Of a stretch of 35,133 nucleotides of DNA, positions 1 to 35,133 are shown one piece after another. The first letter of the stretch is position 1. The number at the start of each line of letters is the position of its first letter. A program made the translations under genes and the position numbers. The stretch is from a virus. The notes beneath the pieces were generated by a model. That model worked only from the letters and a program-made list of their open reading frames with translations. It was not told the origin of the DNA and searched no databases. Location: positions 1 to 35,133 of the IMG/VR virus record IMGVR_UViG_3300008110_008245. One strand, given 5' to 3'.

Positions 1-360
1 AACGAAGACAACGGCAAATACTTCTTGACGATGTTTGGAAACGAATACGACGCAGCTGTGATGGTTGCAGTATTTGATGGCAAGCGATTAGTTGGATTCC
101 AGGAAGCAGATATTAACGGACGCAAATATGAGATGCCGGTTTATGTGACGTTCACAGAAGCTGTTTGTGTTGAAGTAGATGTCAACAAGCTTGTAGAAGA
201 AAGTATTGCAACTGTTAATGAAACAGAAATGTTTGATGTACCTGCATACATAATTACAACAGACTCCCCCCTAATAAAATCAGAGAACATCATCAACAAA
301 GCAATCGTCTCTGTAAAAGATAAGCGCATTCCAGGCATACAGGAGAAGTTCATAAAATGA
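1..360 (+). CDS. Hypothetical protein, 5' end outside the window
   Basis: The frame is already open at base 1, so this is the C-terminal part (119 codons) of a longer gene. TTG at 25 and ATG at 31 are in frame but neither has a convincing ribosome site, so they are probably internal. The visible protein is acidic, alternates short hydrophobic strands with charged turns, and has no cysteine pair, membrane segment or motif I recognise. Its stop codon overlaps the start of the next gene (ATGA at 357-360), the coupling used throughout this genome. Function unknown. Confidence 0.7.
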   Translation, partial: NEDNGKYFLTMFGNEYDAAVMVAVFDGKRLVGFQEADINGRKYEMPVYVTFTEAVCVEVDVNKLVEESIATVNETEMFDVPAYIITTDSPLIKSENIINKAIVSVKDKRIPGIQEKFIK

Positions 361-485
361 ACCGAGATAAATTCATTGATGTAGCTTTATTGGCCGCAAC
401 TATTTTAGGAGTTTTGATAGCCGGCATGAGGCTGACCAAGAACATCCAACTGCGCACACCTTCAGATAAATCTATGTGGGAATAG
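357..485 (+). CDS. Small single-pass membrane protein (42 aa)
   Basis: Starts at the ATG of an ATGA overlap with the preceding stop and ends at TAG 483-485. Residues about 8-24 (VALLAATILGVLIAGM) form one hydrophobic helix, followed by a short basic then polar tail. One transmembrane segment with a short cytoplasm-like tail would suit a small phage membrane protein. A holin or an anchor is possible, but nothing in the sequence identifies either. The start rests on translational coupling, since there is no separate Shine-Dalgarno. Confidence 0.6.
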   Translation: MNRDKFIDVALLAATILGVLIAGMRLTKNIQLRTPSDKSMWE

Positions 486-768
486 CGGCTTCAAACACTG
501 TCGTATAGCTACACACACACTTTGCCGCTACGCAAAAAGTTCGAGCGATAGTCACTATTTATGGCATCTGGTTGCGCCATTGTCACCCTGTCTCCTGCCT
601 TGCCACTCTTCTAACCTCTTAGACCGTCTTACACTCTCTCCTAGCCCCTCATACCCTCTCCTAGCCTCTCCTAGTGCCTCTAGTGCCTCTTGCTATGTCT
701 TGCCTCTTGCCTTGTCTTAGTGACATAAATACCCCTTGTGATATATCAAAAGAATATTCATTTATAAC
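486..768 (+). other. Gene-free stretch with a pyrimidine-rich tract
   Basis: No credible gene. From about 570 to 715 the plus strand is almost entirely C and T with recurring words such as CCTCTCCTAG, GTGCCTCT and TGCCTTG, a low-complexity tract made of short imperfect repeats. A promoter follows at 769. The tract could be a structural, termination or untranslated region; I see no direct evidence for any of these. Confidence 0.5.
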
Positions 769-797
769 TTGACAATATCCCACCTATGCCCTATCTT
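769..797 (+). promoter_or_regulatory. Promoter TTGACA-N17-TATCTT sharing a box with the next promoter
   Basis: TTGACA at 769-774, a 17-nt spacer and TATCTT at 792-797 lie about 50 nt before the gene starting at 849. The spacer contains CCACCTATGCCCTA, also found in the spacer of the promoter at 1130. Such conservation across -35, spacer and -10 suggests a shared regulator site rather than a bare promoter. Confidence 0.6.
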
Positions 798-848
798 GAT
801 ATCTGTAAGGCACAAGCCCTACTAGAGAATAAGTGAAAAGAGGTGAAT

Positions 849-1037
849 ATGAAAAAAGTTGACCTAGACGCAATTCACGGAATTGCAGACAGCACCTCAA
901 ACGACCTGCACGCTATTGCAGAAGCGTTTGAGGCTGTCAACGCCGACGATAATGACGCCATTATCGCAGGCGTGTCAGACCTGCTTGACTTGCTTGCGAA
1001 CGCCGTAAGCGAATTGGCAGACGCATTAAGAGGGTAA
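849..1037 (+). CDS. Small acidic alpha-helical protein (62 aa)
   Basis: ATG at 849 is preferred over the in-frame GTG at 843 because AGAGGTG lies just upstream as a ribosome site. The protein is acidic and almost wholly helical, with alanine, aspartate and leucine heptad-like spacing (DLLDLLANAVSELADALRG at the end), consistent with a small oligomer or a DNA-mimic-like acidic protein. No family recognised. It has its own promoter at 769 and a strong terminator at 1051, so it forms a monocistronic unit. Confidence 0.65.
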   Translation: MKKVDLDAIHGIADSTSNDLHAIAEAFEAVNADDNDAIIAGVSDLLDLLANAVSELADALRG

Positions 1038-1050
1038 GCAAGCACCTCAC

Positions 1051-1090
1051 AAAAGCCACCTAGCACCCCTCGCTAGGTGGCTTTTTTATT
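1051..1090 (+). terminator. Intrinsic terminator
   Basis: A 12-bp perfect stem AAGCCACCTAGC (1053-1064) with GCTAGGTGGCTT (1072-1083), a 7-nt loop and a T-rich tail. It closes the 849-1037 unit. The A-run on the left arm makes it potentially bidirectional. Confidence 0.9.
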
Positions 1091-1129
1091 TACCCAATTC
1101 GCTGCGTTTGCCATACGGGCAAACAATGC

Positions 1130-1158
1130 TTGACATTGTGCCACCTATGCCCTAAGTT
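1130..1158 (+). promoter_or_regulatory. Promoter TTGACA-N17-TAAGTT with conserved spacer
   Basis: TTGACA 1130-1135, a 17-nt spacer, TAAGTT 1153-1158. The spacer repeats CCACCTATGCCCTA from the promoter at 769, in the same register. It drives the LysM-like gene, whose AAGGAG ribosome site is about 22 nt downstream. Confidence 0.6.
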
Positions 1159-1190
1159 GTATTCATAAGCAACCAACAAGGAGACACCCA

Positions 1191-1433
1191 ATGAAAAGAG
1201 TAATGGCAGTATTCATAGCAGTAGGATTAGGAGTAGGTATCTACTCATTTACTAGAGAGAGTGGATACACCTGCCCTAGTCGAGGCATAATCGTTTCGCA
1301 AGGTGACACAATTACAAGCCTTGTACACGCCTTATGTGACGGCAATACACGCCGAGCCATAGATGACACCTACAAGGTGTATGGCAGTCTGATTATGCCT
1401 AGTCAGCAGATATACCTACCTAGTAGCAAGTAG
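1191..1433 (+). CDS. Membrane-anchored or secreted LysM-like small protein (80 aa)
   Basis: Residues 1-20 are a basic start followed by a hydrophobic helix (VMAVFIAVGLGVGIYSF), a signal anchor or signal peptide. Residues about 32-77 match the LysM pattern: a V-x-x-GDTI start, a middle helix and an ending IMPSQQIYLP like the GQ-x-L-x-x-P end of LysM. LysM domains bind peptidoglycan or chitin, so a role at the cell wall, in lysis or in superinfection exclusion is plausible. AAGGAGA precedes the ATG. The two cysteines (28 and 49) could form a disulfide outside the cell. Confidence 0.6.
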   Translation: MKRVMAVFIAVGLGVGIYSFTRESGYTCPSRGIIVSQGDTITSLVHALCDGNTRRAIDDTYKVYGSLIMPSQQIYLPSSK

Positions 1434-1681
1434 CAGTAGGTGGAGAGAGTGTCATTAGTGGCACTCTCTCCAAACTGCTTACGGGTTAGAAATTCGCTAC
1501 CACTATGGCCATAGCAGTAGCAAAACCTTGACGGCAGGCGCACCACCCCGAACGCCTGCCGTCGCTTGGTTGTCACTATAAAGCGCCACACGAAGCATTG
1601 GCAAGGAGAAAAGGAAATAGAAAACCTTGCCAACGAAGCCACAATATCAAATGGCTGCGCTTTGCTGTGTAAGTAATAGCG
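1434..1681. other. Intergenic region with three strong hairpins
   Basis: No gene seen. Three perfect inverted repeats follow one another: TGGAGAGAGTG at 1441-1451 with 1462-1472; GACGGCAGGCG at 1530-1540 with 1553-1563; and TTGGCAAGG at 1599-1607 with 1625-1633. The first, straight after the LysM-like stop, may be a terminator, although no T-run follows. The flanks of the third carry cgaagc words resembling those of the 18-22 kb array. A structured RNA is possible. Confidence 0.55.
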
Positions 1682-2323
1682 CTAGACGAATGACCTAGTA
1701 GAGAAGCCGTTAGCAAGTAGTCCGAATACAAGTGCGCCGTAGTACTCATCTGAGGCGAGCCACATAACCTCATCATCTGGCGTGTCGTAAGGTAACTTCA
1801 GCGCCGTATGAAATAGCAGTGGATACATACTCTCCTCGTTGCGCACCATCATTCTGCCTGGTACGAACACTTCCTCTTGCCAGACAACCTTTCTTGGCAC
1901 ATCATAGGAGTATCCCTTGCTTACAAATGAGACTTCGTCTTTTACGACATGGGTGACTGTTATGCACTCATTCACTGCCTTGTTGCCTATAGCGAATTCA
2001 GTAGCAAGACTCTTTTCATAGGTGTCGGCAGGATTAGAACTTACATACCCCTCAGCAACCATTGAGATAGCATCTACGCCCCAGCCCTGTCGAAGTATGG
2101 CTACTGCGTCTGAGACAGCCATAAAGCGCTCATATGGCGTCTTACGCTGTACTGCGTCGGTCATCTGCGATACGACGCTTAGGGAGCTCCCACGCCAGCC
2201 GTATAGGACTTGGTTTATGTCCTCGCCAATACCACCCTCAGCCACCATCTCGTTCTTGGCTTCTACAGCAGTGGCTAGGACCATGGCTAGTTTCAGCATT
2301 CTGCTGTCGTAATCGTTGTCCAC
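1682..2323 (-). CDS. Hypothetical phage protein (213 aa)
   Basis: Soluble, acidic protein with an N-terminal helical half (about 1-100, including a repeated A-V-A pattern) and a mixed C-terminal half. No membrane segment, cysteine cluster or catalytic motif that I recognise. It stands alone on the minus strand between plus-strand genes. ATG start; continuous composition supports a real gene, but the function is unknown. Confidence 0.65.
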   Translation of the reverse strand: MDNDYDSRMLKLAMVLATAVEAKNEMVAEGGIGEDINQVLYGWRGSSLSVVSQMTDAVQRKTPYERFMAVSDAVAILRQGWGVDAISMVAEGYVSSNPADTYEKSLATEFAIGNKAVNECITVTHVVKDEVSFVSKGYSYDVPRKVVWQEEVFVPGRMMVRNEESMYPLLFHTALKLPYDTPDDEVMWLASDEYYGALVFGLLANGFSTRSFV

Positions 2324-2401
2324 GAACCAATGCTAGAGGCTAGAAACCGGCACGGGTAGCAGTTCCCCTACAGACCAATATCCCTTGACTAAGATTTCCC
2401 C

Positions 2402-2638
2402 ATGACACAGAAAAAGAAAGCACCAAGCAAGAAGAAGCCAGTAGCTGCAAAGAAAGCTGCTCCGAAGAAGGCCGCTCCTAAGAAGAAGCCAGTTCAAGAG
2501 AAGCTTGCAGAAATCCCAACTCCAACACAAGCAGACTTGAAGGAATTCCAGGCTGTTGTTGAAGAACTCAAGGACGTACGCAATGCAATTACGAAGACTT
2601 CGTTCTTCGGCAGACTCACAAAGTGGTTTAGAAGCTAA
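2402..2638 (+). CDS. Lysine/alanine-rich histone H1-like protein (78 aa)
   Basis: Residues 3-31 are a basic low-complexity tail of KKA, KKP and KKAAPKK units, like the tails of actinobacterial HU and bacterial H1-like proteins. Residues about 35-78 form a helical segment ending in TKWFRS. Such tails bind DNA or RNA non-specifically, so a nucleoid or genome-condensing role, or tethering of a partner to DNA, is inferred. No HU fold is present; the helical part is too short. The stop region overlaps the convergent gene by 4 bp. Confidence 0.65.
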   Translation: MTQKKKAPSKKKPVAAKKAAPKKAAPKKKPVQEKLAEIPTPTQADLKEFQAVVEELKDVRNAITKTSFFGRLTKWFRS

Positions 2639-2946
2639 CTTAAGTTAGCCATCTCGTGTGCACCCAGAAAGGGAGCTACACGCATACCAAAAGATGAGAG
2701 ACGCCATTTAGTTAATCCGGCTTTGTCTACTTGCTCAAACACTCCACGGGAGGTTAGTTCAAGTAGCAAAGTCGCTAACTCGTTTACATCGTCAAACATG
2801 ACCGAGTTGTGCATCAGTACATCGTCAATTGAGAATGCACTCATGCGTCGTTGCTTGAAAATCAATCCGCAGTAGACACACATACGCATCTTCTTGTTCT
2901 TGTAAATCTCATCTGCGGCATTCATTTCATTAATCCAACGAGTCAT
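2635..2946 (-). CDS. Small hypothetical protein, possibly winged-helix (103 aa)
   Basis: ATG at 2946 is chosen because AGGAAG lies at ribosome-site distance; the longer frame from GTG 2976 would overlap the upstream gene by 47 bp. A CVYC pair sits near residue 24. The C-terminal half (LLLELTSRGVFEQ then KWRLSSFGM) has the spacing of a winged helix wing, as in the neighbouring upstream gene. It probably forms a two-gene operon with it. Function unknown. Confidence 0.6.
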   Translation of the reverse strand: MTRWINEMNAADEIYKNKKMRMCVYCGLIFKQRRMSAFSIDDVLMHNSVMFDDVNELATLLLELTSRGVFEQVDKAGLTKWRLSSFGMRVAPFLGAHEMANLS

Positions 2947-3307
2947 AATCCCATTCACTTCCTGTAGCTCCGACACGCGACTTTAACTCATTCGCCCTCA
3001 TGTGTGAAGCTTTTAAGTCAATATGTTTCTTGCGCTGTGTCTCACCAAGAGCAACTAATGCATACTTGCCCCAATCAGTGATTTTATAGAAAGCTACACC
3101 GTCAACAATACGACTTTCAATAAAGTCATTCTTCTCCAATGTCTCCATCGTCCGGTCAATGTCCCTCATCCATTCACGACGGTTTAATTGAAAATTGAAA
3201 TACTGCTCACGGGTGAACCATCCATCCTTCATCTTCGCATAGCAAAGAATCACATATGGCTTGCCACCGTACTTCATGTAGTTATTTGGGTTTTTGTTTT
3301 TGTTCAT
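2930..3307 (-). CDS. Winged-helix-like DNA-binding protein (125 aa)
   Basis: Residues about 15-85 read as a winged helix: a first helix, GWFTREQYFNFQ, a recognition-like helix with RREWMRDIDRTMETLEKNDF, then a beta wing with ESRIVDGVAFYKITDWGKYA. This resembles the PadR/MarR-type layout without a precise family match. A transcriptional role is inferred. The stop region overlaps the downstream gene by 17 bp. Upstream lies a tRNA-like element on the same strand. Confidence 0.55.
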   Translation of the reverse strand: MNKNKNPNNYMKYGGKPYVILCYAKMKDGWFTREQYFNFQLNRREWMRDIDRTMETLEKNDFIESRIVDGVAFYKITDWGKYALVALGETQRKKHIDLKASHMRANELKSRVGATGSEWDYDSLD

Positions 3308-3310
3308 AGT

Positions 3311-3386
3311 GCCCTCGGTTGGATTTGAACCAACGTGTCACCAACTACGGTTTCTACACCTTATAAGAGTGGGCCGATACGAGGGC
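3311..3386 (-). tRNA. tRNA-like element, candidate Ile(UAU), lacking a foldable D-arm
   Basis: On the minus strand the 7-bp acceptor GCCCTCG/CGAGGGC and a perfect T-arm (GTTGG, TTCAAAT, CCAAC) are present, total 76 nt. A 7-nt loop CTTATAA with U33-like T and anticodon TAT closes a 4-bp stem near the 5' side, but then only about 7 nt remain where the D-arm should be, and a long extra region follows before the T-arm. It is either a D-armless or permuted tRNA, a tRNA mimic, or a decayed gene. CCA is not encoded. Confidence 0.5.
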
Positions 3387-3390
3387 TACA

Positions 3391-3439
3391 TGAGTAGCCA
3401 CCTGCAACATCGTTCCCACTAATGCCAGGTGACTACTCA
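3391..3439 (-). ncRNA. 14-bp hairpin next to the tRNA-like element
   Basis: TGAGTAGCCACCTG (3391-3404) pairs with CAGGTGACTACTCA (3426-3439) with one mismatch and a 21-nt loop. It lies between the minus-strand AT-hook gene and the tRNA-like element, only 4 nt from the latter, so on the minus strand it would be the 5' leader of the same transcript. No T-run, so a processing element is as likely as a terminator. Confidence 0.5.
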
Positions 3440-3443
3440 ATCC

Positions 3444-3677
3444 CTAGTTGCTTATCTTGTTCTTTGAATTCTTCAATGAAGTAAGTTCAATCGAGCACAG
3501 CCCAGAGAATTCCTCTGAATAGCGGTGCTGAAGGACTAGAGCAGCTCGGCGGCGTGCCTCTTGTCGCAAACGATTCTGTTCTTTTTGCAGTTCGACCCGG
3601 CGTTGCTTCTCTTCTGCTGGCAATGGCTTTCGGCCACGCTTTGCTGTCCCCTGGACGACATTCTCGTATTCACTCAT
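3444..3677 (-). CDS. Small basic protein with an AT-hook-like motif (77 aa)
   Basis: Residues about 13-18 (KRGRKP) match the AT-hook core RGRP/RGRK, followed by a highly charged helix (EEKQRRVELQKEQNRLRQEA) suited to a coiled coil or DNA backbone contact. A small DNA-binding protein is inferred. ATG start. The next gene upstream is divergent with its own promoter at 3755. Partner and target unknown. Confidence 0.55.
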   Translation of the reverse strand: MSEYENVVQGTAKRGRKPLPAEEKQRRVELQKEQNRLRQEARRRAALVLQHRYSEEFSGLCSIELTSLKNSKNKISN

Positions 3678-3754
3678 GGTTTTTATCCCTTTCAGATATT
3701 TCCTGTCCCAACAATATAAATGCTCACGGGCAATAAATCAACCCCAAAATAATG

Positions 3755-3783
3755 TTGACAAAATAAAATCCTCCCTGTACAGT
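3755..3783 (+). promoter_or_regulatory. Promoter TTGACA-N17-TACAGT
   Basis: TTGACA 3755-3760, 17-nt spacer, TACAGT 3778-3783, about 43 nt before the ATG at 3826. It is positioned to drive the plus-strand operon running to 5971. Confidence 0.65.
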
Positions 3784-3825
3784 TCCAGCAACCCAATTAA
3801 ATCAAGCTACATGAAAAGGAATAAT

Positions 3826-4077
3826 ATGGCATCAAGGAACCATGGCAATAAGGTAGTCAAAGAGCTGTTCAGGCAGCTCTCAGCACTTGGATTTGTGATT
3901 GAACATAAAGGAAGTACTGGATACAAAATCACACCCCCACCAAGCATCCATGGCCCTGTGTACTACACACATGGCACACCACAGGCAGTAAAGCCAATCC
4001 TCAATCAGTTCCGCAAAATCTATGGAGTATCGCTCCACGACCCAGCGAAGCCACCAAAGAGCAAGGCCAAGCAATGA
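3826..4077 (+). CDS. HicA/YcfA-like small protein (83 aa)
   Basis: The segment LGFVIEHKGSTGYKITPP followed by a short beta strand and a helix resembles the HicA mRNA-interferase fold (dsRBD-like), where a conserved G-S-H/T-x loop carries the active histidine. Here the position reads GSTG, so the usual catalytic His after GS is absent, though a His lies two residues before it. Toxin activity is therefore doubtful and an RNA-binding role is equally possible. No HicB-like antitoxin follows. Start ATG 3826 is chosen from the AAAAGGA ribosome site; first gene of the 3.8-6.0 kb operon. Confidence 0.6.
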   Translation: MASRNHGNKVVKELFRQLSALGFVIEHKGSTGYKITPPPSIHGPVYYTHGTPQAVKPILNQFRKIYGVSLHDPAKPPKSKAKQ

Positions 4078-4538
4078 GCAATGCTGACATCCCCTCAAAG
4101 AAGTTCAACTTCACAAACGATTTGGCCTACGGGCATATGGGTGAGTCTGTAATCAAAGACTTTCTTGAATCACTTGAGCAAGGCGACTTTGAAGTAAAGA
4201 CTGACAGGTTTAGGAATGGGAATATGGCTGTTGAGCTGTATCAGAACCCACGACGACAGCTTGACCAAGACCAGAACCAAGTTTGGGTTGCAAGCGGACT
4301 CAACATCACTACTGCTAAATGGTGGGTATATCAGTTCACACTTGGTGAATCATTCATCATCGTCTCGGTTAAACGTCTTCGCAATTTCATCAACATGAAT
4401 TCAAAGGACTTCAACGAGAATACATTTACGCCATTCGCACCAAAGAGTGACAATCCGGCCATGGGCTTCGTATTGAAGCCGCATCACATAAATGACATGA
4501 TGATTAACCCTAAGTACGACGAATTGCCTGGAGGCTGA
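4074..4538 (+). CDS. PD-(D/E)XK nuclease-like phage protein (154 aa)
   Basis: Near the N-terminus a helix with GES precedes FEVKTDRFRNGNMAVEL, the E-x-K plus downstream G-N-x-x-V-E pattern of a phage PD-(D/E)XK family. SGLNITTAKWWVYQF then matches that family's S-G-L-x-x-T-x-A-x-x-W segment. Such proteins resemble Holliday-junction resolvases or restriction endonucleases and act on DNA with Mg2+. A recombination or replication-fork nuclease is inferred. ATGA overlap with the HicA-like gene. Confidence 0.7.
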   Translation: MSNADIPSKKFNFTNDLAYGHMGESVIKDFLESLEQGDFEVKTDRFRNGNMAVELYQNPRRQLDQDQNQVWVASGLNITTAKWWVYQFTLGESFIIVSVKRLRNFINMNSKDFNENTFTPFAPKSDNPAMGFVLKPHHINDMMINPKYDELPGG

Positions 4539-4539
4539 T

Positions 4540-4962
4540 ATGTCAGCAATCAACACAGACCAGCATGACAATCATGTCTGCGACGAATGCCATCGACCAA
4601 TCCTTTTGTTTATGCCAGAACGCTACAAAGAAGATGGTTACAAGCAAATCATTGGTGGTATGTGCTTTGACGCAAGTGGCGACTATGCAGAGTTCAATGA
4701 CACATCTCAGTATTGGTTAACCAACACATGGGTTAACGGGTACATTTGCTTATGCCATGACTGCACTGCTCGTTTGTGGTCAGTCCTTCCTAGGGCCATG
4801 AGTAGGTTTGGAAAGCCACTACACTTTGCAATTGACCCTGATAGTGAATTACCTTGTTGCAGGTGGGGATGGACCTGGCGCATGGTTGATGGAGTTAGGA
4901 AGCTTTTCCGCGCAGGGCCAGATGGTCTTGAGTGGGAGCAAGTAGAGGATGCAGGGAGCTAA
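4540..4962 (+). CDS. Zinc-ribbon-like hypothetical protein (140 aa)
   Basis: A CDEC pair at about residues 14-17 and CLCHDC around 71-76 form a plausible zinc site, separated by an insert with GGMCFD. The C-terminal part is tryptophan-rich (RWGWTWRMVDG). No catalytic motif seen. It starts one base after the preceding stop, so it is part of the same operon. Function unknown. Confidence 0.65.
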   Translation: MSAINTDQHDNHVCDECHRPILLFMPERYKEDGYKQIIGGMCFDASGDYAEFNDTSQYWLTNTWVNGYICLCHDCTARLWSVLPRAMSRFGKPLHFAIDPDSELPCCRWGWTWRMVDGVRKLFRAGPDGLEWEQVEDAGS

Positions 4963-4964
4963 TA

Positions 4965-5105
4965 ATGAGCAGCATAAGCAATGAAGAAGCAGACTACGGG
5001 TACTCGCAGTACCAAGATTTCAAAATGCAACAAGAGGAGCTTGACTACTATGCAGGAGAACAGCCAGACGAAGACATTCACAATCAAGGTAAATCGCCTA
5101 AGTGA
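4965..5105 (+). CDS. Very small acidic protein (46 aa)
   Basis: ATG at 4965, two bases after the previous TAA; stop TGA 5103-5105. It is rich in E, D, Q and Y (YGYSQYQDF, QQEELDYYAG) and resembles the acidic small proteins common in actinophage operons. Its 3' third overlaps the next gene in another frame. Moderate confidence because of length; the acidic composition and operon fit argue for it. Confidence 0.45.
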   Translation: MSSISNEEADYGYSQYQDFKMQQEELDYYAGEQPDEDIHNQGKSPK

Positions 5106-5205
5106 CGACATCCTTACATGCATGCATTCAGATGAAGAGCTAATATCTCTACTGTTGCAAAAGGGTGGAATGATGAGCGTTTCGGCGGTTAAGGAAAATG
5201 AATAA
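5050..5205 (+). CDS. Small hypothetical protein (51 aa)
   Basis: ATG 5050 is preferred to upstream in-frame starts because GAGGAG at 5033-5038 lies upstream. The fragment TFTIKVNRLSDDIL followed by a helix looks like a small beta-alpha domain. The end overlaps the next gene through ATGA at 5198. No family recognised. Confidence 0.5.
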   Translation: MQENSQTKTFTIKVNRLSDDILTCMHSDEELISLLLQKGGMMSVSAVKENE

Positions 5206-5971
5206 AGCTGTTTCGATATACAAAAACTTCATCACGGGCTCAATACCTACCACTCCGATATCACATGACGATATCTCAAAGCTTTTCACTGATTGCGACG
5301 AGAAGCTTCTTGAATTTACACGGTCGCTAGGCAGCCCAATTGGGTATGAACAAGAACAAAAAGGGATGCTTGTTCAGAACATATTTCCAATACAGAAAAC
5401 CGAGTCAATGCAAATATCTACAAGCTCTAAGGTGGAGCTTGGTTTACACACAGAAACAGCTTTCCATCCATATAAACCAGACCTAGTTGCGCTCCTATGT
5501 GTTCGTGGAGACCCCACGGGTATAACTACCATCTCAGAGGCTGAGAACATAGTTTCCAGGCTTGATGAGTATGTAATCAAAGAGCTATGCAAGCCGAACT
5601 TCTTAACATCGTTAGACCCAAGCTTTATGCTTGATGGACAGCAAGACGCTTCAATACCAATTACAGTTTTAAGCAATGTAGATGGTCAGTGGCATCTTGT
5701 ATACGACGAAACGCTAGTAACAGGAACAACAGACGAAGCCAAGCATGCCTTGGGTCATTTAAAGAGAGCTATTCGAGAGTCAGTAGTTGATTATGTTCTT
5801 GATACGGGTGACTTAATGCTTATCAATAACAACATGGCAGTGCATGGAAGAAAACCATTTGTCGCCAGATACGACGGAACTGATAGATGGCTTAAGCGAG
5901 TTCTAATCAGGACAAGTAGTACTCCATCAACCGATATTGCTGGTGATGTGATTACAACTAAATTCTATTAA
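5198..5971 (+). CDS. Fe(II)/2-oxoglutarate dioxygenase, clavaminate synthase / asparagine oxygenase-like (257 aa)
   Basis: A TauD/TfdA-superfamily enzyme. The iron ligands H84 and E86 lie in LGLHTETAFHPYKPD, the distal ligand H216 in NNNMAVHGRKPF, and RYDGTDRWLKRV (about 224-235) carries the arginine that binds 2-oxoglutarate. This arrangement, with HxE rather than HxD, is typical of clavaminate synthase, AsnO and VioC, which hydroxylate free or carrier-bound amino acids. All expected residues are present, so an active oxygenase is likely. Its substrate cannot be read from sequence; modification of an amino acid, protein side chain or hypermodified base is possible. Last gene of the plus operon, ending in a 4-bp overlap with the convergent operon. 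Confidence 0.88.
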   Translation: MNKAVSIYKNFITGSIPTTPISHDDISKLFTDCDEKLLEFTRSLGSPIGYEQEQKGMLVQNIFPIQKTESMQISTSSKVELGLHTETAFHPYKPDLVALLCVRGDPTGITTISEAENIVSRLDEYVIKELCKPNFLTSLDPSFMLDGQQDASIPITVLSNVDGQWHLVYDETLVTGTTDEAKHALGHLKRAIRESVVDYVLDTGDLMLINNNMAVHGRKPFVARYDGTDRWLKRVLIRTSSTPSTDIAGDVITTKFY

Positions 5972-6516
5972 GAGTTAAATCTCTTACCGCAATTTAAACA
6001 CTTTGACATCCACGGGTACACTTTTCTGTGTTCCGGAAGGTGTTGGCACACCATAGAGCCAGCAGCCTTATTGCATGCGTCCCTAACAAACTCAGCCAAA
6101 GAAACACCCAGTTCTGCAGCTGCCAGCTTCCATCTTTCATGGTCTTCGTCTGTGGCCCTAATCAATACCTGTTTGTTTGCTGGCAAACCAGGCTTTGAGC
6201 CGGTATTTGCCTTACGGGTAAGGTCCTCAACCTTCATGACGCCATCAACAGCAGCTTGAATGTTGTCCTGAACCTCTTCCATGTTGTCTTCTAGTGATTC
6301 ATTGTCATTCATAGACAACAAAACTACATCATGGGCGTCTAGTTCTGGCAGTTCCCTGTTTTTGTTAATGCTCCTGAACTTGTTGCCTATATTCAGTAAG
6401 CCCTTGGCTATTTGAACTTCTACTTCTTTTGTTTTTGTTTTTGGAGTATTACTCCTTCGTTCCGTCGGATATGGCTTCCTGAACATACCCTCCATCGGAT
6501 GTGGTTTCCTCAACAT
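5968..6516 (-). CDS. Ribbon-helix-helix-like protein with C-terminal zinc site (182 aa)
   Basis: Residues about 115-150 (QVLIRATDEDHERWKLAAAE then LGVSLAEFVRDACNKAA) fit the beta strand plus two helices of an RHH/CopG-type domain. The C-terminus has a cysteine and histidines followed by CLNC, a zinc knuckle. ATG 6516 is chosen because GGGGAGGTG precedes it. The first 67 bp overlap the upstream gene, and the first residues repeat (MLRKPHPMEG then MFRKPYPTER), the trace of a tandem duplication. A DNA-binding regulator or replication accessory protein is inferred. It is last in the minus replication operon. Confidence 0.65.
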   Translation of the reverse strand: MLRKPHPMEGMFRKPYPTERRSNTPKTKTKEVEVQIAKGLLNIGNKFRSINKNRELPELDAHDVVLLSMNDNESLEDNMEEVQDNIQAAVDGVMKVEDLTRKANTGSKPGLPANKQVLIRATDEDHERWKLAAAELGVSLAEFVRDACNKAAGSMVCQHLPEHRKVYPWMSKCLNCGKRFNS

Positions 6517-7102
6517 CAATCACCTCCCCATCCTCTATTGCTGGTTCATCAAGTATCGAATTAATTACATCTGGAGGTAGCACACCGCTTCGTCCCATAA
6601 TCTCCAAAAGCTTACGGGCTTCTGATTCAGGGGAGAACTGGCTTACAGTGCTCACATCTATTACGCCGGAAAGAGTAGACCTAACATTAACCTGAGAATT
6701 GACATCCATTTGGATGTTTAGGTTTGTTTGTTCCATGCCAAGAAGTTTTTGACGTCGGTCCATTATTGAAAGAACCTGTTGAATTGCCTTCAGGTCTGGT
6801 TCAGCGGTTACTTCTGTTCCATCATCCATCTCTATCTTGCGATGTTGGGTCATTGGCCATATAGCTGACTGGAGCGAGTCAAGTCTTTCAAGCTCCATCC
6901 TTAGTAGCTCCGGGTAAGCAACTAAAGCTTCGGAGTTGAGCTTCTCAAGCTGTCTTCTAATGGCGGTTCCAACTGCCCTGCTTGACATGCCGAACCTACG
7001 GGCTATTTCGCCGTGCGTTACACCTGCTTGCCTTAGTTTGAATATACGCAAGTCTCTTTCTGCAAGAAACTCTCTCGTTAAACCGCCTTCGCCTTTGGAC
7101 AC
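6449..7102 (-). CDS. HTH protein, terminase-small-subunit-like (217 aa)
   Basis: Residues about 18-50 (RIFKLRQAGVTHGEIARRFG then MSSRAVGTAIRRQLEKL) are a clear helix-turn-helix. Then come a helical segment and the pattern AIWPMTQ...KAIQQVLSIMDRRQKLLGME, seen in many actinophage small-terminase or sigma-like HTH proteins. The C-terminal part is acidic and low-complexity. The start is a GTG directly after the primase-helicase stop. A DNA-recognition role is clear; whether it acts in packaging is not shown, since no large terminase is in the window. Confidence 0.65.
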   Translation of the reverse strand: MSKGEGGLTREFLAERDLRIFKLRQAGVTHGEIARRFGMSSRAVGTAIRRQLEKLNSEALVAYPELLRMELERLDSLQSAIWPMTQHRKIEMDDGTEVTAEPDLKAIQQVLSIMDRRQKLLGMEQTNLNIQMDVNSQVNVRSTLSGVIDVSTVSQFSPESEARKLLEIMGRSGVLPPDVINSILDEPAIEDGEVIDVEETTSDGGYVQEAISDGTKE

Positions 7103-8854
7103 TTAGCCAACTTTCATATACTCAAGGACTTCAAATGGGAAAATCTTTCCACGTTTCATTTTAGTCGGCCACGGGCGTTCATCGCGGCCACCCCTAAAAT
7201 GCCTCACATCGTAGACATAGCCTTCCATTGATGTTGGGTCTGGTTGCAATGAGATACCGAACTCCGGCCAACGCGACCACACAGCAGAACCGAATGGTCG
7301 AAGCTCACGGGTGGTAAGACTTGAACCAAGAGGTGCGTGATGTTCAAGCCATAGGCCACATCCAAACTGGTCACGAATGTAGTCAAGGAAGCGAGCAACC
7401 TCAACTGCAACAGCTTCGCTTGTCCTGTTGCCAGAGTCAATGAATGACTTGTACAAAGGGCCCATAACAAGCAGGTCTGGCTTAATCTTCTCAACAGTCT
7501 CTTCAACAAGAAGCCTGTCTGAGACACTCAGCAAGTCAATTCCAGCTGGCTTGATGAGAAGGTGGGCTTCAACCTGTTCAATACGCTTGCCATTCATCAA
7601 TTGCGTACGGGCGATTGCAGCATTCATAATGCTACGGGATGTGCGCCGGATGATTCGCTCTGGGTTCTCAAGGTCAATAGTCAATGTCCTAATTGGAGGC
7701 ATTGATTGATACGTAAACGGATTGACACCAGCTGCAGAGAGGATTGCAACCTGTCGTGCAAGCATTGTCTTTCCAACGCCTTCGGCTGCAACAACGATTA
7801 CTCGCTCTTTACGCTCTAGTAGTCCAGGGATAATCCAATCAAAACTGTCGTTGTCTGATTCAGAGATGAAACTTTCCCAGTTGACCAAGCGACCAGTGTC
7901 AGTGCGCTCACTGATTGTCATTGATGTAAGAGCAATGCTTGCCCGGTTTAGCTTCTGCGAGTCACTGAGGTTTTCTGAATCAAAGATGTCATTAATCTTC
8001 ACAAGAATTGAGTCCATTTGAGATGGCTCTTCTTGTTCTTCTTCTACGGGTGATTCAACATAATTGGAAAGAGGGATGAAGTCATCAAAAGTTTTTCCAG
8101 CAGCAAAGTGGTCATAGGTATCTTTTCCTGAAGCAGGGAGCCATACGCCACCGGTGCATCCAGCTTCATTTAGTTTGGCGCGTACATCCATGGCAAACGA
8201 CTTGCCAACATCATCGTTATCTGAAACAACTTCAACATGGGCTCCGGCTAGGACTTTTGTAAAACCGTCCTCCCACTTGTTCCTACCTGCTCCACCTGGG
8301 CCTGTAGTTGCGATAATTCCTAACTCAATTAGAGCATCGGCATCTTTTTCGCCCTCAACAACCCAAATAGGTTCGTTGTTCTTTACTCCCTCAATGACTG
8401 CGGGCAGGTTGTAAAGAATCTTGCTGATTCCAGAAAGAGAATAAAGCCAGTCTCCACTTTTCTCTGGGTTTGGGCGGCGTTGAAGAAACGACTTAGTTCC
8501 GTCTTCACGCAAGAACCGTTGCTTCTCGTATGCAAGCTCACCATTTTCGTCTATGTACTTGTAAGTCTTTACAAGCCTCTGTTTTGGCTTGCTGTTCTTG
8601 TCAAATGTTGAAGATGGGGGGAATAGGTCTTTCTGCGTCAAACCAACTGCATCACATATCTCTGATGCGCTGCATGGTTTGCCTCTATGACAGTAAACAA
8701 CGACCTTTCCATTGTCGTCTTTGATAGAAAGCGACGGGTTGTTGTCATCATTACGACACGGGCATCGAGCTTGCCACTGTCCATCACCACCTCGGACGCC
8801 TTGAAGCTTGCTTAAGAAGTTTGAAACTGTAACTGAGGCGGTGTAGGTCATCAT
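7103..8854 (-). CDS. Bifunctional phage DNA primase-helicase (583 aa)
   Basis: Domains in order: zinc-binding domain with C31, C33, C55 (followed by H56) and C61; TOPRIM domain with VVEGEKDADAL (E168-D171) and SDNDD (211-215); a linker rich in acidic residues; then a RecA-like helicase with Walker A AEGVGKT at 357-363, a Walker B-like LLVMGP strand and LEHHAPLG. This is the layout of gp4/RepA-type primase-helicases that lay down lagging-strand primers and unwind the fork. All key residues are present. ATGATG start overlaps the WhiB stop, and WhiB, DUF932 and HTH genes are cotranscribed. Confidence 0.88.
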   Translation of the reverse strand: MMTYTASVTVSNFLSKLQGVRGGDGQWQARCPCRNDDNNPSLSIKDDNGKVVVYCHRGKPCSASEICDAVGLTQKDLFPPSSTFDKNSKPKQRLVKTYKYIDENGELAYEKQRFLREDGTKSFLQRRPNPEKSGDWLYSLSGISKILYNLPAVIEGVKNNEPIWVVEGEKDADALIELGIIATTGPGGAGRNKWEDGFTKVLAGAHVEVVSDNDDVGKSFAMDVRAKLNEAGCTGGVWLPASGKDTYDHFAAGKTFDDFIPLSNYVESPVEEEQEEPSQMDSILVKINDIFDSENLSDSQKLNRASIALTSMTISERTDTGRLVNWESFISESDNDSFDWIIPGLLERKERVIVVAAEGVGKTMLARQVAILSAAGVNPFTYQSMPPIRTLTIDLENPERIIRRTSRSIMNAAIARTQLMNGKRIEQVEAHLLIKPAGIDLLSVSDRLLVEETVEKIKPDLLVMGPLYKSFIDSGNRTSEAVAVEVARFLDYIRDQFGCGLWLEHHAPLGSSLTTRELRPFGSAVWSRWPEFGISLQPDPTSMEGYVYDVRHFRGGRDERPWPTKMKRGKIFPFEVLEYMKVG

Positions 8855-9204
8855 GTGCTCATTAACTGTTGTAGTCGGATAGTTTCATCATACCGTCGGG
8901 TTTTAAAATTCATCTTCTGGCGGAGGAATTTGCGTTGGCTCTCTGTCATACCTCCCCATATTCCAAATGGCTCCCACTCCATTGCATATGTGAGACATTC
9001 CATCTGTATGGAGCACTTTGAGCAGATGCTTTTTGCGTTGTTTATCTTTTCAAGCTCATCTTTGCCTAGTGGAGGTTCAGGGAAAAACCAATCAGTCGGA
9101 TAAGAGATGCAAGCTCCACCCTTTGGGAAATCTGGAGGACCTTCAAGATTCAGCGTCTCGTGTCTACCATTGAACTGCTGATTCTTTTTTTCTTCCATTG
9201 TCAT
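8851..9204 (-). CDS. WhiB-family iron-sulfur regulator (117 aa)
   Basis: Four conserved cysteines C32, C61, C64 and C70 (C-x28-C-x2-C-x5-C) for a 4Fe-4S cluster, and the G-[IV]-W-G-G turn at 81-85, followed by a basic C-terminal tail. WhiB proteins bind the primary sigma factor and DNA and are confined to actinobacteria and their phages, which identifies the host group. First of three WhiB paralogues in the window; placed inside the replication operon, overlapping the primase start. A regulator of host or phage transcription is inferred. Confidence 0.9.
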   Translation of the reverse strand: MTMEEKKNQQFNGRHETLNLEGPPDFPKGGACISYPTDWFFPEPPLGKDELEKINNAKSICSKCSIQMECLTYAMEWEPFGIWGGMTESQRKFLRQKMNFKTRRYDETIRLQQLMST

Positions 9205-9218
9205 GGACGGAAAGAGTA

Positions 9219-9785
9219 TTACTTACTAAACCTCAAGTCAAGTGCTTTCCATGCTGACCATAAGAATTTTCTAATTGACGCCCTAGTTTTGTCATCTCTG
9301 CCTATGGGTTGAGCTATCTGCTGCACAGCCAAGTCCATGGCTCTACCGGATATGTATGCAACTTTATAAATTGCATCCTGCCACTCGTCGCTATTCTTAA
9401 CCTTCTCCCAGGCATACGGGTCAAACTTGTTGTACTTGCTAATCATTTCATCGTCGACATTCGCACGTGAACCCATAATCTCCATGTGCCAACCGGTTGC
9501 TTTTTCAATTGCAAACAAAAGCTGAATCACTCCACGGTCACCTTCTGAATCCTTGAGTTCTTGGACCATGCGATTGAACTTGCGCTCTGAAATCATCTGG
9601 CAGTAAACATCTAGCATATTTGAATAATCTGTTGCTTCAGACATAAACGGGTTGTCATCTATGTTTTCAAATGAAGCGTCTTCAATCATTTCCTGTATTG
9701 CATCTAGATAATCAGACTCTGCTGCGATTGGGTCAATGTCTGCGTAGTCCTCAAATTCTTCGTCCATTGGCTCCCAATCTTCCAT
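9219..9785 (-). CDS. Hypothetical acidic protein (188 aa)
   Basis: The first 65 residues are very acidic (runs of D and E). The rest is helical, with conserved-looking aromatic clusters (DPYAWEKVKNSDEWQDA) and a basic C-terminus. No known motif. It lies between DUF932 and WhiB with 2 and 14 nt gaps, so it is part of the replication operon. A helicase loader or accessory protein would fit the position but nothing in the sequence shows it. Confidence 0.65.
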   Translation of the reverse strand: MEDWEPMDEEFEDYADIDPIAAESDYLDAIQEMIEDASFENIDDNPFMSEATDYSNMLDVYCQMISERKFNRMVQELKDSEGDRGVIQLLFAIEKATGWHMEIMGSRANVDDEMISKYNKFDPYAWEKVKNSDEWQDAIYKVAYISGRAMDLAVQQIAQPIGRDDKTRASIRKFLWSAWKALDLRFSK

Positions 9786-9787
9786 CT

Positions 9788-10807
9788 TTATGTCCCAAGC
9801 AATGCTCTTTGCACTGCCAATTTCTTTTTTGTTGCAGAAGAGTTTTCATCCATGCTAGCGATTGCAAGTTCTTCTGGGCTAGTGAATCTGTAGTGGTCTA
9901 GGTATTCACAAACAGCATTATATACAGACCATGCGTTGTATCCATACCCTGCGGCATTTCTTTCATTCTTATAAATAGAATTTATTGCATCCTCTATCGA
10001 GGTTCTGTGCTCTCTTTGTCTTTTTGTTTCAGACTTTGTGTGAGGTGCAATTATTTTTAAGACTGCATCAGGAACAGCTGATACGGGTGTCTTTATAGAA
10101 AGAAGTTGCTCTGCGCTACGGGTGAATTCATCTCCCCACTTAGTAGAGATTTCCAAAACCTCTTGAGCATCATCAATTATTGAATCCATGTTTCTGGTGT
10201 GGCGAGCCGTGAAAACTCTTCTTGCAGTTTTCTCACCCAGTACAACAGTGTTATTGCATACAGCTCTTATTTCTGTATTTGAATATCTTATTGGCCACAC
10301 TCCGTCATGACCTGCTGAAATGACTAAATATCTATCAAGCTTGTCATTGACTCCAGCCGCATCAATTACTAGCGGACCAAGGTCTATGGTTGCAAAAAAC
10401 CTTGAGCCACCCTTCAAGCAACCGCATGTATCAACTACTGCATCGCCTTTTGAAGCACCAACCACAGCGAGAGCTCTTTCAAGGACTTCGCTGTTCTGTC
10501 TTACCTCGTATCTTGTGCCAACAGTCGCTAACGGGTGAAAAGAACCGTCAAAATCTTGTTTCAGAGTCGCCCTACTGTCATTGATGACTATGGGTGAGCC
10601 ATCTGAGTTCCTAATGAGCTCCCCTGAGTCATCTACAGCCGCCACCTTGGTGAGAACAACGTCATAGTTGGCGCTGGCTGCCTCGAGCATCGCCTCCATG
10701 GTCTGGAGGCCTCTCATGGGCGTTCCAAGCCGGTGCCAAGGCACCTGACGGTCGTTATAGGCCATGCGAATCCGACCGTTTTTGGTTTTATCTAGTCCGT
10801 GAGCCAT
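9788..10807 (-). CDS. DUF932 family phage/plasmid protein (339 aa)
   Basis: The N-terminus (MAHGLD, then PWHRLGTPM), the central CGCLKGGSRFFATIDLG, the HDGVWPIRYSNTEIRAVCNNTV stretch and the C-terminal YGYNAWSVYNAVCEYLDHYR are characteristic of DUF932 (phage/plasmid-like protein, TIGR03299). These proteins are common in plasmids and phages near replication genes; their biochemical role is not established. ATG 10807 is chosen because GGAGG precedes it closely. First gene of the minus-strand replication operon, divergent from the promoter at 10854. Confidence 0.85.
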   Translation of the reverse strand: MAHGLDKTKNGRIRMAYNDRQVPWHRLGTPMRGLQTMEAMLEAASANYDVVLTKVAAVDDSGELIRNSDGSPIVINDSRATLKQDFDGSFHPLATVGTRYEVRQNSEVLERALAVVGASKGDAVVDTCGCLKGGSRFFATIDLGPLVIDAAGVNDKLDRYLVISAGHDGVWPIRYSNTEIRAVCNNTVVLGEKTARRVFTARHTRNMDSIIDDAQEVLEISTKWGDEFTRSAEQLLSIKTPVSAVPDAVLKIIAPHTKSETKRQREHRTSIEDAINSIYKNERNAAGYGYNAWSVYNAVCEYLDHYRFTSPEELAIASMDENSSATKKKLAVQRALLGT

Positions 10808-10853
10808 TTTTCCTCCAACCAATTATCCCACAGCCACACTTTAGTAAAAATAC

Positions 10854-10882
10854 TTGCAATTACGGAAAAGCGGCTGTACTCT
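10854..10882 (+). promoter_or_regulatory. Promoter TTGCAA-N17-TACTCT, leaderless type
   Basis: TTGCAA 10854-10859, exactly 17 nt, TACTCT 10877-10882. The next ATG is at 10889, about where transcription should start, so the mRNA would be leaderless, which is common in actinobacteria. The same -35 recurs at 12866, 22838 and 34538. Confidence 0.65.
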
Positions 10883-10888
10883 TTTGCC

Positions 10889-11548
10889 ATGACAACAACT
10901 TACCCCCCTAAAACACAAGAATTCCTCACTAATTTCTCCGACCAAGCCGTCAAGATGATGATGGCAACAAAGCTTATGGGTAGCAAGATTAGTAAGGGCC
11001 CAGTAGACACCCCGGCAGTGCTTTTCTATGCAGTTCCAGGCAAAGAAAACCCTCTTGAAGAAGAGGTCGGCGTTGTTGAAATCAATCCAGAAGATGGTCA
11101 ACCTGGACAACACATTTTTAATTGGCTCATCAATGTTTACAAGGATGTTTCAGTTGCCCCAATCTGGGGAGGAATCATCTCTGATGTTGTAGCTCATGTT
11201 GGCGGCTTAAGCGAAGAAGAAACTGCTCGGCAAATGCATGAAATTAAGAATCGTTACCCAGGTAAAAACTTGCAAGAAATTTACATGGAGAACCCGTTAG
11301 AAGACACGCTCACTGAAGGCTTGTCAACAATCATTTTTGATAGCTACGGAAACTTTGCAACAAACTTCACTGCATACAAGTACTCAGATTCTGGTACTCC
11401 GGTTTTTGATTTTGAAAACAGTGTGTTTGTTGGTTCTATGTTTGATGATGATGCTGAGTCTTACTCAGAGCAGCTGATTACTTCACAAATTCAAGCTTTT
11501 ATCATCGCAGTTGAGATTACAGAAGGCACTCGTTCACATGCAAAATAA
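10889..11548 (+). CDS. Hypothetical protein (219 aa)
   Basis: ATG 10889 is supported by the promoter placed for a leaderless transcript; no ribosome site precedes it. The protein is acidic and soluble, with segments such as HIFNWLINVYKDVSVAPIWGG and a C-terminal acidic part (FDDDAESYSEQ). No family recognised. It is first in a three-gene plus-strand operon whose members overlap (11538 start inside its 3' end). Confidence 0.65.
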   Translation: MTTTYPPKTQEFLTNFSDQAVKMMMATKLMGSKISKGPVDTPAVLFYAVPGKENPLEEEVGVVEINPEDGQPGQHIFNWLINVYKDVSVAPIWGGIISDVVAHVGGLSEEETARQMHEIKNRYPGKNLQEIYMENPLEDTLTEGLSTIIFDSYGNFATNFTAYKYSDSGTPVFDFENSVFVGSMFDDDAESYSEQLITSQIQAFIIAVEITEGTRSHAK

Positions 11549-11783
11549 AAAACCACCCGTTGATTATGTTTTGGCCCAATCTGCAAGCGTATTGCGACGT
11601 GTCGCAGTGATTCGAGATTACGGGTTCACTTTTGACGCAGAAACATCACATCTTGTAGACGAAACAATAAAGATGATTGAAGAAGCAGTTTTGGACATTG
11701 TAAAAGAAGTTGCTGGAAATTATGGCGAACATATGAATACTGGGCCATGTTCAAGTATTGGAACGGAATACAACAACCGATGA
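11538..11783 (+). CDS. Small hypothetical protein (81 aa)
   Basis: ATG 11538 lies 11 bp inside the previous gene and gives MQNKKPPVDY. The body is helical with an amphipathic stretch (HLVDETIKMIEEAVLDIVKE). It ends in an ATGA overlap at 11780. No family recognised; the coupled arrangement supports translation. Confidence 0.55.
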   Translation: MQNKKPPVDYVLAQSASVLRRVAVIRDYGFTFDAETSHLVDETIKMIEEAVLDIVKEVAGNYGEHMNTGPCSSIGTEYNNR

Positions 11784-12112
11784 TATTTTCATTTGAATTC
11801 AACTTGTCAAAACTCCAGGCTGAGCTTGTAACCGAAGCTCTACTTGCAATGATTAACTCTGGAAACCGATTGGCAGTATCAAAAGACGAAGACGATGTAC
11901 TGCAAACTGCACTCAATGGTCGGAAGTTAAGCGAAAACGAAATGTCTCAATTAATTATTGCTTTTCAGCAGGCTAACTCAGTACTCGGAGAGATTGAGCA
12001 AATTGAAGAAGAAGAGAATAGGGTCGAAGCAGAAAAAAGCATCTCTGGAGTAGTTGAGGGTTTTTACGAGATGTTTCAGTCATCAGAGAAACCGCCACCT
12101 TTCAATTTGTAG
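11780..12112 (+). CDS. Hypothetical helical protein (110 aa)
   Basis: ATG 11780 overlaps the previous stop as ATGA, so I prefer it to the in-frame ATG at 11747. Mostly helical with an acidic coiled-coil-like segment (EIEQIEEEENRVEAEK). The 3' end overlaps the convergent gene by 37 bp. The two genes share this stretch in opposite strands, so its codons are doubly constrained. No family recognised. Confidence 0.6.
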   Translation: MIFSFEFNLSKLQAELVTEALLAMINSGNRLAVSKDEDDVLQTALNGRKLSENEMSQLIIAFQQANSVLGEIEQIEEEENRVEAEKSISGVVEGFYEMFQSSEKPPPFNL

Positions 12113-12486
12113 ACTCCATTCTCTAGGTCGCTGCTTAGAGACTCTCTCCATCTAAAGCTGAATTCTTGATGGGTCTCGTCGTTTCTAGGTGAATAGTCAA
12201 ATGCGCTGTTTGCTTCTTCCAGCAGAATCTTTTCATCTTCGACAATTCCATGTCTAAGATAAAGGTCTGCAAGTGCGCTGTTTGGTGAATCACCAACGCC
12301 AATCATTTTTGCTTCATCTGAATCCCAGAAATCCAGTGCATCACAATCATCTCCATGAATGTAATTTTCAAGGGCTTCTGACTCGCCCGTGTATTCTGCA
12401 ATAGCGAACCATTTGCCACCTTCGTAAACACCGGAATAGCGTGCCTCTCTGATGACTACTGGGTAAAGAGATATTGCGTCACTCAT
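12076..12486 (-). CDS. Hypothetical acidic protein (136 aa)
   Basis: Acidic soluble protein with strand-like segments (YSGVYEGGKWFAIAEYTG) and a helical middle. Its start overlaps the end of the thioredoxin gene by 8 bp, so the two are translated together. No family recognised; a thioredoxin substrate or partner is only a guess from position. Confidence 0.65.
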   Translation of the reverse strand: MSDAISLYPVVIREARYSGVYEGGKWFAIAEYTGESEALENYIHGDDCDALDFWDSDEAKMIGVGDSPNSALADLYLRHGIVEDEKILLEEANSAFDYSPRNDETHQEFSFRWRESLSSDLENGVYKLKGGGFSDD

Positions 12487-12817
12487 CTTCGTAAGACTCA
12501 GCTGACAAAACTTTCTCTAGTTCTGTAACAATAAAGTCTGGTCCGGCAGCTCCTACAATTGTTGAGACAACCTCGCCATCAGCAAATATCAATAGTGTTG
12601 GAATGCTCATGACATTGAAGCGCTTTGCCAGGTCAGGGTTCTTGTCAACATCGGATTTGACGAACCGTATTGCGCCTTCATATGCGGTACTGAGTTCATC
12701 AAGCAATGGAGCCATGTACTGGCACGGGCCACACCATGTAGCCCAAATATCAAGGACCATTGGCGTAGGGCTTTCTAAAAGGACAGAGTCAAACTCCTGC
12801 TGTGTAATTTCTCTCAT
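12479..12817 (-). CDS. Thioredoxin (112 aa)
   Basis: WCGPC at residues 28-32 is the redox-active site, with the cis-proline motif MSIPTLLIF (about 73-81) and the usual length for thioredoxin. Reduces disulfides in the cytoplasm; phages use thioredoxins for ribonucleotide reductase or as polymerase factors, neither of which is seen here. ATG 12817 is chosen because it gives the standard N-terminus (MREITQQEFD); the frame extends further upstream without similarity. Divergent from the WhiB-SNF2 operon. Confidence 0.88.
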   Translation of the reverse strand: MREITQQEFDSVLLESPTPMVLDIWATWCGPCQYMAPLLDELSTAYEGAIRFVKSDVDKNPDLAKRFNVMSIPTLLIFADGEVVSTIVGAAGPDFIVTELEKVLSAESYEDE

Positions 12818-12865
12818 ATATCTATTGTATTCCTTATTCCTCCACCCATGAATATGCCTTACGGG

Positions 12866-12894
12866 TTGCAACAGGCCAGCCGTGTGTGTATATT
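12866..12894 (+). promoter_or_regulatory. Promoter TTGCAA-N17-TATATT
   Basis: TTGCAA 12866-12871, 17-nt spacer, TATATT 12889-12894, 29 nt before the WhiB ATG, with AAAGGAG in between. It drives the WhiB and SNF2 helicase pair. Confidence 0.7.
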
Positions 12895-12923
12895 GACTCA
12901 ACACCCAATATTAAAGGAGCTTT

Positions 12924-13154
12924 ATGATTTATTCAGGCGACAGCTGGCGTTCAGCACGTGCGTGCATTAGTGCAAATACGCTCACATTCTTCCCTCGCAA
13001 TCGCAAACAGCGCTTAGAAGCTCTTGGGTATTGTGGAATTTGCCTTGTCCGTGGAGAGTGTCTCAAGTATGCTCTTGATAATTCAATTGAGTTTGGCATC
13101 TACGGGGGAAAGACTGAAGACGAACGCAAAATCATGTTGCGTCGCAGGCGATGA
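12924..13154 (+). CDS. WhiB-family iron-sulfur protein, short form (76 aa)
   Basis: Cysteines C14, C37, C40 and C46 and the turn GIYGG at 58-62 fit the WhiB signature; the C-terminus is very basic (KIMLRRRR) as in DNA-binding WhiB proteins. Shorter than most cellular members, typical of phage copies. Ribosome site AAAGGAG. The stop overlaps the SNF2 start (ATGA), so helicase translation is coupled to this regulator. Confidence 0.88.
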   Translation: MIYSGDSWRSARACISANTLTFFPRNRKQRLEALGYCGICLVRGECLKYALDNSIEFGIYGGKTEDERKIMLRRRR

Positions 13155-15088
13155 ACGAAAAACGACTCTGGCTAAATGACGACCATCTAATAATCGACTT
13201 TCCATACGACCAAGACGAGGTCGCAGCGATTAAGAAGATACCTGGAGCTAAATGGGACAAGCTCGCCCGTGTTTGGCGTGCTCCTGCTACATCTCTTTCA
13301 GAGATTAGAGACTTTGCAATCCTTCATGACTTTGAAGTTGATACATCAATAATGCTTTTTGACGAACCGAAACGATTGAATAAGTCATTTGGCATGTGGA
13401 GCGACGATAGCTGGATTTATCTTGGCTTTAACTACGACCAAGTAAAAGTTCGTTCTGTAAAACAGCTTCCGGGGGTTACGTGGGATTCAAAATCTAAAGC
13501 ATGGAGAGTTCCACGGACTGCTGTTCGTGAAGCAATTCAATGGGCTGCAATGTTCAAAATAGATGTACCGGCAGAACTGCATCTTGACGCAGAAGAGTTT
13601 GCTGAAGTCAGCAAAAAACGGGCAGATGCATCACGGGCTAGTAGTGCAGAAATAAAAATACCAAACATTTCTGGCTCACTACTCCCATATCAAATGGCTG
13701 GTGTGTCTTACGCACATCAAGCCAGAAGGTGCTTCATTGCTGACGACATGGGTCTCGGCAAAACACTTCAAGCTTTGGCCACTCTTGAATACTGTTCATC
13801 GCTTGGCGAAGATGTGTACCCAGCGATAGTCATGTGTCCATCAAACCTTGTTCTCAACTGGAAAGCAGAAGTTGAAAAATGGATTCCATCCCGAAAGGCG
13901 TCAGTAGTCACTGACCGTTCTTACTTCCCTGAAGAAGAACACGACATAATCGTGATTGGTTATGCGAATATTCATCACTGGGTTAAGAGTCTCAAGGGAT
14001 ATAAGTCATTGGTGTGCGACGAATCCCACTATCTAAAAACTCCAACAGCTCAGCGCACTAAAGCAGCCATAAAAATTTCTAAGACAATCAAGTCTGGAGT
14101 TGTTTTGTGCCTTACGGGAACGCCTGTAACAAACAGGCCAGCTGAGTATGCAAGTCAACTAGAGATTATTGGCCGTCTAAACGAGCTGGGTGGCACCTGG
14201 GGCTTCTATAGGCGCTACTGCGGTGCCTTCAAGGACAAATGGGGTCATTGGAATACATCTGGGGCAACAAACCTTCAAGAGCTCAATGAGATACTTCGTT
14301 CTCTTTGCTATATACGCAGAACAAAAGAACAGGTTCTTCCGGAACTGCCCGATGTAATACATGACAGGCATGTGATTAGTCTTTCTGAAAAGCACAAAGC
14401 AGAATACAAGAAAGCAGAAGACGACATAGTCGAGTACTTGGTTCAGCGCGCAAAAGAAATTGCAATAGAAATAGGCAAGTCTCCATACTCAGCTGCCGTT
14501 GTTGCAAAAATAAAAGCTGAATCAAATATTCACCTTGTAAAGCTTTCGGTTTTACGCCGTCTTGCAGCCAAAGGAAAGATGGACTCAATCAAAGAGTGGG
14601 TAAAGACTCAGATTGAAGCTGGTGAGAAAGTTGTAATTGCTGCACACCATAGAGATGTAGTTGATTTCTTGGCAAACGAGTTTGGCGGCTTAAAAATTCA
14701 AGGTGGCATGGATGTGCAGGATGTTGAAAAAGCAAAAAAAGAATTTCAAACTCTTTCAACAGAAGAAGCTCCAGTGATAGTTCTTTCTATGCAGGCAGCT
14801 AAAACAGGGCACACGCTTACAGCTGCTCAAAAAGTATTGTTCGTAGAACTTCCATGGACTCCTGCAGATGTTGACCAGCTTTACAGTCGGTGTCACCGAT
14901 TGGGACAAAAGGGTTCTGTTATGGTCACATACGCAATAGCCACGGGTACTGTTGATGAGCAGATTTACGACTTGATACAGTCAAAGCGCTCGATAGTTAA
15001 CGCTGCCGTTGAAGGTTCAGATGACTCATCGGATGATTCATCAAGCCAATTGGTGCTTGACTATCTAAAACGAGGGCTTACCCGTTAA
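13151..15088 (+). CDS. SNF2-family helicase with two N-terminal HARP-like repeats (645 aa)
   Basis: Residues about 12-65 and 87-140 are two related modules (IPGAKWDKLARVWRAP and LPGVTWDSKSKAWRVP) resembling the HARP domains of SMARCAL1-type annealing helicases. The SNF2 core follows: Walker A DDMGLGKT (198-205), DESH box (290-293), LTGTPVTNRP (motif III), and C-terminal RCHRLGQKG and TVDEQIY (motif VI region). An ATP-driven DNA translocase or fork-remodelling enzyme is expected. All core motifs are intact. The 3' end overlaps the convergent small gene by 11 bp. Confidence 0.9.
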   Translation: MNEKRLWLNDDHLIIDFPYDQDEVAAIKKIPGAKWDKLARVWRAPATSLSEIRDFAILHDFEVDTSIMLFDEPKRLNKSFGMWSDDSWIYLGFNYDQVKVRSVKQLPGVTWDSKSKAWRVPRTAVREAIQWAAMFKIDVPAELHLDAEEFAEVSKKRADASRASSAEIKIPNISGSLLPYQMAGVSYAHQARRCFIADDMGLGKTLQALATLEYCSSLGEDVYPAIVMCPSNLVLNWKAEVEKWIPSRKASVVTDRSYFPEEEHDIIVIGYANIHHWVKSLKGYKSLVCDESHYLKTPTAQRTKAAIKISKTIKSGVVLCLTGTPVTNRPAEYASQLEIIGRLNELGGTWGFYRRYCGAFKDKWGHWNTSGATNLQELNEILRSLCYIRRTKEQVLPELPDVIHDRHVISLSEKHKAEYKKAEDDIVEYLVQRAKEIAIEIGKSPYSAAVVAKIKAESNIHLVKLSVLRRLAAKGKMDSIKEWVKTQIEAGEKVVIAAHHRDVVDFLANEFGGLKIQGGMDVQDVEKAKKEFQTLSTEEAPVIVLSMQAAKTGHTLTAAQKVLFVELPWTPADVDQLYSRCHRLGQKGSVMVTYAIATGTVDEQIYDLIQSKRSIVNAAVEGSDDSSDDSSSQLVLDYLKRGLTR

Positions 15089-15281
15089 CAGCTTTGATGC
15101 ATTCTTTGCAGGTAACTAAATCTTTGTTGTAGGTGACATGGTAAGAGCCATCTTCAAGACCACACGATGTCAAGTAGTAAGGAAGGCCATGCCAACCGTT
15201 GCCATTATGAACAACGATTTCATCTTCTTTGTTTTCGGTTATGCCTGCTCCAAGTTGAGCAAGAATGTTCCTGATTCCCAC
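15078..15281 (-). CDS. Small hypothetical protein with Cys pairs (67 aa)
   Basis: Starts at GTG 15281, 43 bp inside the upstream gene, and ends within the 3' end of the convergent helicase gene. The sequence has a TSCG motif and a C-terminal CKEC pair, a possible zinc site, and a GNGWHGLPYY stretch. Both ends overlapping other genes is unusual but fits this compact genome. Function unknown. Confidence 0.5.
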   Translation of the reverse strand: MGIRNILAQLGAGITENKEDEIVVHNGNGWHGLPYYLTSCGLEDGSYHVTYNKDLVTCKECIKAVNG

Positions 15282-15784
15282 ATGATTCCAATGGTTGAAT
15301 AGCCAATCACATCCATGACATTGTCCTGGATTGACTCATTGTTTGGTTCCGAACTATTGCCGATGAGGTTCTCAAGCCTCGCAACTTTGTCGTGGACCCT
15401 AACCATCAATCCGGCTCTGCCAAACCGCTGAATGTTTTCATGACCGTAGTCGTGCTGCTTCCTACAAAGAACTTCGTGCACGTATTGAAGGTTTAGATTG
15501 TGACCAAGCGAAAGAGCGAGCATGTTGGCGAGTCTGCCGATTGACCTCCACTCAGTTGAAGCATTTTTTGAATCATCGTAAAACATGTCATTGATGAATA
15601 AGTCGAGCTGAGTCCTAAGCATCTTGATGATGTTCTCGCTTGAGCCATTCATGCTTGCAATTAGGTCAGATATTCCACTCCACACCTCTACTTGTTCGTT
15701 TTCTGGTGGGAGTATCTTGCTTAATGCAACTGCTGAAGCAGCGTTCCATGTGCGTGGTAGTTCTTTACTTGCTTGCTGAATCAT
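15239..15784 (-). CDS. Nmad1/DUF1599-like protein, nucleotide modification associated (181 aa)
   Basis: The segment KQHDYGHENIQRFGRAGLMV, then RVHDKVARLENLIG, then ESIQDNVMDVIGYSTIGI matches the Nmad1 (DUF1599) pattern, an all-helical MazG-like fold with acidic metal-binding residues. The family name records its association with modified-nucleotide loci. ATG 15784 is preferred to TTG 15811 because AAAGGAC lies at ribosome-site distance. It overlaps the methyltransferase gene by 20 bp, which supports a joint role in DNA or nucleotide modification. Confidence 0.7.
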   Translation of the reverse strand: MIQQASKELPRTWNAASAVALSKILPPENEQVEVWSGISDLIASMNGSSENIIKMLRTQLDLFINDMFYDDSKNASTEWRSIGRLANMLALSLGHNLNLQYVHEVLCRKQHDYGHENIQRFGRAGLMVRVHDKVARLENLIGNSSEPNNESIQDNVMDVIGYSTIGIMWESGTFLLNLEQA

Positions 15785-17168
15785 CCAGTAGTCCTTTGAA
15801 TATCTTTCCAAGCCATTCAGCTACGGGCGCAGCAACTCCGTTCCCAGTTTGCTTGTACCTCGCTGTATCGGGCTGTTCTTTTCCGTCTGCACGCCATCTG
15901 GTGTGGTCCACTGGCCAGCCCATCAAAATCTCGCATTCTTTTGGCAAAAGGCGTCTAACCACCATGTTCTGCAACACGCCAGTTGACTGTTTTGTACCAG
16001 CCCTAATTGCGTGATGAATTCCACCTTCAACAAGCTTGTCGTTGTATTCATCGTAAGCAATTGCATCAATGACCAAGTTTTCACCCCTGCTTGATGGCAC
16101 TCCACCGTCACCACCGCTACGGAGAGTCATTGCTATTCCATCATTGAGTTGTTCAGCTTGCGCAACCATTGGTGTATTCAGGCCGCCTGTTCCCATGAAC
16201 GCAGTCAACGTGTTGATTGTGTCGCCTTGTAAGCGAACTCCGTCCTGTCTATGTGGATGAAAGACTATTGGTGAATCATCATTCTCGTAAGCAACACTTG
16301 GTGACTGCTGTGTAGCTTTAAGGGTTGGCGCATGGTCAGTGAAAACATTTGCATTTGAGCCGAACTGAGTATCAAACGAATAGACCTCATCATTGCTATC
16401 CATGTTTGTAACAATGGTTCCAGGACCCTTTGCATCACGGGCTCGCAATGTTAGAGCTTTGTCAGTTTCTTGCCATTTGGCAAAGCCACTGTTTTCAAAT
16501 GCTAAGACTCCCTGTTCGCTACTGCTTCCAATGCTTGACGAAGCTTTTCCGGCAGCTTTTTGTTTCTCCTGTCGGCCCTTCTGAGAATGCCTTCGCATGC
16601 CCTCTTGGACAGGTAGTAACGGGAGGGGACTTCGCTCTGCGGCACCAATATCGTATGTAGCACACACGAAGATGCGGCGCCGTCGCTGGGCGATTCCGTA
16701 GTACTGAGCATCAAGGATTGCCCAGTCAAGCGCCACGCACCCTGATTTGGCCATTTCATCGAGGACGACCCCAAAGTCAGCACCCTTGTTGGAAGTAAGT
16801 GCTCCGGGAACGTTTTCCCAGATTGCGAGTCGTGGGTATTGTCCATTTGTTGCATCACGCATCTCCTTGATAATTCTTATTGCTTCATGGAATAAACCAG
16901 AGCGCTCACCAGAGAGGCCTTTGCGGACGCCGGCCACGGAGAGGTCCTGGCACGGGCTTCCAAAGTTAATGCAATCAACTGGTTCTATCTCGTTGCCTTT
17001 TACATCTCTAACATCAAGATATTTTGGGATGTCTGGCCAGTGTTTCTTAAGTATCTGCTGGCATGCAGGGTCCCATTCAACTTGCCACCGGCATTGCCAG
17101 TCGGCGGCTTCAAACCCAAGGTCGAAACCGCCGACTCCGGCGAAGAGGCTGCCAAATGTCAGGCTCAG
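15765..17168 (-). CDS. DNA C5-cytosine methyltransferase with probable CTG start (467 aa)
   Basis: Motif I FGSLFAGVGGFDLGFE (5-20), motif IV SPCQDLSVAG with catalytic C73, motif VI WENVPGA (about 117-123), motif VIII QRRRR (about 161-165), a large variable target-recognition region, and motifs IX-X (RRLLPKECEILMGWP, RYKQTGNGVAAPV). It transfers methyl groups from S-adenosylmethionine to cytosine C5. No ATG, GTG or TTG precedes motif I; the frame opens just upstream of the SSB stop. The best start is CTG at 17168, which overlaps the SSB stop TGA as CTGA, mirroring the ATGA couplings elsewhere. Starting at the first GTG (16937) would delete motifs I and IV. No cognate restriction enzyme is visible. 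Confidence 0.85.
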   Translation of the reverse strand: MSLTFGSLFAGVGGFDLGFEAADWQCRWQVEWDPACQQILKKHWPDIPKYLDVRDVKGNEIEPVDCINFGSPCQDLSVAGVRKGLSGERSGLFHEAIRIIKEMRDATNGQYPRLAIWENVPGALTSNKGADFGVVLDEMAKSGCVALDWAILDAQYYGIAQRRRRIFVCATYDIGAAERSPLPLLPVQEGMRRHSQKGRQEKQKAAGKASSSIGSSSEQGVLAFENSGFAKWQETDKALTLRARDAKGPGTIVTNMDSNDEVYSFDTQFGSNANVFTDHAPTLKATQQSPSVAYENDDSPIVFHPHRQDGVRLQGDTINTLTAFMGTGGLNTPMVAQAEQLNDGIAMTLRSGGDGGVPSSRGENLVIDAIAYDEYNDKLVEGGIHHAIRAGTKQSTGVLQNMVVRRLLPKECEILMGWPVDHTRWRADGKEQPDTARYKQTGNGVAAPVAEWLGKIFKGLLDDSASK

Positions 17169-17644
17169 AAAGGCTCTTCCCCGAATGAATCAAAGTCATT
17201 GCGGGTTGTAGCTGGACGAGCGCCTGCTCGTGCTGGTGCTTTCTGTGCAGGACGAGCGTTGACAGGGTTGCCAGAAGCATTCTCTGCCTTTGCTTTGCGC
17301 TGCAATGTCTCAATGTTGCGAACAGATACGCCAATTTCATCAGCGAGGATGTTCACGGCTGAGCGCTTCTTGCCTGATTCCTTGTCGTCCCATGTCTCTT
17401 GCTCAAGACGGCCCGTGACTGTTACACGGATGCCCTTTTCAAGAACACGCACGGCATCTTCTGCAAGATTTCGCCATGCGATGACATTGAAGTAAGAGGT
17501 CTTTTCTTGCTTCTCACCTTTTGCGTCGGTCCAGAAGTTGTTGACCGCAACAGAGAATGAAAGCTTCCCTGCTCCTGAGTCAAAGTAACGGATTTCTGGG
17601 TCCGCCGTGAGGTTTCCGGTTATTGTTACTGGCGCTGATGACAT
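17165..17644 (-). CDS. ssb: Single-stranded DNA-binding protein (159 aa)
   Basis: OB-fold of bacterial SSB: VTITGNLTADPEIRYFDSGA at the start, FSVAVN and FNVIAWRNLAEDA in the core, GIRVTVTGRLEQETW, then a flexible tail rich in A, R and P ending DFDSFGEEPF, the acidic tip that recruits SSB-interacting proteins. Binds ssDNA during replication and recombination. Ribosome site AAGGAG and a TTGACA-N17-TAAGCT promoter lie upstream. First gene of the SSB, methyltransferase, Nmad1 operon. Confidence 0.92.
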   Translation of the reverse strand: MSSAPVTITGNLTADPEIRYFDSGAGKLSFSVAVNNFWTDAKGEKQEKTSYFNVIAWRNLAEDAVRVLEKGIRVTVTGRLEQETWDDKESGKKRSAVNILADEIGVSVRNIETLQRKAKAENASGNPVNARPAQKAPARAGARPATTRNDFDSFGEEPF

Positions 17645-17686
17645 GTTCGTATTCTCCTTGTGTTCAGTTGATTTATCGCCAAAAGC

Positions 17687-17715
17687 AGCTTATCACCCAT
17701 GCTAGGCTCTGTCAA
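17687..17715 (-). promoter_or_regulatory. Promoter for the ssb operon, TTGACA-N17-TAAGCT
   Basis: On the minus strand TTGACA covers 17715-17710 and TAAGCT 17692-17687 with a 17-nt spacer. The -35 overlaps the ATG of the divergent gene at 17715, so the two directions of transcription must interfere with each other. Confidence 0.7.
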
Positions 17716-17933
17716 TGGCAAATAACCCTTTTGAAATAAGGCTTTCGTTGACCAATGCGATTGCCGATTCGCTGTTTGATATTGCTTTTGATGAGAGCCT
17801 ATCGGACAAAGAGCTTGCACAACAACTCGCAGACTACAAAGATGTTGCGGCAATGATTCTTGATGACCTTGGATGTGAAGTCCTTGAACTCAAAGATGGA
17901 AAGATGATTTGTTCTTTTAGTCCACAAAATTAA
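17715..17933 (+). CDS. Small acidic protein next to the RNA array (72 aa)
   Basis: ATG 17715; the nearest -10-like box is TAGGCT at 17703-17708, so the mRNA may be leaderless. Helical acidic protein (ADSLFDIAFDESLSDKELAQ, DVAAMILDDLGCEVLEL) with no recognised family. Its stop lies 2 nt before the first CGGGACTA tag, so transcription from this gene would run straight into the array. It may share its promoter with the array. Confidence 0.6.
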   Translation: MANNPFEIRLSLTNAIADSLFDIAFDESLSDKELAQQLADYKDVAAMILDDLGCEVLELKDGKMICSFSPQN

Positions 17934-17943
17934 TACGGGACTA

Positions 17944-18152
17944 ACAACTACCAGGAGTAAATTGGAGCGCAGAAGGAGCGCAGCGACTGGTATTCCAAGA
18001 GAATACGGAAGGTTCCATTTATTTTATTTCCGAATGGCTGTAGGCCGAAGGCCGTAAGCCTGAGAGCGATAGCGTGAAATGAAAAAATGGAGGGAGTATT
18101 TTCGCGGAATACGAGCAGGCAATTTCTCCGGGGACTTTTATTCAACTATGTT
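17944..18152 (+). ncRNA. Array unit 1
   Basis: An outer stem pairs CCAGGAGTAAATT (from 17953) with AATTTCTCCGG near 18121. Within it GGTATTCC pairs with GGAATACG, CATTTATTTTATTTC with GAAATGAAAAAATG, and GGCC-GAA-GGCC forms a triloop mini-hairpin. The structure is a long imperfect rod. Confidence 0.6.
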
Positions 18153-18160
18153 CGGGACTA

Positions 18161-18314
18161 GTGAATGAACTAAGCATTTGCGTACGAAGTCGAAGTGCTG
18201 CGCAGCTGTTTAGGGCGTTGTGCACGTCGCACGTGCAAGCGAAGCGTCAAAAGCCCTAACAGCGAAGCAACAATTCGACTGTATGCAATGCGGTAATTGT
18301 GATGAGAATTAATA
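18161..18314 (+). ncRNA. Array unit 2
   Basis: Nested pairing: GCATTTGCGTAC with GTATGCAATGC (outer), TCGAAGTGCTG with CAACAATTCGA, GCTGTTTAGGGC with GCCCTAACAGC, and an apical GCACGT-CGC-ACGTGC hairpin. An almost continuous rod of about 120 nt. Confidence 0.65.
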
Positions 18315-19318
18315 CGGGACTAATTACTGCCGGGTGCAAACAGCGAAGTTGCTTTCTTTTCGAGCATGGCGAGAGCGAGAAGGTTCCAGAAGCGCAGTTA
18401 TTTTGCGATTAAAGATTTTAAGGGAATGCTCGAGAATGCGAGCGTTGGAAGACGAGAAGCTTGAATGTAAATAGTAAAACTTCGGGACTAGAGACCATTC
18501 AAGCGGTGAGTCTTTCGAGGCGAGATACGAGAGCGTGTACTTAAAAGATTTAAGAGTGAAATAATGAGCACTCTGGAATTTCGAGCGTTCGCCGAGTGAG
18601 AAAAGAAGCACAAGCAAAAGTTGTGATATTTATAGCAAGCGAAGCTTGCGGGACTATAGAGAATGTTTTGCAATCAATGTTCAACAAACAGCTTTACGAA
18701 GCGCAACCGGGCGGCTGCTGAAGGTCGGTGGTAGCTCTTGAGCGGACACCGCCGGAAGCATCCGCAGGTAAGCGAGTAGGCGTGGACTTTTATTCAACAA
18801 GAAAAAACGGGACTAATAACCACATGGTTAGGCATGTGTCTGTTTTGAAAAGGAGTGGAGCGACTGTTGGTTTTTAAAAAATACGGAAGAGACTCTTTTT
18901 TGTCTTTTTTGAGCGAGGCACGAGCGAAAGCGACGATTTTTGGAGCGGTAAAAAGAAAAAAAGAGAGGGAGTATTTTTTAATAAACCATGAAAAACGGCA
19001 CTGCCGGGAATTGTTAGACAAATCATTGCGGGACTAATAACTAACAACAATGAGCATTCCGAACGAAGCCAGAGCAGCCGCCCAGCGTGCGTTGGCGAAG
19101 TATGAGACAACGACGCCGGGCGTCTGCCTGGCAAGTGAGGAGGCGAAGTGAAACTTCATGTTTGTCTTTACGGGACTAACTCTTGCGAGCGAGCAAGCAT
19201 TGCATTTTCGTTCGACTCGGAGTGAGCGTGCTGTTCCGAGGTACGAAGGAAACGCAAAGCGAACGTAGGTCGAAAAGAAAATGTATGCGGTGAGCGAGTA
19301 CTAGGTAAAACGGGACTT

Positions 19319-19558
19319 ATATGTTGCAGGACTGTTCGACGAGTTGGTTAGCGACGAAGTGTTATTTCGTGTACCCAGAAGGAGGAGTACGGTATGCGTA
19401 GGGAAATGCGAAGCAACGAAGTGCGACAGCAATTCGGCGCTAGCATAAGCGAAGCGACCGTGCGACCGAACTTCTGGGGTAGCGAAATACACGAGGAGCG
19501 TTCCAACAAGGCGAATGTCCGGGATGTCGCAATCAAAGATAAATATCTATTGAAGTCT
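19319..19558 (+). ncRNA. Array unit 9
   Basis: A long arm pairs GTGTTATTTCG plus TACCCAGAAG (about 19358-19380) with CTTCTGGGGTA plus CGAAATACAC (about 19471-19492). The interior is branched, with aagcgaagcg words. Confidence 0.6.
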
Positions 19559-19798
19559 CGGGACTAAGTAGTTCATTGAATCAATGATGTTTTTCTTTCC
19601 TACCAGCAGCTTAGACAGATAAGAAATCTAGGCGATTCTAGTGAAGCGCAGCGAAGCTATGAATCGACGATTACCGGGTTCAAAAGCGGAGGGTTGTTGA
19701 GGCTGCGCAGCGGACGAAAACATCCGTAGCGTTGAACGCGGTAAAGATTTCGTATATGGATAAGCGAGAACTATTCATTCAATGTCCGTACGGGGCTG

Positions 19799-19941
19799 AA
19801 AACCTAAACAGTCATACCAGTCATTCAAGATGAGGAAACGCAATTTTCACGACCCCCCAGAGCGAGCACAAAATCATTTTTGATTTTGATGCTTCGCTCC
19901 GTGAAAATTCGTTGGTGCCTAAGTTGTTAGATAAATCTGCA
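19799..19941 (+). ncRNA. Array unit 11
   Basis: AATTTTCACG pairs perfectly with CGTGAAAATT, enclosing GAGCGAGCACAAAATCA paired with TGATTTTGATGCTTCGCTC around a TTT loop. About 30 bp of nearly continuous helix. It ends in GTTGTTAGAT and the variant tag CGGGACTT. Confidence 0.65.
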
Positions 19942-20639
19942 CGGGACTTGATAACAAGATTTTGTAGCACCACGGGTGGAGCGATGACTTGAGTGCGAGT
20001 ATCGCTGTAGTGGAGCGGGTAAATCGATGAAGCTAGCGAGCGATTTTTGTGCAACAAAATGAAGCGAGCGTTGCTGAAGAGATTTCTCGCGTAACGGAAG
20101 TGGACGAGCGACTCAGTCAGAGCGTAACTCCGTTGGTGATGCAAATCTGGTGAGTTTTATTCAATTTGCTACGGGGCTTAAAAGCCGGGTGTTCGTTTCT
20201 CTCTGTGAGCCAGAGGTAGTGAGCATCAATAAACTTATTGACGAGGCGAAGGCTCTGGATAGGTTAATTGGTGCGGCGACTCGCTAAATGGGTTAGCGAT
20301 GACTAATCAATTCTCTTTCGTGTCATCGGGACTAGAGACTTGATGCCGGGAAGAGCTAATGCATTTAGTGATTCGCAAGCAACGGTTAACCTTCCAGAGA
20401 CACGCCTGAAGTCAAAAAGTTTATTGGAGCGAACGGTCTCTGGAGAACAGGAGAACGAACATGGCAGGGAATCGGGACTATAAAGTTTTTGGGGTAATGG
20501 TTAGATATCTCGACCGAGCGAATGTGCTGCGTAGTTTCGGTGCGAGGGATTCGGATTACTCCGAAGCCGAGCGCCGAGCGGAGCATCACGTGAGCGAGAG
20601 AGAGTAGCGGTAGTTGTCCGGTGAATATCTACGGGACTA

Positions 20640-20922
20640 ATAAGTAGCGAGTAGTTTCTGAGTACAGAACATTAAAAAGCGTAGTGAAGCATTTTCTGGA
20701 TTGGAGACATCACCAGGTACACGAAGGAGTGATGTTTGCGTTCGGGCTTGGCGAAATACCAATCCATTGGTATGAGCTTGGTGGTTCGCAGAACTCACCA
20801 ACCCGACAAGCAAACTGAAACGACTGAAGTGTCCGCAGTGATGTTGGAGAGCCAGAATTGCGAACGTAGCGTTTAATGTGGCGTACTCGGAACACGAGCG
20901 GTGACTGTTATTCGATTTGTAT
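20640..20922 (+). ncRNA. Array unit 16, homologue of unit 19
   Basis: Aligns with unit 19 over about 200 nt. Key hairpins: ATACCAAT with ATTGGTAT (20756-20773) and GGTTC-GCA-GAAC (20783-20794) flanked by GGT and CACC. In unit 19 the first hairpin has a different sequence but still pairs perfectly, which is compensatory change. Ends in GTTATTCGATTTGTAT before the tag. Confidence 0.7.
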
Positions 20923-20930
20923 CGGGACTA

Positions 20931-21192
20931 ATAAATAAAAAAACTAATACCGGGAAGTTATTTCATCCGCAGAACCACCCGTAGTGAGAAAACTGATGAG
21001 CACATTTATGGGCGAAATCGTTTTCGAACGGGGGGTGGTGAGCGGTGAATAACTTTGTAGCGCAACAAGACTGAGCCCAAGGTGGAGCGAGGAACCCATG
21101 CGCTGCCAAGCCGAAGGTTGGCCGCGTATGGGCTGCGAAGCGTAACCTGAGGCGATGTCGTAGTGAAGCGGGCGCTGTTATCTAAGACGCTT
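20931..21192 (+). ncRNA. Array unit 17, homologue of unit 22
   Basis: Shares GAGCGAGGAACCC and GGGCTGCGAAGCG with unit 22. CCCAT (21095-21099) pairs with ATGGG (21128-21132) where unit 22 has CCCAG with CTGGG. GCCAA (21105-21109) pairs with TTGGC (21118-21122) around GCCGAAGG. Clear stem covariation between copies. Confidence 0.7.
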
Positions 21193-21362
21193 CGGGACTA
21201 GTAAGCACAACCAGAGCATCTTTCCTGAAGCGAAGAAGGGTGTAAGCGTAGCCTCGCACGTGCGTGGGCAGCATGCCCGTGCGTGTGCGGGCGAAGCGCA
21301 CGTCCTTCAGAGCATCAGAAAGTGCGTTTGCCTAACTCGTCCGGTAATTATGTTCGGGACTA

Positions 21363-21648
21363 GTGAATAGCGATGTTTCTCTTTTCACGCAGGAAGCCTG
21401 CGTAGCGAGCATTTTCTGCATCGTAGCCATGGCTGAGTACACAAATGAGCGATGTTTGTTGTACGGACTTGACTACATATCGAAGCAGGATTCGATATGG
21501 AGTTTGGTGGTTCGAAGAACTCACCAATCCGGGAAACAAACTGAAGCGATTGCAGTGTACGACGCTATGGCGGAGAGGCAGAATTGCGAGAGTAGCGAGG
21601 CTGTTTGCGTGAAAAAGAACAAGCGGGGATTGTTATTCAATAATCAAT
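21363..21648 (+). ncRNA. Array unit 19, homologue of unit 16
   Basis: CATATCGAA (21476-21484) pairs perfectly with TTCGATATG (21491-21499), the position of the different but equally perfect hairpin in unit 16. GGTTC-GAA-GAAC follows in the same flanks. GTACACAAA pairs with TTTGTTGTAC, and GCAGG-AAG-CCTGC caps another arm. Confidence 0.7.
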
Positions 21649-21815
21649 CGGGACTAATAAGCATGCGCATTTCGCGCAGGAAACGGAGCTCGTGACGTAG
21701 CTTCGTGGAGCGCGGAAGTTCCTTCAAGCGAACACGAGCGGAGCACGAGCGGTGTTTCCGAGAGAATGCGTCAAACAAGCAAATCACCGGGTCTTGGTTA
21801 TGAGAGTCGGGACTA

Positions 21816-22117
21816 ATTATCAAATGAAGCAAGGAAGACACTTCATTGAACGGAACGACCGATAGCGGAAGTTCCCCGTGACGAGGAACGAAGTCCGGGG
21901 ACTGTAGCGGGCGGTCGTGAGTTCATGAATGTCGCTGGTAGTGCGATTGGTGGCTAAGCATGGATACGCGGGCAAGCGGAGTACTTGCCGACGCGTGATA
22001 ACGCATCGGTGCACTGAAGACGCGCCGCTTGTCGGCAGCGGATTCGAGTGCATACGAAGCGAGGCCGTGTAGCCGTGCGGTGACACCAAATGAGCACGGA
22101 GGTTGTTATGGGGGCAT
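21816..22117 (+). ncRNA. Array unit 21, the largest
   Basis: CGACCG pairs with CGGTCG and encloses GTTCC paired with GGAAC. A second domain has CGCG plus GGCAAG pairing with CTTGCC plus CGCG around GGAGTA. About 300 nt, apparently two or three domains, ending in GTTGTTATG before the tag. Confidence 0.6.
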
Positions 22118-22125
22118 CGGGACTA

Positions 22126-22391
22126 AAAAGTGGTTACAGGCAATTCGGGTTGTTCGAGTATTGAAACATTTCATCGCGCAACCAGCACCTGAGCGGAAAA
22201 ACTGCTTTTAGCGTAGCTAAAGCGTTTTGTAGCGGTGGTGCAGGTGGAGCGTGAATGTTGACAAAGCGAGATAAGACCGAGCCTTGGTGTAGCGAGGAAC
22301 CCAGGTGAAGCCACGACGAAGTCTGGCGTAATCTGGGCTGCGAAGCGGAGCCAGTGCGAGGTTGCAATTGAGCGAGGATTGTGATTAGAGT
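22126..22391 (+). ncRNA. Array unit 22, last complete unit
   Basis: Homologue of unit 17. CCCAG (22300-22304) pairs with CTGGG (22333-22337), and GCCACGAC (22310-22317) with GTCTGGC (22321-22327) around a GAA loop. CTTTTAGC-GTA-GCTAAAG is an additional hairpin. After the final tag at 22392 the array stops and coding sequence resumes at 22466. Confidence 0.7.
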
Positions 22392-22465
22392 CGGGACTAA
22401 AGGACATGCAGCAACAGCGTTGTCTTGCCTATTAGTATTGCTTTCGCCAGGATGGAGTAAAAATA

Positions 22466-22696
22466 ATGCACAATGAGTTGACTATGACACGCAAGAAAAG
22501 TAAACCACAGTCCCGTACCGAACTTTGGCGTTGCCCTAACTGTGGCAATGAGCTCGTCGTAGGCGTTCCTGCTATGCAAGCTTCATGTAGCAATAAAGAA
22601 AAGCACACGTCAAGCACGGTTGAGATGGAATTAGTGCATTCTTTTTGGGATGACGACATCAATGGTCGCAGCGTCAAGTTTCATAAGCGTTCGTAA
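22466..22696 (+). CDS. Zinc-ribbon-like small protein (76 aa)
   Basis: RCPNCGNE at about residues 22-29 and ASCSNKEKH around 39-47 make a C-x2-C...C-x5-H zinc site. The rest is polar. ATG 22466 has GGAG upstream; a second Met six residues later is the alternative. First gene after the array. Its stop codon abuts a copy of the dispersed element. Function unknown, nucleic acid binding likely. Confidence 0.6.
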   Translation: MHNELTMTRKKSKPQSRTELWRCPNCGNELVVGVPAMQASCSNKEKHTSSTVEMELVHSFWDDDINGRSVKFHKRS

Positions 22697-22815
22697 GCCC
22701 CGCCTTCTTCTTCTGCCCTAGCCATCTCCCGGGAAACCTCAAACACCCCAGTCGGGACTGCATTTCGCACGGCCGGCTCCAGGAAAGACAACAAAAAAGT
22801 GACGGTGGCGGATGA
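22696..22815 (+). ncRNA. Dispersed element copy A
   Basis: AGCCCCGC at 22696-22703, CGGGACTGC at 22753-22761, GACGGTGGCGGATGA at 22801-22815. CCCG of the first block can pair with CGGG of the second. It occupies the gap between two small genes; no gene inside it. Confidence 0.65.
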
Positions 22816-22837
22816 CAAAAGTCACACCCCTTAGGGG

Positions 22838-22866
22838 TTGCAAGCCGCAAGTATTTTCCCTACTAT
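22838..22866 (+). promoter_or_regulatory. Promoter TTGCAA-N17-TACTAT, leaderless type
   Basis: TTGCAA 22838-22843, 17-nt spacer, TACTAT 22861-22866, ATG at 22874. TTGCAAGCCGC here recurs at 26113, next to another promoter. Confidence 0.7.
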
Positions 22867-22873
22867 TCAGTGC

Positions 22874-23083
22874 ATGCAAACAAAGCGGATTGACCAGCTC
22901 AAAGTAGGAGACATTTTTACTTGGGGCTTTCATGAGCACTATCGGGTAACAGAAATCAAAGCACCGACACGCACCAACGGCAGCACCTATCTGCTCAGCT
23001 ACATCGGCTTAGACACTGGTACCGAAATTCTCGACCGCAAAATGCCTAATAAATCAATCTGCGAATTCATCAAAGGGGAATAG
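22874..23083 (+). CDS. Small hypothetical protein, SH3/KOW-like (69 aa)
   Basis: ATG 22874 is fixed by the promoter 8 nt upstream. IDQLKVGDIFTWGFHEHYRVTEI starts like a small beta-barrel (L-x-x-G-D-x-x-x..., then a valine-rich strand), as in SH3/KOW-like domains that bind RNA or protein. The rest has strand-turn-strand character. Inference only; no family matched. Confidence 0.6.
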   Translation: MQTKRIDQLKVGDIFTWGFHEHYRVTEIKAPTRTNGSTYLLSYIGLDTGTEILDRKMPNKSICEFIKGE

Positions 23084-23085
23084 CA

Positions 23086-23256
23086 ATGGCTAAGAAACCA
23101 CTTCATAAGAAAACAGTTATCTCAGGAAAGAAGTTCCGTGATGCGTTGTACGAGTTTCTGCCTACAGCAGACATCGAACACGACAACGAGGGCCAGGTAA
23201 TCATTTACACAGGTCTCACCGAGGGAAACGGTGACAACTACGTACTTATTGACTAG
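23086..23256 (+). CDS. Small hypothetical protein (56 aa)
   Basis: ATG 23086, with GGGGAA as a weak ribosome site, ending TAG 23254-23256. Basic N-terminus (MAKKPLHKKT), helix FRDALYEFL, then strands GQVIIYTGL and DNYVLID. A small alpha-beta protein of unknown function in the plus-strand operon. Confidence 0.6.
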   Translation: MAKKPLHKKTVISGKKFRDALYEFLPTADIEHDNEGQVIIYTGLTEGNGDNYVLID

Positions 23257-23289
23257 AATAAAAATCACCCACTAAAAAAAGGAAACATC

Positions 23290-23763
23290 ATGAAAAGCAA
23301 TTTAGAGCTGACAGAAGCTGCAACAGAAATTTTTCACGACTTGGCGAACTGGCCGGGTCTTACTAAATCAACATGCCATATTTTCAAGAGCCGTGACGGG
23401 CAGCTGGTGACACTTGGTGTCTACGGCGATATCTATGTTGGTTTGGAAAACATCGCCAATGAGACCGATGAAGAAACACTTCACGACTTCGAGTTCCTTG
23501 GAGTTGAGACCACTGGTTGGGCAGCTCCTATTCGTGAGGAGGGCGACGATGAGATTGCCCCCAGCCAGCACCCAGAGCGCCGTCGCGTGCGTATGTTGAG
23601 TGTTATTGACCGGACATGCCGCATCGCTTCGGTGATGAGCCTTGATGACGATGGCGAAATTCTTACCGACCTTTCAGGACGTGGAAGTCTTGCTGATGCA
23701 ATTCGTCTCGTGATGGCAAACATTCTTTCGGCAGAGAACAGCTTTGCATTGGAGAAAATCTAA
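23290..23763 (+). CDS. Hypothetical protein (157 aa)
   Basis: AAAAGGAA precedes the ATG. Mixed alpha-beta protein with a central acidic linker (REEGDDEIAPSQ) and a second half with RRVRMLSVIDRTCRIASVM. No motif recognised. The stop overlaps the start of the next gene (TAATG). Confidence 0.65.
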   Translation: MKSNLELTEAATEIFHDLANWPGLTKSTCHIFKSRDGQLVTLGVYGDIYVGLENIANETDEETLHDFEFLGVETTGWAAPIREEGDDEIAPSQHPERRRVRMLSVIDRTCRIASVMSLDDDGEILTDLSGRGSLADAIRLVMANILSAENSFALEKI

Positions 23764-24032
23764 TGACACTGACATTCACAATCAGCATGTTCAAATTTGT
23801 GTGGCGTGGTGGTCCGTACTGCGACATCTCACACACCAAGGCTCCGCTGAAACCATTCGCACAAATTCGCATGTGGGACATCGAGACGGCAAAAAGCATG
23901 ATTGGTGAAATCGGAGAGCCAGGCACTGCAGATATTTTTGCTGCGTTGTGCAACGAGTGGGTTCGGACCGAAGCTTTTGATTGGCTTCGCTCTGGTGAGC
24001 TTTCTATTCACATCTTGGAGAATGCATCATGA
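23763..24032 (+). CDS. Hypothetical protein (89 aa)
   Basis: Start overlaps the previous TAA. MFKFVWRGGPYCDISHTK is an aromatic-rich beginning, followed by helices (ETAKSMIGEIGEPGTADIFA). No motif recognised. ATGA overlap with the next gene. Confidence 0.6.
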   Translation: MTLTFTISMFKFVWRGGPYCDISHTKAPLKPFAQIRMWDIETAKSMIGEIGEPGTADIFAALCNEWVRTEAFDWLRSGELSIHILENAS

Positions 24033-24313
24033 GTACAAACATCGGATATGTGGTCAACAAGTACACGGGAGAAGTCTGCCCACTTGAACGGGTTCTTATT
24101 GTTGGCTCGACGGGTGAAGCTTCGGCTTATAGGAAAGACAACGGTATTCGTCTTGGAGGCGATAAGCACGTCGTTGTTGTTGGAAAAGACGAAACGAGCG
24201 AAGGTATGTACAATCACCCGGCATGGCGTGCAAAGATGATGCTTGTTGCCGGCAGGGACGGTCTGCCTCTTTCTGCTTCGTGGGGAATTATGAGCATGAC
24301 GAGGAGTAAGTAA
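24029..24313 (+). CDS. Hypothetical protein (94 aa)
   Basis: ATGA start inside the previous gene. Beta-rich start (NIGYVVNKYTGEVCPLERV), a GGDKHVVVVGKDE strand, and MMLVAGRDGLPLSASWG near the end. No known family. Three YACGGG-type words cluster in its first 80 bp. Confidence 0.6.
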   Translation: MSTNIGYVVNKYTGEVCPLERVLIVGSTGEASAYRKDNGIRLGGDKHVVVVGKDETSEGMYNHPAWRAKMMLVAGRDGLPLSASWGIMSMTRSK

Positions 24314-24814
24314 ATGGGTTACACGCACTATACGGATAGGCCTGTCGGCAATCATGGAACAGCAGAAATGTTCGGGCGGCTTGCACTAGATGCGAAAGCT
24401 ATTTGTGAGCACGCACAGTCCATCGGTATTCGCTTAGCAGGACCATTCGGAGAGATTGGCACATTGCCTGAGTTCACCGAGGGATACTTCGCTTTCAACG
24501 GTGTAGATGGTCCGGACGGTGATTTTTCGCACGAGACATTCCGGTGGGAGGCAAATCCTGTGCAGCCTGAATGGCGTAGCGAGGAGCTTTCATACTTTGA
24601 TTTCTGCAAGACAGCGCAGAAACCCTATGACGCCGTGGTAACTGCTATTTTGATTCGAGCAAAAGAAATCTACGGCAACTTACTCAATGTCTGTTCAGAC
24701 GGCGAATGGGAACCTGACCCACTGTCGTGGGGTACATGGGAAAAGGGGAGGGCTTTGTATGAAGAGGTATTCAACGTCGAGGCTCCTTGCCCATTCAAGC
24801 GGGCTACGGTATAA
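24314..24814 (+). CDS. Conserved phage protein of the MGYTHY type (166 aa)
   Basis: The N-terminus MGYTHYTDRP and the segments EGYFAFNGVDG, HETFRW, YFDFCKTAQKPYDAVV and the C-terminal SDGEWEP are typical of a widespread phage and bacterial conserved protein beginning MGYTHYW. Its biochemical role is not known to me. It begins directly after the previous stop. Confidence 0.7.
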   Translation: MGYTHYTDRPVGNHGTAEMFGRLALDAKAICEHAQSIGIRLAGPFGEIGTLPEFTEGYFAFNGVDGPDGDFSHETFRWEANPVQPEWRSEELSYFDFCKTAQKPYDAVVTAILIRAKEIYGNLLNVCSDGEWEPDPLSWGTWEKGRALYEEVFNVEAPCPFKRATV

Positions 24815-24859
24815 GTTGTACGCAGTCGTCGTTCTATTGATTATTTTCTGCGTGTTCAA

Positions 24860-25057
24860 CTAAAACAGTTTGTCCATCGGTATTTCGTGATGTTTCACTT
24901 CTACGCAAATTTTGTGTGCGTATAGAAAAAGCTCATCAATACTCTTTGCCCCGGAAATACTACCGCAGGGTAACCATGCTCTCACTAGACGCATCGTTGA
25001 TTTGCTTGTAGTGTCAACAGGGTTGCCACAGAAGTTGCAAGGCGCAGTGTTTGACAT
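24860..25057 (-). CDS. Small zinc-knuckle protein on the opposite strand (65 aa)
   Basis: CNFCGNPVDTTSK is a C-x2-C zinc-knuckle start; MRLVRAWLPCG and a C-terminal HKICVE follow. It is the only minus-strand gene in 22-31 kb. No non-spurious plus-strand reading competes over most of its length. Moderate confidence. Confidence 0.5.
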   Translation of the reverse strand: MSNTAPCNFCGNPVDTTSKSTMRLVRAWLPCGSISGAKSIDELFLYAHKICVEVKHHEIPMDKLF

Positions 25058-25082
25058 TTGAACACTCTACATCGGAGGGCAC

Positions 25083-25286
25083 ATGCCTTACAAGGATAAA
25101 GAGAAACAAAAAGCCTGGCAGCGTGAGAACAGGGAGAATACATTCTCTAAAAAGCTTCGCAGGCGTGAATACGAACGAGAACGCAAGCGGCAGAAACGCC
25201 TTGAACAGATAAATCTTTTACCTGAACCCGAGCGAAGCAAAAAGCTCTCAGCGCTGCGGGGTCCGTACGCACGAAGCTTGTTCTAG
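25083..25286 (+). CDS. Small highly basic protein (67 aa)
   Basis: MPYKDKEKQKAWQRENRE is a common start of small phage basic proteins, followed by KKLRRREYERERKRQKRLEQ, a charged helix likely to bind nucleic acid. GGAGG lies upstream of the ATG. The stop abuts element copy B. Confidence 0.6.
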   Translation: MPYKDKEKQKAWQRENRENTFSKKLRRREYERERKRQKRLEQINLLPEPERSKKLSALRGPYARSLF

Positions 25287-25394
25287 AAGCTATTTAGCCC
25301 CGCTCCACCCTTCTGGGGTGTCGCAAGCCCTCAAACAACAGTCGGGACCGCGTTCCGCTGTTTTATTCTGCAACACGTCGACGGCGGCGGATGA
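25286..25394 (+). ncRNA. Dispersed element copy B
   Basis: GAAGCTATTTAGCCCCGC from 25286 (core AGCCCCGC 25296-25303), CGGGACCGC 25343-25351, GACGGCGGCGGATGA 25380-25394. CCCG of the first block can pair with CGGG of the second. The middle block has C for the usual T. Confidence 0.6.
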
Positions 25395-25416
25395 CCCGGG
25401 AAAAACCGGACCAGAA

Positions 25417-25445
25417 TTGTATTTAGCGCTAAATAACTTTATGCT
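25417..25445 (+). promoter_or_regulatory. Promoter with a palindromic operator upstream of element C
   Basis: TTGTAT 25417-25422, 17-nt spacer, TATGCT 25440-25445. The perfect 14-bp palindrome ATTTAGCGCTAAAT (25421-25434) overlaps the -35 and spacer, where a bound repressor would block polymerase. The XRE-like protein at 27713 is a candidate binder. The first stable product downstream would be element C. Confidence 0.5.
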
Positions 25446-25520
25446 CTAATTTTCAACTCGTGCAAATTAGAACACGTCGACCTGGAATCACACGAGCTAC
25501 ACATCAAACAAACACAGTTG

Positions 25521-25635
25521 GAAGCTATTCAGCCCCGCACGCACTTGTGTGCTGCCATCTGGTCAAAGTCTTCCAAATAACACCGTGCGGGACTGCAAGG
25601 CGCTATTCGTGCGATTTGATGACGGTGCCGGATGA
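25521..25635 (+). ncRNA. Dispersed element copy C
   Basis: GAAGCTATTCAGCCCCGC from 25521, CGGGACTGC 25588-25596, GACGGTGCCGGATGA 25621-25635. Here CCCGCAC pairs perfectly with GTGCGGG, a 7-bp stem and the best pairing of all copies. A short frame across the element (25460-25681) is not believed to be a gene. Confidence 0.65.
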
Positions 25636-25700
25636 TTCTGCTGAAGCTCTCCAGGCCGGCCGACGCAGCAAATATTTTTGAAAAAATCTTTTTCCTGGGG

Positions 25701-25729
25701 TTGCTTTTTATTTGAGCTGTGGCTAATAT
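25701..25729 (+). promoter_or_regulatory. Promoter TTGCTT-N17-TAATAT
   Basis: TTGCTT 25701-25706, 17-nt spacer, TAATAT 25724-25729, one of the best -10 boxes in the window. It directs a short transcript ending at the terminator at 25777. Confidence 0.75.
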
Positions 25730-25735
25730 GTCCCT

Positions 25736-25820
25736 ACCTACCTACCTAAGGAGCTTCTATGAATAGAAGATAAGCAGGGGGGTCGTTCTACCGAAAGGAT
25801 GAGCGACCCCTCTTTTTTTA
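25736..25820 (+). ncRNA. Short transcript (about 85 nt) with a four-residue reading frame
   Basis: Between the promoter and the terminator lie a CTAC/CCTA repeat, a good ribosome site AAGGAG (25748-25753) and ATG at 25759 opening MNRR then TAA. This is the architecture of a leader peptide, a translation-attenuation device or a small RNA that sequesters ribosomes. No larger gene follows before the terminator. Confidence 0.6.
25777..25818 (+). terminator. Intrinsic terminator
   Basis: GGGGTCG (25779-25785) pairs with CGACCCC (25804-25810), the stem extending inward by a few pairs, followed by a T-run from 25811. Confidence 0.85.
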
Positions 25821-25890
25821 TTCCCCTTTTTCTTGCAGCTGCAGGTATCAATCAAAGAGAAAACTTCCCGGGCCCCGGTCAAATCAAATC

Positions 25891-26012
25891 AAAAGCTTTG
25901 TAGCCCCGCCCGCCCGCGCGCGTGCGAACTGCGACGTCGACTGACATCTGGAAACGGTTTAAACCAAGCGGGACTGCAAGGTTTGGGAATTTTTAATGAC
26001 GGTGGCGGATGA
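25891..26012 (+). ncRNA. Dispersed element copy D
   Basis: AAAAGCTTTGTAGCCCCGC from 25891 (core 25902-25909), CGGGACTGC 25969-25977, GACGGTGGCGGATGA 25998-26012. CCCGC pairs with GCGGG. A GC-rich CCGCCCGCGCGCG stretch lies in the loop side. Confidence 0.65.
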
Positions 26013-26101
26013 TGCCGGGGAGCTCAGATGATTCTGCTTCGCTCGATGTCGTGGACCAGTTTTTCAGGTCAAAAAAAAATAAAAAAAATGTTTGAAAATG
26101 T

Positions 26102-26129
26102 TTGCTTGTTGGTTGCAAGCCGCTACTAT
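26102..26129 (+). promoter_or_regulatory. Promoter TTGCTT-N16-TACTAT
   Basis: TTGCTT 26102-26107, 16-nt spacer, TACTAT 26124-26129, 36 nt before the ATG at 26165. The spacer includes TTGCAAGCCGC, also at 22838. Drives the 26.2-27.9 kb operon. Confidence 0.65.
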
Positions 26130-26164
26130 GTACCCCATCAAGTACATCTATTAAAGGAGAGCCC

Positions 26165-26446
26165 ATGGGCCGTAAGTTCATTGAAGACCTTATTGAAGAG
26201 GGGTGGAAGCTTGACCTTGATTCAATGATTGCTCTTCACCTCGCAAACAATCATTATCCGAGCGTCCCTGCCGTCATGGTTAAGCCATGCAAGGAAGCAA
26301 TTCTCCACGCTGAGCAGGAAGCTCTCCATGAGCTCGTACAGCTCCCAGCTGGCGTCATGTGGCGCAATCAGACGTCTATTAAGGCCGGCACCCTCATGGA
26401 CACATTCCACCTCTGGTCATTCCTTGACCACATGCAGGAGGCCTAA
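26165..26446 (+). CDS. Hypothetical protein (93 aa)
   Basis: AAAGGAG precedes ATG 26165. Helical protein (KFIEDLIEEGWKLDLDSMIA, KEAILHAEQEALHELVQL) with a tryptophan-bearing C-terminus. No family recognised. First gene of an operon of small genes. Confidence 0.6.
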   Translation: MGRKFIEDLIEEGWKLDLDSMIALHLANNHYPSVPAVMVKPCKEAILHAEQEALHELVQLPAGVMWRNQTSIKAGTLMDTFHLWSFLDHMQEA

Positions 26447-26448
26447 TC

Positions 26449-26739
26449 ATGTGGGACGACGTTGAAAAAGCAACCAGGAGCGCCCTGCTCATCTCTTGGG
26501 ATTCATGCCACAAGATTTACCTTTCCATGGACGCAGAACAAGCTGCATGGTTTGAGAGGAACTATACGGACGAAAACAATTCAGTTTCTTTCCGTGGAAC
26601 CCCTGATGAGATGTTTGAAAAAATCCAGGAGTGGTGGGATGTTTCATGCGGACTTCGCTTCATCTCATCCGTCTGGACCGATAACGAAAACCCCAACAAC
26701 GGATTCATTAGCTTGATTCCACAATTCGCAGAGGTGTGA
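26449..26739 (+). CDS. Hypothetical protein (96 aa)
   Basis: Starts 2 nt after the preceding stop. Acidic and aromatic-rich (EKIQEWWDVSCGLRFISSVW). No motif recognised. Ends 1 nt before the next start. Confidence 0.6.
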   Translation: MWDDVEKATRSALLISWDSCHKIYLSMDAEQAAWFERNYTDENNSVSFRGTPDEMFEKIQEWWDVSCGLRFISSVWTDNENPNNGFISLIPQFAEV

Positions 26740-26740
26740 A

Positions 26741-26980
26741 ATGACTATTTACCATGTAACAAACCGGGAATCACGCCTGCAGACGCAGGACCGATACATT
26801 GTCTACAGCTTGAACAAGGAGCTTCCAGTTGAATGGAAGTATTGGACCGTCGACCAGCAGGGCCACTGGCTCAACGAGAACTCCGATTTCATCAGCGACT
26901 CGTTCTCCGATGTTGAGCTTGAAGAAGTTGAAGAGGAAACCATCTATGTGGGCCGTGACCATATGCAGGATGACCTGTGA
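26741..26980 (+). CDS. Hypothetical acidic protein (79 aa)
   Basis: Beta-rich start (YIVYSLNKELPVEWKYWTV) and a strongly acidic C-terminus (DVELEEVEEETIYVG). No family recognised. Stop TGA overlaps the ATG of the following membrane protein. Confidence 0.6.
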   Translation: MTIYHVTNRESRLQTQDRYIVYSLNKELPVEWKYWTVDQQGHWLNENSDFISDSFSDVELEEVEEETIYVGRDHMQDDL

Positions 26981-27153
26981 TGGATATTCGGATTCACAAG
27001 GCAATCTTTGCCGGCACCAGCTTTTCAACCGCAATCATGGTCTGGGTGGCTTTGGCCGCTCCCCGGATTACGGCAAAAGAAATTATCTGGAGTTGCATTA
27101 TTGCTGGGGCACATGTAGTATCTGGTAACAAGTTATTAAAGGAGTTCAAATGA
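26980..27153 (+). CDS. Small membrane protein (57 aa)
   Basis: ATG 26980 overlaps the previous stop; TGA 27151-27153 overlaps the next start as ATGA. Two hydrophobic segments, about 8-27 (AIFAGTSFSTAIMVWVALAA) and 34-47 (EIIWSCIIAGAHVV), separated by a basic turn, suggest two membrane passes. Operon coupling on both sides supports translation. A holin-like or regulatory membrane peptide is possible. Confidence 0.55.
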   Translation: MDIRIHKAIFAGTSFSTAIMVWVALAAPRITAKEIIWSCIIAGAHVVSGNKLLKEFK

Positions 27154-27500
27154 AATCAGTTAAATCAGTTGAGCAATCTAGGGAAGAAGCTGTAGAGCTT
27201 TGCCTGTTTGCTGAAAACGATAGTCGTTGCTATCACAACTACTTGGTCCCAGCATTCAAAAATCAACAACGTCACTACGACCGGAATCTTGCAAAGGGAG
27301 TAGAAAGCAACATCGACCTCACCGTATTACTGTTCCAGCACACCATGAAGCTTTGCGCGCAGGAATATATGCGCCAGCATGGTTCGTCAGCGGATAAGTG
27401 GTACGAAGTTTTTGATGTGCTCACACGCATCTACGCAGCTCGTCACTTCGCAGAATATTTCGTTGCAGAATACAACGCAGGAAATCGGTGGGAAATCTAA
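27150..27500 (+). CDS. Hypothetical helical protein (116 aa)
   Basis: AAAGGAG lies before the ATG, inside the previous gene. All-helical by eye, with several aromatic and histidine residues (HTMKLCAQEYMRQHG, AARHFAEYFVAEYNAG). No family recognised. TAATG overlap with the next gene. Confidence 0.6.
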   Translation: MKSVKSVEQSREEAVELCLFAENDSRCYHNYLVPAFKNQQRHYDRNLAKGVESNIDLTVLLFQHTMKLCAQEYMRQHGSSADKWYEVFDVLTRIYAARHFAEYFVAEYNAGNRWEI

Positions 27501-27682
27501 TGGCCGACTACAAAATTAAAATCAGTTTTTCAACCAATCGTGAAATGACCGACGATGAAATTGCACATCTTGAAACTGCAATTTACACAGCGGTAAATGA
27601 ACCGAGCGGAATTGATTACGAAAAACGTGCAGACTACAACACAACAACAGTTGATTTAGAAGTTAACAAGGTTTCTGGCTAA
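27500..27682 (+). CDS. Small hypothetical protein (60 aa)
   Basis: ATG 27500 overlaps the preceding TAA. Pattern strand-helix-strand (YKIKISFSTNREM, DDEIAHLETAIYTA, TTVDLEVNK), a compact ferredoxin-like half or small alpha-beta fold. Function unknown. Confidence 0.55.
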   Translation: MADYKIKISFSTNREMTDDEIAHLETAIYTAVNEPSGIDYEKRADYNTTTVDLEVNKVSG

Positions 27683-27712
27683 ACCTGGCCAGGATAAAAC
27701 AAGGAGAAAAAA

Positions 27713-27925
27713 ATGCAAACCCGCATCAAGAAAGTTGCATCACGCATCAAACAGAATCGCCTCGAAGCTGGGCTTACACAGCAACAGCTCGCAGATTTTG
27801 CAGGCGTGGACCGCAAGACAATCAACCGCATTGAGAACGGACACTTCTCACCAAATATTGAGACGTTGCTTCGCATCTCTGTTGCTTTCGGAGTAAAGCC
27901 AGAGAGCATGCTTGCCGGCGTTTAA
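27713..27925 (+). CDS. XRE/Cro-type helix-turn-helix regulator (70 aa)
   Basis: A complete HTH_3 domain: RIKQNRLEAGLTQQQLADFA, VDRKTINRIENG (recognition helix) and PNIETLLRISVAFGVKP, with the canonical TQ-x-x-L-A and R-x-E-x-G positions. Cro/C1-like repressors bind short palindromes as dimers. The perfect palindrome at 25421 is a candidate operator. AAGGAG precedes the ATG. Last gene of the 26.2 kb operon, before a strong terminator. Confidence 0.88.
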   Translation: MQTRIKKVASRIKQNRLEAGLTQQQLADFAGVDRKTINRIENGHFSPNIETLLRISVAFGVKPESMLAGV

Positions 27926-27953
27926 TGCAGGCAGCCGTTGTCTTACTCATTCT

Positions 27954-27989
27954 GTGGGTGCTCTTCTTATGAGGAGCACCCACTTTTTG
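27954..27989 (+). terminator. Intrinsic terminator of the 26-28 kb operon
   Basis: GTGGGTGCTC (27954-27963) pairs with its complement ending at 27982, with a T-run after. A 15-codon hydrophobic frame (27925-27972) runs into its stem. Confidence 0.85.
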
Positions 27990-28026
27990 GTTGTATTGGA
28001 CCTTACAAGTCGTTAGGATTTGAATC

Positions 28027-28254
28027 ATGAAAGAATCAGCTATTAAAACCCCCAAAGTTTCGCAAGAGTTCTTAGTTGCGTTTAATGAGTATGTTCTTGC
28101 CGGCTACAAGCTCCTGGATGCTTGGCAGACGCTCGATGAAGAACAGCTTGAGACTGTAAACAGCGATATTTTCCCGTTTAACATGTCTTTTGATGAGTAC
28201 TTAGCCACAATGGCAAGCAACAAGTTCAGTTTAGAAAAGGAAAGCGGCATTTAA
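28027..28254 (+). CDS. Small hypothetical protein (75 aa)
   Basis: Helical, acidic protein (FNEYVLAGYKLLDAWQTLDE) with aromatic residues; the ribosome site is weak. TAATG coupling to the next gene. No family recognised. Confidence 0.55.
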   Translation: MKESAIKTPKVSQEFLVAFNEYVLAGYKLLDAWQTLDEEQLETVNSDIFPFNMSFDEYLATMASNKFSLEKESGI

Positions 28255-28472
28255 TGGAAAAGCAAGAGATACGAACATATTCACGCACCGAACAGACGAG
28301 CATGAACTCCGCAATCGGTAAAGAAGGCGTCGTCTTCATCGATGAGCTTTCTGTTGGAATCAAAATCGTAAAAGAGCGCTTTCGTTACGGTCACTACGAC
28401 GTTTTAGTTTCGCCGCTCATCGGAGATGGTGAGAAGTGGGTTGAATTCCACAAAGTGAAGGTAAAAAGCTAA
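28254..28472 (+). CDS. Small hypothetical protein (72 aa)
   Basis: Starts in the TAATG overlap. Beta-rich (GVVFIDELSVGIKIVKERF, HYDVLVSPLIG, KWVEFHKVKV), like a small barrel. No family recognised. Confidence 0.55.
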   Translation: MEKQEIRTYSRTEQTSMNSAIGKEGVVFIDELSVGIKIVKERFRYGHYDVLVSPLIGDGEKWVEFHKVKVKS

Positions 28473-28568
28473 AAAGTATCTTTTTTAGTACTTTTTGGTC
28501 TTCCAGGAGTACTTTTAAGCAAAAATTACGCTTTTTAAATACTTTTACATGTTCTGGCCGTACTTTTC
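28473..28568 (+). repeat. AT-rich run of AGTACTTTT-like repeats
   Basis: Five degenerate copies of a TACTTTT word (after 28478, 28490, 28511, 28537 and 28560) in under 100 nt. The first two also form an inverted repeat, AAAAAGTA with TACTTTTT. A degenerate terminator or a protein-binding cluster are both possible. It leads directly into element copy E. Confidence 0.5.
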
Positions 28569-28623
28569 AGCCCCGCTTACGCGTTTTGCCGTACTATTGA
28601 TGTGTTCTGACGGTACCGGATGA
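28569..28623 (+). ncRNA. Dispersed element copy E, shortened
   Basis: AGCCCCGC 28569-28576 and GACGGTACCGGATGA 28609-28623 are present, but the middle CGGGACTGC block is missing and the copy is only about 55 nt. It probably lost its central part. The 3' block sits 10 nt before a small membrane gene. Confidence 0.55.
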
Positions 28624-28633
28624 AGGATTAATT

Positions 28634-28714
28634 ATGAGCTTTATTGATGCTTGGCGGCTCTTGGGGGTTGTATTTATTATTTCGGTGCTTCTGTTGTCTT
28701 TTTTTGGTGGTTAG
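28634..28714 (+). CDS. Tiny membrane peptide (26 aa)
   Basis: ATG 28634 with AAGGA at a good distance, TAG at 28712-28714. After a short polar start the peptide is one hydrophobic helix (LGVVFIISVLLLSFFGG). A single-pass membrane peptide such as a small holin, toxin or regulator is plausible. The element E 3' block lies directly upstream and could serve as its leader. Confidence 0.45.
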   Translation: MSFIDAWRLLGVVFIISVLLLSFFGG

Positions 28715-29114
28715 ACGCCGAGCAGGTTTCCTCAACCACTACCTACCGAAAAGAAGCTTCCGATGGGAGAAAACCCTGCTCGACTTGCCAGGAGGGGGCC
28801 CCTGGCCAACGTCAATACTACAGCAAAAAGAATTCAGTCCCGTGCTTGACCGGATTTAATTTACGCGCTACGGTTCACCGCTAAAAAGTAGTTCTAGTGA
28901 TTTACTTCTTCAGACGTTAGAAAGCTTCCTTAGAAAAAAGTTGCTCTTCTCTCGCGTGCTGCTCATTCGGTAGTCAAATCAATGTTCTAATAAACTTGGC
29001 ACGGTGGTTGATGACCTCGTTACTCCTGTAGATAGACCAGTAAAAACGTTTGTACTACAAAGGGTTTGTGAACAAGCAGTTGCTTTTTTTCAAATGTCGC
29101 GCCAGGATGTTTTT
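28715..29114 (+). other. Gene-poor stretch with hairpins
   Basis: CGAGCAGG near 28717 pairs with CCTGCTCG near 28773, and TTGCCAGG with CCTGGCCAA around 28783-28808. AGTCCCG, the exact complement of the array tag, lies at 28836-28842. Around 28998-29013 CACGGTGGTTGATGA resembles the 3' block of the dispersed element, with a weak AAGCTT-like match upstream, possibly a decayed copy. No gene I would call, although a cysteine-containing frame crosses 28651-28884. Confidence 0.4.
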
Positions 29115-29501
29115 ATGAATGAAAATTTGTTTGGATTCGATGAGCCGGCGCCGGCCCGGGAAACAAAAACAAAAAAATCAAAACGTTCTAAGTCAAAGCT
29201 TGTAAGCCCCGCCGAGATTCAACAAGTCTTTGATGAATGGCTACGGTGGTGCAAGACAAGCGGCCGGGGAGTTCGGCCGAAGCTTTCAGAAGAACGAATG
29301 ATAATTATCGGCTCTGCGATTTATGATTACGGCTTAACTGATTGTTTGCTTGCAGTTCAAGGATGCAGCTTGTCTTCTTGGCACATGGGAGAAAATCCCA
29401 CAGGAACAAAGTACGACGATATTGAATTAATCCTTCGTGATGCGAAACACGTCGAGCGATTTGCGTGCCTGGCAGCTGCAGAAGAAGCTAAAAACGATTG
29501 A
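29115..29501 (+). CDS. Hypothetical protein carrying an element-like segment (128 aa)
   Basis: ATG 29115 has AGGA upstream; ATG 29094 is an in-frame alternative. Basic low-complexity start (TKTKKSKRSKSK), then a helical domain (PAEIQQVFDEWLRWCKTSGRG, EERMIIIGSAIYDYGLTD) with tryptophans. The codons KLVSPA contain AAGCTTGTAAGCCCCGCC, matching the 5' block of the dispersed element. A DNA-binding or replication accessory role is inferred from the basic tail only. Confidence 0.6.
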   Translation: MNENLFGFDEPAPARETKTKKSKRSKSKLVSPAEIQQVFDEWLRWCKTSGRGVRPKLSEERMIIIGSAIYDYGLTDCLLAVQGCSLSSWHMGENPTGTKYDDIELILRDAKHVERFACLAAAEEAKND

Positions 29502-29504
29502 CAA

Positions 29505-29645
29505 AGCTTTTAAGCCCCGCTACAATTACCGGATGGCCAAACAAGACGTGCAGATTCAAGTCGGGACTGCACAGCTTGCTGGTATGCAGTTGTCGGGACT
29601 GCATACCAGCTGGCCAGGGTCTTTTTTGATGACGGTGGCGTATGA
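29505..29645 (+). ncRNA. Dispersed element copy G with duplicated core and extra hairpin
   Basis: AAAGCTTTTAAGCCCCGC (core 29513-29520), CGGGACTGC twice (29562-29570 and 29594-29602), GACGGTGGCGTATGA 29631-29645. The second core lies in the loop and right arm of a perfect 12-bp hairpin GCTGGTATGCAG (29578-29589) with CTGCATACCAGC (29599-29610). Lies between two genes. Confidence 0.65.
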
Positions 29646-29665
29646 GCTCGACGCGAAAGGACATC

Positions 29666-30142
29666 ATGACTCGTAACGACGTGGCGGCAATCCTCATCCA
29701 TGTTTTCAACGCGTGGAACAACCAAGTCCCCCAAGTAGAGAAGCGCTACAAAGAGCTGCTCAGCACCTGGGAACAAATCCTGGGTGACTTGACGGTGGAG
29801 GAAGTAAACAGGGCCGTACGAAGCCTCATAGCTCTTGACAGAGCAAATATGCCCAGACCAGGGACAATCCGCCGGGAGGCTCTCTCAAAGCGTCTGGACG
29901 CTCCTCCTGCAGCTTGGGAAGCATGGGTCAAGCTACGAGAGCTGGGAGAGGGCGTAAACAGCGGAACCCAGACAATCCAGTCGGTGGGGGAAGTCCACGA
30001 GGTCCTTCGGAAAACAATCATCCGCCTGGGAGGAAGTCAAGCGTTTACACTCTCTACCAACGGAGACCGACAATTCTTCATCGAAGCTTTTACGCAGGAA
30101 GCTTCTCGGTGGGAGGAAGAGAACTACAGCACTAATGGCTAA
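29666..30142 (+). CDS. Helicase-loader-like protein (158 aa)
   Basis: AAAGGA precedes ATG 29666. Residues about 15-75 (FNAWNNQVPQVEKRYKELL, WEQILGDLTVEEVNRAVRSL, MPRPGTIRREAL) resemble the N-terminal part of phage helicase loader/inhibitor proteins (G39P type), where a helical domain ends with a conserved P-x-x-x-x-I/L segment. The C-terminal part is polar. A role in loading the replicative helicase is inferred, not shown. Confidence 0.55.
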   Translation: MTRNDVAAILIHVFNAWNNQVPQVEKRYKELLSTWEQILGDLTVEEVNRAVRSLIALDRANMPRPGTIRREALSKRLDAPPAAWEAWVKLRELGEGVNSGTQTIQSVGEVHEVLRKTIIRLGGSQAFTLSTNGDRQFFIEAFTQEASRWEEENYSTNG

Positions 30143-30317
30143 GAACGGAAGACCACCAAAAGCTACTGCCGGCAAGTGGGCCGCTGTCACGATGCGCGTG
30201 CCGGCCGAATTCAAGAACCACATCATCGAAGTATCTGACGGCTACGACATGACCATCACTGAGTACATCAAAAGCTTGATTGAGCGCGATGCCCCATTTA
30301 CCAGTAAGAGCAGGTGA
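30135..30317 (+). CDS. Ribbon-helix-helix-like small protein (60 aa)
   Basis: KWAAVTMRVPAEFKNHIIEV then DGYDMTITEYIKSLIERD gives a strand plus two helices, as in Arc/CopG-type RHH regulators. The N-terminus NGRPPKA is basic, possibly AT-hook-like. Starts 8 bp inside the previous gene. DNA-binding regulator inferred. Confidence 0.65.
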   Translation: MAKNGRPPKATAGKWAAVTMRVPAEFKNHIIEVSDGYDMTITEYIKSLIERDAPFTSKSR

Positions 30318-30633
30318 CGAAGACGGGGAGTACAACCTCGTCATCAGAATGTCTGGGAAGCTCAAGAACCAGATAATCGATATCTGCGAAGCAAACCACA
30401 CATCTATTAACAACTGGGCCTTAGGAGTCATGTACGGTGCCGTAAGAGACGGCAGAGGACTACCCCCGGCTCCAGAACCAGTAGCTCCACCTCCCGGGAC
30501 GATTGAGCAGATACGCGCATACTTGGCCGGCGAGCGGCTAATCATGCCTTGTGGGAAGTCCCGCTGCGATATCCAGCTGGAGCTCGTCGGTAGTCTAGAA
30601 TTTTGCAGCACGTGTGGTGTTCGCACCAGATGA
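30289..30633 (+). CDS. RHH-like protein with C-terminal zinc site (114 aa)
   Basis: Residues about 15-50 (YNLVIRMSGKLKNQIIDICE, then TSINNWALGVMYGAV) repeat the strand-helix-helix layout of its neighbour, so the two are likely paralogues. A proline-rich linker leads to MPCGKSRCDIQ and FCSTCGVR, four cysteines for a zinc ribbon. ATG 30289 is chosen in frame with this domain. Its stop codon (30631-30633) is immediately followed by tRNA-Arg. AGTCCCGC, the exact complement of GCGGGACT, lies in its codons at 30557. Confidence 0.6.
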   Translation: MPHLPVRAGDEDGEYNLVIRMSGKLKNQIIDICEANHTSINNWALGVMYGAVRDGRGLPPAPEPVAPPPGTIEQIRAYLAGERLIMPCGKSRCDIQLELVGSLEFCSTCGVRTR

Positions 30634-30707
30634 GCGTCGGTAGCTCAATCGGATAGAGCAACAGACTTCTAATCTGTAGGTTGTAGGTTCGATTCCTACC
30701 CGACGCG
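30634..30707 (+). tRNA. tRNA-Arg (anticodon TCT)
   Basis: GCGTCGG/CCGACGC acceptor, D-arm GCTC/GAGC, anticodon arm ACAGA-CTTCTAA-TCTGT with anticodon TCT, T-arm GTAGG-TTCGATT-CCTAC. Decodes AGA, a codon rare in many actinobacteria. No encoded CCA. Begins at the base after a stop codon. Confidence 0.93.
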
Positions 30708-30719
30708 CTAAGTTCTTCT

Positions 30720-30769
30720 TGAGGGTGCATTCGTCTAGGCGGTGCTGAAACTGACTCTGTCTACCCTCA
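30720..30769 (+). pseudogene. Truncated tRNA relic
   Basis: TGAGGGT (30720-30726) and ACCCTCA (30763-30769) form a 7-bp acceptor-like stem; between them TTCGTCTAGGCGG resembles a D-arm of Glu-type tRNAs. There is no T-arm and no complete anticodon arm in the 50 nt. A tRNA relic or a small spacer hairpin. Confidence 0.4.
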
Positions 30770-30772
30770 CGG

Positions 30773-30845
30773 TGGCGAGTAGCTCAGTTGGCAGAGCAGC
30801 GGACTGTTAATCCGCTTGTCGTAGGTTCGAGCCCTACCTCGCCAG
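30773..30845 (+). tRNA. tRNA-Asn (anticodon GTT)
   Basis: Acceptor TGGCGAG/CTCGCCA, D-arm GCTC/GAGC, anticodon arm GCGGA-CTGTTAA-TCCGC with anticodon GTT, T-arm GTAGG-TTCGAGC-CCTAC. All standard positions fit. Confidence 0.93.
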
Positions 30846-30866
30846 CCACTGTGTTACGATTTTACG

Positions 30867-30941
30867 CACGCAGTAGCTCAGCGGTAGAGCACCCGTGGAA
30901 TCTAACGGGTGGTGTCTAGGTTCAAGTCCCAGACTGCGTGA
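30867..30941 (+). tRNA. tRNA with an 8-nt anticodon loop, isotype uncertain
   Basis: Acceptor CACGCAG/CTGCGTG, D-arm GCTC/GAGC and T-arm (CTAGG, TTCAAGT, CCCAG; one mismatch by eye) are sound. The anticodon stem CCCGT/ACGGG closes a loop GGAATCTA of 8 nt with no U at position 33, so the anticodon cannot be read in the usual way. It may be a frameshifting or non-standard tRNA, or a mutated gene. Confidence 0.75.
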
Positions 30942-30944
30942 CAA

Positions 30945-31016
30945 GCCCGTTTAGCTCAGTGGTAGAGCTCTGCACTTGTAATGCAGTGGTCCTCGGTTCA
31001 ATCCCGAGAGCGGGCT
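30945..31016 (+). tRNA. tRNA-Thr (anticodon TGT)
   Basis: Acceptor GCCCGTT/AGCGGGC (one G-U), D-arm GCTC/GAGC, anticodon arm CTGCA-CTTGTAA-TGCAG with anticodon TGT, T-arm CTCGG-TTCAATC-CCGAG. Only 3 nt separate it from the preceding tRNA, so they are probably one transcript. Confidence 0.93.
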
Positions 31017-31021
31017 CTCAG

Positions 31022-31245
31022 TCTTCTTCTTCTTTCTCACCGCATACCGGATGTATTGGTATGAACGGACATCTACATGGCAGCCCTGGAAGTAACATAC
31101 TTTTCCTCACATAGATTTATTCGCACGTAGTTTTAGTCTTGCACAAAATGTATGGCGAAAAATATCGTGTACAAAATGCAAATACAAAACTAGGGGTAAG
31201 AGGTCAAACACTGACACGGCGGCTTACTTTTCGCCCGTTTTTCTC
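31022..31245. other. Gap after the tRNA cluster
   Basis: No credible gene. A CATACC/GGTATG hairpin lies near 31042-31062, and the words TTGCACAAAATG and GTACAAAATGCAAA near 31138-31182 form an imperfect direct repeat of ACAAAATG. The region separates the plus-strand tRNAs from the convergent minus-strand block. Confidence 0.4.
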
Positions 31246-31485
31246 TTACTTGCTCGTTGGCTCTGGTCTCACGAACTGCAATCGCCAGTTCTTCTGTTCA
31301 AACTCGAGCGTCTTCTCATAAGCGTTCTGAAGTCGCTCCAGAGTTTCCTTCGTCTCGTTGTACTCAGTTGTTCCAACCCTCTGGCTCATCTTGAGCTCAG
31401 CCATCTTCCCAACCAGTAGCCGGCACATCATCTTGTACTGGTACTCATTCATCACCACTGGCACCACATGATTCTTCTTGCTCAT
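31246..31485 (-). CDS. Hypothetical helical protein (79 aa)
   Basis: ATG 31485 overlaps the WhiB stop (TAATG). All-helical by eye (MCRLLVGKMAELKMSQRVG, then TKETLERLQNAYEKTLEFEQ), with a likely coiled coil. Cotranscribed with the WhiB. No family recognised. Confidence 0.6.
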   Translation of the reverse strand: MSKKNHVVPVVMNEYQYKMMCRLLVGKMAELKMSQRVGTTEYNETKETLERLQNAYEKTLEFEQKNWRLQFVRPEPTSK

Positions 31486-31871
31486 TAGTCGTTCCACATC
31501 TGGCTAAGCGTTGGCTTAGTCGGTGTTATTCCTCTCCGTCGTTGTTCTGCCGCTAACTGTCTTGATGTCATCCCTGCCCATACCCCGTGCATGTCAGCAG
31601 GTGGAAACTCTAGTGCATACTCCAGGCACTGTTTACGAACGGTGCAATAGGCGCACATCTCTCTAGCCCCCTGAATGTAGCTAATGTCCTTATGCCCTTT
31701 GGGAAACATGTCTTCTGTACGTCCCTTGCATCTTGCTAGGTCCATCCAGTCGTATCTTTGTATAGCAATACCACTAGCTATGTCTTGTAAATTTCTTCTT
31801 ACACTTTTATTCTTAGAGTCTCTTTCCTCTTTAGTCTCTATAGATACATTTTCTGATTCAATTTCGCTCAT
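31485..31871 (-). CDS. WhiB-family iron-sulfur regulator, third copy (128 aa)
   Basis: C48, C73, C76 and C82 with the turn GVWAG at 96-100 and a basic RRRG near the C-terminus. The long N-terminal extension (about 40 residues, acidic) differs from the other two copies. Possible partner of host sigma; regulator of phage or host transcription. A hairpin of GTTTCTAC/GTAGAAAC (31874-31902) lies between it and the hydrolase gene upstream. Confidence 0.88.
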   Translation of the reverse strand: MSEIESENVSIETKEERDSKNKSVRRNLQDIASGIAIQRYDWMDLARCKGRTEDMFPKGHKDISYIQGAREMCAYCTVRKQCLEYALEFPPADMHGVWAGMTSRQLAAEQRRRGITPTKPTLSQMWND

Positions 31872-31911
31872 ATGTTTCTACCCCTATTCTTTTGTGTAGA
31901 AACTATTATGG

Positions 31912-32535
31912 CTACTTTTTAGTGCGCGTCCTGATTTGCTGGCGCTCTTGTATCAGTGTGTGATACGGAGGTCCGGTGAACGGGTCACACTTTGTGGCTA
32001 TCCCTAAGGCCTTCAGCAAGAAGTTCTTACAGGCTATGTTGTGCCTCTTTGTGGGAACTATTGCCAACATCGCACCCATCGCATAAGCAGAACCTGAGCC
32101 AAGTGCATACAACCCGTTTGAGTCGCTTGCCCATGAGTAATCCCCACCAATCACATAAGCCTGGCCATTAACGACAACAAGTATCTGGGAATCAAACTCA
32201 GCGAGCTTTGTGGACTCATTTGCCGATGTTGCGTATCCAGCTTCCTCAAAGCATTTACGTAAAGCCGGTATGAACTCATTAGTTATGAACTTGTCTAACA
32301 AGTTCCCTTTGAGCGTTACCTTGGGTATCGGGGGATTGAAAGCAAACGAGACGATGTTGATTGCTCGAACATCTCCAGCTGCTCCTATCAAGTACGGTCC
32401 GTTCTGTACGACCTTCTTGATGTTGTCCCCCAATACCGAGGCTGAACCTACACCTGAGCTGTCTATATCCACTATGCGAGAGTCTGTGGCTACCATGCAG
32501 AAGCCGTCTCCCTGTATTGCCAGTATTGTTGTCAT
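31912..32535 (-). CDS. Proteasome beta-subunit-like Ntn hydrolase (207 aa)
   Basis: MTTILAIQ begins with Met-Thr, so removal of Met would expose the N-terminal threonine nucleophile. VATDSR with D18 and a lysine pair at K40-K41 match the catalytic Asp and Lys of proteasome-type Ntn hydrolases, and ALGSGSAYAMGAMLA is the conserved G-S-G helix start. Small phage relatives exist in actinophages. A threonine protease or an inactive structural relative are both possible; I see no missing key residue. Proteasomes occur in actinobacteria, which agrees with the host inferred from WhiB. Confidence 0.8.
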   Translation of the reverse strand: MTTILAIQGDGFCMVATDSRIVDIDSSGVGSASVLGDNIKKVVQNGPYLIGAAGDVRAINIVSFAFNPPIPKVTLKGNLLDKFITNEFIPALRKCFEEAGYATSANESTKLAEFDSQILVVVNGQAYVIGGDYSWASDSNGLYALGSGSAYAMGAMLAIVPTKRHNIACKNFLLKALGIATKCDPFTGPPYHTLIQERQQIRTRTKK

Positions 32536-32602
32536 ATAGAGCTTTCTTATAAGCAGGGTCTAAGAAACATGGATTGGATTACGCGCCGTTTATCTAACGA
32601 GG

Positions 32603-33699
32603 TTATTTAACCGGCTTCAGGGTAGGAGCTTTTGACTTCCTGCCATCAAACTCTTCTCCACGGAAGATACACCAACCGTCGTATATCATCGCCGGCTCGT
32701 AGTTGAAGAACTGCTTGCCAGTTGACTGGAAGTGGACGAGAGCGAACCCTTGTTGCCAATTCTCTACGACTGTCTTTGGTCGTCCGTAGACATCTATCCC
32801 GCGCCGTAGATAACTGAAAGCTTCTCTGCGTTTAGATACATGTGAGCAGTTGACCCGTTAGAGCGAACCTTGTCTCCGTGTATACATGCAAGCTGGTCAT
32901 TGATGAGGTAGTAACCAGTTGGGTACCCATCAAGATATTGCACTCCATACTCATCCATGCGCAAGAGGTTTGGAACTGACAAGTCTGGCCAACCTTCAGG
33001 GGTATTGCCACGATTGATTCCGAATGCCGCCTTTGCATTGTCAAGCAAGTAATTCGTCAAGCGCTCTTCGTGGTTGCCGGCAAGCCAAACTATCTTTGCG
33101 TGAGGAGCAGCTTCTCGCATCTCTGCGCAGAATGTTGTCGCTCTATCAATTGATGCCTGCGTTGTGTTTGCAAAAGCCGGGCTCAGTCTGTACTTGCTCA
33201 TTTCTGGCAAGTCAAGATTGTCTCCCAGACAAATGATTTGGTCTGGTTGGTATCGCTTTGCAACAGCGAGAACAATAGCGATAGCACGCTCGTCATGAGT
33301 AGGCACTAAGTTCAAGTCTCTATCACGGTAATAACCGAACTGGATATCAGGAACTATCAGTGCCATTTTTAGGCTTGTGTTCTTCTTCGGAGCAACTGTT
33401 GACTTTTGTATTTGCAACAGAGGCCCTGGTTCTGGGAGTTTCCACTGTGGACCGCTGTCCCACGTTGGAGAAAGCTGAACAGCTTGAAGGTCGTGAATCT
33501 CAGTGTTGCCCTCTTCGTCCTTGGTAACAGTCTGGTACAGAGAGATTCTGTCTATGCTTCCGATACTGTCAAAGTCAATTCCCTTTTTAGATATCATCTG
33601 CTCGATTGCGTTAAGCATCTTCTTGCTTGATTCTTTTTTCTGGTGGTCTTGCTTTATCTTGTTAACACCAGCTGCGATTTTGTTGTTTGGTTTAGTCAC
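32603..33699 (-). pseudogene. Phage metallophosphoesterase, broken by an internal deletion and frameshift
   Basis: The frame from GTG 33699 to the stop at 32794 (301 aa) has LIVPDIQFGYY (D118), CLGDNLD (G159-D160), WLAGNHEER (208-213) and ACIHGDK (H274) of the calcineurin-like family, but ends at VIYGAG, exactly where the metal-binding GHxHR motif should follow. A second frame, 32806 to 32603, then encodes the family's usual C-terminus (GIDVYGRPKTVVENWQQGFA, then IYDGWCIFRGEEFDG). About 40-50 residues including the final histidines are missing and the frame is shifted. Enzyme activity should be lost unless this is an assembly artefact. The start overlaps the previous stop (GTGA). Confidence 0.75.
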
Positions 33700-33980
33700 T
33701 TTGTTCCCCCATTGGTTATTTCATTGATGTTGCACTTATCTTCATTTGCACATGCGCAATTGTTCTTCCTAAACACCTGGATTGATTCCCTAGCTATCGG
33801 GATGCCGGCATTGTGAAGCTCTTGGTGGATTGTGCGTGTTGGTATCTCTTCTTTTGACATGACGTCAATAAGAGCAACAGCCGTATCTGTATCCAAACTT
33901 TTTAGAAGCTTTGCCATCGGACAAGGTATGTGCTTGTTTGATGTAGAAAGCTTTGCTAACCTGTCACCTAACACTGTCAT
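33696..33980 (-). CDS. HTH-like actinophage regulator (94 aa)
   Basis: GGGGAG precedes ATG 33980. The pattern CPMAKLLKSLDTDTAVALID, then IPTRTIHQELHNAGIPIARESIQVFRKNNCAC is seen in small actinophage helix-turn-helix proteins whose second half has a recognition helix (S-x-x-x-x-R-K/R) and a C-terminal cysteine group. A DNA-binding regulator or packaging partner is inferred. GTGA overlap with the phosphoesterase. Confidence 0.65.
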   Translation of the reverse strand: MTVLGDRLAKLSTSNKHIPCPMAKLLKSLDTDTAVALIDVMSKEEIPTRTIHQELHNAGIPIARESIQVFRKNNCACANEDKCNINEITNGGTK

Positions 33981-34055
33981 GTGGTCTCCCCATTTGACTC
34001 TGTTGTTGTTGTTGTCAAATAATAACACATGTGTAATTCGCGTCAAGGAGTAGCT

Positions 34056-34490
34056 GTGGACCAGGATGAGAACAAGTACAAGCGCCACGTCATCGCTGAT
34101 GCGCTCGTTGAGTCAATCAATAAGCTGATAGACCCCAAGATGGCCGACGAGGTCAAGCTTGCCGTTATGGACGAGCTCCAGAAGCACCGGCTGATATCGT
34201 ACGCCCGGCCAGACGAAATCGGCCTTCTAAACGCCCTAGGACGGACTCTGGTGGCTATTTCAGAGAACCCCCACACCACCCAGCGAGCCCTGTCCATCTA
34301 CCTTGGGGTTACTGAGGGAGCGGTCCAAAAGTGCATTTCACAGCTTGTTTCCGCGGGTTTAATAGCAAAGACAAAAGTGGCAGGTCGGAATGTGCTCTCA
34401 ATTAACTATTCTGAGCTGAAAAAGCTGCCCGATATCATGCGATTCTCGACCATATTCAGCGCATCCTTTGAGGAAGACACCCCTTTTTAG
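34056..34490 (+). CDS. Winged-helix transcriptional regulator-like protein (144 aa)
   Basis: GTG 34056 has AAGGAG upstream at 34045-34050, so I prefer it to ATG 34029. Residues about 70-115 (TTQRALSIYLGVTEGAVQKC, ISQLVSAGLIAKTKVAGRNV) are a winged HTH of the MarR/GntR kind: helix, turn, recognition helix, then a basic wing. The first half is helical and could dimerise. Divergent from the minus block. Confidence 0.7.
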   Translation: MDQDENKYKRHVIADALVESINKLIDPKMADEVKLAVMDELQKHRLISYARPDEIGLLNALGRTLVAISENPHTTQRALSIYLGVTEGAVQKCISQLVSAGLIAKTKVAGRNVLSINYSELKKLPDIMRFSTIFSASFEEDTPF

Positions 34491-34537
34491 TGATATATCA
34501 CCAAATAAATAAATATTAAACAAATTTTATTTAGTAG

Positions 34538-34566
34538 TTGCAATTCACCCTTGGCCCTTGTACATT
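34538..34566 (+). promoter_or_regulatory. Promoter TTGCAA-N17-TACATT
   Basis: TTGCAA 34538-34543, 17-nt spacer, TACATT 34561-34566, 33 nt before the ATG at 34599 with an AAAGGAAA ribosome site between. Confidence 0.7.
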
Positions 34567-34598
34567 TCAAGGCACCACTATTAGCAAAAGGAAAGTCA

Positions 34599-34856
34599 AT
34601 GAAGAGTCTCTATGCAAGTGCACGATTCAACGGTGCAAGCCTCAGGGCCGAAATGGCCGGCAGCGAAAAGGTTGTTAGGGCTCATTGCTACACCTGCGAT
34701 AACTCAGGAGCATATTGCTACACAGATGTCGACTCGCTCATCCTGGACATGGCTGACGACCGACACTTCTACGGCAAGTGGGAGTTTGTTATCAAAGACA
34801 AACTCAGCACAGTGCACGCATTTTGCCCATCGTGCGTATCTAAGAAAACCAAATAA
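34599..34856 (+). CDS. Small zinc-binding protein (85 aa)
   Basis: ATG 34599 is fixed by the AAAGGAAA ribosome site. HCYTCDNSGAYCYTD and a C-terminal AFCPSCVSK give four to five cysteines, probably a zinc ribbon. The middle contains DMADDRHFYGKWEF. Nucleic-acid binding is likely, function unknown. Confidence 0.65.
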   Translation: MKSLYASARFNGASLRAEMAGSEKVVRAHCYTCDNSGAYCYTDVDSLILDMADDRHFYGKWEFVIKDKLSTVHAFCPSCVSKKTK

Positions 34857-34877
34857 TCAAACCCAAAAAGGAACAAA

Positions 34878-35133
34878 ATGAAAACCACCAAGAAACCATC
34901 AAAACTCAGCGCAGCTCAAGCCGCATCCGAGCTCGTGCAGAAGCGTGCAGTTGCGGAAAAAGCAAATCGTGAAAAGCGTGATGCAGAAGCAGCTTTCATG
35001 GAAGCGTGTGCACGAGAGGGTGTTGAGCAGGTAATCACCTCTCAGAGCACCGTCAAGGTCTATATCCGCCGCGCAATGCGTTCTAGCTACAGCTTTGATG
35101 TTCTCTCAAAGCTCTTGAAGCCAGCTCAGCTCC
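34878..35133 (+). CDS. Basic helical protein, 3' end outside the window
   Basis: ATG 34878 with AAAAAGGAA upstream; the frame is open to the last base (85 codons seen). Lysine- and alanine-rich helix (LVQKRAVAEKANREKRDAEA) followed by VEQVITSQSTVKVYIRRAM. No family recognised. Same operon as the zinc protein upstream. Confidence 0.65.
   Translation, partial: MKTTKKPSKLSAAQAASELVQKRAVAEKANREKRDAEAAFMEACAREGVEQVITSQSTVKVYIRRAMRSSYSFDVLSKLLKPAQL

What the first reader, a model, noticed from the sequence alone, without database searches (positions are those of the whole stretch)
20640..22391. Pairs of array units show compensatory stem changes
Units 16 and 19 align over about 200 nt: the hairpin at 20756-20773 (ATACCAAT/ATTGGTAT) is replaced at 21476-21499 by CATATCGAA/TTCGATATG, both perfect. 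Units 17 and 22 keep the same flanks while CCCAT/ATGGG becomes CCCAG/CTGGG. Changed sequence with retained pairing is the signature of selection on structure, so the units are duplicated paralogues maintained as folded molecules.
Basis: seen in the sequence. Interest (0 to 1): 0.85.

Follow-up and report, generated by a model that had tools for sequence, protein, structure and literature searches.

The report
Phage array of conserved rod-shaped RNAs
A virus of (probably actinobacterial) bacteria carries a 4.5-kb stretch that codes for no protein but for about 22 different long hairpin RNAs in a row; relatives show that their shapes, not their letters, are preserved, which makes this an apparently undescribed kind of viral RNA with an unknown job.

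Summary
17936-22398 holds 22 same-strand, non-coding units, each ending in CGGG(A/G)CT. Orthologous arrays (18-27 units, syntenic, 71-98% identical) occur in related metagenomic phage contigs. In a pooled test with structures from the window sequence alone, compensatory cells number 460, against 157±26 (max 215) in tree-based simulations and 138±18 under partner reassignment. Coding flanks show 4-5% doubly compensated changes, the array 25%. G·U is tolerated and A·C is not, so the + strand RNA is the folded form. In orthologues the loop G and A differ at 4%, the middle N at 29%, helices at 18%, the heptamer at 2%. A second array with no detectable sequence similarity (L024) has the same heptamer, loops and gene neighbours. 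Nothing matches Rfam, cultured phages or plasmids, and I found no description in the papers searched. Best mechanism: a transcribed string of rods that repeatedly presents generic motifs to a binding partner, as sponge or scaffold. The structural part is near certain; the role is inferred (about 0.4).

The parts
17715..17933 (+). 72-aa ORF immediately upstream of the first heptamer, probably in the same transcript; homologue at the same place in the L024 array
   Evidence: sequence; L024 homologue, whose stop codon is followed at once by CGGGACT; no Pfam or PHROG match
17936..17942 (+). first boundary heptamer CGGGACT (one of 23: 17936, 18153, 18315, 18483, 18649, 18808, 19029, 19171, 19311, 19559, 19791, 19942, 20172, 20327, 20473, 20632, 20923, 21193, 21355, 21649, 21808, 22118, 22392)
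   Evidence: extended consensus WCGGGACT[A/C]NNNA[G]Y in two arrays; 1.7% divergence in orthologues
17943..18159 (+). unit 1 (rod plus its 3' heptamer)
   Evidence: fold z -3.5; orthologues
18160..18321 (+). unit 2
18322..18489 (+). unit 3 (single-sequence fold not significant)
18490..18655 (+). unit 4
18656..18814 (+). unit 5
18815..19035 (+). unit 6
19036..19177 (+). unit 7
19178..19317 (+). unit 8
19318..19565 (+). unit 9
   Evidence: z -8.2; 18 doubly changed pairs
19566..19797 (+). unit 10
19798..19948 (+). unit 11
19949..20178 (+). unit 12: contains the clearest GNA-GC-GA module (5' side GGA-GC-GA from 19978)
20179..20333 (+). unit 13
20334..20479 (+). unit 14
20480..20638 (+). unit 15
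20639..20929 (+). unit 16 (paralogue of unit 19); tip hairpin 20756-20773
   Evidence: z -5.5
20930..21199 (+). unit 17 (paralogue of unit 22)
21200..21361 (+). unit 18
21362..21655 (+). unit 19 (paralogue of unit 16); tip hairpin 21476-21499
   Evidence: z -8.4
21656..21814 (+). unit 20
21815..22124 (+). unit 21
22125..22398 (+). unit 22 (paralogue of unit 17)
22466..22696 (+). 76-aa zinc-ribbon-like protein directly downstream of the array; candidate partner, unproven; homologue downstream of the L024 array (30% identical)

Best explanation
Shown: 17936-22398 is a non-coding + strand array of 22 distinct rod-like structures under selection on base pairing. The rods are interrupted by GA/GA and GNA/GNA internal loops, and the units are divided by an almost invariant heptamer, CGGG(A/G)CT. 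Inferred: the array is transcribed as one RNA together with the small ORF 17715-17933 and perhaps the zinc-ribbon gene. Because letters in helices and tips drift while the G and A of the GNA loops and the heptamer are held, and because units are gained, lost and shuffled whole (18-27 per phage), the RNA most likely acts by multivalency. It would present many copies of a generic shape and a short motif to a binding partner, most likely a protein, as a sponge (decoy) or scaffold during infection. The partner and the benefit to the phage are unknown.
For: Covariation; coding control. Strand: at paired sites 81 one-sided changes to G-T against 33 to A-C, while the same types at unpaired sites are 270:261. 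Fold energy: mean z -3.2 against -0.4±1.1 in coding controls. Loops: GNA/GNA 24 against 0.3±0.5 in shuffles, GA/GA 18 against 2.5±1.9; replicated in L024, 15 against 0.3 and 23 against 1.9. Divergence by class: heptamer 1.7%, GNA G and A 4.2%, GNA middle 28.6%, helices 17.6%, tips 23.8%; fast tips argue against unit-specific antisense targets. L024's units share no blastn similarity with the window's but keep the heptamer, the loops and the neighbours SSB, small ORF and zinc ribbon. Units vary in number and order as modules.
Against: No expression data: transcription is inferred from covariation and strand bias. The heptamer is not predicted to be clearly unpaired (0.38 against 0.34 for GC-matched 7-mers), so an exposed binding site is not shown. 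Most units keep their order and identity between relatives, more than a purely dosage-based sponge needs. No partner is identified; CsrA and TROVE are absent from the 174-kb genome. No promoter was recognised upstream by the simple scan. GA/GA divergence (14%) is only slightly below that of helices.
Confidence: 0.4

Rival explanations
1. The transcript is a precursor that is cut at the heptamers into about 22 separate stable RNAs, like a tRNA array, each with its own or a shared job.
For: The heptamer marks each unit boundary exactly and is the only long invariant sequence. Units are gained and lost whole. Most orthologous units keep their place, as if individually useful.
Against: No conserved unit-specific accessible sequence: tips diverge faster than helices. 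No known ribozyme or RNase signal matched. No 5'/3'-end data.
Confidence: 0.3
2. The structures act as DNA (hairpins extruded in single-stranded DNA for replication, packaging or cassette-type recombination), with the heptamer as a DNA site.
For: The array lies next to the SSB gene. Units move as cassettes in one orientation. Sheared G-A and GNA motifs are also stable in DNA (own knowledge).
Against: G-T tolerated over A-C fixes a + strand, RNA-like constraint, although G-T is also the milder mismatch in DNA. No tyrosine recombinase, Y1 transposase or reverse transcriptase in the 174-kb relative. No inverted heptamer within the array, unlike attC sites.
Confidence: 0.1
3. A type III toxin-antitoxin or anti-toxin decoy: the array is an RNA antitoxin and the downstream zinc-ribbon protein, or a host toxin, is what it binds.
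For: Layout of RNA array followed by a small conserved gene in both lineages. Type III antitoxins consist of multiple RNA repeats (PMC8860590).
Against: Units are 140-310 nt rods with strongly diverged sequences. No ToxN match in the genome, but that control search rang nowhere. The zinc ribbon has no significant family match.
Confidence: 0.1
4. The hairpins are chance palindromes, an alignment artefact, or fossils without function.
For: The fold of a few units (3, 14) is poorly supported on its own.
Against: All nulls and controls are exceeded by a wide margin, and the loop and heptamer signature recurs in an unalignable array.
Confidence: 0.01

Closest known systems
GOLLD and ROOL RNAs (large phage/prophage ncRNAs)
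   Same: Large, elaborately structured non-coding RNAs of phages, often near tRNA genes, function unknown (PMC12286853); here a tRNA cluster lies about 8 kb away
   Different: Those are single RNAs of about 660-800 nt with conserved folds, pseudoknots and Rfam models. This is 18-27 diverged rods in tandem with no Rfam match
CsrB/RsmZ-type sponge RNAs
   Same: About 20 copies of a short G-rich motif (CAGGA-type there, CGGGACT here) among stem-loops; multivalent titration would be the same principle (own knowledge; GGA motifs, PMC4894983)
   Different: CsrB is about 370 nt with motifs in hairpin loops. Here units are 140-310 nt, the motif lies between rods, and no CsrA is in the phage genome
Type III toxin-antitoxin RNA arrays (ToxI)
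   Same: Tandem structured RNA repeats followed by a small gene
   Different: ToxI repeats are short, near-identical pseudoknots cut by the toxin (own knowledge). These units are long, diverged rods and no ToxN relative was found
Integron cassette arrays (attC sites)
   Same: Modules in one orientation, each with an imperfect palindrome whose structure rather than sequence is kept, and a 7-nt junction site
   Different: No ORFs in the modules, heptamer not GTTRRRY, no complementary heptamer in the palindrome, no integrase, and an RNA-like strand signal
CRISPR arrays
   Same: A repeated element separated by different sequences
   Different: Only 7 nt is repeated; the spacers are structured, conserved between phages and vary from 119 to 314 nt

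Membership tests
Any Rfam 15 family (GOLLD, ROOL, OLE, ribozymes, etc.) | match to the covariance model | tested here: not met
   no match at gathering threshold in the window except tRNAs; none up to E = 1 in 17600-22900
Structured ncRNA in general | covariation above a phylogeny-aware expectation | tested here: met
   460 compensatory cells against 157±26 simulated; slid and shuffled controls; coding control
Structured ncRNA in general | transcribed | not testable with these tools
   no RNA data; strand bias of wobble pairs only
CRISPR array | identical repeats of 23-47 nt with spacers of uniform length | tested here: not met
   7-nt invariant element, variable spacings
Type III TA (ToxIN) | ToxN-like toxin gene | tested here: inconclusive
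   no PF13958 match in the 174-kb relative, but the control search rang nowhere
Type III TA (ToxIN) | near-identical short tandem RNA repeats | tested here: not met
   units 140-310 nt, most with no detectable similarity to each other
Integron cassette array | attC with paired R''/R' core sites and an integrase | tested here: not met
   0 inverted heptamers in the array; no PF00589
CsrB/RsmZ sponge | binds CsrA through GGA in hairpin loops | tested here: inconclusive
   no CsrA in the phage genome; host unknown; heptamer not in a predicted hairpin loop and not clearly exposed
tRNA array | tRNA genes in the units | tested here: not met
   ARAGORN finds none in 17900-22400

The most novel reading that the evidence does not exclude
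A new class of viral RNA: a 3.7-6 kb polyvalent transcript of 18-27 modular rods, built from repeated G-A-rich GNA/GNA modules and divided by a 7-nt tag. It evolves by shuffling whole units while every letter except the modules and the tag is replaceable, and it works as an RNA decoy or scaffold against a host factor or as a higher-order RNA assembly.
Probability: 0.35. Interest if true: 0.9.

Novelty: categorically new. Interest (0 to 1): 0.77.

Why it matters
Known structured phage RNAs are mostly single molecules with conserved sequence. Here a probably complete 174-kb relative spends about 3.7 kb on roughly 18 different RNAs that share only architecture, a seven-letter tag and a special kind of internal loop. 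Two arrays with no alignable sequence keep that architecture, so function appears to depend on shape rather than sequence. The presumed RNA partner (host defence, RNA-binding protein, or RNA assembly) becomes directly testable, and sequence-based searches would miss such elements elsewhere.

Tried and rejected
1) A conserved stem bridging each heptamer: score 273 against 250±12 with swapped flanks; only a few good cases, not adopted. 2) The heptamer as an exposed site: 0.38 unpaired against 0.34 control, not shown. 3) Avoidance of CGGGACT elsewhere in the phage genome: 0 copies in 161 kb, but 0.4 expected, so no claim. 4) A strict GNA-2bp-GA composite as a universal module: exact in only 1 unit of each array, so the loop types are claimed separately. 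5) Regular loop spacing: no clear period. 6) Other arrays: pattern hits in L107 are a coding repeat, L177 is coding, other genome-contig hits are chance; SSB relatives at 50-73% identity other than L023/L024 have no such array. 7) Sigma-70 promoters and intrinsic terminators in the array: no excess. 8) Reverse transcriptase, TROVE/Ro60, RtcB, CsrA, integrase and Y1 transposase in the 174-kb relative: none. 9) A covariance model of a whole unit was not built: about 300 positions would exceed the calibration limit.

Full report
What was checked. The region holds 23 copies of CGGG[AG]CT from 17936 to 22392, all on the + strand, defining 22 units of 140-310 nt. None of it looks coding; the window's longest stretch without an ORF of at least 120 aa starts here. 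No tRNA or Rfam family lies in it.

Is the structure real? Single units fold better than dinucleotide-shuffled versions (mean z -3.2, units 9 and 19 below -8; coding controls -0.4±1.1). SSB-anchored searches gave related contigs with orthologous arrays. I folded each window unit alone, aligned orthologues by sequence only, and counted. There were 460 cells with both sides changed and pairing kept, in 167 pairs. Reassigning partners among pairs of the same type gives 138±18 cells and 58±7 pairs. Simulating each alignment along its own tree without structure gives 157±26 cells and 69±10 pairs. Of all changed cells, 25% are doubly compensated in the array against 4-5% in the neighbouring coding region. 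For the 16/19 family, 98.5% of cells pair and 23 of 71 pairs are doubly changed; sliding partners by 1-3 columns drops pairing to 37-45%. The 17/22 family behaves likewise. A few units (3, 14) are not well supported by their single-sequence fold.

Which strand? At paired sites, one-sided changes lead to G-T 81 times and to A-C 33 times; the same types of change at unpaired sites are balanced, 270:261. The + strand RNA is the likely selected molecule.

What is conserved? Rod internal loops are dominated by GA/GA and by GNA/GNA with 5'-Y..G-3' closing, the context in which sheared G-A pairs are expected (own knowledge). Counts exceed shuffles many-fold (24 against 0.3 for GNA/GNA; 18 against 2.5 for GA/GA) and do so again in the L024 array (15 against 0.3; 23 against 1.9). 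Across orthologues the loop G and A differ at 4.2%, the middle N at 28.6%, helix bases at 17.6%, tips at 23.8% and the heptamer at 1.7%. The extended boundary consensus WCGGGACT[A/C]NNNA[G]Y is shared by both arrays.

Context. Upstream lie SSB (opposite strand) and a 72-aa ORF ending 2 nt before the first heptamer. Downstream is a 76-aa zinc-ribbon-like gene. All three are kept in L024, although no unit of L024 matches a window unit by blastn. A relative, G001, is 173,962 bp with a 123-nt terminal repeat, so probably complete. It has a tail sheath and a major head protein, hence a myovirus. Two WhiB genes in the window and primase/helicase similarity to Arthrobacter and Gordonia phages suggest an actinobacterial host. 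Cultured phage and plasmid collections have no DNA match.

Evolution. Complete arrays have 18-27 units. L007 lacks units 12-14 and 17; L032 carries its unit 17 at the end; L012 and L020 carry a duplicated block around units 7-11. Changes respect unit boundaries.

Mechanism. What is held constant is generic (shape, G-A modules, heptamer), while tips that could base-pair with targets vary fastest. This favours a multivalent platform (sponge or scaffold) over a set of antisense RNAs. Processing into single RNAs at the heptamer remains open, and so do a toxin-antitoxin-like role and a DNA-level role, with less support. The pairing state of the heptamer is unresolved, and expression has not been observed.

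Known systems. GOLLD and ROOL (PMC12286853) are the nearest kind by setting, CsrB the nearest by principle, ToxI and integrons the nearest by layout. None is matched on its tested defining features. Literature searches gave no description of such an array; the library holds open-access papers only.

Noticed in passing
window 22680-22815, 25285-25400, 25520-25640, 25890-26015, 29500-29645: A second dispersed element in five copies: + strand AAGCTNTTNAGCCCCGC, about 40-75 nt, CGGGACTGCA, then GACGGTGGCGGATGA. One copy folds well as minus-strand RNA (z -4.5), whose CGGGGCTNNAAAGCTT resembles the array boundary; a copy also follows the zinc-ribbon gene in L024.
   Followed up: partly
window 30867-30942: A weak tRNA (33.7 bits) with a four-base anticodon call (aatc) in a cluster with Arg, Asn and Thr tRNAs; possibly a decayed or unusual tRNA.
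   Followed up: no
window 8851-9204 and 31485-31871: Two WhiB-family regulators in one phage window.
   Followed up: partly
L012 and L020 arrays (minus strand): A block of units around 7-11 is duplicated, and in L032 unit 17 sits at the array end: whole-unit shuffling.
   Followed up: yes
L112-L120 (record of L007): CGGGAC is very rare outside the array region (2 copies in 161 kb, both strands). The cause is unknown.
   Followed up: no
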